Source of the DNA: Clostridiales bacterium 1_7_47FAA
Lineage (GTDB): Bacteria; Bacillota; Clostridia; Lachnospirales; Lachnospiraceae
DNA: 64,000 nucleotides
NCBI GenBank assembly: GCA_000155435.1
Contig: DS990260.1
Coordinates: 1,113,443-1,177,442 of the forward strand
Reading direction: 5' to 3'
Shown here: piece after piece, positions 1 through 64,000 of the stretch
Numbering within the stretch: position 1 is the stretch's first letter
Layout: each line of letters begins with the position of its first letter
Program-made: the position numbers and the translations under genes
The notes under the pieces: generated by a model
The model's input: only the letters and a program-made list of their open reading frames with translations
What the model was told of the DNA's origin: nothing
Databases searched by the model: none

Positions 1-1363
1 TGTCCACCGACGGTTCCATCCGTTCAAAGGGGATTCCGGAAATATCTTCCCACAGCGCCTTTATCTCCCTCACCGTCCCCTCCTCAGGCAGCTCTGCCTG
101 GTCAAAGGGCAGCCCCTCCCCGTCCACCAGGATGGAAGGCAGGCCGTAATATTGTGACAGCTGGCTGCGGCAGTCTGCCTCAGGCAGTTCCCTCATGGTA
201 ATATGCAGTATATCGCTTCCCCCCTGCCTGTAAAATGCATTGGCACAGCTGACCTGTATCAGGTTCTCCAGCTTTCCGATGTTCCCCTGCAGCCGCGTGA
301 GCATCAGGGCCTGCGCCACTTCTCCCTCCACCTCGATCCGGCGCCCCACCTTCCTGGCTTCCTTCTGATAAAAGAGATACAGCATCTGAAGCCGTTCCTT
401 TAAGGGGCGGTCCATCATGCTGGGGATGGGAACCTGAAGGGTGATACGCCTGCGGAAGGTTTCCAGCAGGACTTCATCCGGGTTTTCCGTGGTGGCGAAA
501 ATGAAACGCACCCTGGAGGATTTCCACATATTGTCGCCCAAAGGGCGGTACTGTCCTGAATCCATGAACAGGAACAGTTTTTCCTGGTTCTCAAAGGACA
601 GCCTGTGGACCTCATCCAGGAACAGATAGCCTCCGTCCGCCTCTTTTAAAAGTCCGTCCCGGTCCTTGTCTGCCCCGGTAAAACTCCCCTTCTTATATCC
701 CAGCAATGTGGCTGAGAGAAGTTCCGGGTTATTGGCATAGTCCGCACAGTTTAAGACCACGAAGGGGGCGTTGGCTTCAATGACCCCCTGGCTCAGGGCA
801 TATGCATGGATCAGGCGGGCAATGAAACTTTTTCCCACCCCGCTCTCACCGGTAAGGAGCATGGGCAGACCATCCGGCGGATAATTGACGGCCGCCATAC
901 ACATTTCCACGGTCTGCTTCTGGCTTCCCGCATATCCAACCATGGATGAGAACACGGAGCAGGGCCTGGCGGCATCTGAATTGTCATGCATGGCAGGCGG
1001 CACGGCGGCATCCGGATTACCGTGCATGGCAGGCGGCACGGCGGCATCCGGATTACCGTGCATGGCAGGCCGCGCGGCGGCATCTGAGTACCCGCCCGGG
1101 GCAGCGGCCTGGTCTGGCTTCGTCCCTGCATTCCCCCACACGTCCTCCCCGAAAAATTCCAGATCCTCCGAGGTCACGGGGAACCAGTACACCGGCCGTG
1201 TACTGGTTTTTACCGCAAGCCCGTCCTCCATGAGCCTTGTAAGATAATGGCTCACCACCTGGCGGCTCAGGTTCAGTTTGTCTGCCAGATCTGCCGCCGT
1301 TATCTTCCGGTTGCCGCTGCATGATTCCTTTAGCGCTTCATAGACCCGTTCTTTTGCCTGCAT
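1..1363 (-). CDS. LevR-like sigma-54-dependent activator of the mannose-type PTS (3' end cut by window)
   Basis: The first 60 residues form a winged-helix DNA-binding domain, followed by a repetitive linker and then an AAA+ domain. The AAA+ domain has Walker A GESGVGKS, the sigma-54-contacting loop as GSFTGA, and Walker B ending FLDEVHR. This is the LevR-type order (N-terminal HTH, AAA+, then PRD/EIIA domains). The PRD part would lie beyond position 1 and is not seen. The ATG at 1361-1363 is preceded by AGGGAGG, which fixes the start. The gene follows PTS IID by 150 bp on the same strand, and a sigma-54 promoter precedes the PTS operon, so this is its likely activator, probably controlled by PTS phosphorylation (family knowledge). 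Oddity: 12-residue repeats lie between the HTH and the AAA+ domain. Confidence 0.9.
   Translation of the reverse strand, partial: MQAKERVYEALKESCSGNRKITAADLADKLNLSRQVVSHYLTRLMEDGLAVKTSTRPVYWFPVTSEDLEFFGEDVWGNAGTKPDQAAAPGGYSDAAARPAMHGNPDAAVPPAMHGNPDAAVPPAMHDNSDAARPCSVFSSMVGYAGSQKQTVEMCMAAVNYPPDGLPMLLTGESGVGKSFIARLIHAYALSQGVIEANAPFVVLNCADYANNPELLSATLLGYKKGSFTGADKDRDGLLKEADGGYLFLDEVHRLSFENQEKLFLFMDSGQYRPLGDNMWKSSRVRFIFATTENPDEVLLETFRRRITLQVPIPSMMDRPLKERLQMLYLFYQKEARKVGRRIEVEGEVAQALMLTRLQGNIGKLENLIQVSCANAFYRQGGSDILHITMRELPEADCRSQLSQYYGLPSILVDGEGLPFDQAELPEEGTVREIKALWEDISGIPFERMEPSVD
970..1092 (-). repeat. 36-bp in-frame tandem repeat in the activator linker
   Basis: About 3.4 copies of a 36-bp unit (985-1020, 1021-1056, 1057-1092, plus a partial copy from 970). 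The two central copies differ at one base, and the last copy is more diverged. Each unit encodes 12 residues of the type GNPDAAVPPAMH. It extends the linker between the HTH and the AAA+ domain without breaking the frame. Confidence 0.9.
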
Positions 1364-1479
1364 GGATAAGATCCTCCCTCATACCTGATTTCCATTTCTC
1401 CTCTTCCCTCAACGGGACAGATCCGTTCTTTTACCTTACCATCATCATACCATGGGGATTTGTTATCATGCAATTACAA

Positions 1480-1523
1480 AACCATGCGGTTCCTAAACTA
1501 CGCGGTTTCAAAACTACGCGATT
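1480..1523. repeat. Three 12-bp GC-core motifs at exact 16-bp period
   Basis: AACCATGCGGTT (1480-1491), AACTACGCGGTT (1496-1507) and AACTACGCGATT (1512-1523) recur every 16 bp between the regulator gene and the end of PTS IID. The third copy includes the IID stop codon. The function is not known to me. Confidence 0.6.
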
Positions 1524-2341
1524 CCCAATGCGGAGAGCACGATGCCCAGGACAATCACCCCCACAATCAGCACATTGATGCTCATCTTCTTTTTTGTCAG
1601 AAGATAGAAGCATAAAAGGGTAAGGCATAACGGGACCAGGCCCACGAACAGCTGGTCCAGCATGTTCTGGAGGGAGAATATTTCCGTTCCTTCCATGGAC
1701 AATGAAAGCTTACTGTTAAATACCACCATGCTGCTGGCCATACCGCCTACCATCATGAGTCCCATGATACTGGCCGCCTTGGTGAGGACGGTAATCAGGC
1801 CGCCGCTGTACAGCTTCTCAATATATTCAGAACCCAGGCTGTATCCCAAAAACGTGCCATAGTAGCGCACCACGTTGCTCGGGATGTTGAATAACAGCAG
1901 GAACACGAGGGGGGCCAGCACATTGCCTGCCTGGGCCATGCTGATGGCTATGCCCGCGCAGATGACCCTCCACACACCCCAGAATATGGAATCGCCGATA
2001 CCTGCCAGCGGTCCCATGAGGCTGGTCTTAATCGGGTTGATGGAACCCGCGTCAAAATCCTTATTCTCGCTGTTCTCCTTCTCCATTGCGCCGCAGAGTC
2101 CCATGATGAAGGTGGACATGGGAACCGTGGTATTGAAATAGGAAATATGCCTTGCCATGGCCTCCTTCTTACCTTCCGGATCATCCTTATAAAACCGGTT
2201 GATGAAGGGAATCATGGAATAGCAGAACCCGGAGGCCCCCTGTTTCGCCGGGGTCACGGATGTATATAAGGTAAAGGAACGAAGGAATACGGACCTGAGC
2301 ATCTTCTTTTCTTCTCTGGAAACATCGGTTATCTTAGACAT
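1514..2341 (-). CDS. PTS mannose/fructose/sorbose family, IID component
   Basis: Membrane component of a mannose-family PTS permease; IIC and IID together form the sugar channel. The mature start is MSKITDVSREEK at 2341, because AGGAGG lies 7 bases upstream. The longer reading from 2365 has no ribosome site. The protein is about 275 aa, the usual IID size. It shows the typical N-terminal GFCYSMIPFINRFY region, a central SLMGPLAGIGDS motif and several C-terminal membrane segments. It overlaps the end of IIC by 8 bp, which implies translational coupling. The sugar is unknown; the neighbouring alpha-glucosidase hints at a gluco-oligosaccharide or its product. Confidence 0.95.
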   Translation of the reverse strand: MSKITDVSREEKKMLRSVFLRSFTLYTSVTPAKQGASGFCYSMIPFINRFYKDDPEGKKEAMARHISYFNTTVPMSTFIMGLCGAMEKENSENKDFDAGSINPIKTSLMGPLAGIGDSIFWGVWRVICAGIAISMAQAGNVLAPLVFLLLFNIPSNVVRYYGTFLGYSLGSEYIEKLYSGGLITVLTKAASIMGLMMVGGMASSMVVFNSKLSLSMEGTEIFSLQNMLDQLFVGLVPLCLTLLCFYLLTKKKMSINVLIVGVIVLGIVLSALGIA

Positions 2342-3173
2342 TGAAAAAATCCTCCTCTTCTTCATCTAACATCCCCTCTGCAGGGACAGTGGCAGGTGCA
2401 GCGGCTTTTACCCTTATAAGCTGGTTAAGTTCCAGATCCCTCTGCGCCACCAGCAGGGCTGCTATGACCCCCAGGGCTGCAAGGGCAATCAGGGGCAGCT
2501 TCAGATAGGCCACCAGCACGAATCCCAGGAAGAAGTAAACGCAGATTTTATGGTTCCACAGAAGCTTTAGAAGCATGGCCATACCTACGGCAGGAAGCAG
2601 GTTCCCGCACACCGTAAGACCGTTCATGATGACGGCCGGGATTGCCTTGACCGCAGCTTCCACTGCCTTGGAGCCGAAAAGGATTGCAAAGAATGGAATC
2701 AGGCAGTACAGCCCCCAGTTCAGACACCACAAGCCATAGTGGAGTCTTGTAAGTTTTTTGTCCTCCCCATTCTCAGCCAGCTTATCAAATACAGGCGCAA
2801 ACCAGCCAATGATGCCGATCCAGATAATATTTTTCGCCTGCTGTCCCAGCATTCCGATGGGAAGGGCCAGCGGGAGGGCAACCTCAGGGCCTCCTCCGCT
2901 CATGATGGCAAATGCGCAGCCCACCACGCTTGCGATTCCGCACTCTGCTGCGGATGCGCCTCCTATATTTACGATTCCCATGAACACGGCTTCCAGGGAT
3001 GCGCCGATGAGAAGTCCCTGCTGTATATCCCCGAACAGCCACCCTATGATGGGGCAGATGAATACGGGACGGTCCAGCATGGTGAATCCCAGCAGGTCCC
3101 TGACACCGGATGCGATAAGTACCATGACTGCAATCACAAATGCAGTAACAAGTATGGATGAATGTGCTAACAT
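2334..3173 (-). CDS. PTS mannose/fructose/sorbose family, IIC component
   Basis: Polytopic permease subunit of about 279 aa, with the Gly/Ala-rich segments and the GASLEAVFMGIVNIGG motif seen in the IIC (EII-Sor) family. The ATG is preceded by AAGGGG at good spacing. It lies 26 bp downstream of IIB and overlaps IID, so the four PTS genes form one operon read leftwards. The C-terminal tail is acidic (LDEEEEDFF) and cytoplasmic; the IIA protein ends in a similar acidic string. Confidence 0.95.
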   Translation of the reverse strand: MLAHSSILVTAFVIAVMVLIASGVRDLLGFTMLDRPVFICPIIGWLFGDIQQGLLIGASLEAVFMGIVNIGGASAAECGIASVVGCAFAIMSGGGPEVALPLALPIGMLGQQAKNIIWIGIIGWFAPVFDKLAENGEDKKLTRLHYGLWCLNWGLYCLIPFFAILFGSKAVEAAVKAIPAVIMNGLTVCGNLLPAVGMAMLLKLLWNHKICVYFFLGFVLVAYLKLPLIALAALGVIAALLVAQRDLELNQLIRVKAAAPATVPAEGMLDEEEEDFFNV

Positions 3174-3199
3174 GAATGAATCCCCTTTCTTTCTATGAT

Positions 3200-3685
3200 T
3201 TACAATACTTCTGAAACAAGCTTCTTTTCATCGGAAGGAACCATCTGAAGGGCTGTATCCGGAGCCAGCTCCACCAGTTCCCTTAATGCTTCCATCTCGT
3301 CGGCCGTCAGGCTTACCGACCGGGAAATGATGGTACGCTCCGTACCGTCGCCGCTGGTGAACCGTCCTGCATTGCCGATGTTCACATATTCGATACCAGG
3401 TACGGCCTTATAAATTTCCAGGGCATTCCTCACCGTCTTTACCAATACCAGTATCCTCATACCCTCAGACCTTGGATTGTTAAGCAAGGCAATGATTTCC
3501 GGCATTGTCTTGATGATGCATTTGATGCCGTCCGGCACAGCCATTTTAAGCGTCATCTTCTGCATCTCATTGGCGGCTGCCTCGTCATCAGCAACCATGA
3601 TGCCCTGTATCCCCAAATCCCTTGTCCATGCCATTGCCACCTGTCCATGGATCAATCTCTCATCTACCCTTAAAGCCTTAACCAT
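3200..3685 (-). CDS. PTS mannose/fructose/sorbose family, IIB component
   Basis: Soluble phosphocarrier of 161 aa. The phosphorylated histidine is His13 within VDERLIHGQV, the classic IIB-man signature. It takes phosphate from IIA and passes it to the incoming sugar at IIC-IID. A strong AGGAGAG site precedes the ATG. It lies between IIA (73 bp upstream) and IIC (26 bp downstream). Confidence 0.95.
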   Translation of the reverse strand: MVKALRVDERLIHGQVAMAWTRDLGIQGIMVADDEAAANEMQKMTLKMAVPDGIKCIIKTMPEIIALLNNPRSEGMRILVLVKTVRNALEIYKAVPGIEYVNIGNAGRFTSGDGTERTIISRSVSLTADEMEALRELVELAPDTALQMVPSDEKKLVSEVL

Positions 3686-3758
3686 AATCTCTCTCCTCTC
3701 TCATTATGGGCTTCTGGCGTCCCTGTCTTAGACGCCGCCCTGCGGTAAACGCCACTGT

Positions 3759-4175
3759 TTACCCAAAGAAATCCTCATCCTGTCCTTCCTGGTTGTCCAG
3801 TTCCACAAGCTCCATCTGATTCCTGGAATCCTCGATATACTGTTTAATCCCGTCCTTCGTGATTCCTTCCGGCGCAATGGCCAGGGCCACCAGCAGCGGC
3901 AGGTTAAAACCTGCGACTAAAAATACATTTTCCCTGACTGCATATGGCACGATTTTCTGGTTCACGCTTCCGCCCTTGATATCCGTGAGCACAATCACCT
4001 GATCCTCAGGCCGGATCTGGGCGAAATACCGTTCCAGTGTCTCCACCAGATTCTCATCCTGGTCCACATAGGCGTTGATGCAGGTAATATTCCCTACATT
4101 CCCCATAAGGAAGCGGACCGTGCTCTCCGCCCCGGAAGCAAAGGTCCCGTGGGTGGCTATCAAAATCTTCTTCAT
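3759..4175 (-). CDS. PTS mannose/fructose/sorbose family, IIA component
   Basis: First gene of the PTS operon. It is a 138-aa EIIA-man type domain with the phosphorylated His9 in ILIATHGTFASG. It receives phosphate from HPr and donates it to IIB. Its separate IIA and IIB genes differ from the fused E. coli ManX. AAGGAG precedes the ATG by 7 bases. Transcription most likely starts at the sigma-54 promoter 50 bp upstream. The C-terminus is acidic (GQDEDFFG). Confidence 0.95.
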   Translation of the reverse strand: MKKILIATHGTFASGAESTVRFLMGNVGNITCINAYVDQDENLVETLERYFAQIRPEDQVIVLTDIKGGSVNQKIVPYAVRENVFLVAGFNLPLLVALAIAPEGITKDGIKQYIEDSRNQMELVELDNQEGQDEDFFG

Positions 4176-4226
4176 ATTGGAACTCCTTCCCTTTTCTGTT
4201 TGATTTTCATTTCACTTATATATTAA

Positions 4227-4241
4227 GCAAATACGGTGCCA
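4227..4241 (-). promoter_or_regulatory. Sigma-54 (-24/-12) promoter of the PTS operon
   Basis: Reading the minus strand, TGGCAC, 5 nt, then TTGC matches the sigma-54 consensus perfectly (TGGCAC at 4241-4236, TTGC at 4230-4227). It lies 50-65 bp upstream of the IIA start, and the operon ends next to a sigma-54 activator gene. Confidence 0.9.
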
Positions 4242-4322
4242 ACTTTTTTTAGACACTTAAAATACGCTGGAAATGCCTTGATTTCATAGTCATATAAAAA
4301 TTTTACCATACCACCCCGTAAC

Positions 4323-4353
4323 GTGTCTAATTAAAGTGTCCAATACTTGTGTC
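4323..4353. promoter_or_regulatory. Candidate upstream activator sites: GTGTC repeated every 13 bp
   Basis: GTGTC occurs at 4323, 4336 and 4349, each 13 bp apart, about 85-125 bp upstream of the sigma-54 promoter. That distance suits an enhancer-binding activator. A further AGACAC (the reverse motif) lies at 4251-4256 near the -24 element. Assignment to the LevR-like protein is inference. Confidence 0.5.
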
Positions 4354-4401
4354 CAAAATGTCTGTTTAAAATCCTGCTGCGGGACAGATGGAATTGGACA
4401 C

Positions 4402-4431
4402 AAAAAAAGCCAGCAGTCCAAAGCTGCTGGC
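4402..4431 (-). terminator. Rho-independent terminator of the GH13 gene
   Basis: GCCAGCAG / CTGCTGGC stem (4424-4431 with 4409-4416) with a 7-nt loop, followed on the minus strand by a run of seven T (4408-4402). It lies 22 bp past the GH13 stop codon. Confidence 0.9.
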
Positions 4432-4452
4432 CGGGAACAATCCGTTCCCAAT

Positions 4453-6147
<1,695 letters not shown>

Positions 6148-6244
6148 TTAAATTTCCTGAAAGCGCCTGAATCCGCCTTCATGTCCTGATGGGATTATAT
6201 ACAGATACCGCGTCCGTGGTCAACAGGTTACGCCCATAACCTCC

Positions 6245-6829
6245 TTATTGCACAAACAGCGCGGCCGCGCAGTAAACCAGAAGGACCGCCATCATAAGGT
6301 TGACCCCCTTTGCATGCCTGGCAAGATATTTACAAAACACCGAACCGCACAACGCCCACACAAAGGAGCCGGACGCGCCGATAAGCGCCAGCAGGATGGT
6401 GAATCCAATGATTGCCCCGGTGGAATGGTACACTGGAAGGATATAAAGCGTCATGGCCGTAACCGCATAAATATAAATCTTCGGATTGGCAAACTGCAGT
6501 ATCATACCGGATAGGAAGCTGGCCTCCTTACTGCTGTCCGTACTTGGATTGACCGGGCTTTTTAAGACCTTCCATGCAAGGTAAAGCATATACGCCGCCC
6601 CGAAAAACTGCATGGTTAACTTTAATCTGGGCAGAAGGGTGTACAGCGTTGTGCTGCAAACCGTACAGACCGTCATGACAACGGAAAACCCGGCCAGTAT
6701 ACCAAGATTGAATCGGAAGCTGCGGCGAAAGCCAAGCCGTGCCGCATTGCTCATGGATAATAAATTGTTGGCGCCTGGGGTGTACGCTGTAATAAAACAG
6801 TAAATCAGGAAATCGGATAAATGAAACAT
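6245..6829 (-). CDS. LysE/RhtB-family amino acid exporter
   Basis: Integral membrane protein of about 194 aa with six hydrophobic segments and the family N-terminal pattern YTPGANNLLSMSNAARLGFR. The family exports amino acids such as lysine, threonine, homoserine or cysteine; the substrate here cannot be told. The start at 6829 (MFHLSDF) is chosen because AGAGGAGG lies 6 bases upstream; the reading from 6859 lacks a site. It is transcribed divergently from the XRE-cupin regulator, a common arrangement for exporters controlled by their effector. Confidence 0.9.
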   Translation of the reverse strand: MFHLSDFLIYCFITAYTPGANNLLSMSNAARLGFRRSFRFNLGILAGFSVVMTVCTVCSTTLYTLLPRLKLTMQFFGAAYMLYLAWKVLKSPVNPSTDSSKEASFLSGMILQFANPKIYIYAVTAMTLYILPVYHSTGAIIGFTILLALIGASGSFVWALCGSVFCKYLARHAKGVNLMMAVLLVYCAAALFVQ

Positions 6830-6871
6830 TTGTGCCCTCCTCTTTACAAGTCCTGTCATAAATTATATAAT

Positions 6872-6903
6872 AGTACAAAATGACTATTATATTGTACTTG
6901 TAC
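6872..6903. promoter_or_regulatory. Candidate operator between the exporter and its regulator
   Basis: Inverted repeat AGTACAA (6872-6878) / TTGTACT (6892-6898), with a further overlapping TTGTAC (6898-6903), in the AT-rich divergent intergenic region. It is a likely binding site for the XRE-cupin protein; this is inference from position. Confidence 0.5.
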
Positions 6904-6957
6904 GATATAATAATATATCTTGTTCGTTATATTGTCAATAAGAAGGAGGAACGTTTG

Positions 6958-7509
6958 ATGGATTCCATGAATTTGATTGTCGCTAAAAATATACGGAGAC
7001 TGCGTGAAGAAAATAAGCTGAGTATGGACGAACTGTCAAAGTTAAGCGGTGTCAGCAAAAGTATGCTTGCACAGATTGAACGGGGGGAGGGAAACCCAAC
7101 CATTTCAACCCTTTGGAAACTCTCAAATGGCATGAAGGTGCCTTTCGACGCTTTAACCGTCCGCCCGAAAAGTCCTTATGAGATTGTGGATACGGCAGAA
7201 TTACAGCCGCTGCTTGAAGATGGCGGTAAGGTTAAAAACTATTCCATCTTCCCGGATGATGAGAACCGCAGGTTTGCAGTCTATTATCTGGAATTGGATG
7301 AGGGAAGCTTCTGGGAATCAGAGCCTCACCTGAAAGGCACCACCGAATTCATCACAATATCTGCAGGCCGTATTGAAATCAGCGCCGATGGACACCGGTT
7401 CACGGTGGGGAAGGGCGAAAGCATACGGTTTAAGGCTGACTGTGTCCATTCTTACAGGAACACAGGGCATGAAACCGCAATCCTGCATATGATTTTGTAT
7501 AATCCGTAA
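6958..7509 (+). CDS. XRE-family regulator with cupin sensor domain
   Basis: 183 aa. Residues about 8-62 form an XRE helix-turn-helix (MDELSKLSGVSKSMLAQIERG). Residues about 105-180 form a cupin_2 barrel with metal/ligand-binding style motifs (GTTEFITISAG and DCVHSYRNTG). The ATG at 6958 follows AAGGAGG by 7 bases; the upstream extension from 6880 is promoter DNA. The protein probably represses or activates the divergent LysE-type exporter in response to a small molecule bound by the cupin. Confidence 0.93.
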   Translation: MDSMNLIVAKNIRRLREENKLSMDELSKLSGVSKSMLAQIERGEGNPTISTLWKLSNGMKVPFDALTVRPKSPYEIVDTAELQPLLEDGGKVKNYSIFPDDENRRFAVYYLELDEGSFWESEPHLKGTTEFITISAGRIEISADGHRFTVGKGESIRFKADCVHSYRNTGHETAILHMILYNP

Positions 7510-7639
7510 AAGGCAGGAATGGATTTCACCACACCCACCAGACCCCACCCTAAAAAGCGCCCATCCAGCAGATCCTGCAGCGTCCATATGGTAAATCTGC
7601 ACTATATATACCGAGGAAAATTTTGTAAATTTTTCACAA

Positions 7640-7668
7640 TTACACAGACCGGGAAATTTTGATATATT
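7640..7668 (+). promoter_or_regulatory. Sigma-A promoter of the MATE gene
   Basis: TTACAC (7640-7645), 17-nt spacer, TATATT (7663-7668). The predicted start of transcription, about 7675, lies just before the leader hairpin. Confidence 0.5.
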
Positions 7669-7682
7669 AGATACTGCAATAT

Positions 7683-7731
7683 GGCTGTAGCTTCTGTCGT
7701 GAAGGTCATTCACGGAGGCTGCAGCCTTTTT
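7683..7731 (+). terminator. Terminator-like hairpin in the MATE leader (candidate attenuator)
   Basis: GGCTGTAG (7683-7690) pairs with CTGCAGCC (7719-7726) around an inner TCGTGA/TCACGG stem, followed by five T (7727-7731). It lies between a plausible promoter and the MATE ribosome site. It could attenuate the pump gene, or end transcripts coming from the XRE-cupin gene 170 bp upstream. Confidence 0.6.
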
Positions 7732-7777
7732 ATGTCTGCAAAAAAAGAAAATCAAAGAAAATCAAACGGAGGTTTTT

Positions 7778-9205
7778 ATGAATCAGGATTCAAACCATTA
7801 CATGGCAGAAGAACCCATAGGAAGGCTGATGCTCAGGTTTTCCATCCCCTGCATCATGTCCCTGCTGGTATCTGCCCTTTACAACATCGTGGACCAGATT
7901 TTCATTGGCCGCGGCGTTGGATTTCTGGGAAATGGAGCCACCAATGTGGTATTTCCCGTGACAATCATCGCCCTTGCCCTGTCCCTTCTGGTGGGTGACG
8001 GATGCGCCGCCTTCTTAAGCATCTGCCAGGGACGGATGGACGGGGAGCAGGCGCACAAGAGCGTGGGAAATGCCGTCGGTATCATCACCGCGTCCGCCAT
8101 CCTGCTGACCCTGGTATTTGCAGTGTTCCGCGACCGCATCCTGGTGGGCTTCGGCGCAACCGCCAATAATATGGGGTATGCCAGGGAGTATTTCTCCTGC
8201 CTGATCATCGGTATTCCATTTTTCATGTTTACCAACTCCATGAATTCCATCATCCGTGCCGACGGCAGCCCTCAGTTTGCCATGGGTTCCACCCTGATTG
8301 GATGTTTCATCAACGTAATCCTTGACCCCATAGCCATATTCGTGCTGGGCTGGGGCATGAAGGGAGCGGCGCTGGCTACCATCACAGGACAGATTGTGTC
8401 TGCCCTTCTGGCAGTATACTACCTGGCCAGGGCAAAATCCTTCCGCCTGAAAAAGAGCAGCTTCATACCGGATACCGCTATACTGAAGCATATCCTGCCC
8501 CTTGGGATCAGCAGCTTCCTGACGCAGATATCCATTGTGGTCATCATGGCCGTAATGAACAATGTACTGGTCATCTACGGCGCACAGTCCAAATATGGGG
8601 CTGACATCCCGCTGACCGTGGTGGGGATTGTCATGAAGGTATTTCAGATCGTGATATCCATTGTGGTCGGGATTGCGGCCGGCTCCCAGCCCATCGTGGG
8701 ATATAATTACGGCGCCGGGCACTGGCACAGGGTAAAATCCATCTTCAGGACCATGATGATGGCCGAGTTCTGCGTGGGACTCATATCCATGATATGCTTT
8801 GAGGCCTTCCCACTACAGATCATCAACCTATTCGGCAGTGAGGACGGGCTGTACAATGAGTTTGCAGTGCTGGCCTTCCGCATTTTCCTGGGAGGAATCG
8901 TGCTCTGCTGCATCCAGAAATCCTGCAGCATCTTCCTGCAGTCCATCGGAAGGCCCACGCTGTCCATGATGCTGTCCCTGTTCAGGGACTTTATCTTAAG
9001 CGTCCCCTTAACATTAATCCTGCCCAGGTTGTCCGGCGTAACCATGACCCTGTATTCCGGGCCAATCGCAGACGTGGTTTCCTTTGGGGCGGCTGTCCTG
9101 TTCATGTCCCGGATCCTCAGGGAACTGGACCGGCTGGAGGACAGCGCAGGGGAACCGGCAGATATCCAGGGAAACATCCGATCCCTTGAAAAGGCCGGGT
9201 GCTGA
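7778..9205 (+). CDS. MATE-family efflux transporter
   Basis: 475-aa membrane protein with 12 predicted helices in two homologous halves. It has the MATE patterns FSIPCIMSLLVSALYNIVDQIFIGR near the N-terminus (quoted only in part here as NIVDQIFIGR) and AGSQPIVGYNYGA at the start of the second half. The family exports drugs or metabolites in exchange for Na+ or H+. A strong GGAGG site precedes the ATG. It is a single-gene unit, convergent with the MarR gene. The leader hairpin upstream may control it. Confidence 0.93.
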   Translation: MNQDSNHYMAEEPIGRLMLRFSIPCIMSLLVSALYNIVDQIFIGRGVGFLGNGATNVVFPVTIIALALSLLVGDGCAAFLSICQGRMDGEQAHKSVGNAVGIITASAILLTLVFAVFRDRILVGFGATANNMGYAREYFSCLIIGIPFFMFTNSMNSIIRADGSPQFAMGSTLIGCFINVILDPIAIFVLGWGMKGAALATITGQIVSALLAVYYLARAKSFRLKKSSFIPDTAILKHILPLGISSFLTQISIVVIMAVMNNVLVIYGAQSKYGADIPLTVVGIVMKVFQIVISIVVGIAAGSQPIVGYNYGAGHWHRVKSIFRTMMMAEFCVGLISMICFEAFPLQIINLFGSEDGLYNEFAVLAFRIFLGGIVLCCIQKSCSIFLQSIGRPTLSMMLSLFRDFILSVPLTLILPRLSGVTMTLYSGPIADVVSFGAAVLFMSRILRELDRLEDSAGEPADIQGNIRSLEKAGC

Positions 9206-9288
9206 AAAACCGACGCTTAAGGAACTATCTGCTAAAAAGCCAGGCGATGAAAATTCAGCGGATAATAAACCAGCCAATATTCCCATCA

Positions 9289-10287
9289 TTACCGTCTCCG
9301 CCTGTCAAAACGCCTTCCAGGATTCCTTTCGTCCTCATACCGGCCGCGTCCAAAACCATTGCCAAGGGGGCCATCCCCATGGAAATGCTCCCTGCGGCTG
9401 TGGCCGCGGCTTAATATATAATCATGCATTTCCTTCATCCTGCCAAATGTATAGTCAGAAGGATGCTCCGGATCCAAATGCCTTATGATTTCGTCTTCCA
9501 GGCGTTCCAAAAAACCTTTAAACTGCTTCTGCTCCTGATCATCAAAGCAGTCAAACAGGCGGTCCGTGTCCCTGCCGTCAAACCCATCCGCCTGTTCTAC
9601 CGCCCTGCGGCCTTCTTCCGTCAGTATGATATCCATACTCCGTCTGTCATGTTCACTTGGCACGCGCTTCACATAGCCCTTGTTCTCCAGCTTTCTTAAT
9701 AGTTCGCTCATGGACTGGGTACTGATTCCAAGAAGATAGGACAGTTCCCTGTGGCTTATCTCCGGCTTCAGCTTTAAGATTGCCAGGATCCGGCCCTGGC
9801 CTTTAAATGGGCTTCCCATGGGGCCATTTTCCTTGTAAGCCTCTGTCTGGTAGCGGTGTAAGAGCATTCCGATATGAAAGAAGTGTTCGGACAGGTTTTT
9901 TCCATTGTCCTTCTGCTCCTGGCCTATACCCTGGTCCCTATCACAGTCTGCGTCACAGTATGACCCCCGCTCCCCGTCATAGCCTGCATTCTGGCCCATT
10001 GGGGGTTCCATGCCATGTTCCTTTTTGACTTCCATGCCATGTTCCTTTTTTGGTTCTATGCCATGTTCCTTTTTGACTTCCATGCCATGTTCCTTTTTTG
10101 GTTCTATGTCATACTCCATGTCCTGCTTCCTGCTCTCATCTTCATTTCCCTTACTTATATTGCCCTCGCTCATATTTCCCTCATTCATATTGCCCTCGCT
10201 CATATTTCCCTCATTCATATTTCCCTCATTCATATTGCCTTCATCCATATTTCCTTCATTCATATTTCCCTCACTCATATAACCCAC
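9289..10287 (-). CDS. MarR-family regulator with repetitive N-terminal extension
   Basis: About 332 aa, more than twice the usual MarR length. The winged-helix domain spans roughly residues 130-260 (LSYLLGISTQSMSELLRKLE, then EHDRRSMDIILTEEG). The first 50 residues are about nine NMNEG-type pentapeptides, followed by four 8-residue KKEHGMEP-type units and an acidic/Cys linker. The C-terminus is His/Arg/Gly-rich. The start is GTG at 10287, because AAAGGAG ends 6 bases upstream; the TTG at 10291-10293 abuts the site directly. The ribosome site overlaps the stop of the DtxR-like gene, so it belongs to the metal operon. The His-, Met- and acid-rich tails could bind metal; this is inference. Confidence 0.88.
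   Translation of the reverse strand: MGYMSEGNMNEGNMDEGNMNEGNMNEGNMSEGNMNEGNMSEGNISKGNEDESRKQDMEYDIEPKKEHGMEVKKEHGIEPKKEHGMEVKKEHGMEPPMGQNAGYDGERGSYCDADCDRDQGIGQEQKDNGKNLSEHFFHIGMLLHRYQTEAYKENGPMGSPFKGQGRILAILKLKPEISHRELSYLLGISTQSMSELLRKLENKGYVKRVPSEHDRRSMDIILTEEGRRAVEQADGFDGRDTDRLFDCFDDQEQKQFKGFLERLEDEIIRHLDPEHPSDYTFGRMKEMHDYILSRGHSRREHFHGDGPLGNGFGRGRYEDERNPGRRFDRRRR
10009..10104 (-). repeat. 24-bp coding repeat (KKEHGM units) in the MarR gene
   Basis: Four tandem 24-bp units encoding 8 residues each, alternating EP and EV before KKEHG, so there is also a 48-bp higher-order period. The nearly perfect DNA identity suggests recent expansion. Confidence 0.9.
10144..10278 (-). repeat. 15-bp coding repeat (M-S/N-E-G-N units) in the MarR gene
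   Basis: Nine tandem 15-bp units encoding MSEGN, MNEGN, MDEGN or ISKGN. The unit count is likely to vary between strains by slippage in multiples of 15 bp, keeping the frame. Confidence 0.9.
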
Positions 10288-10299
10288 ATCCAACTCCTT

Positions 10300-10671
10300 T
10301 CATTCTGCCGCCTGTTCCATGATTCCCCTGATACCTATTATGGATTCAGGGCTTAAATAATGCTCTATCCTGCATGCGTCATGCTCCGCGACCTCTTCCG
10401 GGACTCCGATGCTGCACAGGAACCGTTTAAATGTTTCATAGGAATCGTTGATTTTAGACGCAATTGCATAACCATCTTCCGTCAGGTCAACCTCATGGTT
10501 TTCATGTACCTTAATCAGGTTCTCCGATGCCAGTTTACGGAACGCAATGGAAACGCTTGGTTTTTTGACGTCCAGTGCCGATGCCACATCAGTGGCCCGC
10601 ACATGCCCATTCTTATTTTTCAAATACAATATGGCCTTTAGATAATTCTCTTTTGAAACCGTGATGTTCAT
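10300..10671 (-). CDS. DtxR/MntR-family metal-dependent repressor
   Basis: 123-aa protein consisting of a winged helix (SKENYLKAILYLKNKNGHV, then VKKPSVSIAFRKLASENLI) and a short dimerisation/metal domain (EHDACRIEHYLSPES). It has no SH3-like third domain, so it is MntR-sized. The motifs E-H-D-A-C-R-x-E-H supply the usual metal ligands. It sits between a CDF exporter and the MarR gene in one operon. Two palindromes in the operon promoter are the likely targets, giving autoregulation. Metal identity (Mn or Fe) is inferred. Confidence 0.9.
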   Translation of the reverse strand: MNITVSKENYLKAILYLKNKNGHVRATDVASALDVKKPSVSIAFRKLASENLIKVHENHEVDLTEDGYAIASKINDSYETFKRFLCSIGVPEEVAEHDACRIEHYLSPESIIGIRGIMEQAAE

Positions 10672-10694
10672 GACTCACCCTTCTTATATTCCAG

Positions 10695-11585
10695 CTACCC
10701 CAGAATCTGTTCCATACTCAACGAAAAAACGGGACTCAGCCCAAGCGCCCTCAGTTCTCCTTCAATGCCGTCCATACATCCATTGACCTCCTCCTGGGAA
10801 CAGGATGGATTTACCGTAATCTGCAGCGACACAATCCTGCGCTCCGGCCCGTAATCGTGGAAATCAATCTGTTTTAATGTCACAAGTTCCTTCCTTGCGT
10901 CAAAAACCGCCTGAATCTGGGACTGCTGCTGTCCGGATATCCCCTCGCCCAGAAGCAGTGTGAAGTGACTGATGAATGACTGGAATCCATCCTTCATGAC
11001 CAGCACACTGATCATGATTCCCACAATCCAGTCCGCAGAAAGACCGGTCAGGGAATAAAGGGCCGCAGAACCAATGGTCAGCATGGTCATCTTGATGTCC
11101 GCTGCCTCATTCTGCTCACAGGCAGCCAGGGCCATGGAATCCAGCTCACGGTTCACATGTCTGGTATACGCCGACATACCGCACTTGACCAGGATGGACA
11201 GGAGGGATACCCCATAGACCAGAAGGGGCAATGAGCGGTCCCGCGGGTGCCGGATCCAGTGTATGGATTCCCGGAACATGGAAACTCCTGCCAGGATAAT
11301 GGTCATGGAAATAATGAGGCCAAGGACATATTCCACCCTGCCATGGCCATAAGGATGAAGGCTGTCCCCCTTGCGCCCGGACATCCTGAATCCCAGCAAT
11401 ACCAGCAGGGAGTTTAATGCATCCATCAGGTTATCATACCCTTCCGCCAGGACAGCCACATTCCCGCACGTGATTCCGGCCGTATACTTACAGGCAAAAA
11501 GCAGGAGGTTGCCGGCCGCGGACAATATCCCCACCCTGGCGCCCAGATTTTCCCTGGACATGGGCTGTGTCAGTGTTTGTTCCAT
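10695..11585 (-). CDS. Cation diffusion facilitator (probable Mn/Fe exporter)
   Basis: 296-aa CDF protein with six helices and a C-terminal cytoplasmic ferredoxin-like domain. It has the family motif HPYGHGRVEYVLGL after helix 2. The transport-site residues are Asp51-x3-Asp55 in helix 2 and Asn159-x3-Asp163 in helix 5, instead of the His-Asp pairs typical of zinc members. Substitution of His by Asp/Asn is the pattern linked to manganese (or iron) CDFs. The ATG at 11585 has AGAGGAG 8 bases upstream. It is the first gene of an operon with a DtxR/MntR-like repressor, in agreement with Mn or Fe export. Confidence 0.9.
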   Translation of the reverse strand: MEQTLTQPMSRENLGARVGILSAAGNLLLFACKYTAGITCGNVAVLAEGYDNLMDALNSLLVLLGFRMSGRKGDSLHPYGHGRVEYVLGLIISMTIILAGVSMFRESIHWIRHPRDRSLPLLVYGVSLLSILVKCGMSAYTRHVNRELDSMALAACEQNEAADIKMTMLTIGSAALYSLTGLSADWIVGIMISVLVMKDGFQSFISHFTLLLGEGISGQQQSQIQAVFDARKELVTLKQIDFHDYGPERRIVSLQITVNPSCSQEEVNGCMDGIEGELRALGLSPVFSLSMEQILG

Positions 11586-11668
11586 ATATACCACTCCTCT
11601 CCGGGCCGGCATGGGCCAGCCATATGGACGATTTTACGGATACCCCGGTATCCGTACACGCAAATTAC

Positions 11669-11714
11669 ATCAGGTACCTGATATAAATATAGCAGGTACC
11701 TGATGTATTGTCAA
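11669..11714 (-). promoter_or_regulatory. Promoter with two palindromic metal-repressor operators (CDF operon)
   Basis: On the minus strand TTGACA (11714-11709), 17 nt, TATATT (11691-11686) is a near-consensus sigma-A promoter. A palindrome CAGGTACCTG lies in its spacer (11693-11702), and the perfect 14-bp palindrome ATCAGGTACCTGAT (11669-11682) lies just downstream of -10. The centres are 22 bp apart, two helical turns, so two dimers could bind the same face. The DtxR/MntR-like product of the operon is the natural ligand (inference). Confidence 0.85.
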
Positions 11715-11750
11715 CCCGGAGTTTAAAATCAGTTCACCGGCCCAGACAGA

Positions 11751-13673
11751 TTACGAATCGACCGTATAACCATTCTTCCCTTTCTGTTTGGTGCGGTAAA
11801 GTGCCTGGTCCGCCTTTTCATACAGTGTGTCAAAGTCCCGGTCTTCTTCCGAAGCCACCGATATCCCGATGCTTGCGGACATTTTCCATGTCTTTCCATC
11901 CCTGGTGCATTCCGTGTCCAGGGCATGTGAGAGTTCCGCCGCCTTCTTCCTGACCCAGTCCGCGCCCGGAATGGGAATGAATGCCACAAACTCATCCCCG
12001 CCAATCCGTCCCAGCACATCACCCTCCCGGAAATGTTCCCGTATGATCCTGGTGAATTCCCGTATGCAGTAATCCCCAAATGCATGGCCAAAGCAGTCAT
12101 TGGCCTGTTTGAAATTATCAATATCAAAGATGAAGAATGCGTATGCCTTTTCAGGCTCCTCTGTCAGCAGTGCAGTCACCTTGCGCTTGGTTGCGGCCTT
12201 GGTCAGGAACCGTGTCATCTCATCAATATAAGCCAGAAGCTCCTTTTTCTTTTCCTCATCAATATTCTTACGGTAGGTAAACATGTGCAGGCAGTTATCC
12301 TCATGGGAAAAGAAGATATACGCGTCAATGCGCATCCAGAAATAACCGCTGCCATCCTGGGTTATCATGAAATCGTATTTCAGGTGGCTGTTTCCATTTT
12401 CATATTCCCGGATTACATTCTCAGGAGTGAAGGTAGAGATGTAACCCTGCCTGAATTCCTTCTTAATCTGCTTCTGCGCTATGACCCGCAGTGCCTGGTC
12501 ATAGGGCAGCCCCTGGGCTCCCAGGCTTTCAAAGTACTGGGCCGTGCGCTGGTTTCCCGTACAGTTCCTGGTAATGTTCAGTTCGTAGATATTGTCGTAG
12601 AGCTGTTCCGTTGCCTGCTGGAATGCATTTTCCCGCTCCTCCATAAGCTTTGTAATCTGCTTGTTAAAATTGCGTATGACCGTGGTGATGATGAACAGCA
12701 CAATGGAAATGATGACAGCAATGCCAAGGATGGTCTGGTACAGGCGGTCCCGTATCACATGGACCGTATCCTCGCTGTCCTGGTCTATGACAAGGTGCCA
12801 GGACAGATCCGGTATGTATCTTGTGACCACGAAACTCTTCCCCTGGTCCAGGGAGTTGTCGGTCCAGAATCCAAGATTCTCCGTATCCTCTTTAAATCCC
12901 ATGATTTCATCCCGTATCCCCTCCTGCCCGTGAACCTCAAACCAGTCTGTCTTACTGTAACCCGTATATGTGGTGGATACCTCAATTATACCGTCCTCAT
13001 TGACCAGGCATATGTTCATGTTGTATTTGTCCTCATAGCCCTCAAGGAATTCTTTCAGGTAGCTGATGCGGATTCCCACCCCTACAATTCCCAGTATATT
13101 CCCGGAGCTGTCCGCCACCTTACAGTTCACGAATACCGTGATGGCATCATCCGAACCATCCACCTCATCGTTATCCACATTCATGGAATATCCAAGGCCG
13201 CTGTCCATCAGGTCAAAATACCAGCCATTCTCCGGATCATCCTCAGCCAGCACCCTGTCTATGCCGTTGAAATTGTAATACCGCCTGGTCGCTGACGATA
13301 CCAGGAAAACAGAATCAAACCCGTATTTATCCCGGTAGGTTTTAAGGTAGGTCTGAAGCCTTTGGACATATTCCCCATTCTCAAGGTTTTCTGTCTCACA
13401 GGACAGCTGCTCCACCAGGAGGCTGTCATGGGCCATTGTCAGCGAAATGTTGACCGGCTTTGTCAGAAGGGTCGTAAGCTGGTAATGGATCCCCTCCCCT
13501 GTAAGCGATGCAACCTGTTCAATATTATTAAGAGTGGCCTGGTAATTGGCCCTGTAACTGAAAAACGCGGTCATGGAAAATCCTACAATCAGGACGATAC
13601 TGATCAGCAGGTTTGTTTTGATTAATTGATTATTCTTCACAGCTGTTGTCTCCATTCTCATACCGTTATTCAC
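11751..13673 (-). CDS. Membrane diguanylate cyclase: dCache sensor, PAS-like region, GGDEF
   Basis: 640 aa from the GTG at 13673, chosen because AGGAGG lies 7 bases upstream; the in-frame extension beyond it is promoter DNA. Domains in order: N-terminal helix, extracellular double-Cache domain (about 45-310), second helix, PAS-like segment, then GGDEF with the catalytic motif intact at about residue 558. An RxxD inhibitory site (REGD) lies five residues before it. It should make cyclic di-GMP in response to an outside ligand, with product inhibition. Transcribed alone. Confidence 0.93.
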   Translation of the reverse strand: MNNGMRMETTAVKNNQLIKTNLLISIVLIVGFSMTAFFSYRANYQATLNNIEQVASLTGEGIHYQLTTLLTKPVNISLTMAHDSLLVEQLSCETENLENGEYVQRLQTYLKTYRDKYGFDSVFLVSSATRRYYNFNGIDRVLAEDDPENGWYFDLMDSGLGYSMNVDNDEVDGSDDAITVFVNCKVADSSGNILGIVGVGIRISYLKEFLEGYEDKYNMNICLVNEDGIIEVSTTYTGYSKTDWFEVHGQEGIRDEIMGFKEDTENLGFWTDNSLDQGKSFVVTRYIPDLSWHLVIDQDSEDTVHVIRDRLYQTILGIAVIISIVLFIITTVIRNFNKQITKLMEERENAFQQATEQLYDNIYELNITRNCTGNQRTAQYFESLGAQGLPYDQALRVIAQKQIKKEFRQGYISTFTPENVIREYENGNSHLKYDFMITQDGSGYFWMRIDAYIFFSHEDNCLHMFTYRKNIDEEKKKELLAYIDEMTRFLTKAATKRKVTALLTEEPEKAYAFFIFDIDNFKQANDCFGHAFGDYCIREFTRIIREHFREGDVLGRIGGDEFVAFIPIPGADWVRKKAAELSHALDTECTRDGKTWKMSASIGISVASEEDRDFDTLYEKADQALYRTKQKGKNGYTVDS

Positions 13674-14027
13674 CCCGTGCCCTCCTATATAGACCACCCT
13701 ATATAAGACATTCAATATGTGCCATCCTGCCAGGGAAGGATGGTCCATTGCATAATAAAAAGCCGCCAGAGGATTTAATTGCTCTGTGCAGCTTTTGAAA
13801 TTCATATGGTTGCAGGTCACACCATCGTCCCTATTCTTATTATACACGACTTTTCTGTTTGTGGAATCCGTTTATTAAAAGAATATGAAAGGAATATCAG
13901 GTTCCGGAAATTCTTACGCCCTGATTTCCGCCTTACCTTTTCTCCAATAGTATGGTAAAATCTTATATAATCCGAGAAAATCAGGGCCTAATTTACAGCA
14001 GATTTCATACGATAGGGGGATGTGACA
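13674..14027. promoter_or_regulatory. Divergent intergenic region with promoter of the cyclase
   Basis: On the minus strand TTCCAC (13866-13861), 16 nt, TATAAT (13844-13839) is a plausible promoter for the diguanylate cyclase. It leaves a leader of about 165 nt that contains a weak hairpin near 13755-13795. On the plus strand a TATAAT near 13965 lacks a clear -35 element. No gene is seen here. Confidence 0.5.
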
Positions 14028-15467
14028 TTGATAAATGAGAATGAACTGCAGCAGGTCATCTACAACGTACTGCTGATGCAGATCCGGTTTGGCGCGTACC
14101 GTTACGGGGCACGCCTGCCCACGCTGGAAGAAGCCAGCCAGCTGTTCCTTGTGTCCATTGACACGGTCCGTGCCGCCTATCTGAGCCTGAAACAGGAGGG
14201 CTATATCAGTCTGTCCAGAAGCGTGGGGGCTTCTGTCAGGGTATTATACACATCTGAGGAGATAGAACAGCACATACAGGCATTTTATGCCCTCAGGAAA
14301 GATGGGCTGATTGACGTAAGCCGCTCCATGCGGCCCCTGTTCAGCCATGCACAGTGCATTGGCTTTCAGAACGCCTCACCGGAAACATTGGATAAAATCC
14401 AGGCGCTTTCCTCTGACAGCCGCCTTCTTCCTTCCCATGCCATGATCCGGATCCTGCAACACATTTATGGTTCCCTGGATAACGACCTGCTGATGCGCCT
14501 TGTATGGAGGATATTCATGTTCTTCCAGGCGCCCTTCCTCAGTATAGACCAGAACATAAAACACTTCGAGGAAGAAGCCAATCCACTCTTTAACATGATT
14601 AGGCTCTGCCGCAACAAGGAGTGGGAAAGGCTGAGGATTGCGGTGGAGGATTTTCAGGAACAGCTTTCCACGGCCCTGATTGGTTTTTGTGACAAGCGTA
14701 TCATGATGTCCCCTGCCGGCAAGCAGATTGAATTCCATTGGTACAGCTATGAGAAGGCTTCCCAGCTCCGTTACTCACTTGGCATGGAAATCCTGATTTC
14801 CGTCAACCGCGGCCTCTATCCGGCCGGCTCCTTCCTTCCCTCGCTGGATAAGCTTTCAAAGGAAAAACATGTTTCCGTCAGCACGGTACGCCGTACCCTG
14901 AACCTGCTCAACAGCATCGGCGTAACAAAGTCCATCAATGGGCTGGGAACCAGGATCCTCTCGCAGGAGGAAATTGCTGACAACTGCGATTTAACCCAGC
15001 CCGTTGCGCGCAGGCGCCTGCTGGATTGTGCGCAGGGTCTCCAGGCCATCGCCCTCTCCTGTAAGGATGTGGCTGAACTGACCGCTGCTTCCCTTGACAG
15101 CGAGGCAATATGCCAGTTTTGGCAGCATCTGGATTTATTGAAACAAACGGACAGATATGAACTGACTGCATTTTCCATCCTCAAGTTCTTCATCCATCAC
15201 GCCCCCTTCCACGCAGTCAGGACAGCATACGCAGAACTGTTCCAGCAGCTGATGTGGGGGCATCCGCTGCGCGGTATGCGCACGGAATCAGAGGACCTGA
15301 AGGCATTCTACCTGCCCTATCTGGATTTCTTTGCAGGTTGTGCGAAAAGATCTGATTTTACCGGGTTCCCGGATAAGCTGGAGGAACTTATCCTGTTTGA
15401 ATTTAAGTCAATGCTTGAAAAACTTGATGTCCTGGGGATTCCGGAAGCCTCCAGCCTGCTTTTTTAG
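14028..15467 (+). CDS. Regulator with two GntR-type winged helices
   Basis: About 479 aa. The first GntR-like wHTH covers residues 1-75 (ARLPTLEEASQLFLVSIDTV region). A second one lies at about 240-310 (GSFLPSLDKLSKEKHVSVST, then RRTLNLLNSIGV). A long helical region lies between them and another follows, with no recognisable ligand-binding or aminotransferase domain. The start is uncertain: AGGGGG at 14014-14019 suits the TTG at 14028 (8 bases) better than the GTG at 14022 (2 bases). The target is unknown; it is divergent from the diguanylate cyclase and convergent with the two-component system. Confidence 0.85.
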   Translation: MINENELQQVIYNVLLMQIRFGAYRYGARLPTLEEASQLFLVSIDTVRAAYLSLKQEGYISLSRSVGASVRVLYTSEEIEQHIQAFYALRKDGLIDVSRSMRPLFSHAQCIGFQNASPETLDKIQALSSDSRLLPSHAMIRILQHIYGSLDNDLLMRLVWRIFMFFQAPFLSIDQNIKHFEEEANPLFNMIRLCRNKEWERLRIAVEDFQEQLSTALIGFCDKRIMMSPAGKQIEFHWYSYEKASQLRYSLGMEILISVNRGLYPAGSFLPSLDKLSKEKHVSVSTVRRTLNLLNSIGVTKSINGLGTRILSQEEIADNCDLTQPVARRRLLDCAQGLQAIALSCKDVAELTAASLDSEAICQFWQHLDLLKQTDRYELTAFSILKFFIHHAPFHAVRTAYAELFQQLMWGHPLRGMRTESEDLKAFYLPYLDFFAGCAKRSDFTGFPDKLEELILFEFKSMLEKLDVLGIPEASSLLF

Positions 15468-15598
15468 ACAGGGCTTCCGGCAACTGGTCCGTCTGCCGTT
15501 TCACAACGCTTCAGCCAAACCCTGTCTTCTGAAGCCTATTGGCCTGGGGATTCCCAAAACGGGAAAACAGTTGGAAAATATAAGGCGGGATTGCATGC

Positions 15599-16684
15599 CT
15601 AATGGAGCCGCCTCCATTCCCTGGGCGTCATTCCGGTCTCATTCTTAAATACACTGCTGAAATATTTTGCATCATTATATCCCACTGCCACGGCAACCTC
15701 ATATATTTTGCCGGCAGGATTCTTTAACAGCTCCTTGGCCCTGTTGATACGGCATCCCACAATATACTCAGTCAGGTTCTCCCCTGTCTCCTTTTTAAAC
15801 AGGGTGGACAGGTACGCAGGATGTACAAATGCCACTTCGGCCAGCATGGCCAGCGATATATTGGTGTCCAGGTTCTGTAGAATGAAATCCTTGACCAGAC
15901 GTACCGTGTCACATACACTCTGTCCCGCACATCCATACACGGCCTTTTGGGATAAATCCCTGTAAAAAAGCCGCAGGTCTTCTTTGTTACGGGATGGCCC
16001 TTCTGCATGCATCCTCTGCCCTGCCCCCGTATATTCTGCCAGCAGGCGGATTCCCTCCTGCAGGTTCCCTTGCCCGGACGCGCCCAGAAGTACGTACAGG
16101 CTGTCCCTGATAACTGCCGTCACAATCCTGAACCGGCCCTGGGCTTTTAATTTCCTGATTCCTGATTCCATCTCGTGGCCCGTATCTCCGGCCGGCCCGG
16201 CTGGAAATAATATCAGTGCAAATTCCCCAGACAGTTCCAGCTTATCCCAATAATACTCCCTGGCCTCATCCGATAGCGCCTCATATCCTGTCAGGTAGCT
16301 GTAAAGGCATCCGTCCCTGGCCAGTTCCATCTGTTCATAAGCCAGATTCAGTATATCCTTTATCTTAACCGCGCTGACGGGTTTGAGCACGTAATCCAGC
16401 ACGGAAAAACGGATTGCCTGGCGGGCATAGGAAAAATCAGCATAACCGCTTACAATCACAATCATCCTTCCCTTCCGGTCCAGCTGGGACAGCATCTGGA
16501 ATCCATTCATCCCCGGCATTTTAATATCTGTAAAAATCAGATCATAGTAAGAATCCCTGCATAGTTCAAGTGCCTTCTGACCGCATTCCGTAGCAGACAC
16601 CTCTGCGTCCGGCCTGAGATATCTGACCAGCATCAGAAGTCCTTCCCTTGTTTTCAATTCATCTTCCACAATTAATATCCTCAT
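15599..16684 (-). CDS. Response regulator with AraC-type DNA-binding domain
   Basis: 361 aa (YesN type). The receiver domain at residues 1-125 has the phosphorylated Asp53 (FTDIKMPGMNG) and the conserved Lys101 (LKP). A middle region follows, and two AraC helix-turn-helix motifs occupy about 255-361 (SLAMLAEVAFVHPAYLSTLF; VAVAVGYNDAKYFSSVFK). Its start overlaps the kinase stop by 4 bp. Such pairs usually control an adjacent transporter or catabolic operon; the NhaC/EamA/molybdoenzyme operon immediately upstream is the obvious candidate. Confidence 0.95.
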   Translation of the reverse strand: MRILIVEDELKTREGLLMLVRYLRPDAEVSATECGQKALELCRDSYYDLIFTDIKMPGMNGFQMLSQLDRKGRMIVIVSGYADFSYARQAIRFSVLDYVLKPVSAVKIKDILNLAYEQMELARDGCLYSYLTGYEALSDEAREYYWDKLELSGEFALILFPAGPAGDTGHEMESGIRKLKAQGRFRIVTAVIRDSLYVLLGASGQGNLQEGIRLLAEYTGAGQRMHAEGPSRNKEDLRLFYRDLSQKAVYGCAGQSVCDTVRLVKDFILQNLDTNISLAMLAEVAFVHPAYLSTLFKKETGENLTEYIVGCRINRAKELLKNPAGKIYEVAVAVGYNDAKYFSSVFKNETGMTPREWRRLH

Positions 16685-18129
16685 GCCGGTACCTGCCCTG
16701 TATTTATTCTGATTGTGACAAGGGTATGGTCCCCTTCCACACTTTCTATGGTGAGTCCGCTTCCTTCCCCATACCGGTATCTCAGGCGGTTATGGACATT
16801 GGCAATCCCCAGATGGAAATCCTGCTCATCTGCAATCTGACCGCTGCCGTTCATCCTGTCCCTCAGCAGCCCCAGGGTTTTCCTGTCAATCCCCTTCCCG
16901 TCATCCCAGACCGTTATCTCAATCCCATCCGGAACAGGGACTCCCCGTATCCTCAGCATGCCGTCTTTCCCATCCTCAAGACCGTGGGATACTGCATTCT
17001 CCACCAGGGGCTGTAAAATCATCTTGGGGACCTGTTCCTCAGCAATTGCCCCATCCAGATACACATGATATGAAAACCGGTCTGAAAACCGGCTTTGCTG
17101 TACAATAAGATAATTCTCCACCTGTTCAAACTCTTCCCGTACCGTTACGGTGGATTTTGTATCATCTATGCTGTATCTTAGGATGGAGGATAGGGATACA
17201 AGAAGCTGGCTGCTCTCAAAGTCGCCTTTCTTTAAAAGGTTCCAGTTCACACAGTCCAGGGCATTGTAAAGGAAATGTGGGCTTATCTGGGACTGCATGG
17301 CCCGTATCTTGGCATTCCGTTCGCTGATTGTAAGCCTCAGCGTCCTGTTGACCAGTATATCCATTTCCCCGGCCATGCTGTGGAAAGCATGGGATAAATC
17401 CGCAATCTCGTCATTTCCCTTTATGGTTGACATGTCACTGAAATCGCCTTTCCTGATTCTTTTAATATCCTCTGCCAGCAGTTCCATTCCTTCTGTGTAA
17501 CGGTATGATATGATGTAGGAGAAGCTGACTGCCAGAATCATCATGATCAGTGAGGAACGCACAAGAAGCTCTGACCAGAATCTGTCTTTTTCCAGCACCC
17601 CTTCTTTTGGTACACCCACAACCGCGGTGACAGCCCCGCCAAATGCCCCAGCACCGGCAAATACCCGGCTGCTGTCCCGGGCCCTCCGCTGCTCCAGTAC
17701 TTTGTCCAGGCTGTCTTTTGTACGTATAAGTTCAATTGTCCCTTTCTCCAGGCCCAGATATTGTATCAGTTCTTCCGGATCCAGGTCCAGATAAACCGTC
17801 CCCGCCCTTCCTGTTACGGACACTGTCAGGCCATCTCCCCCATCTGAGGCCTTACTGCCCGGCACCGCCCATGCGTCCCTGACCCACAAAAGCTCCTTCA
17901 CTGACCGCAGCGCTTCCTCGGCCGTGGACCGGTCCACGCTTGTCCCGGTCTGCGCCTCAACCAGCTTAAGGTTTGAACTGATTTTATCTTCCAGCAGTTC
18001 CTCCGCCATGTGGAGATGGTTTTCTGGCTGGACCGCTATAAGTACAAACCAGTTGAACAGGATTGGCAGCGCACTGACCAGCAGAAACAATATCAGCAGT
18101 TTATTCCTCATTGTATTTACAATTTTCAA
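16681..18129 (-). CDS. YesM/LytS-type sensor histidine kinase
   Basis: 482 aa. Two membrane helices flank a roughly 150-residue extracellular domain. HAMP follows at about 210-265, then the His_kinase domain with the phosphorylated His in QISPHFLYNALDC, then HATPase_c with LVENAVSHGLEDG and DDGKGID. The start is TTG at 18129, six bases after GGAGGAGG; an ATG six codons later has no site at the right distance. It forms a pair with the AraC-type response regulator and lies 64 bp downstream of the NhaC gene on the same strand. Confidence 0.93.
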   Translation of the reverse strand: MKIVNTMRNKLLILFLLVSALPILFNWFVLIAVQPENHLHMAEELLEDKISSNLKLVEAQTGTSVDRSTAEEALRSVKELLWVRDAWAVPGSKASDGGDGLTVSVTGRAGTVYLDLDPEELIQYLGLEKGTIELIRTKDSLDKVLEQRRARDSSRVFAGAGAFGGAVTAVVGVPKEGVLEKDRFWSELLVRSSLIMMILAVSFSYIISYRYTEGMELLAEDIKRIRKGDFSDMSTIKGNDEIADLSHAFHSMAGEMDILVNRTLRLTISERNAKIRAMQSQISPHFLYNALDCVNWNLLKKGDFESSQLLVSLSSILRYSIDDTKSTVTVREEFEQVENYLIVQQSRFSDRFSYHVYLDGAIAEEQVPKMILQPLVENAVSHGLEDGKDGMLRIRGVPVPDGIEITVWDDGKGIDRKTLGLLRDRMNGSGQIADEQDFHLGIANVHNRLRYRYGEGSGLTIESVEGDHTLVTIRINTGQVPA

Positions 18130-18193
18130 CGCGTTCCTCCTCCATTCCGTATCTGCTGTTTCATGCCTGCTATTTTGTATCTGTCCAGCTGTT

Positions 18194-19576
18194 TTACCTG
18201 CCCTTCTTAAGCGCCAGTCCGATTCCCGCTGCTGCCATTAACATAGAAACCACGGGATTAACAAGATTCAGCAATGCAAACCGCCCATATTCCAAAGCGC
18301 TGACCCCCAGGGCACCATATATGAATGCGCTGGCAGCGGTCCATGGAATGAGGGGCGTGGACATGGTTGCCCCTTCCTCGATTGTCCTGGAAAGCACGGC
18401 ACGGTCCAGCCCTCTCTCATCATATGCCTCTTTGTATATATTTCCATTGAGTACAATGGTCAGGTATGTATCCCCAAAAACAGCATTTCCCAGAATACTG
18501 GTCAGCATGGTGACTGCTATGAGGGAGAAATGGTTCTTAAGCCGCCCTGTAACCCGTTTAAGGATGACATGCAGGAACCTGGATTTCTGCAGGATTCCTC
18601 CAAGGCACAACGCCATGAACCCCAGCAGGAAAGTCGGCAGCATGCTGTTGATTCCTCCCCTGTTTACCAGAAGGTTCACTTCCTCGGAGATTGTCTCAAC
18701 ATATCCCCCATCCATGATGGCCCTTAAGGCCCCGGAAACCGTATTTCCCTGGACCGCCACACTGCATACGCACCCGGCCCCAATCACAAGGATAAGGGAC
18801 AGGACCGCATGGATCCTGGCAATACAGAGGATGACCAGCAGTATTGCGGGAAGGAATACCCAGATGTTGATTACAAACTCCTGCTGGAGTATATCCCTTA
18901 TCTGGCCAATCTGTGCTGTATCCAGAACAGCGTTCCTGGCATATTTCCGGTTCAGCAGGAAGAACAGGACCAGGCTCACCCCATAGGATGGAAGGGTGGT
19001 CTTTGCCATTGAACGGATGTGACGGTATACATCGGTGCCGGAAGATGCTGCTGTGAGTACGGTGGAGTCGGATATGGGAGACATTTTATCACCAAACCAG
19101 GATCCGGCCACAATGGCGCCGGCTGTCACCGCCACCGGGACAGATATGCCGCTTCCCATGGAAACCCCCATGATGGCAACCCCCACTGTCCCCACCGTCC
19201 CCCAGGAAGTCCCCAGTACCAGTGACACCAGGCTGCATATTAAAAAGGAGGACAGGAGGAAATAACGGGGCGTCAGGATGCCAAGACCATAGTATACCAG
19301 GGCTGGCACTGTCCCTGCCTGGATCCAGACCCCGATGATGGCCCCAATGAGCAGAAAGAACAGGAGACCTATAAATGCCTGGGAACATCCCTCCCTCATC
19401 CCATCTAAGGAATCCTCCATGGTCATTCCTGAGCATGTCCCAACAGCTGCAATAAATATGATGCTCAGGATCAACAGCACAATGATATCAGTCTTAAGCA
19501 GAAGTGTCCCTGTGAAAAGTATGCATAGTATTCCAAGGACACCTAATAAAGAGATTTTTATATCAGGGAGCTTCAC
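18194..19576 (-). CDS. NhaC-family Na+-coupled antiporter (copy 1)
   Basis: About 460 aa with 11-12 helices and the NhaC motifs GTSWGTVGTVGVAIMG and GDKMSPISDSTVL. The family swaps Na+ or H+ for an organic anion or cation (for example malate/lactate in MleN). GTG at 19576 is chosen: it starts one base after the TGA of the EamA gene and follows AAAGGATGGGG, implying coupling. An ATG six codons upstream lies inside the EamA coding sequence without a site. Paralogous to the gene at 20623-22038, with an EamA gene between them. Confidence 0.88.
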   Translation of the reverse strand: MKLPDIKISLLGVLGILCILFTGTLLLKTDIIVLLILSIIFIAAVGTCSGMTMEDSLDGMREGCSQAFIGLLFFLLIGAIIGVWIQAGTVPALVYYGLGILTPRYFLLSSFLICSLVSLVLGTSWGTVGTVGVAIMGVSMGSGISVPVAVTAGAIVAGSWFGDKMSPISDSTVLTAASSGTDVYRHIRSMAKTTLPSYGVSLVLFFLLNRKYARNAVLDTAQIGQIRDILQQEFVINIWVFLPAILLVILCIARIHAVLSLILVIGAGCVCSVAVQGNTVSGALRAIMDGGYVETISEEVNLLVNRGGINSMLPTFLLGFMALCLGGILQKSRFLHVILKRVTGRLKNHFSLIAVTMLTSILGNAVFGDTYLTIVLNGNIYKEAYDERGLDRAVLSRTIEEGATMSTPLIPWTAASAFIYGALGVSALEYGRFALLNLVNPVVSMLMAAAGIGLALKKGR

Positions 19577-19577
19577 A

Positions 19578-20483
19578 TCACCCCATCCTTTCATTTTCAG
19601 CAATTTCTTTTTTCGTCCCCCTGACAATATCCAGAACCACAAGGACGATTCCTGCAAGTATGAATAATACGCCTGTTAACCGGCGGGGGCTAAAATGCAG
19701 CCCCGTCTTTCCCATATCCAGGGCCATCACAAGCACAGGCCCTATAATCAGCACAAGGCTGGAAGGAATCGGGCCGATTTCTTTAATCCCCTTTGCATTT
19801 AATACAAAGCAGATGAATGTGCAGCATATGATCAGATATGCCAGACAGACCAGCTGCCCGCCGTCTATCTGCCCAAATTGGTTGTCCTCTATGATCATCC
19901 ATGGGAGAAGGATGATTCCGGTCAGCCAGAACTGACCGCGGATCAGGTTCCCTATCCTGTAATACTCCAGCAGTTTTGTCAACAGGACACAGTATATGAC
20001 CCAGACTACCATGGCTGACATCATGACGGCATACCCGGTTTTCACCAGGCTTGGGGAGGACTGGAATTCCATCAGCAGCACGGCCCCGATGCCCGCCATT
20101 CCGATATAGATGCTGGTTAAAGGTTTTATCTTGCTGCCCAGCAGCAGGCTTGCGATAATCATGGTAAGAAGGCTCTGGAACGAAGAAAACATGATGGACT
20201 CTGTCTCATTCAGGCTTAAACTGGCTATATTAGACAGGACATAATGAAGGGGGATCATGGCTGCCGTCACCAGATACAGGCACCGGTCCTCTTTCCTTAT
20301 CTTTGTTTTGGAATGTAAAGGGACGCACAGGACCGTCATCAGACAGGCCGCTCCTAAAAAGCGGATACACACCAGGGATACCGGCCCTGTAAAAGACAGG
20401 ACATCCTTTGTAACCGCGAAACTTGGCGCCCAAAATAACGATACCACCATCATGCCCAGTAAAGCCTTAATCCGTCTGTCCAT
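19578..20483 (-). CDS. EamA/DMT-superfamily transporter
   Basis: 301 aa with ten hydrophobic segments in two EamA repeats (PSFAVTKDVL near the N-terminus; GPIPSSLVLIIGPVL in the second half). The family moves amino acids, nucleosides or other metabolites. The ATG at 20483 (MDRRIKAL) has AAAGGA six bases upstream. The much longer reading from 20786 only runs into the antisense frame of the preceding NhaC gene. It sits between two NhaC antiporters and is coupled to the second. Confidence 0.9.
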   Translation of the reverse strand: MDRRIKALLGMMVVSLFWAPSFAVTKDVLSFTGPVSLVCIRFLGAACLMTVLCVPLHSKTKIRKEDRCLYLVTAAMIPLHYVLSNIASLSLNETESIMFSSFQSLLTMIIASLLLGSKIKPLTSIYIGMAGIGAVLLMEFQSSPSLVKTGYAVMMSAMVVWVIYCVLLTKLLEYYRIGNLIRGQFWLTGIILLPWMIIEDNQFGQIDGGQLVCLAYLIICCTFICFVLNAKGIKEIGPIPSSLVLIIGPVLVMALDMGKTGLHFSPRRLTGVLFILAGIVLVVLDIVRGTKKEIAENERMG

Positions 20484-20622
20484 AACCATTCCTTTCATCT
20501 CCCGCATCTTAGCCACATTATAACACATCCGGTTCCGTAAGGGCAAGGAACGGCACAGAGCGTGCCTAAAGCCACTGGTCCTCAATGCCGTTCCTGTATA
20601 AATAGCAATGTATCTGACGCTT

Positions 20623-22038
20623 TTACGCCTTCTTTCCTGATTCCTTGTAAATGGCAATTCCTGCAAATGCACAGATAATTGAAATAAGCGGTGCCAGATA
20701 GCAGAGGATTGCATAGGGCAGGTACGAAAGTGTAGCCACTCCCAGGGTACCGGCCATGAAAGCGCCGCAGGTGGTCCATGGCACAAGGGGGCCTGACAGG
20801 GTGGCGCCTTCTTCTATGGTCCTTGACAGCACGGCAGGGTCCACCTTCTTATCCTTATATATATCACGGTATAAAGAGCCGTTAATGATGATGGACAGGT
20901 ATACCTCCGCCATGGCCATACAGCCCACGATCCCGGTAAGGTAGGTGGATATCACAAGGCAGCCCACATTTTTAATTTTTCCTGCAAAGGTTCCCACCAA
21001 TGTTTTCAGATATCCTACCTTTTCCAATATCCCGGAAAGCATCAGGGCAATGAATGCCAGGGAGAATGTCCACATCATTCCCTGTATGCCTCCCCGGTTG
21101 ACCAGGGTATCCACCATGGCGTTGCCGGTATCCATGCTGATTCCGCTGTTAAGCAGGTTGACAAACTCAGTAACGGATACTCCCTGCCATATGACGGCAA
21201 TGGCTCCCCCTGTAAATACTCCCAGCAAAAGTGCGGGTATGGATGGGAATTTAATTGCACTTAATACCAGTACCAGCACCACGGGTACAAGTGTCACAGG
21301 GCTGATGGTAAAACTGCTTTTAAGGGTTGACAGGATTTCATTGGTAGTTGCGGCGTCATATGCGTTATTATATCCATGTCCCATGACTGCCAGTATGATG
21401 GTTGTCATGGCCAAAGCCGGTATCACGGTTAATGCCATGGATTTTACATGGCGGTATAAATCAATCTGTGCGGACTGGGAAGCCAGTATGGTTGTATCGG
21501 ACATGGGTGAAAGATAATCGCCAAACGCTGCTCCGGAAACCACCATGCCTGCAATTAAAGGGGCCGGCACTCCCATGCCTGAACCCATTCCCAACAATGC
21601 AATACCGATGGTTCCCGCCGTCCCCCATGAAGTTCCCGTGACAAATGCGGTTGCACAGCAGGCCAGGAACCCAAGGGGAAGGAACAGGCCAGGCGTTATG
21701 AAATTCAAACCGTAATAAATCAGGGTAGGCACCGTGCCCGCAGCAATCCAGGATGCAACCAGCATGCCTATGATAATAAAGAATAACAGCGATACCGAGG
21801 CATTTTTAAGGCTTACGGCCATGGCATCAAACAACTCGTCCATGGTATAGCCAAGGGTCATGGATATTGCAAAGGTCCCCAGCACACAGAGTACCAGAAG
21901 GCTGATGACATCCATCTTAAAAACCGCGATGCCTACGGACAGCAGTAACAGGATTCCCAGGAATACCCCGGCCGAAAGCCCGATGCCCGGCTGTCTCTTT
22001 TCTATATTCTTTTTCCCCGTTGGTTTCTTATTCTCCAT
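20623..22038 (-). CDS. NhaC-family Na+-coupled antiporter (copy 2)
   Basis: 471 aa with the same NhaC motifs as copy 1: GTSWGTAGTIGIALLG and GDYLSPMSDTTIL, then YRHVKSM. The N-terminus is short and basic before the first helix. It lies only 8 bp downstream of the molybdopterin oxidoreductase, so it is almost certainly co-transcribed with that enzyme. This suggests it imports the enzyme substrate or exports its product. AAGGA precedes the ATG. Confidence 0.93.
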   Translation of the reverse strand: MENKKPTGKKNIEKRQPGIGLSAGVFLGILLLLSVGIAVFKMDVISLLVLCVLGTFAISMTLGYTMDELFDAMAVSLKNASVSLLFFIIIGMLVASWIAAGTVPTLIYYGLNFITPGLFLPLGFLACCATAFVTGTSWGTAGTIGIALLGMGSGMGVPAPLIAGMVVSGAAFGDYLSPMSDTTILASQSAQIDLYRHVKSMALTVIPALAMTTIILAVMGHGYNNAYDAATTNEILSTLKSSFTISPVTLVPVVLVLVLSAIKFPSIPALLLGVFTGGAIAVIWQGVSVTEFVNLLNSGISMDTGNAMVDTLVNRGGIQGMMWTFSLAFIALMLSGILEKVGYLKTLVGTFAGKIKNVGCLVISTYLTGIVGCMAMAEVYLSIIINGSLYRDIYKDKKVDPAVLSRTIEEGATLSGPLVPWTTCGAFMAGTLGVATLSYLPYAILCYLAPLISIICAFAGIAIYKESGKKA

Positions 22039-22046
22039 TGTTTTCC

Positions 22047-24116
22047 TTACCTCTCCTCGTATTTTTCAATTGATACCTGGACTGATTTCATCAGCGGGAA
22101 CCCGCTGATTGGGTCAAATGTGTCATCATGGGTAATATTGTTCACATTATGCTTCTTCCACCCATGGGTAATCTGCACTACCCCTTCCCCAATCTCATCC
22201 CCTTCCATTATCCTTGCCCGTACCGTCATATGTCCGATGGACGAAGCCACCTTTACCATGTCGCCATCCTGCAGATGAAGCCTTGCCGCGTCTTTTTCGT
22301 TTATTTCCATTTCAGCTTCTGTTAGGGCCGATGCCAGGGCCGGTATATTGTGGTTCCTTCCATGGTAATACATGACTTTCCTTGCACCTGTCACAAGGGT
22401 GAAGGGACGCGCCGGGTCCGTGGTATTTGATTTTGGAGGTATGTACTCCGCCAGTTCCTGGTATCCATGTTCCTTGAGTATTTCCGATGTGAATTCAAAT
22501 TTCCCTGTTCTTGTATTAAAAGGCTTTTCCTGGTTTTCTTTTCTTATTTTATGCTTTTCATAAACTTTTTGCGCATACTGGTATCCGGAGGGATTACTTC
22601 TCAGCACATCCATGGACACCCCGCTATCCGAGATAAGCCATTCATTCAGCTGGTCCTCGTCCTTCCATGGGAAATATTCCCCTGCTCCAAGCCTCACCGC
22701 AAGTTCGCGGAACATGGTATATTCATCGGTTATTCCCGGATCCGGTCCAATCATCCGGTTGGTCAGGGTAATTGTCTGGTAACCGCCGTGGACATGAAGT
22801 TCGCTGCGCTCCAGATATGAGGCCGCTGGAAGTATGTAATCCGCAAGCTGGGCTGTCTCCGACAGGAACAGGTCATGAACCACCAGAAGTTCCAGGGCGC
22901 TTAAGGCTTTCCTGACCTTGCTGCTGTTTGGATTGGTCATGGCCGGATTGGCTCCGGTCAGGACCATGGCCTTGAAAGGATACGGTTTTCCGGTCAGTAT
23001 CTGGTCCATCAGGGTCATGGTATGACATTCCTGGCGGTAATGGTACAGGATTGGGAACCGGTCGCGTCCCACGGGATTCAGTTCCAGAAGGGGTTTCTCG
23101 TTGTACAGTACCAGTTCCTTCATCGGAAATCCCACCGGAGAGTAATTGGCGCCCTTCTGGTCCACTGCCCCAATCAGGCCGTCCAGATAGGCGCAGGCCC
23201 GTATATTGTTGATTCCATTCTCGTGGTGCTCCAGTCCATTGCCCACATAGACCACTGTGTGGGGCATGCTTTCCTTTATCTTTAAGGCGGTTTCCCTAAT
23301 TAAGGTTTCTGCATCGCAGCCTGTTTCCCGTGCCACATACTCATACGTGAATCTGCCCGCATATTCCTTTACCTGATCAAAGCCCACGGTAAAATCCCGG
23401 ATGAATTCATGGTCAATCCAGCCGTTCTGAATCAGTTCCCGCATAAGCCCCCAGGCAAATGCACCATCGCTTCCAGGTTTCACCTGAACGAACAGGTCCG
23501 CCTGCCTTGCAATCGGGCTGTATCTTGGGTCGATTACAATAAGGGAAGCGCCTTTCTCCCTTGCCCGGTTAATCTGCTGGGTCATGTTGGGATGGGCGTG
23601 GGGCGGATTGGCTCCCCATATGATGATGCAGCGTGAATTTTCAAAATCCGGCTGGGCATTCCAGCGTCCGTACACAAGGGAATATCCTATCCACCGCCCT
23701 GCAAAACAGGCTGAATCATTGGAAAAATAGTTGGGTGAGCCAATTGCATGGATGAAGCGTCTGGCAAGTTCCTCCTCCTGTGCGAATCCGACCGCCTCCC
23801 CTTTCCATACGCCTACGGACTGGGGGCCATAGGTCCCTTGTATTGTCCTGATTTTCCCGGCAATTTCATCCAGGGCCTGTTCAAGGGGTATTTCCACAAA
23901 CCCCTGCCCTGTTCTCTTAAGTGGTTTCCTTATGCGGTCAGGCGCGTAAACCATATCAGTTCCATGGCTGCCCTTGATACAGAGCCTGCCCCTGTTCCAC
24001 ACATGCTCCTTATTTCCTTCGATTTTAACTACCTTCCCATCCTCCATCCAGCAGTCAATGCCGCAGTGGTCATCGCACATCCTGCACAGGCTTTTTACTA
24101 TTTTCTTCTCGCTCAT
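22047..24116 (-). CDS. Molybdopterin-dependent oxidoreductase (DMSO reductase superfamily)
   Basis: 689 aa. The N-terminus binds one 4Fe-4S cluster (Cys11, Cys14, Cys18, Cys46). The central domains hold the bis-MGD cofactor (IIWGANPPHAHPN; VLTGANPAMTNPN) and the C-terminal domain is molydop_binding (ARPFTLVTGARKVMYYHGRN). Cys137 in NDSACFAGRW is the likely Mo ligand. No Tat signal is seen, so it is cytoplasmic. The ATG at 24116 lies 8 bases after GGAGG. Electrons probably pass through the 16-Cys ferredoxin and FAD protein encoded just upstream. The substrate is unknown. Confidence 0.9.
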   Translation of the reverse strand: MSEKKIVKSLCRMCDDHCGIDCWMEDGKVVKIEGNKEHVWNRGRLCIKGSHGTDMVYAPDRIRKPLKRTGQGFVEIPLEQALDEIAGKIRTIQGTYGPQSVGVWKGEAVGFAQEEELARRFIHAIGSPNYFSNDSACFAGRWIGYSLVYGRWNAQPDFENSRCIIIWGANPPHAHPNMTQQINRAREKGASLIVIDPRYSPIARQADLFVQVKPGSDGAFAWGLMRELIQNGWIDHEFIRDFTVGFDQVKEYAGRFTYEYVARETGCDAETLIRETALKIKESMPHTVVYVGNGLEHHENGINNIRACAYLDGLIGAVDQKGANYSPVGFPMKELVLYNEKPLLELNPVGRDRFPILYHYRQECHTMTLMDQILTGKPYPFKAMVLTGANPAMTNPNSSKVRKALSALELLVVHDLFLSETAQLADYILPAASYLERSELHVHGGYQTITLTNRMIGPDPGITDEYTMFRELAVRLGAGEYFPWKDEDQLNEWLISDSGVSMDVLRSNPSGYQYAQKVYEKHKIRKENQEKPFNTRTGKFEFTSEILKEHGYQELAEYIPPKSNTTDPARPFTLVTGARKVMYYHGRNHNIPALASALTEAEMEINEKDAARLHLQDGDMVKVASSIGHMTVRARIMEGDEIGEGVVQITHGWKKHNVNNITHDDTFDPISGFPLMKSVQVSIEKYEER

Positions 24117-24131
24117 GTCCATTTCCTCCAA

Positions 24132-24608
24132 TCAAAGCCCTTTGACCATATCCGCCAGCTTGCGTCCAACGGACTGCTGCTTCCTGTCATTGCATTCATC
24201 CGGGTCTTCATAATTCAGCGCGCCGCCGATACAGTGCTTCACACATTCAGGGTCACCTGCGCACAGGTCGCATTTTCTGCTCACCAATTTTTCATGGTCA
24301 AAATGAATGTTTCCATACGGACATGCCAGCATGCACATCTTGCATCCCGCGCACCGCTCTTCTCTTATCTCCACTGCCCCTGTCCGTGCATTCCTGCTGA
24401 TTGCATGGGCCGGACATACCTCCATGCACCATGCCTCCTCACAGTGGAAACAGGTCATGGGCATCACAAACCGCTGCGATGCATATACGCTGACCCGTAT
24501 GTTGGAATGGACGCGCATGCAGTCACTTCCTGTGCTGGCAAATGCACATGCCATCTCGCAGTTCCTGCAGCCCACACATTTCTTTAAATCAACTGTAACA
24601 GTCTTCAT
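24132..24608 (-). CDS. Ferredoxin-type electron carrier with four 4Fe-4S clusters
   Basis: 158 aa with 16 cysteines in four groups: CVGCRNCEMAC, CFHCEEAWCMEVC, CAGCKMCMLAC and CDLCAGDPECVKHC. This is the HycB/CooF/DmsB-type layout, which wires molybdopterin enzymes to redox partners. It lies 15 bp upstream of the molybdoenzyme and 19 bp downstream of the FAD protein. It has no signal peptide. Confidence 0.93.
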   Translation of the reverse strand: MKTVTVDLKKCVGCRNCEMACAFASTGSDCMRVHSNIRVSVYASQRFVMPMTCFHCEEAWCMEVCPAHAISRNARTGAVEIREERCAGCKMCMLACPYGNIHFDHEKLVSRKCDLCAGDPECVKHCIGGALNYEDPDECNDRKQQSVGRKLADMVKGL

Positions 24609-24627
24609 CTGTATTCACTCCCCTTTT

Positions 24628-25866
24628 CTAAAGTTTCCTTGATGCAAATGCCCGCATATTCACGTATTGCTCCAGATATTCCACAACACAGTCAACTTTT
24701 TCCCCGCCTTTGATTAACGGCCTGAGCTTGCCCAGCACGGTTACTGCATCACTGCTGCCCACAAGACAGGCGCCGCAGATTTTTCCGTCCTTATAGCAGA
24801 CCTTTAAGTATCCCTTTCCCTCCGTTTCATCAAAATAGGCCGCGTCATCAATTACATCGTCATTGAATTTTCCAATGGATGCCACAGTTGTATCGTACAT
24901 CTGGGTCACGTTCATATTAAGGCTTCCCTCGTACTCCAGCTGCTTTCCGGCCATGGTGCGTCCGGCTGTCTTCCCCATCTCCACAGCCGTGGGCCACAGG
25001 GCATGGATTACATGTTCCTCCCCAAACGTGGTTGGGCCGGCCGCCACATCGCCTGCCGCGTAGATATCAGGTATATTGGTCCTCATGTACCTGTCCACAG
25101 GAATCCCCCGCCCGACAGCCACCCCACTTCCCTCCAAAAACGCGGTGTTAGGCCTGACCCCTGTGCCGATTATCATAAAGTCAGCCGGAATCGGCTCCAT
25201 ACCCTTTACATGTACCAGGAAACTTCCGTCTTCCAGATGCTCGATTTCCTGTGTGCTTGCGCCTGTATATAGGGCTACCCCCTTCCCCCTTATCTTTTCA
25301 GTCAGTATCCCTGCTCCTGTTTCATCCAGCACGGATGGCATGATGCGGTCCATAAGTTCAATCACGGTCACCTCCAGGCCCAGGAACCTGGCTGCCCATG
25401 CGGCCTGGAGGGCTACAAATCCGCTTCCAACCACGACCGTTCTCTTATACTGCCTGAAATATGGCATCAGCTTATCAGCATCCTCTCTGGTCCACATGTT
25501 GCAGATCCGTTCATCCCGTATTCCCGGAATAGGCGGCATCACGGCAAATGAACCAGTGGCAATCAGCAGCCGGTCATAGCCGTATTCCACCCCATCTGCG
25601 GTTATCACAACCTTCCTGCCGGAATCCACCGAAACCACTTCCGCTGTAATACATTCAGTGTCCAGCCCGCAAAAATAATCACCATCCCTGATTTCCATCC
25701 CTTTATAGGGCAGCTTTCCCCGAAGGACATAGGGAAGCAGGACCCGGGAATAAGGCATGGACCCTTCCTTTGAAATCATCACCACATGGCTGTTCCTGTC
25801 CCATCTGCGGAATTCCTCAAGCGCTGACAAACCGGCAGCGCTGTTTCCAATGATTACTATTTCCAT
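24628..25866 (-). CDS. NAD(P)/FAD-dependent oxidoreductase (electron input module)
   Basis: 412 aa pyridine nucleotide-disulfide oxidoreductase fold: FAD-binding GNSAAGLSA at the N-terminus (canonical GxGxxG replaced by GxSxxG), NAD-binding VVVGSGFVALQAA at about 145-160, and the second FAD motif YAAGDVA. It lacks the redox CxxC of thioredoxin reductases, so it resembles NirB/rubredoxin-reductase types. It is the first gene of the operon with the ferredoxin and the molybdoenzyme. It probably passes electrons between NAD(P)H and the ferredoxin. Confidence 0.9.
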   Translation of the reverse strand: MEIVIIGNSAAGLSALEEFRRWDRNSHVVMISKEGSMPYSRVLLPYVLRGKLPYKGMEIRDGDYFCGLDTECITAEVVSVDSGRKVVITADGVEYGYDRLLIATGSFAVMPPIPGIRDERICNMWTREDADKLMPYFRQYKRTVVVGSGFVALQAAWAARFLGLEVTVIELMDRIMPSVLDETGAGILTEKIRGKGVALYTGASTQEIEHLEDGSFLVHVKGMEPIPADFMIIGTGVRPNTAFLEGSGVAVGRGIPVDRYMRTNIPDIYAAGDVAAGPTTFGEEHVIHALWPTAVEMGKTAGRTMAGKQLEYEGSLNMNVTQMYDTTVASIGKFNDDVIDDAAYFDETEGKGYLKVCYKDGKICGACLVGSSDAVTVLGKLRPLIKGGEKVDCVVEYLEQYVNMRAFASRKL

Positions 25867-25913
25867 CTGGCATCTCCTTTCTGTCTGGTTTGATTTCCAA
25901 CCTTCCTACCTGC

Positions 25914-25960
25914 ACTATATTAAAAGAATGTTAATAATTAAATATTTAACATTCTTTTAA
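25914..25960 (-). promoter_or_regulatory. Promoter with a 15-bp-arm palindrome upstream of the molybdoenzyme operon
   Basis: A perfect inverted repeat, TTAAAAGAATGTTAA (25920-25934) and TTAACATTCTTTTAA (25946-25960), has an 11-bp AT-only spacer. On the minus strand it abuts a -10 TATAGT (25919-25914), and a weak -35 TTTAAT (25942-25937) lies in the spacer. A regulator bound here would cover the promoter. The neighbouring Crp/Fnr protein is the leading candidate (inference). Confidence 0.7.
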
Positions 25961-26039
25961 CAAATATTTTCTACCTTATTCTTTAAATACTCTTCCTTTT
26001 TCCATCCATGGCCCAATCTGTTCCGGCTGTTTGGGACAT

Positions 26040-26066
26040 AAAAAGTCCGGGACAACCATCCCGGAC
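26040..26066 (-). terminator. Rho-independent terminator of the Crp/Fnr gene
   Basis: GTCCGGG / CCCGGAC stem (26060-26066 with 26045-26051) followed on the minus strand by five T. It lies about 80 bp past the stop codon. Confidence 0.85.
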
Positions 26067-26143
26067 CGTTTCATGTATTCCTATTTGATTTTAATATGTA
26101 AATCCCTCTGCCTCAGCCAGCCGCCTGCCCGTTTCCTTCCGCC

Positions 26144-26854
26144 TTACTGGCAGATCCTCTCCTGATGCCGCTTCAGCTGCTCCAGGCTCCTGATACAGTA
26201 ATATCCGTTAATCTGTTCAATCAGGGCCATCTCCTTCAGCTCCTTGATTGCCCTGACGGCCGTAACCCGGTTGATTCCTAACAGGTTGGATAGAAGCTGC
26301 TGGCTGATTTTCTCCTTAATCAGGATCTTGCCGTCATAGGGTACTCCGTAGTGCTCTGCGAATATAAGAAGAAGGTCGCATATCTTCCAGGCCGCATTAT
26401 GGAAATTCGTATGCCGTATCTGCTCCATGGAGGAAAGGAACTTGGTGGACAGGGATTCCATGATATCCATGGATAACTGGGGGTCCCTGGCAATCCCCTC
26501 CAAAAGCATGTCCTTTGTAATCAGTATCAGCTCAGACGGAAGGACCGTCTTAAAATTAACCGGGGATTCCTGGTCAAAGAGAAGGTTCCCCTCCAGAAGG
26601 ATGGAGTTGCTTTCATTAAAATTGTAAATCCGCTCCTCCCCTGTTATGGTGGTCTCAAAGGCAGCCACCCTGCCCTTCTTGACAATGTAGCAGTAGCCCG
26701 GCTTTGTTCCGGCCTGGACCAGCATATGGTTCTTTGGAAATACCTTTCTCTGTCCCAGCTTCTCAAGCCTGGAAATTCCCCTTGGAAGATACAGCAGACG
26801 CGAGACAAAATTCGCATGCGGCATCTGTACGGCAGCGCCCGATTCCTGATTCAC
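26144..26854 (-). CDS. Crp/Fnr-family transcriptional regulator
   Basis: 236 aa. An N-terminal cyclic-nucleotide-type beta barrel (about 30-135) is followed by a dimer helix and a C-terminal winged helix (KISQQLLSNLLGINRVTAVR). No Fe-S cysteine cluster is seen, so it is not a classic FNR; the effector is unknown. The start is GTG at 26854, with GGAGGGG 6 bases upstream. It ends in its own terminator upstream of the FAD/ferredoxin/molybdoenzyme operon, whose promoter carries a large palindrome. Confidence 0.9.
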   Translation of the reverse strand: MNQESGAAVQMPHANFVSRLLYLPRGISRLEKLGQRKVFPKNHMLVQAGTKPGYCYIVKKGRVAAFETTITGEERIYNFNESNSILLEGNLLFDQESPVNFKTVLPSELILITKDMLLEGIARDPQLSMDIMESLSTKFLSSMEQIRHTNFHNAAWKICDLLLIFAEHYGVPYDGKILIKEKISQQLLSNLLGINRVTAVRAIKELKEMALIEQINGYYCIRSLEQLKRHQERICQ

Positions 26855-26972
26855 AAAAATCCCCCTCCCTCAATATGAACTTTTACCAGCCTTACCAGCA
26901 CATGCCCGGGAATCCATCCCCGCCCGGACATGTCCTGAAACGCCCCCAACGTTCCCCTTAACTCTTAACAAG

Positions 26973-26988
26973 ATTATAACACTGTTAT
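26973..26988 (-). promoter_or_regulatory. Crp/Fnr gene -10 element overlapped by a palindrome
   Basis: The minus-strand -10 TATAAT (26978-26973) is overlapped by the perfect 13-bp palindrome ATAACACTGTTAT (26976-26988). The palindrome shares TGTTA/TAACA half-sites with the operon palindrome at 25920-25960. Autoregulation is a reasonable inference. Confidence 0.45.
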
Positions 26989-27062
26989 GTTTTTAACGAC
27001 CAGTAGTATATGCTACATTATAGCAGATTTTTACACTTGTTGAAAGTGATAAGATTGTAGTA

Positions 27063-27091
27063 TTGCCAACTTCCCTGAATCCGGTTATTAT
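27063..27091 (+). promoter_or_regulatory. Sigma-A promoter of the first Rossmann-TylF gene
   Basis: TTGCCA (27063-27068), 17-nt spacer, TATTAT (27086-27091), 34 bp before the TTG start codon. Confidence 0.5.
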
Positions 27092-27124
27092 GATATAAGT
27101 AGGTATATTGGGAGGGGTCTTAAT

Positions 27125-28012
27125 TTGAAAACAGTGATTATATTAGGCGCAGGACAGTTCGGGCGTGCCGTGTCCAGGCTGCTGAATACAGAACAGATGG
27201 ATTTGATTGCATTCGGGGACAACAATCCTGCCCTTCACCATATGGGGGAGGAGGACAGGATCAGGATGGGATTCCCGCCCCGCGTCCCCATCCTCCCGGT
27301 GGACCAGGCGGTAGCCATGTCCCCAGACTGTATCCTTACAGGCATCACCGATGGATGCAGGACCAGGCAGCTGAAGGAGCAGGCCCTGTCCCTTGGTTTC
27401 CGCGGGGAGTTCCTCCTTCTCGAGGAGCTTTACCGCTGCTTTGATATACGCAGCGCCACCTTAAAGCAGATGGCCAGACGGTTACATCAGCAGGACATTC
27501 CCGGGCAGATTGCCGAACTTGGCGTCTATAAGGGTGATACGGCCTGGAAACTCAATGCCCTGTTTCCTGACAGGAGGCTGTACCTGTTTGACACCTTTGA
27601 GGGATTCGATTCAAGGGATATACAAAAAGAAGAGGAATATGGATGTTCCTTTGCAAAGAAAGGGGATTTTTCCGATACAAGTGAGGCAGCGGTCTTAAAC
27701 CGGCTGCCGTTTCCCGGACACGCGGTGATACGTAAGGGGTATTTCCCGGAAACCGCGTCCGGGCTGGATCATGAAACCTATGCCCTGGTAAGCCTGGACG
27801 CAGACCTTTACGCGCCGCTTCTGGCGGGCCTCCAATACTTTTATCCCAGACTTTCCCCCGGAGGCATGATACTGATGCATGATTATAACAATGAGCGGTT
27901 CCAGGGCGCGGCACAGGCGGTGGCTGATTATGAAAAGGATTATCAGCGGCTTTCCCTGGTCCCGTTGTGCGACCTGCATGGCAGCGCTGTAGTCATGAAG
28001 CCTGCGGTATAG
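27125..28012 (+). CDS. Two-domain protein: Rossmann-like N-terminus + TylF/MycF-type O-methyltransferase
   Basis: 295 aa. Residues 1-100 look like a nucleotide-binding Rossmann domain (IILGAGQFGRAV, Gly8-x-Gly10-x2-Gly13). Residues about 105-295 match the TylF/NovP methyltransferase family: AELGVYKGDTAWKLN (SAM site), LFDTFEGFD, SLDADLY (Asp225, Asp227) and MHDYNN (His252, Asp253), the last two being the expected metal-binding region. The start is TTG, 7 bases after GGAGGGG. Its paralog at 34121-35008 brackets the molybdenum hydroxylase cluster on the other side. The substrate is unknown; a sugar or glycan methylation role is possible. Confidence 0.8.
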   Translation: MKTVIILGAGQFGRAVSRLLNTEQMDLIAFGDNNPALHHMGEEDRIRMGFPPRVPILPVDQAVAMSPDCILTGITDGCRTRQLKEQALSLGFRGEFLLLEELYRCFDIRSATLKQMARRLHQQDIPGQIAELGVYKGDTAWKLNALFPDRRLYLFDTFEGFDSRDIQKEEEYGCSFAKKGDFSDTSEAAVLNRLPFPGHAVIRKGYFPETASGLDHETYALVSLDADLYAPLLAGLQYFYPRLSPGGMILMHDYNNERFQGAAQAVADYEKDYQRLSLVPLCDLHGSAVVMKPAV

Positions 28013-28037
28013 GGAAAAGAGGGGTTCTATCCTTTTA

Positions 28038-28490
28038 TCACCTGATATACACCAGTTCCACAATATGCTCATTGGAGTGGGACTTGTCCCAGCCATCCTT
28101 TTTTTTCATCTCCAGGATGGCCTTATCTGTAAATGAACCCTCCACGCATCGGATCTGGGGGTAATACTCCTTCGTCTCCACCACATGGGTGAATCCGAAA
28201 TTGCTCTCCAGCTTCTTAACCAGCGCGCCCTCCTCCAGCTCTTCCACACTTTCAGGCACTTCAATATACTCCAGGTCCACACATCCGTTAACCGCGTATT
28301 TCCCAATGCGCTTCAGCCCCTGGGGCAGTTTCAGCCCGGTCAGTTTTTTATTCTGGTAAAAGGCCTGGGCGCCAATTCCAACCGTTCCCTCCGGCACCTC
28401 AATCCTGCCTTCACAGTTTCTTCCGCTCTTTACAACCCCATTTTCAATCACTAGTCCGGATTGCGTGGTTCCGGTAAATAATCCTTCCAT
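28038..28490 (-). CDS. Small leucine-rich-repeat (LRR_5/BspA-like) protein
   Basis: About 150 aa with BspA-type repeats around residues 30-90 (RIEVPEGTVGIGAQAFYQN; KLPQGLKRIGKYAVNGC; IEVPESVEELEEGAL). No signal peptide or membrane segment is seen, so it is cytoplasmic, unlike most surface BspA proteins. The ATG at 28490 has GAGG 7 bases upstream, better than the ATG two codons earlier. It is convergent with the preceding methyltransferase-like gene. The role is unknown. Confidence 0.8.
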   Translation of the reverse strand: MEGLFTGTTQSGLVIENGVVKSGRNCEGRIEVPEGTVGIGAQAFYQNKKLTGLKLPQGLKRIGKYAVNGCVDLEYIEVPESVEELEEGALVKKLESNFGFTHVVETKEYYPQIRCVEGSFTDKAILEMKKKDGWDKSHSNEHIVELVYIR

Positions 28491-28602
28491 ATGCATACCT
28501 CACTTTCCAACTTCCATCCTCCTGCCGCAGCAGGCTGCAAAGAGGGATTTTCCAAAACAGCGGAAAAATCCCTCCTTTAAATCCTATTTTACAGATACAC
28601 GC

Positions 28603-31044
28603 CTAATCCCCGCTCCTGGCCCTCAGGATTGCATTTCTCATCAGGTCCTTCATCATGAACAGCTTATATTCATTCTTTCCCATGGGCCGCGCATCCCTGA
28701 CAGCCAGTTCTGCCGCAGCTTCCGCCACCTCTTCCGTTATGGTCCTTCCTTTGAGGAATTCCTCCACATGGGTCATACGGTATGGCACGGGAGCCACGCC
28801 GCCGTATACCAGCCTGACGCCCTGGATGACATCATCCGTTACATCCAGGCAGGAGGCCAGGGAGACAATGGCAAAATCAATGGCATCCCTTACACGCTTC
28901 TTGTCATAATGCATCCGGCCCTTTAACCGTGGCACACGGATTTCCTTTATCAGCTCACCTGGGTTCAGGATGTCCTGGACCGTCAGTTCCCTGGTCAGCA
29001 GTTCCTCCGCAGACAGGGTGCGCTCCGTGGTAACGATCTCAGCCTCTGCCATCACCAGCACAGGGCTTATATCGGACGGGGAAACAGCGTAACAGCCGCA
29101 GTTCATGCAGCGCCCAGCCTCTGCCATGGCAGTCCCGCGGTCAAAGGAGGCAGCATCCTCTTTTACCAGGCTCCGTTCCTCCAGGGGAAGCTCCTGCAGC
29201 TTGTTGGATATCCCTGTCCCCACGGATTTGGGATCAAAGTGGAGGAATGGATTACTGCCGGTTCCTGCACCACTGCACCGTGAACGGCTGCCTTCCTCAC
29301 TGCCGCACGGTACCCCGCCGCACGCCGGGCCGTCCTCCTCAGAACCGCCCAAATCCCGGTTCATCCCTGCGGCGGCAACACGGCCCGCCTGAATGGCCCG
29401 GATGGCAATATCCGGCCCCGTGACAGCGTCCCCTCCGGCATAGATTCCTTCCTTCTTTGTCTTAAAGGACTCCGTATCCGCATCAATCAGTCCTCTGGCG
29501 GATTGGAGCTGTTCCCCGAACCGCTCTCCCAGGAAACTTAAATCCACCCTCTGTCCTGTTGCCAGGATGATGGTGTCCGCATCCATGACCATCCGGTCTT
29601 CCTCATCATATACGGGTGAGAAACGGTGTTCACCGTTAAACACGGACAGGCATTTCTTAGCTTCCAGGCCAGTCACCTTCCCGCTGCCGTCCGTCACGAT
29701 GCGGCCCAGTCCCCAGCCGTTATAAAGCTTTACGCCCTCTTCTTTTGCCCTGGCAATCTCTTCTGAAGCAGCTGGCATTTCATGTTCCTGTTCCAGGCAT
29801 ACCAGTTTCACCTCTTCTGCCCCCAGACGTGAGGCAGTCAGGGCCACATCCATGGCCACATTGCCTCCGCCGCACACCAGCACCTGGCTGCCCATGGATT
29901 TCTCCAGATATGTATTGACCTCCACCAGGAAGTTAAGGCCGAACTGGGTCAGGTTCTCCCCCTCAAGTCCCAGCACCGGCTGTTTCCACGCGCCGGTCCC
30001 CATATAAAGGCTGTCGGATTCCTGCTGTATCTCTTCCACCGTGATATCCTTCCCCACGCAGACACCCAGCCGGAACTCCACGCCCATATGCGCAAGGGCA
30101 TCCACATAGGCGTCCACAATATCCTTTGGCAGGCGGTAATGGGGGATTCCGTAGCGCAGCACCCCTCCTGCCTTTTCCATGCGGTCGTATACAACCACCC
30201 TGTGTCCGGCTTTCCTCAGATAATAGGCCGCAGCCAGTCCGCCGGGACCCGCGCCGATGATGGCCGCCTTCCTGCCGCTCTCCTTTTCCGGCGCGGTATA
30301 GTATTCCTCTGCGTGCTCCAGGATATAATCGCCCAGGGACCGCTCCACCCCATGGACATTGACGCTGTCCCCGTAGGTACACTGGTTGCAGTCATCCTGG
30401 CACAGGTGGGGGCAGATGCGTGAGGTCATCATTGGCATGGGATTATAGCGCAGGATGATCCTGGCCGCCCCGTCCCAGTCCCCTTCCCTGAGCCTTTCCA
30501 TGTACCCCGGCACATCCGTCCCTGCTGGGCATGACCTTGCACACGGCGAACCGTGGCAGTCCATGCCGCCGAACACGGAATGGTAACGGTTCTCACCGTT
30601 AATGGCATAACAGGTCTTTCCTCCCTTGCGCTTACAGTCCAGGGCCTTCCCCACGGAATCCGGATAACGGTAATACCAGCACCGCACATCCTGGCAGATG
30701 TTGCCGCCAATGGTCCCAATGGAGCGGATCAGGGGTGATGCAACGGAATACGCCGCCTCCGCAAGGGCCGGACATGCCTCTTTTACAGCCTGTTCCTCAG
30801 CAATCCGGTTCAGCCTGCAGCCAGCCCCAATCTTAAGGCAGTCCTCCTGCGCTTCAAGGACGTCAAACCCCGGAATCTTCTTCAGGTTGATTACGGTTTC
30901 AGGATATGTCTTTAAGATACCGTCTTTATAGACGCCCAGCAGGTCCGAGCCTCCGGCCATGGCCTGGGCCGCGCCCTTTGAATCTTTTAACATCCTGCCC
31001 GCTTCCTCGAAGCTGGCAGCATTTACATGATTAAACTGTTTCAT
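28603..31044 (-). CDS. Molybdenum hydroxylase FAD subunit with an inserted GltD-like oxidoreductase module
   Basis: 813 aa. Residues 1-160 are the start of a xanthine dehydrogenase-type FAD subunit (AMAGGSDLLG; TIGGNICQDVRCWYYR; NRYHSVFGG). At about 161 it switches to a complete GltD-like module: Fe-S region with CxxxPCxxxC and CPHLCQDDCNQC, then GAGPGGLAAAYYLRKAGH, VCGGGNVAMDVAL, and a final YAGGDAVTG. At about 651 the original FAD subunit resumes exactly where it stopped (CYAVSPSDISPVL) and runs through its C-terminal domain. Ordinary FAD subunits are about 290 aa. The insertion would give direct NAD(P)H exchange, perhaps bifurcation. It is the last gene of the cluster. AGGGGG precedes the ATG. 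Confidence 0.9.
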   Translation of the reverse strand: MKQFNHVNAASFEEAGRMLKDSKGAAQAMAGGSDLLGVYKDGILKTYPETVINLKKIPGFDVLEAQEDCLKIGAGCRLNRIAEEQAVKEACPALAEAAYSVASPLIRSIGTIGGNICQDVRCWYYRYPDSVGKALDCKRKGGKTCYAINGENRYHSVFGGMDCHGSPCARSCPAGTDVPGYMERLREGDWDGAARIILRYNPMPMMTSRICPHLCQDDCNQCTYGDSVNVHGVERSLGDYILEHAEEYYTAPEKESGRKAAIIGAGPGGLAAAYYLRKAGHRVVVYDRMEKAGGVLRYGIPHYRLPKDIVDAYVDALAHMGVEFRLGVCVGKDITVEEIQQESDSLYMGTGAWKQPVLGLEGENLTQFGLNFLVEVNTYLEKSMGSQVLVCGGGNVAMDVALTASRLGAEEVKLVCLEQEHEMPAASEEIARAKEEGVKLYNGWGLGRIVTDGSGKVTGLEAKKCLSVFNGEHRFSPVYDEEDRMVMDADTIILATGQRVDLSFLGERFGEQLQSARGLIDADTESFKTKKEGIYAGGDAVTGPDIAIRAIQAGRVAAAGMNRDLGGSEEDGPACGGVPCGSEEGSRSRCSGAGTGSNPFLHFDPKSVGTGISNKLQELPLEERSLVKEDAASFDRGTAMAEAGRCMNCGCYAVSPSDISPVLVMAEAEIVTTERTLSAEELLTRELTVQDILNPGELIKEIRVPRLKGRMHYDKKRVRDAIDFAIVSLASCLDVTDDVIQGVRLVYGGVAPVPYRMTHVEEFLKGRTITEEVAEAAAELAVRDARPMGKNEYKLFMMKDLMRNAILRARSGD

Positions 31045-31058
31045 GGTCCATTCCCCCT

Positions 31059-33335
31059 CTATTCAATCTTTCCCATGGCTTTTAACACAACGGCCGGCGT
31101 GGTGGGATACTCCTTCACTTCCGCACCGATGGCATTGGACACAGCCATCAGGATGGCTGAAGGTGCGGGCGAACCGCTGATTTCACCGAATCCCAGTGCA
31201 TGGAAGGATTCCGTATCAAACTGGCTCTCCAGTATCACGGTGTCAAAGGGCGGGAACTCATTGAAGGTGCGCCATTTATAATCAATCATATTACCGCTGA
31301 CAAACCGTCCCAGCTTTTTATCCATGACCATCTCTTCAAACAGGGCCGTGTCAGCCCCTGCAGCGCCAAAGGAGCCTTCTGCCTGCATCCGCACATTGAC
31401 CGGGTCAATGATCTGGCCCACATCCGTTCCCTCCAGGGCGCGGAGCAGCCTGACCTCCCCTGTCTCAAGGTTCACCTCCACCTCTGCAAAATACAGGGCG
31501 AAGTTGGGCTTGTCAAAGTTCTGCTGGTAAAGCCCCATTCCGGTGATGGTCATCTCAGGCGTGCCGGTAATGGCAATCCAGGGAAGGCGCATCTGCGGAT
31601 TCTTCTTCGGGAATACCAGGAAGTCCTCCGTATCCAGTTCCTCCGCATCCATGTGCAGCTTCTCAGATGCCAGCGTAAGAAGCTTCTTTTTGGCATCATT
31701 GGCAGCCCGGACCGCACAGGTGCCCATGGTGATGGTTCCCCTGGAACCGATCATGCCTGCATCGTATCCCGTCCCATGGGTATCGGAGTTCACCAGCTGG
31801 ACGCCGTCAAAGGGAACCTTCATGACCTCCGCCACCATTTTCTGGATGGCATGGCGCTGGGCGCCTCCTGTTTCACCGATACACATTTCCACGGTCACGC
31901 TCCCAAAGGGATGGAGCTTTACAAACCCTTCCGTGGGGTCTTCGCCGATGTCCGCATTGCCGTGCACACCCACGCCCACGCCGATGGCCCGCTTTCCGTC
32001 CTCACTGACCCAGGTTGGGACCTCCCAGCCCTTCCATTTGTCCTTCCAGCCAAAGCTGGCCGCGGATTCCTCAAATGCAGCCGTAAAGTCCACGGAGCGC
32101 ACTTCCCACCACTTATAGTCACGCCAGATATAGGAGTCCCCGGCTTTTACGAAATTCTTCTTAAATACCTCATAGGGATCCATCCCGGCTGCCCGGATTG
32201 CCGTGCAGACAAGGGGAATCAGCGCGCCTTTCAACTCCTGCCCGCCAAATCCCCGTATGGGCGCCTGGGAGCTGTGGTTGGTGGCAATCAGCATGGTATC
32301 CAGGTCCCAGTTCTTACATTTGCCGCAGAATGCCTGGGCCTCCCCCAGCCCCACGGCCGTCATGGCCTGGGCGTAAGTGGAGGACATGCCGGAATCAATG
32401 TACCACATGCCCTGGATGGAATTGATGATGCCGTCCTGCGTGATTCCCACCTTGCCGCGGATACGGCTGCCCTGACGCAGTTCATAGGACAGCATGTGGT
32501 CCGTGCGGTCCATCATCAGCTTCACGGCCCGGCCCGTCTCGCGGGCCAGGGCGATGGCCTGGAGGGCCAGATGGGGAATCAGCTGCTTGCTTCCGTAGGA
32601 ACCGCCGGAGTGGCATGCAATCACGCGCACCGCCACGCCGGGTATGGATGCCTCTGTGTTGAACTTCTGGAGATGGGGCGCGCCGCCGTTGTAATAAAGG
32701 GTCACTGCGCTGGGGCTGGTCCACTGGGCAATCACGCCCGGTGATTCCGGCGGCAGCGGATGGGGCAGCTTGTCGTAGCAGTAGTATCCTTCCGCCACGT
32801 ATGCTGCTTCCTCAAACCCTTTTTCCACGTCCCCCACATGGATCTGATTAAAAGGCTCCTCGGAAAAAGGCGTTACCTTGGGCAGCACATTGCCCGGAAA
32901 TTCATCATAAAGCTGAGGCGCACCAGGCTTGATGGCCTCCTCGCAGTCCAGCACAAAGGGCAGTTCCACATACTCCACTTCAATCAGCCTGCATGCCTCG
33001 TCCGCTGCCTCCAGTGTCTCAGCCGCCACCAGTGCCACACTGTCCCCGGTAAAGCGGACACGCCGGTCCAGGACCCGTCTGTGCTGCGGCAGCCCGCATT
33101 TCCAGTCAGGGGCGTCCTTATAGGTCAGTACTGCCTTGACTCCGGGCAGGGCTTTTGCTTTCTCCACGTTGATATCCGCAATATCTGCGTGGGGATAAGG
33201 ACTTCTCAATACCCTGGCAATGAGCATTCCCGGAATCCGCACATCGTCTATGAACTGGCGGCGGCCGGATATCAGATCCCTGCCGTCCGCCCGTGTTACA
33301 TGTTTTCCTATGTATCTGTAATTGCTGCCGCCCAT
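31059..33335 (-). CDS. Xanthine dehydrogenase-family molybdopterin-binding subunit
   Basis: 758 aa catalytic subunit. Domain order: an Ald_Xan_dh_C-type N-terminal domain (residues about 15-125), then the Mo-cofactor domains. Motifs: GGSYGSK (usually GGxFGGK), APIRGFGGQE, GETGGAQRHA, TGYDAGMIGSRGT, and GFGEISGSPAPSA with the probable catalytic Glu. The divergence at two of these suggests a substrate other than xanthine. It is 15 bp upstream of the FAD/GltD fusion and 1 bp downstream of the 2Fe-2S subunit. The selenium locus at 46-52 kb suggests a Se-containing Mo site, which is inference. Confidence 0.9.
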   Translation of the reverse strand: MGGSNYRYIGKHVTRADGRDLISGRRQFIDDVRIPGMLIARVLRSPYPHADIADINVEKAKALPGVKAVLTYKDAPDWKCGLPQHRRVLDRRVRFTGDSVALVAAETLEAADEACRLIEVEYVELPFVLDCEEAIKPGAPQLYDEFPGNVLPKVTPFSEEPFNQIHVGDVEKGFEEAAYVAEGYYCYDKLPHPLPPESPGVIAQWTSPSAVTLYYNGGAPHLQKFNTEASIPGVAVRVIACHSGGSYGSKQLIPHLALQAIALARETGRAVKLMMDRTDHMLSYELRQGSRIRGKVGITQDGIINSIQGMWYIDSGMSSTYAQAMTAVGLGEAQAFCGKCKNWDLDTMLIATNHSSQAPIRGFGGQELKGALIPLVCTAIRAAGMDPYEVFKKNFVKAGDSYIWRDYKWWEVRSVDFTAAFEESAASFGWKDKWKGWEVPTWVSEDGKRAIGVGVGVHGNADIGEDPTEGFVKLHPFGSVTVEMCIGETGGAQRHAIQKMVAEVMKVPFDGVQLVNSDTHGTGYDAGMIGSRGTITMGTCAVRAANDAKKKLLTLASEKLHMDAEELDTEDFLVFPKKNPQMRLPWIAITGTPEMTITGMGLYQQNFDKPNFALYFAEVEVNLETGEVRLLRALEGTDVGQIIDPVNVRMQAEGSFGAAGADTALFEEMVMDKKLGRFVSGNMIDYKWRTFNEFPPFDTVILESQFDTESFHALGFGEISGSPAPSAILMAVSNAIGAEVKEYPTTPAVVLKAMGKIE

Positions 33336-33336
33336 A

Positions 33337-33852
33337 CTATACCTCCCCCTTTGCCCTGATATCCTTCATCCGTCCAATGGCGTCCTCAATGGCAATCATG
33401 ACCTGATAATGGCTGATGCACCTGCAGTAATTGCCTGACAGGGCTTCCTTTATGTCCTCCCTGGTTGGGTCCGGCTTTTTGTCAAGCAGGGCCTTGGCCG
33501 ACATGACGATTCCCGGCGTGCAGAACCCGCACTGAAATGCCGAATTGTCCACAAAGGCCTTCTGCAGGATGCTCAATTCTCCTGTTGCCTGGTCTTCCAG
33601 CCCCTCGATGGTGGTCACCGCAGCCCCGTCACAGTCAGCGGTCAGGATCATGCAGGACGCAACCGGGTCGCCATTTAAGATAACCGTACAATTGCCGCAG
33701 GCCCCGTGGTCGCATCCTATCTTGGTCCCCGTCAGGTCCAGCCTGTCCCTGAGGGTATGGACCAGCGTCTCGGACGGCTTCACACAGCCCTCTGCGTCAC
33801 CGATGATGAATGTCCGCATTACCCCATTAATCTGAATTGAAACTTTGTCCAT
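33337..33852 (-). CDS. Molybdenum hydroxylase 2Fe-2S subunit
   Basis: 171 aa with the two expected 2Fe-2S sites: plant-type GCDHGACGNC...C in the first half and CGFCTPG...CRC in the second. The last motif reads YCRCISHY instead of the almost universal CRCTGY. First gene of the cluster, with AGGAGG before the ATG. It moves electrons from the Mo site to FAD. Confidence 0.93.
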   Translation of the reverse strand: MDKVSIQINGVMRTFIIGDAEGCVKPSETLVHTLRDRLDLTGTKIGCDHGACGNCTVILNGDPVASCMILTADCDGAAVTTIEGLEDQATGELSILQKAFVDNSAFQCGFCTPGIVMSAKALLDKKPDPTREDIKEALSGNYCRCISHYQVMIAIEDAIGRMKDIRAKGEV

Positions 33853-34120
33853 TGTTACCTCCTGTATCTTTTATTTCCGGACGTACCCTCCGGCATTTTC
33901 CCCTGTTACCGTCATGCCGGACCTTCCTGTGGCGCCGGATTGCATATACCGTGCTGGTTCCATCATACCATCCGGCACCGGAATTATTAAGTATGCCAGG
34001 CCACAGATGGAATCCCGGCAACAAATGTAATCTGGCATCAGGTGTAACCTGTACTACTTGTTCTTTTCCACTGTCCCGTCTACACTATTGTTAAATAGAT
34101 GACAAAGGGGTGCGGGCTAT

Positions 34121-35008
34121 ATGAAAACAGTTGTAATTCTTAGCGCCGACAGTCTGGGGATGGCTGTTGCGGAAATGCTGAATCCGATGGAAATGAAGCT
34201 GGTGGGCCTGGGGGATTTAAGGGCTGAGACCTGGAACGTGTTCTCTGATTTGGAAAAAGGGGAACTGAAGGAAGAAATCGAGGGCATGCCTGTGATGCCC
34301 GTTGACCTGGCCGTGGGGCTTCAGCCGGACATCCTTGTCATAGCCACCACGGACGCGGAGAGAAGCCATGCACTGGAATACATGGCAATCCGGGCCGGAT
34401 TCCTCAACGACATTGTATTCATAAGGGATATCCATGAGCAGTTCTCCATCCGCTGCAGCGTCCTGCGCCGCCTGTGCCGCCGTCTTGACGGCCTGGGAGT
34501 GGAGGGAAATGTAGCGGAGCTGGGATGTTACAGGGGGGATACCTCCTGGCAGCTCAATGCCCTGATGCCGGAACGCAGGCTTTACCTGTTCGACACCTTT
34601 GAGGGCTTTGATCCCAGGGACGTGGCAAAGGAGCTGGAACTGGGATGTTCCGAAGCAGAACCCGGCCGTTTTGGGGGTGCGGATGAAAAGAAGCTTCTGG
34701 AACGCATGCCCTTCCCGGACAATGTAACCGTCAAAAAAGGATGGTTCCCGGAAACTGCGTTTGATATGGAGGAAGAGACATTTGCCCTTGTCTATATGGA
34801 TGCCTGCCTCTATAACCCCACCCTGTCCGGGCTGGAATTCTTCTTTCCCCGCATGGGGAGGGGAGGCGTGATCCTGCTGACAGGATGTGATGACATGAAA
34901 TACCGCGGCGTTGCAAAGGCCGTGGAGGATCTGGAAACAAAGTACGGCGCCCTGCTGATGCTGCCTGTGGGTGACCTGGAAGGCACGGTCATGATTGTGC
35001 GCCCTTGA
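34121..35008 (+). CDS. Paralog of the Rossmann-TylF methyltransferase-like protein (degenerate active site)
   Basis: 295 aa, collinear with the protein at 27125-28012 across its whole length (both start MKTV and share LFDTFEGFD and LRRL/RRL segments). The glycine-rich loop is lost (SADSLG in place of GAGQFG). The metal-site motifs are changed: SLDADLY became YMDACLY, and HDYNN became TGCDD, so His252/Asp253 of the paralog are Thr254/Gly255. It may be a pseudoenzyme or act on something else. The frame is intact, so it is under selection as a protein. It is divergent from the hydroxylase cluster. Confidence 0.8.
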   Translation: MKTVVILSADSLGMAVAEMLNPMEMKLVGLGDLRAETWNVFSDLEKGELKEEIEGMPVMPVDLAVGLQPDILVIATTDAERSHALEYMAIRAGFLNDIVFIRDIHEQFSIRCSVLRRLCRRLDGLGVEGNVAELGCYRGDTSWQLNALMPERRLYLFDTFEGFDPRDVAKELELGCSEAEPGRFGGADEKKLLERMPFPDNVTVKKGWFPETAFDMEEETFALVYMDACLYNPTLSGLEFFFPRMGRGGVILLTGCDDMKYRGVAKAVEDLETKYGALLMLPVGDLEGTVMIVRP

Positions 35009-35432
35009 TTGCATATACCAATATGGGGCATCCGCTGTCCATGCCGGACAGCTGCATCGGTCCGGCCGTCACCAGAATGGAAATAACCGGCACAAGCCAC
35101 GGCTGCAAAACAAAAGTTCCTGCGTTCTCCTGGTTTTAAAGCCGCCGGCTTGTGGATGGGAAAGGGCTGTATCCGGCCCGCCGCCGCAGGGCATGGAAAC
35201 ATGCCGCATAAAAAAGCGCCTTGTATGTATTGGGGAATACGTAAAAGCGCCTTGGGGGGAGGGATGAAAAGGTAACGTTTTCGGGGCTGTAAGTATAAGA
35301 CCGGTATCTTCCGCGCCGCAGAAGCACATGCGGGCAGGTACCGGTCATCCAACCCTGGTTGTAAAGAAATTGATTGGCATGTACCCATGTTCATGCCAGG
35401 CTTTGTATGAAAGACCAGAAAGGACAAATTAT
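35009..35432 (+). other. 424-bp region without a gene
   Basis: No convincing coding frame on either strand. It contains a short hairpin GGCATG/CATGCC near 35190-35205 and a 12-bp direct repeat AAAAGCGCCTTG at 35212-35223 and 35243-35254, 31 bp apart. I cannot name a function. Confidence 0.4.
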
Positions 35433-35960
35433 ATGAACTTTTACAAAAATCATTTTGGTATGATTATTTCGTCTGTTGTAGCCATATGCATCTCCTTAAT
35501 CATGGCAACCTCTGCCATCTTTGTTGACAAACTTACGTTCACGGTGCCTTTGCTTGTGAAGAACTGGGGAACCGCCTTTCTTGTGATTTCGCTGACAGGC
35601 ATGATATTCCCGCTGACCGACTGGTCCTTTGCCCTTGGAAGGAAGCTGGGGCTGAAGCCGGAAACCCTGCCCCATGTGCTTCTGGAGAATTTTGTGGCCA
35701 CCCTGTTTTTTAACACCACCGCAACCATTGTCCTTACCGCGGTAAACGTGTTTAACAATCCGGAGATAGAAGGGGCTGTGGCAGCCGGATTCCTGCCAAG
35801 CACCTCCGCTGTGTTTGTAAACGGCGTGATTCATGACTGGCCCATCATGTTCGTCATAAGCTACATATTTGCATTCTTTGTGACCAAGGCCGCCATTAAG
35901 ATTGCAAAATCATCGGTGGGTGAATTAAAATCACCCCATTCACCTCAGAACCAGTTCTGA
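35433..35960 (+). CDS. Small membrane protein, four helices
   Basis: 175 aa. Two similar halves each contain about two membrane helices (IISSVVAICISLIMATSAIF in the first; ENFVATLFFNTTATIVLTAV in the second). This resembles the tandem DUF2798-type layout, although I hold that match weakly. The ATG at 35433 follows GAAAGGA by 8 bases; the in-frame extension upstream has no site. It is followed by a strong bidirectional terminator. Function unknown. Confidence 0.8.
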   Translation: MNFYKNHFGMIISSVVAICISLIMATSAIFVDKLTFTVPLLVKNWGTAFLVISLTGMIFPLTDWSFALGRKLGLKPETLPHVLLENFVATLFFNTTATIVLTAVNVFNNPEIEGAVAAGFLPSTSAVFVNGVIHDWPIMFVISYIFAFFVTKAAIKIAKSSVGELKSPHSPQNQF

Positions 35961-36024
35961 TGCGTGCCCTGGAATAGGATTTGCAGGTTTGTATTGTTCC
36001 GGGGTTTTGAATATGTATACAGCG

Positions 36025-36057
36025 AAAAGCCGTGACGATTCCAGGTCACGGCTTTTT
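36025..36057. terminator. Bidirectional terminator
   Basis: AAAAGCCGTGAC (36025-36036) pairs with GTCACGGCTTTT (36045-36056). The A/T arms give a T run in both directions. It mainly serves the membrane protein gene at 35433-35960. Confidence 0.9.
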
Positions 36058-36235
36058 GCTTTTACAGTGTATCCTGCCTTCAGTATAACTATTTGCCGCT
36101 TCATCCGGCACACCCATAAGTTTCATCCCGTTTTCAGTGCCTGCATACATTTGGTGATAAACAATGCAACGGTCATTATTTACCCAAAAGCAATCGCAGC
36201 GGTCCATCGCATAAGCGTACATCCTATTTTGAGGT

Positions 36236-36478
36236 TTACAATACCCGGGAAATCAGGTTATATGCTGTAACCGCATAAAGCAGGACCGTCATTACACCAA
36301 GACAGACCGCCTCCCCTTTCGAACCTTTATCATAACTTTCTTTTGCATTCACTATCATTGACAATCCCAAAAAAATAAACATTATGGGCATGGAAATATC
36401 AAATGACACCAGCCTCAGCAAACCAACCGCAGCAAAAAGTATCGTTAATACTGAAAATATGGCCTTCCACTTACGCAT
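36236..36478 (-). CDS. Small membrane protein (DUF3953-like)
   Basis: 80 aa with three hydrophobic segments (AIFSVLTILFAAVGLLRLV; PIMFIFLGLSMIVNA; VCLGVMTVLLYAVTAYNLI). Length and the central FLGLSMIVNAKES stretch recall DUF3953 proteins. AGGAGG lies 7 bases before the ATG. Function unknown. Confidence 0.75.
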   Translation of the reverse strand: MRKWKAIFSVLTILFAAVGLLRLVSFDISMPIMFIFLGLSMIVNAKESYDKGSKGEAVCLGVMTVLLYAVTAYNLISRVL

Positions 36479-36669
36479 CTCTTTTCCTCCTGGCAGTATA
36501 TGTTATCTTAATTGTAAAATAACCGGATTGGGAAAGATAGTATCTGAATCCTTAATATTTATTGCATTCCTGTTGATGGTTGATGGATTCTATTGTATTC
36601 TGTATTTAACAAACCGGAACAGCCTCCGGAGGTGCCTCATAAAATAAAACGGTTAAGGAGAAATTAAAA

Positions 36670-37017
36670 ATGCCATTTGCGGAAACATGTATCTATCAGG
36701 TTAAGCCCCAGAAGGTGGATGAATTTGAATCATTGATGCTGAAAATCCAGGATTTTCTAAAGAAACAGGAGGGATTACTCCTGCTGCGGCTGGTTAAGAG
36801 AGGATACCATATAGACCTGGAACAAATCAGGGAAGGTCTGCCTCCCAAAGAAATCACCCGCATCATCAAAAGCGTCAAGTATGTGCTTTACTGGGAATTT
36901 GATACAAAGGAAAGTTATGGAATTGCCCAGAAAAATCTTTATGACAGCCACTGGAAGTCCATTGAGAGATGCCTGGTAATGCCCCATGATAAGTACTTGG
37001 GTGAAGTATTATTCTGA
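36670..37017 (+). CDS. ABM-like small alpha-beta barrel protein
   Basis: 115 aa. The N-terminus (CIYQVKPQKVDEFESLMLKIQDFLKKQEGLLL, shown here only as CIYQVKPQKVDEFE) has the beta-alpha pattern of the antibiotic biosynthesis monooxygenase / dimeric alpha-beta barrel fold. No catalytic residue can be assigned. AAGGAG precedes the ATG at 9-10 bases, and a strong terminator follows. Confidence 0.75.
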   Translation: MPFAETCIYQVKPQKVDEFESLMLKIQDFLKKQEGLLLLRLVKRGYHIDLEQIREGLPPKEITRIIKSVKYVLYWEFDTKESYGIAQKNLYDSHWKSIERCLVMPHDKYLGEVLF

Positions 37018-37136
37018 CAGCAGGATCTAATCCAACGCTGCCCAATTACGTTTACATGGCGCCTTGCGGCTCATTTCCACCGTAACAGCATCCGTACCCG
37101 CAGAATGTCCCATATAAAGGATTTCCAGGTAAATGC

Positions 37137-37177
37137 AAAAGACCTTCAGCCGTAAACAAAACAGCTGAAGGTCTTTT
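37137..37177. terminator. Bidirectional terminator
   Basis: AAAAGACCTTCAGC (37137-37150) pairs with GCTGAAGGTCTTTT (37164-37177). It ends the ABM-like gene from the left and the DUF1266-DUF2185 gene from the right. Confidence 0.92.
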
Positions 37178-37217
37178 CCCTTCCCCCTGCCTGGGGAAAA
37201 ATATGATGTACCATTAT

Positions 37218-38246
37218 TCAGCGTTCACGCTCCCACTGGCCCTTGCTGTTGCGGCCAAATGCGCTCCCGCCCCCTGCCTCCACATACCCAAGTATGTCAG
37301 GATACAGGTTGCATACGGTATTCAGGGACCAGATGGATGCATGTCCGGGATTATTTACATATTCATCCGTCTCATCGCCTGCAAAAAAACGCCAGCCCGT
37401 GTCCGACCACTTGTCGCTGGTATCCTCATCCCGGTACATATATCCGATGGCCCTTCCCTCTTCAATCTGCTTTGACACAATGCAGCCGCCGTTATGGGGA
37501 AGCAGCTGGACCCATTCCCTCTCATCCGGCACATACCAGGCATTCCTGTACCACGCCCCGCCTTCTTCCAGAAGATGGCGTACAAGGTTTGCATTGATGT
37601 CCAGGAAGGACAGCATATCCTCCTCATTGTTTTCCGGGACAAAATAAACAGCCCCGCAGATACAGCTTATGGCATATTCCTTGAAACTGTGGTAAAACAC
37701 CTGCGCCTTGGCTATCTGATAATCGAATATCCCAAAAAACTCCTCTTCCGTTATCATGCCGCACGCAAATGCCTTCCGCCCCAGTCCAATCCGCTCATTG
37801 ATATCCCATGCATAGAATCCCCGTTCCTCCAGGTAGGGACGGAACATGGAGGCACGGTCAATCCGCTCTTCAAAGGCCATCCTGCCCTCTTCCCCCAGCT
37901 CCTTAAGGTCAAACAGCGGCGCGCCGCACCAGAAGGTCATGAACTGCTCATACTCCTTGCCCGATGTATACTGCTTCATGCAGGCCTCCTCCAGGCTTTC
38001 CCTGTCATGGATGCCGTAAAGCCGGAACAGGTGGGCCTTCAGTTCCTCTGCATCCTTATCATCCTGACACCTGTAGAGATTTTCATATCCCATGTGTACC
38101 GGGATTCCCGGCGCCTTGCGGCATGTGGCGATGCCGCTTAAGAGCAGGGCAAATTCCTTCCTGTCCGTGACCCGGGGCTGCTGCGGTTCAGGCATTGCCT
38201 GTATTTCCGTTAAGACGGCCCTGAGGGCTTGTGCTATCTTATCCAT
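37218..38246 (-). CDS. DUF1266-DUF2185 (Imm33-like) fusion protein
   Basis: 342 aa. The middle (about residues 125-215: FYAWDINERIGLGRKAFACG, ITEEEFFGIFDYQI) matches the DUF1266 pattern of AWD-x-R followed by a G-x-I/L-T/S-EEE helix. The last 90 residues match DUF2185/Imm33 (GGCIVSKQIEEGRAIGYMYR; DTGWRFFAGDETDEYVNNPG). DUF2185 members occur as immunity proteins in toxin systems and as stand-alone cytoplasmic proteins. No toxin gene is seen beside it. AGGAGG precedes the ATG. Confidence 0.8.
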   Translation of the reverse strand: MDKIAQALRAVLTEIQAMPEPQQPRVTDRKEFALLLSGIATCRKAPGIPVHMGYENLYRCQDDKDAEELKAHLFRLYGIHDRESLEEACMKQYTSGKEYEQFMTFWCGAPLFDLKELGEEGRMAFEERIDRASMFRPYLEERGFYAWDINERIGLGRKAFACGMITEEEFFGIFDYQIAKAQVFYHSFKEYAISCICGAVYFVPENNEEDMLSFLDINANLVRHLLEEGGAWYRNAWYVPDEREWVQLLPHNGGCIVSKQIEEGRAIGYMYRDEDTSDKWSDTGWRFFAGDETDEYVNNPGHASIWSLNTVCNLYPDILGYVEAGGGSAFGRNSKGQWERER

Positions 38247-38315
38247 CTGACTGCCTCCTGTATTTGATAGGGACAGTATAACATATACATGTATTTACAT
38301 CCAGATGGAAATCCT

Positions 38316-38591
38316 TTATCCCATCACGGCCTTCCCCGCATACCCGCATTCCCCTGTAATCCCCTGGTACCGGCAGGTGCTGCACTCCGTGATATACCCC
38401 ACATACTTATCGGTTTCAATATAAGCCCCGCACAGGCCCTGATGGCGGGCATATACCTGAAGGCACATATCCGCTACAAAATTACAGGCAGTGGCTTTGC
38501 CGCCACAGTATTTACAGACATAATCCCCGCAGGCCCTTTCCTCTGCCTCCATACCGTTTGGAAGACGCATTTTCTTTAACTGACGGCCCAT
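38316..38591 (-). CDS. Small cysteine-rich protein, possible zinc or Fe-S binder
   Basis: 91 aa with nine cysteines, three in CGDYVCKYC and two in ECSTC. It is soluble and has no known fold that I recognise. The ATG at 38591 lies 9 bases after AAGGAGG; the upstream ATG at 38612 overlaps the ribosome site. It is downstream of the second hydroxylase operon on the same strand but separated from it by a hairpin. Confidence 0.7.
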   Translation of the reverse strand: MGRQLKKMRLPNGMEAEERACGDYVCKYCGGKATACNFVADMCLQVYARHQGLCGAYIETDKYVGYITECSTCRYQGITGECGYAGKAVMG

Positions 38592-38693
38592 ATGCCATGG
38601 CCTCCTTTCCATTGATGACGCCGGGTTGCCTCCGGCCCTATGACTAAGCGCTGCCCGGCTTAAATCCGCCGCCCGGCGCCCGGTATCTGAAAG

Positions 38694-38714
38694 AAGGCGG
38701 CAAGGAGCCGCCTT
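38694..38714 (-). terminator. Hairpin after the hydroxylase Mo subunit
   Basis: AAGGCGGC / GCCGCCTT stem (38707-38714 with 38694-38701) followed on the minus strand by a short CTTTC tail. It is a moderate terminator for the operon at 38773-42499. Confidence 0.55.
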
Positions 38715-38715
38715 C

Positions 38716-38763
38716 CTGGTTATTTATCTGGTTATTTATCTGGTTTCTTATCCAGTTGCTTAT
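38716..38763 (-). repeat. 12-bp tandem repeat just past the Mo-subunit stop codon
   Basis: Two exact copies of CTGGTTATTTAT (38716-38727, 38728-38739), one near copy (38740-38751) and one degenerate copy (38752-38763), filling the space between the stop codon at 38773 and the terminator hairpin. Confidence 0.8.
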
Positions 38764-38772
38764 GGGAGCCGG

Positions 38773-41136
38773 CTACTTGGAATTCCTGTCATCCTTCATG
38801 CCATGGAGCGCTCTCCAGATATGCTCCGGATCCAGAGGCAGTTCCGTGAAGTATACGCCGGTTGCCATATTAACCGCGTTGGCAATGGCCGGAGCCACCG
38901 GAGCCGCGGAGCCTTCGCCAGCTTCCTTTGCGCCCAAGGGGCCTTCCTCATCCGGTGCAAAGTCGTAGAAGGTACGCATCTTAGGCATGTCAAGGGCGGT
39001 TGGCAGACGGTAGTCGCGGAAGTTGGGGTTCAGTATCTTACCTTCCTTGGTCACATTGTGCTCATAGACCGCATATCCAAGGCCCATCCCGATGGAGCCT
39101 TCTAACTGTCCTTCCACAGCCCTCTTATTCAGGGCGCGGCCGCAGTCATGGGCGAATACGAATTCATCAATATCCAGCACGCCTGTCTCCTCATCCACGG
39201 TCAGATGGGCTGCCCCGGTGGAGAAGCTGTAGGCCGGCGCATAGTTGGTGGTGTTATTTCCATTGTACTGGGAGTTGTCGGTGCGGTGATAATAGGAGCC
39301 CACGCCAATCAGCTCATCCCCGCCCTTGACAGTCATGTACTTGAACATGGCATCCCCAATGGGCATCTGGAATTCTGCGTTCTCCTTGCTGATTACCTTT
39401 CCGTCCAGGCACTCTAAGGTTTCAGGCATGACGCCCCACATGGGGGCAATGACCTCAAACAGCTGGCGCTTGGCGTCCACGGCAGCGCGGCGGGCAGCAT
39501 TGCCTGCCAGGAAGGTCACGCGGCTTCCGTAAGAACCGGAATCCCAGGGCGTAAGGAAGGTGTCGGACATGAAGGTCTTCACCATATCCATGGGAAGCCC
39601 CAGTTCCTCAGCCACAATGGCGGTCATGACCGTATCGGAACCCTGGCCGATGTCATGGGAACCAATGTACAGGGTAGCCATGCCCCTCTTGTTCATGCGC
39701 AGGGTCACACAGGCAGAACTCTGGTTGGGAGCTTCCAGCACTGCAAATCCGGTTCCGGATACAAACCCGGTTCCTGCAAAGCCGATGCCCTCTCCCTTCT
39801 TCATCTTATCCTTTTTCTCATACCAGCCGATTTCCTTTGCGGCCGTATCCAGGGTTTCCTTGTACGCGCAGCTGGTGATTGCCAGGCCAGCAGGAGCCAC
39901 ATAGCCAGGGTCAGCCGCGCTGATCTTGCGGAACTCCACAGGATCCATGCCCAGCTGGTCAGCCGCGAACTGCATGTTCAGGTCATGTGCAAAATGCACC
40001 TGGCAGGCAGTATATCCCCTCATGGCCCCGGCGGACGGGTTATTGGTGTAAACACGCCTTGCCAGGAAATCCACGGAATTCATCTTATACGGGAAGTTGG
40101 CCCACAATGTGGACTGGGCGCACGCCGCAACACCGGAACCGCCGTAAGGGCCGCCGTCCAGCACGTGATAGCATTTCTTGGCAAGGAGCCTGCCGTCCGC
40201 CCCAAAGGCAGTGTCAATGTGCATGTAAATCGGATGACGGTTACGGGTGGTCTGGAATACTTCCTCACGTGACAGGATCATGCGCACCGGGCGCCCTGTC
40301 AGCTCCGACATCTTGGCGGCGCAGAGTCCAAAGGAATAGGAATCCAGCTTGCCGCCGAATCCGCCGCCCACCAGGGGTTTGATCACCCGCACCTGGTTCT
40401 CGCCCACGCCCAGGCAGCGCGCATACCAGAACTGGTCCACAAATGACATCTGCGTGGACATCCAGATGGTATAGGTGCCGTTCCTGTAGGTGGCCACCGC
40501 GCCGTGAGGTTCCATTGCCGCATGGACCATACGGTGGGTCTTATAATCCCTGTGCTGCACATAGGATGCCTGGTCAAATTCCTGGTCAATATCCGTTCCC
40601 GCCTTCATCACGGACTGCATGCCGATATTGTGGATGCCCTTGCCCTCCCAGTTAACCTCGGGCGCATCCTCTTCCATGGCCTCAAAGGGGTCGAACACAC
40701 CGGGAAGCACCTCATACTCCACCTTAATCAGGTCAACGGCCCTCTGGGCTGTCTCCTCGTCCACAGCCGCCACCGCTGCGATGTCATCGCCTACCTGGCG
40801 CACTTTTTCAGAGCACAGCACTTCCTTGTCCGCGAACTCGGCCGCGAATTCCCCGTTTCCGACAAAGGACTTCCACTCAAAATCCCTGGCTGTCAGTATG
40901 CATTTTACGCCTGGAAGCTTCTCAGCCTCACTGGTGTCAATGGAAATGATCCTGGCGGAGGCATAAGGGCTTCTGACCATTTTACCGGTAAGCATGTCGG
41001 GGAACATGATATCGCCAACATACTGGCCGTGTCCTGTCACCTTATCCTCAGCGTCAATCCTGACGTAATTGTTCTCACCGGTCAGGCGGTAAAACTCCGG
41101 TTTCTTAAAATAATGTTTGTCACAGTCTTTATGCAT
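38773..41136 (-). CDS. Xanthine dehydrogenase-family molybdopterin-binding subunit (second cluster)
   Basis: 787 aa catalytic subunit closer to the canonical family than the one at 31059: VGGGFGGK, GAMRGYTACQ, SHDIGQGSDT, DSGSYGSRVT and GAKEAGEGSAAP (probable catalytic Glu). These are all typical of the xanthine dehydrogenase / 4-hydroxybenzoyl-CoA reductase alpha group. The ATG at 41136 lies 9 bases after AGGAGG and overlaps the end of the 2Fe-2S gene by 8 bp. The substrate cannot be told from the sequence. Possible Se-dependence is inferred from the nearby selenium locus. Confidence 0.92.
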   Translation of the reverse strand: MHKDCDKHYFKKPEFYRLTGENNYVRIDAEDKVTGHGQYVGDIMFPDMLTGKMVRSPYASARIISIDTSEAEKLPGVKCILTARDFEWKSFVGNGEFAAEFADKEVLCSEKVRQVGDDIAAVAAVDEETAQRAVDLIKVEYEVLPGVFDPFEAMEEDAPEVNWEGKGIHNIGMQSVMKAGTDIDQEFDQASYVQHRDYKTHRMVHAAMEPHGAVATYRNGTYTIWMSTQMSFVDQFWYARCLGVGENQVRVIKPLVGGGFGGKLDSYSFGLCAAKMSELTGRPVRMILSREEVFQTTRNRHPIYMHIDTAFGADGRLLAKKCYHVLDGGPYGGSGVAACAQSTLWANFPYKMNSVDFLARRVYTNNPSAGAMRGYTACQVHFAHDLNMQFAADQLGMDPVEFRKISAADPGYVAPAGLAITSCAYKETLDTAAKEIGWYEKKDKMKKGEGIGFAGTGFVSGTGFAVLEAPNQSSACVTLRMNKRGMATLYIGSHDIGQGSDTVMTAIVAEELGLPMDMVKTFMSDTFLTPWDSGSYGSRVTFLAGNAARRAAVDAKRQLFEVIAPMWGVMPETLECLDGKVISKENAEFQMPIGDAMFKYMTVKGGDELIGVGSYYHRTDNSQYNGNNTTNYAPAYSFSTGAAHLTVDEETGVLDIDEFVFAHDCGRALNKRAVEGQLEGSIGMGLGYAVYEHNVTKEGKILNPNFRDYRLPTALDMPKMRTFYDFAPDEEGPLGAKEAGEGSAAPVAPAIANAVNMATGVYFTELPLDPEHIWRALHGMKDDRNSK

Positions 41137-41620
41137 TCTCTGATTCCTCCTCCCAGTCCATCTCTGCGGCGGCTGCCTGGATTGCCTCCACGATCTTGGC
41201 ATAGCCGGTACACCTGCACAGGTTGCCCTCAATGGCTTCCCTGATTTCCAGTTCCGTCGGATGCTTATTCACATCCAGCAGCGCCTTGGCTGACATGATC
41301 ATGCCCGGGGTACAGTAACCGCACTGCATGGCCCATTTCTCTATGAACTGCTTCTGGATTGGGTGGAGCATCCCTTCCTTTGCAACGCCCTCCACGGTCA
41401 GCACCTCGTGGCCGTCGCATTCCACTGCCAGGGTACAGCAGGAATTGACCGGCTTACCGTCCAGCAGCACGGTACATGCGCCGCATTCGCCTTCCTCACA
41501 CCCCTTTTTTGTCCCGGTTAAGAACAGCTGGTCGCGGAGGAAATCCAGAAGTGTCAGGTTATCTTTTACAATTGCATCAATGGGGTCTCCGTTGATGATT
41601 AAATTTATGCTATGTTTCAT
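41129..41620 (-). CDS. Molybdenum hydroxylase 2Fe-2S subunit (second cluster)
   Basis: 163 aa with both 2Fe-2S motifs: GCEEGECGAC...C and CGYCTPG...CRCTGY. It is fully canonical, unlike the first cluster. Middle gene of the FAD, 2Fe-2S, Mo order; 12 bp after the FAD gene and overlapping the Mo gene. AGGAGG site. Confidence 0.95.
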   Translation of the reverse strand: MKHSINLIINGDPIDAIVKDNLTLLDFLRDQLFLTGTKKGCEEGECGACTVLLDGKPVNSCCTLAVECDGHEVLTVEGVAKEGMLHPIQKQFIEKWAMQCGYCTPGMIMSAKALLDVNKHPTELEIREAIEGNLCRCTGYAKIVEAIQAAAAEMDWEEESENA

Positions 41621-41632
41621 ATCCCCGTCCTC

Positions 41633-42499
41633 CTATAAACTTTCCATTGCCTGTTTGATGGCACGTTTTGTAAACACACGGATCATATCCTTCCGGTATT
41701 CTGCTGACGCACGGATATCGGAGATAGGATGACAGGAATCCATGGCTTCCTCGGATGCCTTAACAATGGTTTCATCCGTAAGGGCCTTGCCGATAAGGGC
41801 CTGTTCTGCCTTGGGGGCGCGGATCGGGGTCGCGGCAACTGCGCCCAGGGCAATCCTGGCGTCCGTACAGATGCCGTCTTCCACTTTAATCTTGACTGCA
41901 ACGCCGATGATGGCCAGATCCATTGCCTTTCTCACCGCATGCTTTATGTAGGCGGCGCCCTCGTTTTCAGCCAGCGGCGGGATGATGATGCCGGTTACGA
42001 TTTCCCCTGGCTCCAGGGATGTCTTCTTGACGCCCAGGAAAAAGTCCTGGATTTTGATGACCCGGTCCTTGTTCGGGCCCTGTACCAGGATTTTTGCGTC
42101 CTGTGCCAGCAGATTGGGGGCAGTGTCACAGGATGGGGATGCATTGCAGATATTCCCTGCCATGGTGCCCTTGGTCCTGATCTGGGTGGATGCAACCACC
42201 TTGGCCGCATGGGCAATGGCCGGGTTCTTCTCTTTTACAAGGGACGAGGTCTCAATGGTGCGCAGGGTTGTCAACGCGCCGATCTTCAGGCCTTCCTTCT
42301 CATCATATTCCAGATAGTCCATGTCCGGAATCTTCTTTAAATCAATGATATACTCCGGCGAAATCACCTTATCCTTCATTGGCGGGATCAGGTCCGTGGC
42401 GCCGGCCATGACTTTTGCCGTGCTGCCAAGCTCAAGGAGCAGATTGCACGCCTCCCCAATGGTCTTAGGAGCCAGATACTCAAATTGAGGTAATACCAT
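41633..42499 (-). CDS. Molybdenum hydroxylase FAD subunit (second cluster)
   Basis: 288 aa, the usual size. FAD contacts VMAGATDLIPPMKDK and TKGTMAGNICNASPSCDTAP, then the CO_deh_flav_C domain (about 180-285). First gene of the operon. AAGGAGG precedes the ATG. Compare the 813-aa fused version at 28603-31044. Confidence 0.95.
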   Translation of the reverse strand: MVLPQFEYLAPKTIGEACNLLLELGSTAKVMAGATDLIPPMKDKVISPEYIIDLKKIPDMDYLEYDEKEGLKIGALTTLRTIETSSLVKEKNPAIAHAAKVVASTQIRTKGTMAGNICNASPSCDTAPNLLAQDAKILVQGPNKDRVIKIQDFFLGVKKTSLEPGEIVTGIIIPPLAENEGAAYIKHAVRKAMDLAIIGVAVKIKVEDGICTDARIALGAVAATPIRAPKAEQALIGKALTDETIVKASEEAMDSCHPISDIRASAEYRKDMIRVFTKRAIKQAMESL

Positions 42500-42639
42500 T
42501 TACGTTTTCCTCCTTATATTTCCTTCATTTTGCCTGTTAATTGTTACGTTCTCCTTATGTATCTGATTGTAGAAGGAAATGGGGGAACTTGCCAGAAGTG
42601 TATATCACAGATGTTACAATTGCTACAGGTATTATTTTT

Positions 42640-42813
42640 TTACACTTTCATTTCCCTGTAAAATTCAATATAGCCGCAGTCCCTGCAAACATAGGCAATA
42701 GTGGGGCCCAGAGGTTTATCCGGGTCCGGGATATGGTCCAGTTCATCCACCCATACCAGATGGGTCCGGATATGGTTTATCTCCATAGTTCCATTACATT
42801 TCGGACAATTCAT
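42640..42813 (-). CDS. 57-aa zinc-ribbon protein
   Basis: Short frame with a clear ribosome site (GGAGGAG 8 bases before the ATG at 42811-42813). The protein begins MNCPKCNGTMEINHIR and later has YVCRDCGYIEF. Two CxxC knuckles 37-38 residues apart make a zinc ribbon. It lies 140 bp upstream of the second hydroxylase operon on the same strand, so it may be its first gene. Function unknown. Confidence 0.75.
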   Translation of the reverse strand: MNCPKCNGTMEINHIRTHLVWVDELDHIPDPDKPLGPTIAYVCRDCGYIEFYREMKV

Positions 42814-42939
42814 CAATTTTTCTCCTCCTTTATGTAACTTTTTACTTGTCCAGTATACACCAAAAAGAGAGAGGCGTGAATACCCCCTCTCCCCATTTAG
42901 CTGTATGGGTTACATATCAGTCATAACCCGGTATATTAT

Positions 42940-43632
42940 TTAAAGCCCTTCTTTCTTCTCAATATCCTCCCGCACGAACATGATGAGGAAGCTTGCCAGA
43001 AGGAGGATGCAGCTGAGCCAGATGGTCTTTTCCCCCATAAGGGATGTGGACACGCTTCCCATCACCGCACCCACTGCAAATATTAGGATGACCCCATAAT
43101 ACCGCGCGCACCTGCCCAGACATTCCCTGTCCTTTGTATGGCGGAACCGGTACAGCTGTTCCGTGGCGCTGCGCAGGTTTCCGATGCACATGGTGGATGC
43201 ATAAGGACTTCCTTTAATCTTACGGAAGGCATCGACCTGCAGTGCACAGACAAATGACACCATGATGTTGGCAGCCATATTCATGGACTGGGGCATGAAT
43301 CCAACTGCAAACAGCAGCAGGATCTCCATGGCCACCACCATCTGCCTCCAGTGAAGTCTCTCATCCCGCTGGTGAAGCCGCCTGATGTGTTCTGCCATAT
43401 ACACACCCGCTGCAAATGCGGCAACCGGCCCAAAATACCGCAGGGCCACGCCCCACTGGCCGGAAGCCAGGTAGCTTCCCATCAGCACGATGTTGCCTGT
43501 CTGGGCATTGGCAAACACCTTTCCACGGCAGTAATATGTATAAGCATCCTGAAATCCGCCTGACAGGGTCAAAAAAATACCCGTTGACACAGCCTCTGAC
43601 ATCTGTCCACGGGTATATATATGTTTCTCCAT
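42940..43632 (-). CDS. YoaK-family (DUF1275) membrane protein
   Basis: 230 aa with six hydrophobic segments. The family hallmarks GGFQDAYTYYCRGKVFANAQTG (shown as GGFQDAYTY and FANAQTGNIV) sit near the N-terminus, and a STMCIGNLRSATE motif lies in the second half. Members are widespread membrane proteins of unknown role. The weak ribosome site is AAAGG. The upstream region carries 19-bp tandem repeats. Confidence 0.9.
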   Translation of the reverse strand: MEKHIYTRGQMSEAVSTGIFLTLSGGFQDAYTYYCRGKVFANAQTGNIVLMGSYLASGQWGVALRYFGPVAAFAAGVYMAEHIRRLHQRDERLHWRQMVVAMEILLLFAVGFMPQSMNMAANIMVSFVCALQVDAFRKIKGSPYASTMCIGNLRSATEQLYRFRHTKDRECLGRCARYYGVILIFAVGAVMGSVSTSLMGEKTIWLSCILLLASFLIMFVREDIEKKEGL

Positions 43633-43743
43633 CTCTCATGCCGCCTTTCCCAAGTTAATGATGATATCTTTCCAACTCAAGATTGTATCACAGCTGAGAC
43701 TAAATGAAAATAGTAAATTAACAGTACAGTGCACCGGTGTCTG

Positions 43744-43853
43744 CGCATGGCAGTAATTGGTGCCGCATGGCAGTGATGGTGCCGCCCGGCAGTGATGGTG
43801 CCGCATGGCAGTAATGGTGCCGCATGGCAGTAATGGTGCCGCCCGACGTGAAT
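43744..43853. repeat. 19-bp tandem repeat, about 5.5 copies
   Basis: The unit GCATGGCAGTAATGGTGCC repeats head to tail with single-base variants (CCGG for ATGG; G for A), and the first copy has an extra T. It lies in the non-coding space between CarD and YoaK, 110 bp upstream of the YoaK start. Confidence 0.9.
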
Positions 43854-43873
43854 ATATCAGGCGGCACTCAATC

Positions 43874-44377
43874 TTATTGGCAGGGCAGTCCGGTGTGGCC
43901 TTCGATATACTCCGGCACATCCTCCGGATAAATATCAAGCGCAGCCGCCAGTTCCCCGAATAAAAGCCTTCTTGCAGCCTTTGCCCCGTCCTTTTCCCGG
44001 ACAGACAGGATCCTTCCTTTGCCCTTGCGGGACTGTTCCATCCTGGATATCTCCTTAATCATGGATGCCAGTTCCAGACAGTCTCCTGACTGGATAGCCT
44101 CCTTATAGGCCTGGGGCCGCTCCCTGTCATTGGCATACTCCTTGCACTCCACATCCGGCCATGCCTTAACAAAACGCTCGGCATCCTTCCGGCTCATGAT
44201 GCCCCTCATCATAACCTTGTCGCTATCCACCGGAATACAGATGGTCGTGTCTTTTTCGTATCTTGGCACCAGATAATAATACAGTCTGTCATTATCTGAA
44301 AAGTCTGTCCTGGAGATTTTCTCTACCTGACATACACCTACCGTTCCATAGAGTATGAATTCACCTTTTTTGAACAA
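43874..44377 (-). CDS. CarD/TRCF-domain transcription regulator
   Basis: 167 aa. The N-terminal CarD/RID domain (about 1-60: FKKGEFILYGTVGVCQVEKI) normally binds the RNA polymerase beta subunit. The C-terminal helical part would touch promoter DNA. The start is TTG at 44377, 7 bases after AAAGG. No ATG fits. Transcribed alone. Confidence 0.9.
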   Translation of the reverse strand: MFKKGEFILYGTVGVCQVEKISRTDFSDNDRLYYYLVPRYEKDTTICIPVDSDKVMMRGIMSRKDAERFVKAWPDVECKEYANDRERPQAYKEAIQSGDCLELASMIKEISRMEQSRKGKGRILSVREKDGAKAARRLLFGELAAALDIYPEDVPEYIEGHTGLPCQ

Positions 44378-44667
44378 TTTCCCACCTTTCTGAACACATT
44401 ATGTTCAAGCGTTTACCGGGTATTTATCTATTATAGCACATTTTTCATATTATGTAAACCCAGCCTGTCCCACTCCACGGCATACGCATGAATATGAGAT
44501 TGCAACGGAATACAGTGTGCAGTTAATTGACAGGAGCAGGCAAGGGGAGGATGACGACAGTTTTTAGGATCAGAAGGCCATGATTGGGGATTTTAGTGTC
44601 ATATCATTCTATACAACCATGCCAGCTCTGATTATAATAAACAAATAAAAACAAAGGAGTGTGTGAC

Positions 44668-45210
44668 ATGCCATTATTACTATTTATCTGTATCATTGTA
44701 CTGGTTGCCCTTTTGGTCGTCAAAAGCAAACAGGCGTCCCAAAAGAAAAATGCTGCCAAAATCAAGGCAAAGGAGGAGTCGTTCTGGGATATGGTCCGTA
44801 AAAATGTAACAGGCATCATTCCAGAAACAGCCGGCCTTGATTTTGTACTCGCCGCAGGTACCAAGGACGTCAAGGCTTCGTTAAACGGATACAGACGGCT
44901 GCAGACAGGTTATGATGAACTGCCCGTTTATATCATTGCCTATGGCGGGGATGAGATGTATCTCACATCCGTAAAATGCCCTTCTGCCAGGTTCATGAAT
45001 CCGGATGCTTCCTTCATCCTGCACATGACAACCCAAAACGTAGAAAAAATCGATGCAGGGAACCGTAAGGCAGCCATTTATTTAAAAAATAAACAGTTTA
45101 TCGCCATGTCTGTTGAATCCCGCATCATTTCCGGAATTGAGCAGCCGGAAGAAAGCAGGAAATTCCATGAATATCTAAAGGCCTTCATCGAGAAGGTGAA
45201 TCATGATTAA
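44668..45210 (+). CDS. Membrane-anchored protein of unknown function
   Basis: 180 aa with one N-terminal helix (LLLFICIIVLVALLVV) and a soluble cytoplasmic domain of about 145 residues with no family I recognise. AAAGGAG is 8 bases before the ATG. The preceding 290 bp contain only promoter-like AT-rich DNA. Confidence 0.8.
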   Translation: MPLLLFICIIVLVALLVVKSKQASQKKNAAKIKAKEESFWDMVRKNVTGIIPETAGLDFVLAAGTKDVKASLNGYRRLQTGYDELPVYIIAYGGDEMYLTSVKCPSARFMNPDASFILHMTTQNVEKIDAGNRKAAIYLKNKQFIAMSVESRIISGIEQPEESRKFHEYLKAFIEKVNHD

Positions 45211-45503
45211 AATATAGGGACGAATGGTATTACTAAAAGATAAAAATCCCATGTCATTTTGTGGACTACCCGTTGTCTAAAGCCGATGGGTAGTTCACTG
45301 CGGCTGAACCCTCCAATCCCATCATTGGAATCCCACTTCAGACACACGTCCAGATTGCAATGGGAAATTTTTCCCATAACCTTCCTAACCGTCATGGCCT
45401 TCACAACCTTGTTAATTGGCTGAAGAAACCCAGATTTTCCGTATATTTTGTTAAAATCCATCCGGCCTCCGCGCTATTTGAAAAACTTTCTCAAATAAAT
45501 GGC
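45211..45503. other. Region without a well-supported gene
   Basis: A minus-strand frame of 84 codons (45461 to 45207) exists with a poorly placed GGAGG, but I cannot match it to any family. A CTACCC/GGGTAG hairpin near 45266-45293 could end the upstream gene. Confidence 0.35.
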
Positions 45504-45557
45504 TGGACAATTCCCCCGCCTTCCTGTATGATACTTTTATAGTTAGTCAATACTAAC
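45504..45557 (+). promoter_or_regulatory. Promoter and palindromic operator of the DUF2325 gene
   Basis: TGGACA (45504-45509), 17 nt, TATGAT (45527-45532), then the palindrome GTTAGT-CAAT-ACTAAC (45542-45557) covering the expected transcription start. The TTAGT/ACTAA halves resemble iron-dependent DtxR-type sites; the binder is unknown. Confidence 0.65.
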
Positions 45558-45643
45558 CATAAATAGAAACAGTAAAGATACCTGCAGCTAAAAAACCATA
45601 TAACAGCCACAACAATCTGAATCACGGACAAGGAGGATTTCAC

Positions 45644-45934
45644 ATGAGTGTTGTCATCATCGGAGGCCATGACCGCATGGTAAGCCAGTACAAAAAAATC
45701 TGCAAGAACTACAACTGCAAAGCAAAGGTATTTACCCAGATGAGCGCAAGCCTGGACAAACAGATCGGCCGTCCCGACCTGCTGGTGCTGTTCACCAACA
45801 CGGTCTCACATAAAATGATACGCTGCGCCCTGGACGAGGTGGGGAATGGTACGGAAATCGTGCGCTGCCACACCAGCAGCGGCACAGCCCTCACGGAAAT
45901 CCTGGAAGAAAAATGTTCTGTCTGTGCCGTTTGA
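45644..45934 (+). CDS. DUF2325 protein
   Basis: 96 aa. A compact Rossmann-like fold with VVIIGGHDRM at the N-terminus and the typical end RCHTSSGTALTEIL, both hallmarks of DUF2325. Members occur near metal, redox or sporulation genes; the function is not established. AAGGAGG precedes the ATG. Confidence 0.9.
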   Translation: MSVVIIGGHDRMVSQYKKICKNYNCKAKVFTQMSASLDKQIGRPDLLVLFTNTVSHKMIRCALDEVGNGTEIVRCHTSSGTALTEILEEKCSVCAV

Positions 45935-45965
45935 TACATCTGCCGGTTGAAAATCCATTCCCGCG

Positions 45966-47132
45966 TCAGTAAGCCCTGAGGGCAGCAGCGGCCAAATCCA
46001 CTTCCTCCGCTGTGTTAAAATGGGAAAAGCTGAACCTTACAGCCCCCTGTTCCCTGGTTCCCAGGGCTTCATGCATCAGAGGCGCGCAGTGCCCGCCTGA
46101 GCGGGTATAAATCCCATGCTCCTGTGCCAGGTAATCACTGACCTCACCCGAGTCTTCATCCCCCAGGTTCAGGGCCACGATGGCAGCCCTCTCCTGCTGT
46201 TCAAAATCCCCATATATACATACCCCGGGAATGGCGCTTACCTGGTCATGAAAACGGCGCATCAATGCCAGTTCCCTATCCCTTATGGTTCCATCGCCCT
46301 GCTCCCTGATATAGAGCAGCGCTGCCCTGAGTCCGGCCAGTCCGTGGGCATTGAGGGTGCCTGCCTCCAATGCAGTGGGCATGGAGGCGGGATGGGTTTT
46401 GGAGTAGGTCATGATGCCGCTTCCCCCCGACAGCAGGGGGCGCACCCGGATTCCTTTCCTGACGCATATCCCCCCGGTCCCCTGAGGCCCCATCAGCCCC
46501 TTATGCCCTGTAAAACACAGGATGTCTATATTATCCCGTTCCATATCAATGGAAAACACACCCGCTGTCTGGGACGCGTCCACCAGGAACAGGGCGCCCG
46601 CCTCCCGGCACCAGCCCCCAATCCTCCTGATATCCACCAGATTGCCGGTGAGATTAGAGGCATGGGTACATACCACGGCTTTGGTTCCCGGGGTAATGGC
46701 AGCCTTCAGGGCATCGTAATCCAACGCGCCCTTATGTCTTTCCTTTTCACTTCTCCCGCCCCGGTCCATTTCCCCGGTACAGCCAACCACCACCAGATCC
46801 ACGCCCTGGCGCTCCATCTCATAGAGGGGCCGCAGCACGCTGTTGTGTTCCAGCGCCGTGGTCACCACCCGGTCACCCGGATCCAGCACGCCTTTTATGG
46901 CAATATTCAGGCTCTCCGTGGAATTAGCCGTAAATGTAACCTGCTCCGGTCCGTCCCCATGGAACAGTCCGGACAGCAGGTCCCTTGTCTCATACACGGT
47001 CCTTGCGCTGGTCAGGGCTGTCTCATAGGTACCCCTGGAACAGTTTCCCATGGTGTTAATGGCCTCTGCCACTGCCTCCGCCACTGTCTTTGGCCTGTAA
47101 AAAGAAGTAGCCGCATTATCCAGATAAATCAT
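45966..47132 (-). CDS. Class V aminotransferase / selenocysteine lyase-type protein of the selenium locus
   Basis: 388 aa PLP enzyme of the cysteine desulfurase superfamily: Schiff-base Lys211 (FTGHKGLMGPQG), PLP contacts VCTHASNLTGN and VDASQTAG, and the sulfur/selenium-accepting Cys349 (RSGGHCAPL). The short loop before the Cys places it in group II (SufS/CsdB-like). Family members encoded with selD and yqeB are part of the selenium-dependent molybdenum hydroxylase set, where they probably deliver Se. Last gene of the selD operon. Confidence 0.92.
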   Translation of the reverse strand: MIYLDNAATSFYRPKTVAEAVAEAINTMGNCSRGTYETALTSARTVYETRDLLSGLFHGDGPEQVTFTANSTESLNIAIKGVLDPGDRVVTTALEHNSVLRPLYEMERQGVDLVVVGCTGEMDRGGRSEKERHKGALDYDALKAAITPGTKAVVCTHASNLTGNLVDIRRIGGWCREAGALFLVDASQTAGVFSIDMERDNIDILCFTGHKGLMGPQGTGGICVRKGIRVRPLLSGGSGIMTYSKTHPASMPTALEAGTLNAHGLAGLRAALLYIREQGDGTIRDRELALMRRFHDQVSAIPGVCIYGDFEQQERAAIVALNLGDEDSGEVSDYLAQEHGIYTRSGGHCAPLMHEALGTREQGAVRFSFSHFNTAEEVDLAAAALRAY

Positions 47133-47160
47133 TGTTAACTCCCGTCATTTCCCTCAGTGT

Positions 47161-47991
47161 TTAATGGCCCTGCTTCATCTCCAGCATCATCAGCCCTTCC
47201 ACCACGGAGCCCGCGATGCATCTGGCCTTGTCTGAAATGGTAAAGCAGTTCTCATACTCGCTCTTCCTCGGATCGATATCCGCTATCTTAAATCCCTTTA
47301 CCACTGGAAAACCATCCTTTATGATTCCCCTTAAAAGTCCGGTCAGGGAGGCCTCAACCGCCACCTCCCCCTGTCCGGTCACAACCGTCCCAATCAGCTG
47401 TCCTTTTTCCACCATGTCGCCAATCATTGTCTTTCCAAGGAAAATGCCTTTGGCCGGTGAATGGATGACCCGCTCCGCCCCAACGCCGCCGATGATTCCC
47501 GGTATGCCGGTATTGGGTTCGGCGCTGCCATTGCCGATGATCCGGCCCAGGTTATGCCCTCTCATGGTCTCTATCACAAGGTCCACATCCTGACCCGCGG
47601 TAAATCCAGGCCCCAGGCCAATGGTCTTATCCGCCATGTCACGGCTGGTTCCCAGATTCCGCTTGGCCAGTATGGCATCCACCACAGCCCATGGCCTTAC
47701 CTTGTCAAGGACCTGGCATTGCTCATCAATCATTACCGGGACAACCCCCTGTTCCATCATGGAACAGGCTTCCTCATAGCTGGAAACCTTGACACAGGCC
47801 ACACCCTCCACCTCGGCTGACCCGTCATACACTGCTTCCGAAAATGCCACGCACCTTCGGATGGCAGATGGGAAACCTGTCTCCAATATCAGCACCGGGT
47901 ATCCGCAGCGGTGAAGCCTGTGGATGGTTCCCGTTGCAATATCGCCTCCGCCCCTTACGATTACCAGCTGCTTTGTTCTGTCTGTCATCAT
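47161..47991 (-). CDS. yqeB: YqeB, selenium-dependent molybdenum hydroxylase accessory protein
   Basis: 276 aa with the characteristic N-terminal VIVRGGGDIATGTIHRLHRC Rossmann motif and the central GLGPGFTAGQDVDLVIET and GIIGGVGAERVI. This family (EF2563/YqeB) is found almost only with SelD in genomes that have selenium-containing molybdenum hydroxylases, and it is thought to act in making the Se-Mo cofactor. Lies between YedF and the class V aminotransferase. Confidence 0.92.
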   Translation of the reverse strand: MMTDRTKQLVIVRGGGDIATGTIHRLHRCGYPVLILETGFPSAIRRCVAFSEAVYDGSAEVEGVACVKVSSYEEACSMMEQGVVPVMIDEQCQVLDKVRPWAVVDAILAKRNLGTSRDMADKTIGLGPGFTAGQDVDLVIETMRGHNLGRIIGNGSAEPNTGIPGIIGGVGAERVIHSPAKGIFLGKTMIGDMVEKGQLIGTVVTGQGEVAVEASLTGLLRGIIKDGFPVVKGFKIADIDPRKSEYENCFTISDKARCIAGSVVEGLMMLEMKQGH

Positions 47992-48052
47992 AACAATTCA
48001 TTTCCTTCCCTGAAACGCACCGCGGACAAAAATCCGCGGCAGCGCCTGACTC

Positions 48053-48784
48053 CTATGGACGCACCAGAAGCCTGGCTCCTGTCATGCGTTCCACAATCTC
48101 ATACATATTTGTAACACTGCCCACCTTCAGCTTATCTGCCAGTCCATAGTGGTTTAAACAGGTGCCGCAGGTAAGTATTTCCACGCCCTGGGCCTCCAGA
48201 TTCTTTAAATCCTCCACATTGTCCGAGCCTTCGCAGGACAGATATGCGCCGCTGTTATATAAAAGTACGGTTTCCGGCAGGCTGTCCTGCTCGGTCAGGG
48301 CGTATACAAACCCCTTCATGAGAAGCTTCCCAAGGGTCCCGTCCCCCTGCCCCATCAGATTTGAGGACAGGACCACCACCATGCCTTTCCTGCGGCAGTC
48401 AGGCTGGCAGACGGTATCCTGGGCGTCTCTGGTATCCCCTGCATCGGAGCCGGTTCCCGTTCCTGAACCAGCCCCGTCATCCGGGCCAATTCCAGCCCCT
48501 GAAACAATTCCGTCATCCGGGCCAATTCCAGTCCCCAATCCAGCCCCGTCCGTTTTTTCCGGCCCTGCTGCGCCCGCCGTTATCCTCACCTGGAATTCCC
48601 TGTCGCCGGCCTTTTCATAGGAGGACTTAAGTCCCTTATGGTCCGCCATCTTGCGCAGGTTCTGGACCGCTATCTCATTGTCAACCACCACTTCCACTAC
48701 TTCCCCTGCATGACAGCGCTCCAATGCCTTCTTTGTATCGATAACAGGAAGCGGACACTGTTTGCCGCGTTCATCTAATCTCAT
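48053..48784 (-). CDS. yedF: YedF-type selenium metabolism protein (TusA + DsrE-like domains)
   Basis: 243 aa. The N-terminal TusA/SirA domain has the CPLPV motif (Cys10 region) for carrying persulfide or selenide. A Gly/Asp-rich linker with repeated IGPDDG units follows (about 85-125). The C-terminal DsrE-like domain starts MVVVLSSNLMGQGDG and contains ILTCGTCLNHYGL. This two-domain protein is the standard selD neighbour. The ATG at 48784 has AAGGA at 4-5 bases; an ATG 12 bases upstream overlaps another AAAGGA. Confidence 0.92.
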   Translation of the reverse strand: MRLDERGKQCPLPVIDTKKALERCHAGEVVEVVVDNEIAVQNLRKMADHKGLKSSYEKAGDREFQVRITAGAAGPEKTDGAGLGTGIGPDDGIVSGAGIGPDDGAGSGTGTGSDAGDTRDAQDTVCQPDCRRKGMVVVLSSNLMGQGDGTLGKLLMKGFVYALTEQDSLPETVLLYNSGAYLSCEGSDNVEDLKNLEAQGVEILTCGTCLNHYGLADKLKVGSVTNMYEIVERMTGARLLVRP

Positions 48785-48817
48785 ATTTTCCTTCATCCTT
48801 TCTTCACATGTACTGTT

Positions 48818-49843
48818 TTATTTAACAGTAACTGCCTTTTCTTCCCTTGGCCGGATTTCCCCTACAATGGCGCAGGGCAGGCCCAGCTTCCGGATTTCCT
48901 CCAGGGCCGGGGCCGCATCCTCCCTGTCCATGGATACCAGCAGCCCTCCCGAGGTCTGGGGGTCGAAGAGGATTTCCTCCAGGGCAAAACCACAGCCTGC
49001 AAATTCCACCTTATCACCCACATGGTTCCGGTTGCGCTGGGCGGCGGCGGTCAGGTAGAACTCCTCCACATACGCCTCACACTCCGGTATGAAAGGAATG
49101 CTGTCCCTGTAAATCAGGGCCGAATAGCTGTCCCCCAGCATCTCGCAAAGATGTCCGAGGAAACCAAAACCAGTCACGTCCGTGCATCCATGCACCCTGT
49201 ACCTTCGCACAATTTCAGAGGCATACTTGTTAAGGCTGGTCATGGATCTGACTGCCAGGTCCATGGCTGCATCCGATGCCTCACCCATCCGGGAAGCCGT
49301 GCATACGATTCCCACGCCCAGGGGCTTGGTAAGGATTAAAAGGTCGCCCTCCTTACATCCGCTGTTGGCAAATACCTTGTCCGGATGTATGGTTCCTGTT
49401 ACCGAAAGGCCATACTTCACATCCGAATCAGCAATGGAATGGCCTCCTGCCAGCACTCCCCCTGCCTCCCTTACCTTCTCACTTCCTCCAAGAAGGATCT
49501 GGCCAAGGATGTTTAAATCCATGGCTTCCGGGAAACAGACAATGTTAAGGGCCGTCTTCACATCGCCTCCCATGGCATAGATATCGCTCAGCGCATTGGC
49601 CGCGGCTATCTGCCCGAATATATATGGATCCTCCACCATGGGCGGGAAAAAGTCCAGGGTCTGTACCATGGCCAGGTCATCTGTCAGCCTGTAGACAGCC
49701 GCATCATCCGAGCCTTCATACCCAATCAGGAGATTGGGGTCCTTTGTCTTGGGTATCTTCTCCAATACCTTTGCAAGGGCTCCCGGCCCCAGTTTCGCCG
49801 TGCACCCTCCGCCTCTGCAGAATACAATCTCTTCCTGTCCCAC
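48818..49843 (-). CDS. selD: Selenide, water dikinase SelD
   Basis: 341 aa; makes selenophosphate from selenide and ATP. The catalytic N-terminal motif is GGGCTAK with Cys14 and Lys17, so it is the Cys form, with no in-frame TGA. AIRS-type ATP-binding motifs follow: [24 protein letters not shown] and [12 protein letters not shown]. The start is GTG at 49843, 7 bases after AGGAGG; a longer reading overlaps the regulator gene. No selA, selB or tRNA-Sec is seen here, so its product probably feeds the molybdenum hydroxylases. Confidence 0.95.
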
Positions 49844-49857
49844 GTTCCTTCCTCCTG

Positions 49858-50235
49858 TCAGTTCGATGATTTCTTTAATTCCTCTACCCATTCCTGTGAA
49901 AAATGCTTCTCAAACAGCCGGTCCAGCTCCTGTCTGCTCTCCTTCATGAAAGCATCGTAAGCCTCCAGGAGACTGACTGCCTGGGGCGTAAGGGTGGAAC
50001 CGCCTCCATCCCTTCCCCCTGTCTCCCGCTCAGTCAGCATGAAGCCCCAGGCCTTTTCCGACTCCTTTAACATCTTCCATGCCTTGCTGTAGGCCATGTT
50101 CATGGACTGGGCAGCGCCCTGGAGGGACCCAGTTTCCTCAATCCCCCGCAGCAAAGTTGACATCCCCGGACCAAATGCCTTATTGTCAAAATACAATTTC
50201 AGTGATATGCCGTAATGAAGCTGGTTCTGATTCAT
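49858..50235 (-). CDS. ModE/LysR-type winged-helix regulator
   Basis: 125 aa, a stand-alone ModE N-terminal-like domain: [22 protein letters not shown] is the helix-turn-helix, followed by [14 protein letters not shown] in the wing. It lacks the molybdate-binding TOBE domains. First gene of the selD operon and directly downstream of the structured leader. It may link molybdenum or selenium status to transcription. Confidence 0.9.
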
Positions 50236-50265
50236 TTCCTGGCCCCTCTCTTGGTTATGTTTTCA

Positions 50266-50372
50266 AAAGAATAACGTTTCCCAAACAAAAAAGCCACTCC
50301 GACCATACCAAATACAATGGCTGCCACTGGCTTTTACGATTACCTGCATAAAGCTCCAAACTGCTATTCTTC
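50266..50372 (-). ncRNA. Structured leader RNA A (candidate riboswitch, selD operon)
   Basis: Starting at 50369 on the minus strand, GAATAGC pairs with GTTATTC (50275-50269) to enclose about 95 nt. Just inside it is CAGTTTGGAGCTTT, identical in leader B. A central hairpin AAAAGCCA / TGGCTTTT contains CCAT/ATGG and ends in a T run. A promoter lies 15 nt upstream, and the first gene of the selD operon follows. The structure does not match any riboswitch class I can name. Confidence 0.75.
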
Positions 50373-50382
50373 CGCTGCTTTT

Positions 50383-50410
50383 ATTATAGCAGATTCGCCT
50401 GGATATGCAA
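50383..50410 (-). promoter_or_regulatory. Promoter of the selD operon
   Basis: On the minus strand TTGCAT (50410-50405), 16 nt, TATAAT (50388-50383). Transcription would begin about 5-8 nt before leader A. It lies just after the stop codon of the TusA-like gene. Confidence 0.65.
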
Positions 50411-50424
50411 ATGGTTTTTCCAGA

Positions 50425-50643
50425 TCAGCCCTGTATGATGATTTCAAAATCCTTTCCTCTCATCCCAACCCTGCAGTCCCGCTTATACTCCCCTGCCAGC
50501 TTCACGATATTATCCCTGGTGTGGGCCGCATCTGCCAGCACGGCCAGGTCCTGCCCCGGATCGGCATCCATCTCATCCATCACGATCAGTACCGGCTCCG
50601 GGCAGGACAGTCCCCTTACATCAATCTCCTTCATCTCCTTCAT
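50425..50643 (-). CDS. TusA/SirA-family sulfur or selenium carrier
   Basis: 72 aa with the family motif CPEPVL; the single Cys14 is the persulfide/selenide carrier. AAGGAGG is about 7 bases before the ATG. It lies 15 bp downstream of the YedE gene, forming a transporter-carrier pair. Confidence 0.93.
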   Translation of the reverse strand: MKEMKEIDVRGLSCPEPVLIVMDEMDADPGQDLAVLADAAHTRDNIVKLAGEYKRDCRVGMRGKDFEIIIQG

Positions 50644-50658
50644 TCCATCTCCTCCTTA

Positions 50659-51720
50659 CTACTTATCCGATTTCCGTTTACAGCTAAAACCAATGATGAA
50701 CAGCACCGCAATACATACGACGCACATGATCCTTCCGGCAGGCGTGGTACCCGTACCGCTGGAAGCCAGCCCAAAGTTATGGCAGAAGGCAGCGCCTGCA
50801 GACATCCCCAGTACATTGACGGCCGCATCCCCGGAACCTTGTCCAGCCAGGATCAGCTGCCTCAAAGGACATCCTCCTGCCAGCACCGCGGCAAAGCCGA
50901 CCACATACATTCCCGCCATGTTCCACAGCGCCTCGGTATGCGCCACTGGCTGTCCTGCAAATCCCGGTTTAAATCCTCCTGTTGCAAGGTTATAAACCAT
51001 CATCACGGCAAACAGGCCGATAATGACCGTCAGCAGGTCAAAATTCTTCATGAGGATCACATCCCTGATGCCTCCTGCAAAACAGGTCCTTGACCGCTGT
51101 GCCGCCGCGCCGAATATGAGGCCGCCTGCCAGGGATGCCGCCACAGGCGCATGCATGCTCCCAGGGCCTTCGGTACTTGCCGCAAACAGCGGTGTCAGGA
51201 TGCTCAGCAGAAGCAGGACCGCCAGAATGGCAGGAAGGATATAGCCGCTTTCCTTTCTTGTATCATAGGCCCGCCCCAGGCTGAATCCCTTTTTCAGGAA
51301 AAAGCACCCTGTGGCTGCCCCCAGCACAAAACCGGCCAGACCCACATATGCGTTCCAGTCACCGGCAGCCATCCTGAGCACCATGCGCAGCGGACATCCC
51401 AGGAATATAAGGGCCCCTATCATGGTCACCATGCCAAGAAGGAACCGTATCATGGGCGATGAACCGGATGTGGAACGGTATTCCTTTCCCAGCAGGGATA
51501 TGACAAAGGAGCCTGCCACCAGACCTGCAATCTCCGGTCTCATGTACTGGACCACCCCAGCCGTGTGCAGCTTACATGCGCCTGCGATATCCCGGATAAA
51601 GCATGCGATGCAAAATGCCATGTTCCCCGGGTTTCCCATGAATGCCAGCGCGGCAGCCACCAGCCCCAATATGCCTCCCCATAGTAACAGCCCTGTTTTT
51701 GAGTTCCATTTCCCCTCCAT
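50659..51720 (-). CDS. yedE: YedE/YeeE-family transporter (putative selenium importer)
   Basis: 353 aa with about ten helices. The two halves each have a conserved Cys-containing loop (GNMAFCIACFIRD and QRSRTCFAGGIRD) and a GCPLR motif (FLGCPLRMVLR; AGGCPLRQL). These are the hallmarks of the YeeE/YedE family, whose relatives import thiosulfate. The YedE subgroup is co-located with selD and yedF and is the presumed selenium transporter. The ATG at 51720 has GGAGG upstream; the earlier ATG at 51738 has none. It is preceded by leader RNA B. Confidence 0.92.
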   Translation of the reverse strand: MEGKWNSKTGLLLWGGILGLVAAALAFMGNPGNMAFCIACFIRDIAGACKLHTAGVVQYMRPEIAGLVAGSFVISLLGKEYRSTSGSSPMIRFLLGMVTMIGALIFLGCPLRMVLRMAAGDWNAYVGLAGFVLGAATGCFFLKKGFSLGRAYDTRKESGYILPAILAVLLLLSILTPLFAASTEGPGSMHAPVAASLAGGLIFGAAAQRSRTCFAGGIRDVILMKNFDLLTVIIGLFAVMMVYNLATGGFKPGFAGQPVAHTEALWNMAGMYVVGFAAVLAGGCPLRQLILAGQGSGDAAVNVLGMSAGAAFCHNFGLASSGTGTTPAGRIMCVVCIAVLFIIGFSCKRKSDK

Positions 51721-51752
51721 TGTTTTCTTTTCCTCCATTCGTTATTTTCTAA

Positions 51753-51858
51753 AAAGAATAACGCTTTCAATAAATAAAACCGGTCTGACCAACTCAGGAC
51801 TGTGGTCAAAACCGGCTTTTTCAGAATTTGTGCGCAAAGCTCCAAACTGTTATTCCTT
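51753..51858 (-). ncRNA. Structured leader RNA B (candidate riboswitch, yedE operon)
   Basis: Starting at 51855 on the minus strand, GAATAAC pairs with GTTATTC (51762-51756). It shares CAGTTTGGAGCTTT, AAAAGCC and CGTTATTCTTTT with leader A at the same relative positions. The central hairpin is instead AAGCCGGT / ACCGGTTT with TGACCA/TGGTCA, so paired positions changed together. The expected transcript starts only about 5 nt before it. Confidence 0.75.
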
Positions 51859-51869
51859 TTATGGAGACA

Positions 51870-51898
51870 AATATACCATAAAATGCCATTTCAGTCAA
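51870..51898 (-). promoter_or_regulatory. Promoter of the yedE operon
   Basis: On the minus strand TTGACT (51898-51893), 17 nt, TATATT (51875-51870). It places the RNA start at the base of leader B. Confidence 0.7.
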
Positions 51899-51954
51899 TA
51901 TGGTACCTGTCTAATACCGCTGTTTTCGTTGAGCCAGCCGGTTCCCCAACTGCC

Positions 51955-52746
51955 TCATAGCCCGAAAAACCTCAAGACAGGATCAATCTGGCTGTCCCAG
52001 AATATCCAGTCATGATTCCCCGCTGCTTGCGTGTATTGGTATTCCAGTCCGGGCATTTCCTGCTTCAGCCACCTTGAAAATTCCAGGTTCGCAGGATACA
52101 AAGGATCCTCCGTTCCTATGGACTGCATTATTTTAGGCCAGTCCGCCGCATCCCTTTTCTTCAGCTCCAGACATTTCTGCCTTAAATCGTATTCTGAGCC
52201 GTCCGCCTGCTCCGGACATCCGAAACAGTCAGCGATATTTTCCCTGAAATCCGGAACGGAAAACATCCGGCTGCCCACATCCAGGACAGCGCCCGGCGTA
52301 ACCGCGGCCGACAGCGCCGCCGCCCCCGCATATTGTTCCGGGCAGGACAAGGCAAGGTAAAGGGCGCCGTATCCTCCCATGGACAGGCCTGCAATATAAT
52401 TATCCTTCCGTTCCAGGGAACCGTGGAAAAAATTCCCAACCGCCCGGGGCAGCTCCTTTGCCAGGTAATCAAAATACCGGTAGCCATGTTTCCCATTGAT
52501 GTAAAATCCCCTATGGGTCGTGGGCATTACCACAATCAGTTCCCTGTCCCTCACCTTAAGTTCCAGCATGCTCTTCCTGATCCACCCGGTCTGGTCATCC
52601 CCATGTCCGTGAAGCAAATACAGTACCGGATATTTCTTATGGGAGTCATCTGATATGGGCATGCCCCTCTCCTCCGGCAAAAGCGCCATCACAGACGTGT
52701 TCATCCCAAGATAGTAGGAAAAAAAGTTCAACTCCGCCAATGCCAT
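51955..52746 (-). CDS. Esterase of the S-formylglutathione hydrolase/EstA type
   Basis: 263 aa alpha/beta hydrolase. Nucleophile Ser122 in AGLSMGGYGA, catalytic His245 in AAGNHDW, and oxyanion motif LYLLHGHGDD. No signal peptide. Last gene of the TRAP operon, 20 bp after the MBL gene. It may cleave an ester in the substrate imported by the TRAP system. GGGAGGG precedes the ATG. Confidence 0.92.
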   Translation of the reverse strand: MALAELNFFSYYLGMNTSVMALLPEERGMPISDDSHKKYPVLYLLHGHGDDQTGWIRKSMLELKVRDRELIVVMPTTHRGFYINGKHGYRYFDYLAKELPRAVGNFFHGSLERKDNYIAGLSMGGYGALYLALSCPEQYAGAAALSAAVTPGAVLDVGSRMFSVPDFRENIADCFGCPEQADGSEYDLRQKCLELKKRDAADWPKIMQSIGTEDPLYPANLEFSRWLKQEMPGLEYQYTQAAGNHDWIFWDSQIDPVLRFFGL

Positions 52747-52766
52747 CCCTGTTACCCTCCCTTATA

Positions 52767-53615
52767 TTATTTTCGCTGCTCCGCCAGAAGCATGCGCTGG
52801 AAATTCGCGCCCGCGGACCGGATGAATTCCTGCCACTCCCCGGAATCGATAAACGGATTGTCTCCGTCTTTTTGGCTTTTCATTTTTTCATATTTTTCCA
52901 GTGTATGATTCTGGGCCGCGTGATTACCCAGTGTAATATCCACCTTTTCATTGCGGATTTTCTCAAGACTTTCCGGGAACTGCCGCCTGCACTGGGAATT
53001 GTGGTAACGGGCAATGAAATCCGATGTCATTGTATTCACACCCGCCCCGCCGAAAAGCCCTGCCCGAAGGACGCGCGTCCCATCGGTCACATCAAAGAAA
53101 AACGACATGACCCCGTCCGTGTGCCCCGGTGTCGCGACTGCTTTGATTTCTGTATTCCCCAGCGAAATGATGTCCCCGTCGCGGATTTCCACATCCGGGA
53201 CAAAGGGTTCGGTATACGCATATCCCCCGCAATCCGCACAGAGTGCCAGCTGCGGCTGTTCACAGAACATCCTGGCGTCCGCCTCCCCCAGAAAGGTCCT
53301 GGCCCCGGACAGCGCCTTAATCAGCGCGGTCCCTCCAAAATGGTCAAAATGTCCATGGGTATGCAAAATGATACGTATATCCTCCGGCCGGAATCCCAGT
53401 TCCCAGATTGACTGGATTAAGAGCGCCGCCGTGGACGGATAAGTGGTGTCAATCAGGATAAGGCCGTCCCCGCTGTCAATCAGGTGCGCGCCCACATCCG
53501 CATTTCCCACATAATACAGGTTCCCAAATATACGGAACGGTAAAACCCGGTATTTCTCCGGATATTTATAAAGTCCGTACAGCTTCTTAATATCCATGTC
53601 AAATTCAGTAGCCAT
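52767..53615 (-). CDS. MBL-fold metallo-hydrolase
   Basis: 282 aa with the di-zinc motif HTHGHFDH (His87, His89, Asp91, His92), then TPGHTDG and GNHAAQN. This looks like the class B3/glyoxalase-II-like group. It has no signal peptide, so a metabolic role such as lactone or ester hydrolysis is more likely than antibiotic resistance. It lies between DctM and the esterase with 18-20 bp gaps. Confidence 0.92.
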   Translation of the reverse strand: MATEFDMDIKKLYGLYKYPEKYRVLPFRIFGNLYYVGNADVGAHLIDSGDGLILIDTTYPSTAALLIQSIWELGFRPEDIRIILHTHGHFDHFGGTALIKALSGARTFLGEADARMFCEQPQLALCADCGGYAYTEPFVPDVEIRDGDIISLGNTEIKAVATPGHTDGVMSFFFDVTDGTRVLRAGLFGGAGVNTMTSDFIARYHNSQCRRQFPESLEKIRNEKVDITLGNHAAQNHTLEKYEKMKSQKDGDNPFIDSGEWQEFIRSAGANFQRMLLAEQRK

Positions 53616-53633
53616 ATGTAAGCATCCCTCCTA

Positions 53634-54920
53634 TCATTTCATCAAAAGGTCTGGTATGGTTGTAACAATCTGCGGGAATATCCCGCAGGCCACAAGCACA
53701 CATACAATCACCGCCAGGAACGGCAGTACGGCCCGGGCTGTTTTTGTCACGGATACATTCCCCACCCCGCTGATGACAAACAGCAGTCCCCCCACAGGAG
53801 GCGTGATGTTACCGACCACTGCGGTGGTACAGAGGATTACGCCAAAGGCCACCGGGTCAATCCCCACCTGCTGGATGACCGGAAACAGCAGCGGCGCCAG
53901 TACCGGGACAATGGCGGCATCCGCCAGAAAGCAGCCAAGGAAGAGCACGAATGCGATTATGATAAGCATCAGTATCTGCGGCTGCGAGGATATTCCGATG
54001 AGCAGCCTTGTCATCATCTGCGGAATCTGCAGGCTTGTCAGGATCCACCCGAACACCGCTCCCGTCCCCATTAAGAACAGGATGTTGGTGCTGGACTTAG
54101 CTGCGTTGAGCAGGATCCTCTTTACATCGCTTATGTGGATCTCACCGCTGAGAAAGCCCACCGCCCCCGCGTATGCCACACCGATTGCCCCTGCTTCCGT
54201 GGCTGTAAACATGCCGGACAGGATACCTCCGATAATCACGATTGGCAGGAGCAGCGCCGCCAGGGATTTCCTGAAGGACACCATGATTTCCTTCAGGGAG
54301 CATCGTTTGGCAAGCTTCGCCTGGTAGCCCCTTTTTTTGGAAATACGGTAGGCCGTGAACATCAAAAGCATCCCTATGATGATTCCCGGGGCAATACCGC
54401 CTAAAAATAGCTTTGCAACGGAAGTGCCTGTCAGGGAAGCGTAAACCACCATGATGATGCTGGGCGGAATCACCGGCCCCAACACCGCCGCGCTGGCGAT
54501 GACCGCCGCGCTGAAGTCCACATCATAATTCTCTTTCTTAAGGGCCGGGATCATCATGGAACCCACTGAAACCCCGGCAGCCGTACAGGAACCGCACATA
54601 CCTGCAAAAATCATGCAGGCCAGGATACTGATATGTGCAAGCCCTCCTGTGATATGTCCCACCAGCTTAGATGAGAAATCCACAATTTTACGGGTAATCC
54701 CGCCGCTGTTCATCAGTTCGCCCGCCAATATGAACAGGGGAATCGCCATCAATGCAAAGGAATCAACCGTAACAAACATCCGCTGCGGAATCAGGATGGC
54801 CGGAATATTCGGCGTCAGCAGGATGTACACCATGGCCGCCAGCCCCGTGGCAAAACTGATAGGCAATCCGCTGATTAAAAGTACAAAAAAAAGAATCCCC
54901 ATTATGATTGCTGCATTCAT
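53634..54920 (-). CDS. TRAP transporter large permease (DctM)
   Basis: 428 aa with about 12 helices and the DctM motifs GLPISFATGLA, MAIPLFILAGELMNSGG, PPSIIMVVYASLTGTSVAKLF and TPPVGGLLFV. Its ATG overlaps the DctQ stop by 4 bp (ATGA). It carries out Na+-coupled import of an organic acid delivered by DctP. Confidence 0.95.
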   Translation of the reverse strand: MNAAIIMGILFFVLLISGLPISFATGLAAMVYILLTPNIPAILIPQRMFVTVDSFALMAIPLFILAGELMNSGGITRKIVDFSSKLVGHITGGLAHISILACMIFAGMCGSCTAAGVSVGSMMIPALKKENYDVDFSAAVIASAAVLGPVIPPSIIMVVYASLTGTSVAKLFLGGIAPGIIIGMLLMFTAYRISKKRGYQAKLAKRCSLKEIMVSFRKSLAALLLPIVIIGGILSGMFTATEAGAIGVAYAGAVGFLSGEIHISDVKRILLNAAKSSTNILFLMGTGAVFGWILTSLQIPQMMTRLLIGISSQPQILMLIIIAFVLFLGCFLADAAIVPVLAPLLFPVIQQVGIDPVAFGVILCTTAVVGNITPPVGGLLFVISGVGNVSVTKTARAVLPFLAVIVCVLVACGIFPQIVTTIPDLLMK

Positions 54921-55405
54921 TCCTCCACCTTCCCCTCCCCGCTGCCTTCCCTGAAGTCCCATATGGCGCGCCGGATACTGTTAACCCCCATGAACACGCC
55001 GGAAAATGGAATCGTCATGTAAACCCACCCCAGCGGGATCCGCAGGGCCGGAGACACCTGATACATATTTTTAACCGCAAGCTCCCAGCCTGCTTTTGCC
55101 AGGAACAGGGAGAACAGGAACATCAAAGCATAGAGCAGGAGGCTGTAATAGCGCCTTACCCTGCACGGCAGCTGCTGTATTATGATATCCACGCACACGT
55201 GTCCCTTGTCCCTGACGCAGATAATGCCACCGAAAAATACCACCACCGAGAATAAATACCGGCTGGCCTCCTCCGACCATGGGATGGAACTGTTAAACAC
55301 ATACCGGAATACCACCTGTGTGAAACAGAGCACCGCCATTGCAAAGGTGCAGCTTACCAGCACCCATTCCAGTATACTGTCAAAAATCCTCCAAATCTGT
55401 TTCAT
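54917..55405 (-). CDS. TRAP transporter small permease (DctQ)
   Basis: 162 aa with four helices and the family patterns FRYVFNSSIPWSEEASRYLF and GWVYMTIPFSG. The ATG at 55405 has GGAGG 6 bases upstream. It lies 78 bp after DctP. Confidence 0.94.
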   Translation of the reverse strand: MKQIWRIFDSILEWVLVSCTFAMAVLCFTQVVFRYVFNSSIPWSEEASRYLFSVVVFFGGIICVRDKGHVCVDIIIQQLPCRVRRYYSLLLYALMFLFSLFLAKAGWELAVKNMYQVSPALRIPLGWVYMTIPFSGVFMGVNSIRRAIWDFREGSGEGKVEE

Positions 55406-55482
55406 AAAAAACCCTCCATTTACAAGGGGCAGGCATAGGCGTCTGAACATCCATTCCCGCCATATGCGCGCCCCAAAACCGT

Positions 55483-56586
55483 CTATTCAGCCATGGCCCG
55501 GATCTGGTCAATTGTCTCCTGGTCAATCACATCCTTAAAATATTTCTCCGAAACACCGTTCATGGCTTCCCGGAACTGCGCCATCATCTCCTCGGACGGG
55601 ATGATCTGCTGGATTCCGCTTTCCGCAATTACCTTCTCGTATTTCTCAGTATCCGTGACCATGTTGGCCCGGTCCGCATCGGAGGCCTCCTTAACCGCCG
55701 CCAGCAGCATCTGCTGCTGTTCCCCGGTCAGCGACTGATAATATCCCTCATTAATCAGAACCACCATGGCCCCGCTTACATGGTTTGTAACCGTCTCATA
55801 CTTGACCACTTCATTAATTTTGCCGCCCACAATAGAGCTGACGGGAAGTTCAACCCCTTCGATCATTCCTGTCTGCAGGGCCGTATAAACGTCCCCCGCC
55901 GGAAGCGGCGTCGCATTACAGCCAAGGGTGGTGAACATATCAACGAAAATCGGCACCTCCGGGACCCGGAGCTTCAGCCCCTTAAAATCAGCCAGGGATT
56001 CAACCGGCTTTTCCTTGGTCCAGACCGTGCGGAACCCTTCATTAAACAGGCCGATCACACGCATTCCTTTCTGGTCGCAAAAATCCTGGAGGATCTTCTG
56101 GTTGATATCGCTGTCATAGAACTTATAGAGATGGTCGTTATCCTCAAACAGGAACGGCATCCCATAGATGGAAAACCTGGGTTCAAATGATTCTAAGGCC
56201 CCTACGCCTACGATACACATTTCCACGGTCCCCATGGAAACGCCTTCCACGAAATCACGCTGTCCCCCTAACTGGCTGGCTGGGAATATCTGGATATCAA
56301 CAGCGCCCTGTGTCTCATCCTTAAGCTTAACGCTCATATCTGTCAGACATTTGATAGGCGACGTGTCCGGCATCAGGGTTGCCGCCAGCTTCATCACTTT
56401 CTGTTCCTGAGCGCTGCCCTCATTATTTTCTGCCGCAGCGGACTGTGGCTGCGCTTGGGTGGAAGTTTCGGATACGGTTCCTTTATTTGAACCGCAGCCG
56501 CTGATTACCATGCTGCTCACGGCCGCCAATGCCATAATACCCATAATGGAACGTTTTGACGCACGACACAATTTTTTCAATATCAT
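55483..56586 (-). CDS. TRAP substrate-binding lipoprotein (DctP)
   Basis: 367 aa. A lipoprotein signal with cleavage at VISGC is followed by a low-complexity linker and the DctP fold (FPASQLGGQRDFVEGVSMGT; GMPFLFED; FNEGFRTVW with the Arg that binds the substrate carboxylate; LKLRVPEVPIF). The ATG at 56586 lies 8 bases after GAGGAG. First gene of the TRAP-MBL-esterase operon. Confidence 0.94.
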   Translation of the reverse strand: MILKKLCRASKRSIMGIMALAAVSSMVISGCGSNKGTVSETSTQAQPQSAAAENNEGSAQEQKVMKLAATLMPDTSPIKCLTDMSVKLKDETQGAVDIQIFPASQLGGQRDFVEGVSMGTVEMCIVGVGALESFEPRFSIYGMPFLFEDNDHLYKFYDSDINQKILQDFCDQKGMRVIGLFNEGFRTVWTKEKPVESLADFKGLKLRVPEVPIFVDMFTTLGCNATPLPAGDVYTALQTGMIEGVELPVSSIVGGKINEVVKYETVTNHVSGAMVVLINEGYYQSLTGEQQQMLLAAVKEASDADRANMVTDTEKYEKVIAESGIQQIIPSEEMMAQFREAMNGVSEKYFKDVIDQETIDQIRAMAE

Positions 56587-56866
56587 ACCTTTATCTCCTC
56601 TCAATCTATGGACCTTCGTCCATCCTTCATAACGGTTCTCTTATTTTACCGGCGGCCGCCTGGCTTGTTTTTACTATACCCACGGCTTTCCCAAATGTAA
56701 ATGACGTTTCCTGTGGATTGTTCACAATTTTTTCATCAGCAAAAAAAATGTTAATCATCACAGATATCATTCATTGCGGACATCCCCGCCATTGGGCCGG
56801 TCCACCCTGACCCAGCCTGCCCAGACCCGGTCCAACCTGACCCAGTCCAACCTGACCCAGCCCACA
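56587..56866. promoter_or_regulatory. TRAP operon upstream region with a short tandem repeat
   Basis: 280 bp with the promoter region of the TRAP operon (no clear consensus; AraC-type activation would fit). A 15-bp exact tandem repeat GTCCAACCTGACCCA lies at 56830-56844 and 56845-56859, with a degenerate copy just upstream. Confidence 0.5.
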
Positions 56867-56906
56867 CAAAACGGGCCGGAAGGAATCCTATTCCCTCCGG
56901 CCCGTT
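56867..56906 (-). terminator. Terminator of the Cache-AraC regulator
   Basis: AACGGGCCGGA / TCCGGCCCGTT long stem with the loop near 56885-56893, ending on the minus strand in TTTT. It lies 11 bp past the stop codon. Confidence 0.9.
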
Positions 56907-56916
56907 CCCGGTACCG

Positions 56917-59250
56917 CTAACCACGCTTCAAATCCCTGTACTGACCGGGTGTGACATTCTCATATCGCTTAAATACCCGGATAAAATTCTGGACCGAGTT
57001 AAATCCTGTCCTGTAACCAATCTCCTTCACGGTCAGACGGTTTGTCATCAACAGCTTTTTCGCCTCCTCAACCCGGCATTCGTTCAGGTAGTCATTAAAA
57101 TGCTTATGCAGCGCCTCCGTAAAAAGCTTGCTCAGATAGGATGGATTCACCCCAAGATACCCGACCACCCCGTTGAGTGACAATGAACTGTCCGAATAAT
57201 GCTCATCGATGTAGCTCCGGGCAGCGACGATGAATTTATGACGCCGTTTTTTATAATAGCCCTCCAGCAGGGATACCAGCCCGCGTCCCGCCTCCTGTGC
57301 CTTTCCGGTCAGTTCCTCCACCGTCCTGTCCCCGTATCCTGAATCCAGGCCCGTATCCCCCTCCGGCCGGTCAACATGCAGCTCAATCAGGCATTCCTCC
57401 ATCGCGTTGCAATAGTCGGTCAATGCCTCCCGGGCCTTCTGCCCGTTTTCCGTATCTGAGGTACACTCCGAAAGAAGACGGTCCGCCAGGGCCTGTGCGC
57501 CCGCCATGTCCTCCTCTTCCACCATCTTTGCCACCTGCCCCACACGCATGCGGTAATATTCCAGCTGTGACCGCGGTTCATTCGGCGCCCCGCCGCCCTC
57601 ATTTTCCCCGGTGCTCTGATCCATATAACGGATATACATCAGCTGTTCGCGCGCCTGCTGAAAGGAAAATCCAATGTCCTCCATGGAATCATATACCTGT
57701 CCGCGGCCAATCTGGACCTGGAAGGTGGCATTCTGTACCGCGCTGCAGAAATCGCGTATCAGGCCGGATGTAAACTCCTTTACCTTAAACACGGCAGTCC
57801 GGCGGTCAAATTCCAGAACCGCAGCCGCCAGATTCCCCTCATACAATTGGACATGGAGGGCGCAGTCCGTGCCTGCCAGCTTGTACAGCAGGTTCCTTGC
57901 ACCTACGAAATATACCCCCGCTTCAACTTCGTTCAATTGTCCGCTTTCCGGGGTCGTCAGGAGGATGGCCAGCGCAACATATCTTCCCTCACAGCCAAAC
58001 ACGCTTCCGACCCTTGTAAACGCGGCACGGAGGTCCGTCCCCGGCTCCCAGTGTCCCGACAAAAGGTCGCGGAACAGCTTTTTCTCGATATCCGGTGCAA
58101 TCTCCCGGATGACCGCGTTCAAATCACTGTTCTGCACCGCCGCATGGTCGAAGGCGGCGGTCAGCAGATCATACTCGTTGCGTATATCTGCCCCGTCCGA
58201 TGGCAAGGGCATCCCTTTCCGGGTGACAGAGGACAGCAGACGGTTAATGGGCGCATAAATCGTACGGGTTATGTATAGGGAAAGGAACAGGCTGACAAAA
58301 AAGAACATGATGAGCAGCGGCAGGATTAAAAGCAGGATATCGGATATCTCCGGCGCAAACAGATGGCGGTCTTCCAAAAGCACATATCCCCACCCGGTCA
58401 GGGCGGAGGTGACCCGGAACGTCAGCCCCTCCCCGTTATCCGCATAACCGTCCATATCCCCGTTAGCCATATAACCGTCCATATCCCCGGCTATCCGCAT
58501 TTCCTCCTGGGGAACCATGCCCTTCCCATGGCGCGCCAGCCCGTCCCCGCCGTCCCCGCCGGGCACCGGCCCGCCAAACAGTTCCTCTCCTCCTGCATCC
58601 ATCACAAGGATACGGCCTGACAGCGCCTGCCTGCCCGCTGCCAGCTGGCGGAACGCCTCCGGGGACAGCTTATAAAACAGGGTCCCCAGACGGTTGATCC
58701 CGGTCATGGGAAAATCCCGGACCATATACACGTCATCCCCATAGTGGAACAGGCGTGTATCGGTACTGCCGAATGCCGCACTCCCGGAAGCATTTTCAAT
58801 GAACGTTTCCACGGTATCCCTTCCCTCATACCGGTCAAGGGGAGTGACTTTCTGACTGGATGTATATACGGTACGGGAAAATGGCACATACAGCAGGATT
58901 TCCTCAACGGAAGGATTCTTCCCGGCGGACGCATGCAGCAGGTTCGCCACCTCAAAATCCCGCTGCCCCTGTTCAGACGGCGCAACCACGGTGCTGATGA
59001 TATTCTCATTCTCACTGACCTGGGTAATGCTCTGATTGATATAAGAAAGCGTCAGGTCAATGGCATCACATGTCTTCCCCAGCATATTCAGGTTAGAAAG
59101 ACAGAACTTCTCCGTTATCTGGTCCGAAACCACCTTATAACTGAAACCATAAAAAATCATGATCAGCAAAAACATCAGCCCGATTAGGATTGCCAGTGTT
59201 TTTGTGAAAATACTCCTGTATTTGTACCTGCTGATAAATCTTAAGTCCAT
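56917..59250 (-). CDS. Membrane AraC-family regulator with extracellular Cache sensor
   Basis: 777 aa. A first helix (about 15-40), an extracellular Cache-like domain (about 45-300), a second helix and HAMP-like segment, a degenerate GGDEF-like middle and a C-terminal AraC domain (SLNGVVGYLGVNPSYLSKLF; VKEIGYRTGFNSVQNFIRVF). This one-protein sensor-regulator type usually controls an adjacent sugar or TRAP operon, here DctPQM-MBL-esterase. The extracellular part has a Met/Gly/Asp-rich stretch with DMDGY repeats near residue 265. The start at 59250 is preferred (AAAGGGG); the reading from 59307 adds 19 atypical residues. Confidence 0.9.
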   Translation of the reverse strand: MDLRFISRYKYRSIFTKTLAILIGLMFLLIMIFYGFSYKVVSDQITEKFCLSNLNMLGKTCDAIDLTLSYINQSITQVSENENIISTVVAPSEQGQRDFEVANLLHASAGKNPSVEEILLYVPFSRTVYTSSQKVTPLDRYEGRDTVETFIENASGSAAFGSTDTRLFHYGDDVYMVRDFPMTGINRLGTLFYKLSPEAFRQLAAGRQALSGRILVMDAGGEELFGGPVPGGDGGDGLARHGKGMVPQEEMRIAGDMDGYMANGDMDGYADNGEGLTFRVTSALTGWGYVLLEDRHLFAPEISDILLLILPLLIMFFFVSLFLSLYITRTIYAPINRLLSSVTRKGMPLPSDGADIRNEYDLLTAAFDHAAVQNSDLNAVIREIAPDIEKKLFRDLLSGHWEPGTDLRAAFTRVGSVFGCEGRYVALAILLTTPESGQLNEVEAGVYFVGARNLLYKLAGTDCALHVQLYEGNLAAAVLEFDRRTAVFKVKEFTSGLIRDFCSAVQNATFQVQIGRGQVYDSMEDIGFSFQQAREQLMYIRYMDQSTGENEGGGAPNEPRSQLEYYRMRVGQVAKMVEEEDMAGAQALADRLLSECTSDTENGQKAREALTDYCNAMEECLIELHVDRPEGDTGLDSGYGDRTVEELTGKAQEAGRGLVSLLEGYYKKRRHKFIVAARSYIDEHYSDSSLSLNGVVGYLGVNPSYLSKLFTEALHKHFNDYLNECRVEEAKKLLMTNRLTVKEIGYRTGFNSVQNFIRVFKRYENVTPGQYRDLKRG

Positions 59251-59429
59251 GTCCCGCCCCTTTTGTCCACCCCATGATGGACCATGATTGATTGTACCGT
59301 ATTGCATATCCCCCTATCCCCGGATATGCAGTATGAAAATATTATACTGTAGGACAAATTCTTTCGCAATACGGGAGGGGGATTTTATTCCTGCCCTCCC
59401 GGTCCCGCTTACGCAGCCCTGCCTTTGCT

Positions 59430-60320
59430 TCAGCCGCAGATCCCATACCGCCGCATCACCGCAGCCAGCCGCTCCTTCTGCTTCCGTCCCATCGGCGTTA
59501 ACGGCAGGCGGCAGCTGTCGGAACACACACCCATGATGGACAGGGCCGCCTTGACAGGAATGGGATTCACGTCCCAGAACAGCGCCTCCATGATGTCCAA
59601 AAGCTTCAGCTGCATTTCCCTGCTCTCCTTAAGCTTCCCGTCCAGGAACAGGCGGCACATGTCATGGGTCTGTCCGGGCATGATGTTTGCCAGCACGGAA
59701 ATCACTCCTTTGCCCCCAAGGGCCATGATGGGCAGGGTCTGGTCGTCATTGCCCGAATAGATGTCGAATCCGTCCCCGCAGAGCGCGGCCGTCCTGGCCA
59801 GGGCCGTCATATTGCCGCTGGCCTCCTTTGTCCCCCTGATGTTGGGGTGTTCGGAAAGGATCTTATATGTCTCCGGCCGGATGTCCACGCCGGTACGGCT
59901 AGGCACATTATACAAAAGGATGGGAATCCCCACATGGTCCCCCACCTCCGTAAAATGCCGCACCAGCCCTTCCTGGGACGCCTTGTTGTAATAAGGCGTT
60001 ACCTGCAAAAGTCCATCCGCCCCCAGTTTTTCAGCTTCCCTGGAAAGCTTTACCGCATGTTCCGTGCAGTTGCTCCCTGTCCCGGCAATCACGGGAATCC
60101 TCCCGTCCACATGGCGGATCACATACTCCATCACAGACAGCTTCTCCCTGTCGTCCAGGGTTGCGGACTCCCCGGTGGTCCCATTGACAACAACCGCATC
60201 GGTCCCCCCGTCCATGATCCGGTCAAGGAGCCTGCCCATTGCTTCATAATCCAGGTTGCCGTATTCATCCATGGGCGTTACTATGGCAGCCGCGCTGCCT
60301 TCAAATATGCTGTGTCTCAT
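59430..60320 (-). CDS. dapA: 4-Hydroxy-tetrahydrodipicolinate synthase
   Basis: 296 aa; condenses pyruvate with aspartate semialdehyde. Schiff-base Lys165 (GTKEASGN), Tyr137 with Arg142 (LLYNVPSRTG), Thr48-Thr49 (NGTTGES) and the DapA-specific NPIPVKAAL are all present, so it is not an N-acetylneuraminate lyase. It lies divergent from spoVFA, so it probably supplies precursor for spore dipicolinate as well as lysine. The ribosome site is weak. Confidence 0.93.
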   Translation of the reverse strand: MRHSIFEGSAAAIVTPMDEYGNLDYEAMGRLLDRIMDGGTDAVVVNGTTGESATLDDREKLSVMEYVIRHVDGRIPVIAGTGSNCTEHAVKLSREAEKLGADGLLQVTPYYNKASQEGLVRHFTEVGDHVGIPILLYNVPSRTGVDIRPETYKILSEHPNIRGTKEASGNMTALARTAALCGDGFDIYSGNDDQTLPIMALGGKGVISVLANIMPGQTHDMCRLFLDGKLKESREMQLKLLDIMEALFWDVNPIPVKAALSIMGVCSDSCRLPLTPMGRKQKERLAAVMRRYGICG

Positions 60321-60447
60321 TTACTCTCTGTCCCCCGGTTCATTCTCTATACTATCAGAAATATGACAAACATCCGCCATTGGTACCACTCACCAATTAT
60401 TTCCTTTTTACATATAACAAAATATAATGAGATGAAAGGAGTTCCTT

Positions 60448-61272
60448 ATGCATCACTTTCTCATTCTGGGCGGCGACCCCAGACAGCTTTACCTGTCACG
60501 TCTGTTAGAACAGGCAGGCCAGGAAGTATCCTTATATTATGAAAATCCCTCCTTTTCCCTGGGGGAAGCAATGGAGGATTCCGATATCATCCTCTGCCCT
60601 GTGCCATTTTCAAAGGACAAAAAAAACATCCACGCTGAAAACCAGCTTAAGGACATGGATATAAACACCTTCTTAAGCCGCCTCACATCCGCCCACACAC
60701 TGTTTGGCGGCAGTATCCCCCTGTCTGTCACGGAGTACTGCAAGGCCCATGACATCCCCTGCATTGACTTCATGAAAATGGAAGAGGTGGCCTGTAAAAA
60801 TGCCGTTGCCACTGCGGAGGGCGCTGTGGCCGAGGCCATTTCCCTAAGTCCCATGAACCTGCGGGGAAGTTCCTGCCTGATAACGGGATGCGGTCGGTGC
60901 GCCGAGGCGCTGGCAGATACGCTTACAGGCATGGGCGCCCATGTGGCCCTTGCTGGGCGGGATGCGAAAAAGCTGGCGCGCGCCTGGTGCCACGGCTATG
61001 GGGCGGTTCCCCTTGCGCAGCTGGATTCCCATATCCACGGATATTCATTTATCTTCAACACCATACCGTCCATGGTTTTAGATGCAGGTCTTGCTGCCCT
61101 CATGGACAGGGACACGGTTGTCATTGACATTGCCTCGGCCCCGGGCGGGGTTGACCTTGAAGCCTGCAATGCACACGGCATCCGTGCCAGGTTCTGCCCC
61201 GGCCTTCCCGGCAAGTACTCACCCATGTCCTCTGCACGGATCCTGTATGAGGCCCTGTGTTCCCGCATCTGA
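60448..61272 (+). CDS. spoVFA: Dipicolinate synthase subunit A
   Basis: 274 aa. An N-terminal domain (FLILGGDPRQLYLSRLL) and a Rossmann domain with ITGCGRCAEALADTL, like glutamyl-tRNA reductase/AdoHcy-type folds. With subunit B it oxidises dihydrodipicolinate to dipicolinic acid in the mother cell during spore formation. AAAGGAG precedes the ATG. In Bacillus the pair is under sigma-K; I see no convincing sigma-K consensus in the 127-bp intergenic region. Confidence 0.94.
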   Translation: MHHFLILGGDPRQLYLSRLLEQAGQEVSLYYENPSFSLGEAMEDSDIILCPVPFSKDKKNIHAENQLKDMDINTFLSRLTSAHTLFGGSIPLSVTEYCKAHDIPCIDFMKMEEVACKNAVATAEGAVAEAISLSPMNLRGSSCLITGCGRCAEALADTLTGMGAHVALAGRDAKKLARAWCHGYGAVPLAQLDSHIHGYSFIFNTIPSMVLDAGLAALMDRDTVVIDIASAPGGVDLEACNAHGIRARFCPGLPGKYSPMSSARILYEALCSRI

Positions 61273-61308
61273 AAACCATAGGCGCGGCCTGTTAGAAAGG
61301 AGTTTTTT

Positions 61309-61896
61309 ATGGAATTAAAAGGAAAAAGTATCGGCCTGGCCATGACCGGGTCCTTTTGTACGTTTGCAAGGATGGAACAGGAAATCCTGAAGCTGAAGGA
61401 AACCGGGGCCATCCTGTACCCCATTTTCTCCGGCAATGTCCAGACCACGGACTCCCGTTTTGGGGATACCGGGGAATTCATCAAACGGATAACCGGCATG
61501 GCCGGAAATCCTCCCATCCTGCGCATCGAGGAGGCGGAGCCAATTGGCCCCAGGGCATATCTGGATGTGCTCCTCATTGCCCCCTGCACCGGCAATACCC
61601 TGGCTAAGCTGGCCTGCGGGATCACGGACACCCCTGTGCTCATGGCCGCCAAGGCCCATCTGAGGAACGGGAAGCCCCTGGTCATCTCCGTGTCCACCAA
61701 TGATGCCCTGGGGATTAACTTTAAGAATATCGGGGAACTGTTTAACACCAAGAACATCTATTTCGTGCCCTTTGGCCAGGATGACCCGGTGAAAAAGCCC
61801 AGTTCCATGATAGCCAGGACCGGACTGATTGAGGATACATTAAAAGAAGCCCTGGAAGGCAGGCAGATCCAGCCTGTCATCCGGGGCTGGCAGTGA
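61309..61896 (+). CDS. spoVFB: Dipicolinate synthase subunit B (flavoprotein)
   Basis: 195 aa flavoprotein-fold subunit: GLAMTGSFCTF at the N-terminus, PIFSGNVQTTDSRFG, APCTGNTLAKLACGITD, and the C-terminal KNIYFVPFGQDDP. AAAGGAG site, 36 bp after subunit A. Together with dapA and spoVFA it shows that the organism makes endospores. Confidence 0.94.
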   Translation: MELKGKSIGLAMTGSFCTFARMEQEILKLKETGAILYPIFSGNVQTTDSRFGDTGEFIKRITGMAGNPPILRIEEAEPIGPRAYLDVLLIAPCTGNTLAKLACGITDTPVLMAAKAHLRNGKPLVISVSTNDALGINFKNIGELFNTKNIYFVPFGQDDPVKKPSSMIARTGLIEDTLKEALEGRQIQPVIRGWQ

Positions 61897-61912
61897 TGGA
61901 TATCCAAACCAT

Positions 61913-63034
61913 TCATCCGCGCTCCAGGGATATTCCTCTCTGATACACCTGCTCCGCCAGTCTGTAGGAAATGTCATAGGCCATGGACCCACTGCCCTTT
62001 AGGGGTATCCGGCATCCATGGGCGCCGCCCTGCACTTCCTCCCACAGGCGCTTAAATTCCTTCACAGCCTTCTCCGTCATGCCGCCGGGCGTGGCGTGGT
62101 CCTTCAGCTTCTCCTCCAGGAACTGCCTGGACTCAAGCTGAAGGGAGAGCAGGTGAAGCTCAAATGCCTGAGGCGCAAGGACCCGGACATTGGAGGACGG
62201 CGCGCCGTCCGGCAGCCTGCCATGCCCTGCGGCAAAGTCAAATGCCCCCTCGTACCACCCCTTCTCCAGCCAGGCCAGCTGTCTTTTATCCGCCTCCTCC
62301 GGTTCCGCCACAGGCTTTACAAGTCCCGGCCTTCCCAGTCTCCCACAGTTTAAGGCGTATAATATTCCCGCCGCCCTTGCGCACCCCCCTGCCCCATAAT
62401 GTCCTTCCAGGGCAAAGCAGAGAAGATACAGCATATGGTACGTAATATTCATGGATAAAAGGGCCATGGACTCCTCGGGCGTACACCATAACACCTTGCC
62501 CAACGGCTCAAGGAAACGGCCGACGGCTTCCCTGTGTCCTTCGGCCAGGGGAATCCCCTGGTCATATGTAACCTGGCTGCTGGCCAGGGAATACACGTCG
62601 ACGCCTCCAATGGATGTCTCCATGGCCGGAAGCACGCATACGGTCCTCACATCCTCTCCCAGGACCTGCGTATACCATTCCGGGCGCGGGCTGGGGGCAA
62701 ATGAAATTATCAGGGGCATGGGGGCGCCCTGGTTCCTCAGGAACCCTATATAAGGCTTTACCGTGCCTTCCACCACACCGGCCATCTCGTAAGGCCGGAC
62801 CGAAAGGACCAGGAAGGCGGGCCTTAAGGCCTTCAGCCGTTCCAGGCAGTCCCCTGCCATGATCTCAAATCCATACCGTTTCCTTAATTCCTCAAGCCGC
62901 CTGTCCGTTGCCTTGACTGCCAGTATCCTGGACTCATAACCATTTCCCAGAAGGCGTTCATAGCACGGGACCATATATTCCCCAATCCATCCCATGCCGA
63001 TGACAGCCAGTCCGGCTTTCCCATAATCAATCAT
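61913..63034 (-). CDS. ProC-like NAD(P)-binding dehydrogenase
   Basis: 373 aa, longer than ProC (about 270). The N-terminal Rossmann domain (VIGMGWIGEYMVPCYERLL) is followed by a pyrroline-5-carboxylate-reductase-like segment (VLSVRPYEMAGV; CVLPAMETSIGG) and an extra C-terminal helical domain. It could be a P5C reductase-family enzyme with a different imine or keto substrate. It is encoded 81 bp after the EFR1-type gene. The upstream region contains a duplication of the ribosome-binding segment. Confidence 0.8.
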   Translation of the reverse strand: MIDYGKAGLAVIGMGWIGEYMVPCYERLLGNGYESRILAVKATDRRLEELRKRYGFEIMAGDCLERLKALRPAFLVLSVRPYEMAGVVEGTVKPYIGFLRNQGAPMPLIISFAPSPRPEWYTQVLGEDVRTVCVLPAMETSIGGVDVYSLASSQVTYDQGIPLAEGHREAVGRFLEPLGKVLWCTPEESMALLSMNITYHMLYLLCFALEGHYGAGGCARAAGILYALNCGRLGRPGLVKPVAEPEEADKRQLAWLEKGWYEGAFDFAAGHGRLPDGAPSSNVRVLAPQAFELHLLSLQLESRQFLEEKLKDHATPGGMTEKAVKEFKRLWEEVQGGAHGCRIPLKGSGSMAYDISYRLAEQVYQRGISLERG

Positions 63035-63090
63035 ATATCCTTAACCTTCTCCCATCCAGCCTGTACATATCCTTAACCTTCCCCATCCAA
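63035..63090 (-). repeat. Direct duplication of the translation-initiation region
   Basis: Two copies (63035-63059 and 63067-63090) of a segment reading GATGGGAGAAGGTTAAGG on the minus strand, 32 bp apart. Each contains the AAGG ribosome site of the ProC-like gene; only the proximal copy is followed by an in-frame start. Confidence 0.75.
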
Positions 63091-63115
63091 TCTGTCTGAA
63101 CAGCCGGTTCCCGCC

Positions 63116-63871
63116 TTACAGGAACAGTTCATTCTCCCTTCGGATTGCCTTGACCGGGGCCAGCTTCTGCTCCAGCATGGCCTGGGCCTGGGCGGGCAGC
63201 GACCTTGCGTGGACCGGACAGACAGCAACGCACCGCATGCACAGCATACAGGTCCCGGAATCGGTCGTGCCGGGCGCATCCGCGGGTATGGCCCCGGTGG
63301 GACATTGTTCCGCACAAAGGCCGCAGGCTATGCAGGTATCATCTGCAAGGGGAACAACCGGCATCTGTTTCCAGTCGCGGTAAGGCCGGTCTCCCGGGAC
63401 CTGGGGTTCCTGCCATCCGTCCTTTGCCAGCTTCTCCAGGATTCTTCCTGCAAATCCACGGACATCCTCCTCATCCTTATTATCCGGGCGTCCTGCTGCA
63501 ACCTCCCTTGCCATGGAATGCTCGGCCAGAAGGGCGGCGCTTGCCCCGATTTTAAATCCCAGTTCCTTTAGGGCATCATTTAATTCTACCAGGGCGTCCT
63601 CAAAAGCACGGTTGCCATAAACAGCCGCGGTAACGGCCACTGCCCCGTTCCCCCTGCACTGCTTAAGCAGCTTTGCCGCAAACCCCGGAATCCTGCCTCC
63701 AAACACCGGCATCCCCACTATCACAAGGTCCCCGGATTCAAAGGAGCACTCTCCCTTCAGGGTGCAAAGGTCCACCTCCCTGATGTCTCCCCCCATCCCG
63801 GATGCCAGGTTAAGGACGGCCTTCCTTGTGCCGCCTGTGGGGCTGAAATATACTGCTGATATGTTCTTCAT
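63116..63871 (-). CDS. EFR1-type flavodoxin-ferredoxin protein
   Basis: 251 aa. An N-terminal flavodoxin-like domain (AVYFSPTGGTRKAV for FMN phosphate; GMPVFGGRIP) and a C-terminal pair of 4Fe-4S motifs (CIACGLCAEQCP; CMLCMRCVAVCP). Single-electron carrier of anaerobes. AGGAGG precedes the ATG. It lies upstream of the ProC-like gene and may supply it with reducing power. Confidence 0.92.
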   Translation of the reverse strand: MKNISAVYFSPTGGTRKAVLNLASGMGGDIREVDLCTLKGECSFESGDLVIVGMPVFGGRIPGFAAKLLKQCRGNGAVAVTAAVYGNRAFEDALVELNDALKELGFKIGASAALLAEHSMAREVAAGRPDNKDEEDVRGFAGRILEKLAKDGWQEPQVPGDRPYRDWKQMPVVPLADDTCIACGLCAEQCPTGAIPADAPGTTDSGTCMLCMRCVAVCPVHARSLPAQAQAMLEQKLAPVKAIRRENELFL

Positions 63872-64000
63872 GCTTCTGCCTCCTATATGTAATATTTTTC
63901 CATTCCTGTGACATGATACCAGGATTTAACTGTATCAGCTTTTCCGGTATTTTTCAATACCATGGTCATGTTTCGGGATGTAAACTGATCAGGCCTCCTA
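63872..64000 (-). other. Upstream region of the EFR1-type gene
   Basis: 129 bp to the window end. A minus-strand TTGAAA, 17 nt, TACAGT near 63923-63951 could be a weak promoter. No gene is seen. Confidence 0.35.

What the first reader, a model, noticed from the sequence alone, without database searches (positions are those of the whole stretch)
50266..51858. Two matching structured leader RNAs in front of both selenium operons: candidate new riboswitch
Seen: leaders at 50266-50372 and 51753-51858 share GAATARC...CAGTTTGGAGCTTT at the 5' side and CGTTATTCTTTT at the 3' side, which pair to close a stem. The central hairpins differ in sequence but keep pairing (AAAAGCCA/TGGCTTTT with CCAT/ATGG, versus AAGCCGGT/ACCGGTTT with TGACCA/TGGTCA), i.e. 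covariation. Each leader starts a few bases after a sigma-A promoter and lies before the first gene of a selenium unit (ModE-like-selD-yedF-yqeB-lyase; yedE-tusA). Inference: one ligand, plausibly a selenium or molybdenum species, controls both. I do not recognise it as the Moco or any other named class.
Basis: partly seen in the sequence, partly recalled or inferred. Interest (0 to 1): 0.93.

Follow-up and report, generated by a model that had tools for sequence, protein, structure and literature searches.

The report
Selenium-gene leaders with ModE-type operator
Two selenium gene units in a relative of Clostridium clostridioforme begin with matching leaders of about 100 bases, in which a hairpin with a U-rich tail is followed at a near-constant short distance by a DNA palindrome of the type bound by the molybdenum regulator ModE, so selenium use is likely tied to molybdenum supply by a DNA-binding protein, with a new riboswitch possible but unproven.

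Summary
The matching leaders are real, on the minus strand, each behind an extended -10 promoter. A covariance model finds 11 copies in 9 of 17 genomes of the genus, all before modE-like or yedE genes, but only the own genome among 397 of the family. No Rfam family reaches its gathering score on them. The 3' 'stem strand' CGTTATTC is the left half of a 24-bp palindrome, CGTTAT-N12-ATAACG, with core and spacing of the E. coli ModE operator (PMC545781). Perfect copies: 34 places in 17 genomes against 2 for the backwards control, 27 of them before molybdenum or selenium genes. In 13 of 13 selenium-unit leaders the palindrome lies 12-16 nt behind a hairpin with a U-rich tail (arm ends set by hand); by fixed thresholds 9 of 13 have such a hairpin, against 0 of 20 moeA/modA boxes. 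The layout persists in two leaders without closing stem or TTGGAGC. Best reading: promoter, attenuator-like hairpin and ModE operator act together, the protein probably blocking polymerase at the hairpin. The closing stem has some RNA support (compensatory change in one divergent yedE leader), so an RNA sensor is not excluded.

The parts
50383..50411 (-). promoter of leader 1: TTTGCA, 17 nt, TATAAT with TGC before it
   Evidence: TGn before the -10 in 13 of 13 leaders
50253..50376 (-). leader 1 (ModE-like-selD-yedF-yqeB-lyase unit), start estimated about 7 nt after the -10
   Evidence: model R1 111.9 bits at 50370-50253
50358..50374 (-). 5' strand of the possible closing stem P1 (CGGAAGAATAGC, bulged A, GTTT)
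50351..50359 (-). TTGGAGCTT, invariant in 11 of 11 leaders of alignment A2
50289..50335 (-). terminator-like hairpin AAAAGCCA...TGGCTTTT, U-rich tail 50292-50287
   Evidence: not listed as such by the terminator scan, which allows loops of 3-8 only
50253..50276 (.). ModE-type operator, 1 mismatch (minus strand CGTTATTCTTTTGAAAACATAACC), 16 nt behind the hairpin; its left half is in the 3' strand of P1
49858..50235 (-). ModE-type HTH-only protein, 125 aa
   Evidence: TIGR00637 63.3 bits, below its cut-off 98.5; HTH of ModE 1b9m E 1.3e-9
48818..49891 (-). selD
   Evidence: TIGR00476
48053..48796 (-). yedF
   Evidence: TIGR03527
47161..47991 (-). yqeB
   Evidence: TIGR03309
45966..47132 (-). cysteine desulfurase / selenocysteine-lyase-like gene
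   Evidence: TIGR01977
51870..51898 (-). promoter of leader 2: TTGACT, 17 nt, TATATT with TGG before it
51740..51863 (-). leader 2 (yedE-tusA unit), start estimated
   Evidence: model R1 110.1 bits at 51856-51740
51849..51860 (-). 5' strand of P1 (AAAAGGAATAAC)
51837..51845 (-). TTGGAGCTT
51776..51820 (-). terminator-like hairpin AAAAGCCGGT...ACCGGTTTT with U-rich tail
   Evidence: not listed by the scan
51740..51763 (.). ModE-type operator, perfect palindrome, 16 nt behind the hairpin
50659..51738 (-). yedE, putative selenium transporter (ATG at 51720 is the likelier start, behind GGAGG)
   Evidence: TIGR04112; sequence
50425..50643 (-). tusA-like
   Evidence: PF01206

Best explanation
Each selenium unit starts with a promoter, a leader RNA with a hairpin and U-rich tail, and, 12-16 bp behind that hairpin, a palindrome of the ModE operator type, where a ModE-family protein likely binds and would stop RNA polymerase at the hairpin, so that both units are predicted to follow the cell's molybdenum or selenium-cofactor status. 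Shown by sequence: promoter-like sites, hairpin and palindrome in 13 of 13 leaders, their near-constant spacing, the same palindrome before molybdenum genes, and a ModE-type HTH gene as first gene of one unit. Inferred: that the protein binds there, that the hairpin terminates transcription, that the bound protein raises termination (a roadblock-assisted attenuator), and which signal releases it. The conserved TTGGAGC segment and the closing stem P1 are probably a further RNA layer present in part of the genus.
For: Core and spacing equal the E. coli ModE consensus ATCGNTATATA-N6-TATATANCGAT, passages seen in PMC545781. Perfect palindromes: 34 places in 17 genus genomes, 2 for the backwards control. 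Genes behind them: moeA 15, modA-like 4 by BLAST plus 1 by likeness of sequence (L235), yedE 4, modE-like 2, Se/S carrier 1 (Pfam), 7 other or unclear. In the own genome 4 places match CGTTAT-N12-ATAAC exactly: the two leaders, a modA-like gene, moeA. A 1-mismatch box stands before a Se/S carrier and a xanthine-dehydrogenase gene about 5 kb past the window. Hairpin 3' arm end to box is 12-16 nt with 6-7 T in the first 8 in 13 of 13 leaders (arm ends set by hand, for these leaders only), also where hairpin sequences are unrelated (G208 modE, G119 modE, second hairpin of G200). By automatic search with thresholds (energy below -12 and at least 5 T) 9 of 13 selenium leaders against 0 of 20 moeA/modA boxes; rank test p 8.5e-7, rows not independent. 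Roadblock repression by downstream-bound repressors is known: PurR, GalR, CcpA, CodY (review PMC10310618, passages).
Against: In the own genome the 23-mer with up to 1 mismatch is no commoner than chance: 68 matches, 97 for its backwards control. The HTH-only protein scores below the ModE cut-off and no molybdate-binding domain was matched; three other ModE-type HTH matches of the genome could bind instead. Leader 1's hairpin is not more stable than shuffles, and the terminator scan lists neither hairpin as a terminator. The layout is not widespread: a class-wide search for a T-run plus perfect box matched 7 of 391 genomes, its backwards control 34 by my count. Outside the genus, 3 of 5 ModE-like genes with selD behind them (L129, L144, L150) have no box within 450 nt at up to 2 mismatches, and the two with a box (L138, L143) have it at the promoter; a yedE of another genus (L002) has a perfect box about 100 nt upstream but no U-rich hairpin by my reading. 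The model does not explain the invariant TTGGAGCTT nor the closing stem. At 12-16 nt the protein may stop polymerase just before the U-tract instead of in it (recalled roadblock geometry).
Confidence: 0.55

Rival explanations
1. A new riboswitch: P1 closes a domain with the invariant TTGGAGCTT and the hairpin, and a selenium or molybdenum species would set expression of both units.
For: 11 of 11 model matches lie before modE-like or yedE genes. TTGGAGCTT is invariant in 11 of 11 aligned leaders, including two divergent ones. In the divergent G208 yedE leader P1 is kept with new letters on both strands (CGCAG/CUGCG). The covariation score is reached by 0 of 500 shuffles on the fitted alignment. 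No Rfam family reaches its gathering score.
Against: P1 is absent in G200, G208 modE and G119 modE, weak in G203, borderline in G210. P1's 3' strand is explained as an operator half. P1 can form only after the hairpin and U-tract are transcribed, so it cannot steer that terminator in the same pass (inference). Found in one genus only, as far as searched. The alignment is fitted to the model and its rows are related.
Confidence: 0.13
2. A leader-peptide attenuator: GGAG and a following ATG start a mini-ORF that runs to the foot of the hairpin or into it, and ribosome position would decide termination.
For: 10 of 11 leaders with TTGGAGC have an ATG 4-8 nt behind GGAG; in G201 yedE, G208 yedE and G200 the mini-ORF ends after 3-4 codons, at the foot of the first hairpin.
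Against: The window's own yedE leader has no ATG there. Peptides differ, a length change shifts the frame in G209, and two of the 13 leaders lack the motif.
Confidence: 0.1
3. Promoter, seed and terminator make a separate small RNA, and the operons start from a second promoter overlapping the ModE box.
For: A conserved 5' segment before a variable hairpin looks like a small RNA; a TTG lies 18 nt before the ATAAC-type -10 in the box in several leaders (my reading of the sequences).
Against: That second promoter would start inside the Shine-Dalgarno sequence of most leaders and has no -35 in G208 and G119 modE (my reading).
Confidence: 0.08
4. The hairpin is incidental: the box is an ordinary operator and the leader is merely long.
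For: moeA and modA boxes presumably work without such hairpins.
Against: 13 of 13 leaders keep hairpin, U-rich tail and spacing, some with unrelated hairpin sequences.
Confidence: 0.1

Closest known systems
ModE operators and regulon (E. coli, Geobacter)
   Same: Palindrome core and spacing; presence before moeA- and modA-type genes
   Different: Here the operator also stands before selenium units, 75-139 nt behind the estimated start of transcription and behind a hairpin; the encoded protein has the HTH only
Single-domain ModE regulators of Desulfovibrio
   Same: DNA-binding domain alone, mechanism of sensing unclear (PMC545781, passages)
   Different: Their predicted box is CGGTCACG-N14-CGTGACCG; here the E. 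coli-type box
Roadblock repressors (PurR, CcpA, CodY; review PMC10310618, passages)
   Same: Operator behind the start of transcription
   Different: Here an intrinsic-terminator-like hairpin ends 12-16 nt before the operator
Moco riboswitch (name recalled)
   Same: Sits before molybdenum-related genes (recalled)
   Different: No Rfam family reaches its gathering score on these leaders
LysR_Se / HrsM selenium regulators (PMC5322559, passages)
   Same: LysR-type HTH gene next to selenium genes
   Different: [quoted passage not shown] this one is a 125-aa ModE-type HTH

Membership tests
ModE operator | CGNTAT-N12-ATANCG palindrome | tested here: met
   0 and 1 mismatch; consensus from PMC545781
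ModE operator | found before molybdenum genes of the same genomes | tested here: met
   moeA 15, modA-like 4 plus 1 by likeness, of 34 places
ModE operator | bound by a ModE protein | not testable with these tools
   needs a binding assay
ModE protein family (window 49858-50235) | ModE HTH domain above curated cut-off | tested here: not met
   TIGR00637 63.3 bits against 98.5; the protein is called ModE-like only
ModE protein family (window 49858-50235) | molybdate-binding domains | tested here: not met
   125 aa, only the HTH matched
Intrinsic terminator / attenuator | hairpin followed by U-tract between promoter and gene | tested here: met
   13 of 13 leaders, 6-7 T in 8, arm ends set by hand; but not listed by the scan, and stability of leader 1 not above shuffles
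Intrinsic terminator / attenuator | terminates transcription, regulated read-through | not testable with these tools
   needs term-seq or in vitro transcription
Riboswitch | conserved structured aptamer with covariation | tested here: inconclusive
   hairpin covaries, P1 in one divergent leader; P1 lost in 3 of 13
Riboswitch | known class in Rfam | tested here: not met
   no family at its gathering score on the leaders
Riboswitch | binds a ligand | not testable with these tools
   needs probing
Leader-peptide attenuator | conserved leader ORF | tested here: not met
   no ATG in the window's yedE leader, frame shifted in G209

The most novel reading that the evidence does not exclude
One stretch of letters is read twice: as DNA, CGTTATTC is half of a ModE operator; as RNA, the same letters close stem P1 around an invariant TTGGAGCTT and a hairpin, making a selenium- or molybdenum-sensing RNA whose fold competes with the operator's own hairpin, so that a metalloregulator and a riboswitch share one sequence at two selenium units.
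Probability: 0.13. Interest if true: 0.85.

Novelty: new variant of a known kind. Interest (0 to 1): 0.52.

Why it matters
How bacteria control the selenium-dependent molybdenum hydroxylase branch is little known (recalled). A ModE-type box common to moeA, modA, the ModE-like-selD unit, yedE and a Se/S carrier-xanthine dehydrogenase locus predicts one regulon that joins molybdenum and selenium supply, and it can be tested at once. If the operator works by arming a terminator 12-16 nt upstream, it is a compact control device that standard operator or riboswitch searches would each see only half of.

Tried and rejected
Rfam: nothing in the window at gathering scores; at relaxed thresholds only matches far below gathering on the leaders (STnc390 on leader 1, 19.8 bits against 50; RMST_10 over leader 2, other strand, 19.8 against 55); in eight loci with related leaders only an RNase P gene. 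A class-wide pattern of T-run plus box matched 7 of 391 genomes, fewer than its backwards control (34 by my count), and gave no general rule. A second promoter inside the box was considered and judged unlikely (its start would fall in the Shine-Dalgarno). A leader peptide was considered. AACAGTTTGGAG-like letters near -10 elements of other genes (L040/L048, L041, L051, L056) could not be tied to the finding. YedE loci of other genera: 32 of 200 family genomes matched, 30 loci were fetched; the 29 besides the own one lack the 5' motif. In one search the upstream side was first read on the wrong strand for minus-strand loci and was redone. Literature: the listings of searches (up to 20 titles each; one search listed 20 of 698) showed no paper on such a leader or on ModE control of selenium genes; only open-licence PMC papers are held, and the ModE-site paper of Studholme and Pau was not held. 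PMC7755916 (YtgR, passages) was looked at as a precedent and is not one: its attenuation works through the regulator's level. PMC11448449 (passages) has nothing on ModE or a riboswitch.

Rows left out: alignment A1/model R1 used 9 of the 13 leaders (not G200, G208 modE, G119 modE, G208 yedE). Alignment A3 holds a truncated second copy of one leader and the doubtful L102, so the pair counts are inflated and lean to the model. The test used 13 selenium leaders and 20 moeA/modA boxes and left out the other boxes (L218, L221, L205, L212, L229, L230, L231, L125, and the second one in L126). In one search the automatic search ended the G208 yedE hairpin 4 nt from the box, and gave 14 nt for G207 yedE and 16 nt for G200; the 14, 12 and 14 nt use hand-set arm ends. 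Of the 12 exact matches in 11 stretches (in L175, L180, L182, L185) are these leaders; of the other seven stretches only L177 was searched with R1, without a match.

Full report
The finding was given in plus-strand coordinates, but the elements belong to the minus strand. Leader 1 runs from about 50376 to 50253 and precedes a ModE-like gene, selD, yedF, yqeB and a lyase gene; leader 2 runs from about 51863 to 51740 and precedes yedE and tusA. Both have a promoter with a TGn extended -10, as have all 13 leaders compared later.

Related copies. A search for AATARCAGTTTGGAGC with up to 2 mismatches in the 17 genomes of the genus and inspection of the places gave seven further leaders; these and the window's two made alignment A1 and model R1. 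R1 finds 11 matches in 9 of 17 genus genomes, 7 before a modE-like gene and 4 before yedE; nine of the 11 built the model, two (G208 yedE 55.3 bits, G200 modE 41.8 bits) did not. In 397 genomes of the family, searched with stricter filters, only the own genome matches. A scan of named genomes for the exact 5' motif gave 12 matches in 11 stretches; 5 of them, in citroniae (two), clostridioforme, sp. 1001271st1_H5 and UC5.1-1D2, are these leaders; of the other seven stretches only one was searched with R1, without a match.

What the 3' strand is. CGTTATTCTTTT continues as CGTTATTCTTTTTAGAAAATAACG (leader 2, perfect palindrome) and CGTTATTCTTTTGAAAACATAACC (leader 1, one mismatch). PMC545781 gives the E. 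coli ModE consensus as ATCGNTATATA-N6-TATATANCGAT (passages), the same core at the same spacing. In the own genome 4 places match CGTTAT-N12-ATAAC exactly: the two leaders, a modA-like binding-protein gene (box over the -35) and moeA (box just before the Shine-Dalgarno). With one mismatch allowed the pattern is no commoner than its control (68 against 97), so the argument rests on position and on the wider count: 34 perfect palindromes in 17 genomes against 2 for the control. Behind them stand moeA 15 times, modA-like 4 times by BLAST and once by likeness of sequence, yedE 4, modE-like 2, a Se/S carrier once, and other or unclear neighbours 7 times. A one-mismatch box also stands before a Se/S carrier gene and a xanthine-dehydrogenase gene about 5 kb past the window's end. 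By sequence this is a ModE-type regulon; binding is not shown.

The regulator. The first gene of unit 1 encodes 125 residues that match the HTH of ModE (1b9m, E 1.3e-9, residues 10-106) and TIGR00637 at 63.3 bits, below its cut-off. No molybdate-binding domain was matched. The genome has three more ModE-type HTH matches, two of them fused to a MobA-like domain inside a molybdenum-cofactor cluster. Which one binds is open.

The hairpin. In 13 of 13 selenium-unit leaders (9 before modE-like genes, 4 before yedE) a hairpin with 6-7 T in the 8 bases after its 3' arm ends 12-16 nt before the box (arm ends set by hand, for these leaders only). G208 modE and G119 modE have hairpins of unrelated sequence, and G200 has a second hairpin at the same distance. 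An automatic search with fixed thresholds found such a hairpin in 9 of 13 selenium leaders and in 0 of 20 moeA/modA boxes (rank test p 8.5e-7, rows not independent). Against this, the terminator scan lists neither hairpin (its loops are limited to 3-8), leader 1's fold is no better than shuffles, and a class-wide search for T-run plus box matched fewer genomes than its control (7 against 34 of 391).

The closing stem. It is predicted strongly in 8 of 13 leaders (at most 40 of 1000 shuffles as good), borderline in G210 (54), weak in G203 (661), and not seen in G200 (763), G208 modE (165) and G119 modE (862). In the divergent G208 yedE leader it is kept with other letters on both strands (CGCAG with CUGCG), the best single hint of an RNA function; the same change spoils the 5' strand as a possible DNA half-site. 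TTGGAGCTT is invariant in 11 of 11 aligned leaders and has no explanation here; it is missing from G208 modE and G119 modE. Over the fitted alignment 0 of 500 shuffles reach the covariation score, but that alignment leans to the model and holds one truncated double.

Other yedE genes. The own genome's second yedE and six further copies checked in the genus have no box at up to 2 mismatches within 400 nt. A yedE of another genus (L002) has a perfect box about 100 nt upstream, without a U-rich hairpin by my reading.

Mechanism. What the 13 leaders share is promoter, hairpin with U-rich tail, and ModE-type box at near-constant distance. The simplest reading is transcription from the upstream promoter, an attenuator-like hairpin, and a ModE-family protein on the box that would hold polymerase at the hairpin and favour termination. 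Roadblocks by repressors bound behind the start site are established (PMC10310618, passages); the listings of searches showed none coupled to an intrinsic terminator in this way. A second promoter inside the box would start within the Shine-Dalgarno of most leaders and is unlikely. A leader peptide fails in the window's own yedE leader. A riboswitch remains possible.

Verdict. Observation confirmed; interpretation partly supported: a composite of ModE-type operator and attenuator-like leader, known so far from one genus, with an RNA sensor not excluded.

Noticed in passing
L125:2216-2239 (about 5 kb beyond the window's end): One-mismatch ModE-type box before a Se/S carrier gene (PF11823) and a xanthine-dehydrogenase gene; likely another member of the regulon.
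   Followed up: partly
L126:1274-2236 and 10140-11081: Two proteins that join a MobA-like nucleotidyltransferase domain to a LysR/ModE-type HTH, inside a molybdenum-cofactor gene cluster.
   Followed up: partly
L138 and L143, upstream of a ModE-like gene with selD behind it: CGTTGTAG-type palindromes (2 and 1 mismatches to the box) directly behind a -10 in other genera of the family; an operator at the promoter without a leader hairpin.
   Followed up: no
L040, L048, L041, L051, L056: AACAGTTTGGAG-like letters directly behind -10-like elements of other genes in the genus; unexplained.
   Followed up: no
G000:C107:561470-562546 (L254): A second yedE, 66% identical, behind a gene that looks like a cysteine desulfurase; it and the 6 other copies checked in the genus have no ModE-type box (up to 2 mismatches, 400 nt) and no TTGGAGC upstream.
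   Followed up: yes
G207:C24:22961-24030 (L250, L255, L257): The yedE gene behind the G207 leader is matched in pieces with stops in the matched frames; broken gene or sequencing errors.
   Followed up: no
L232:947-1302: RNase P RNA gene shortly upstream of the G208 yedE leader, on the other strand.
   Followed up: no
window 36501-36524: Two-mismatch ModE-type palindrome; the shuffles expect 1.18 such matches in the window by chance.
   Followed up: no
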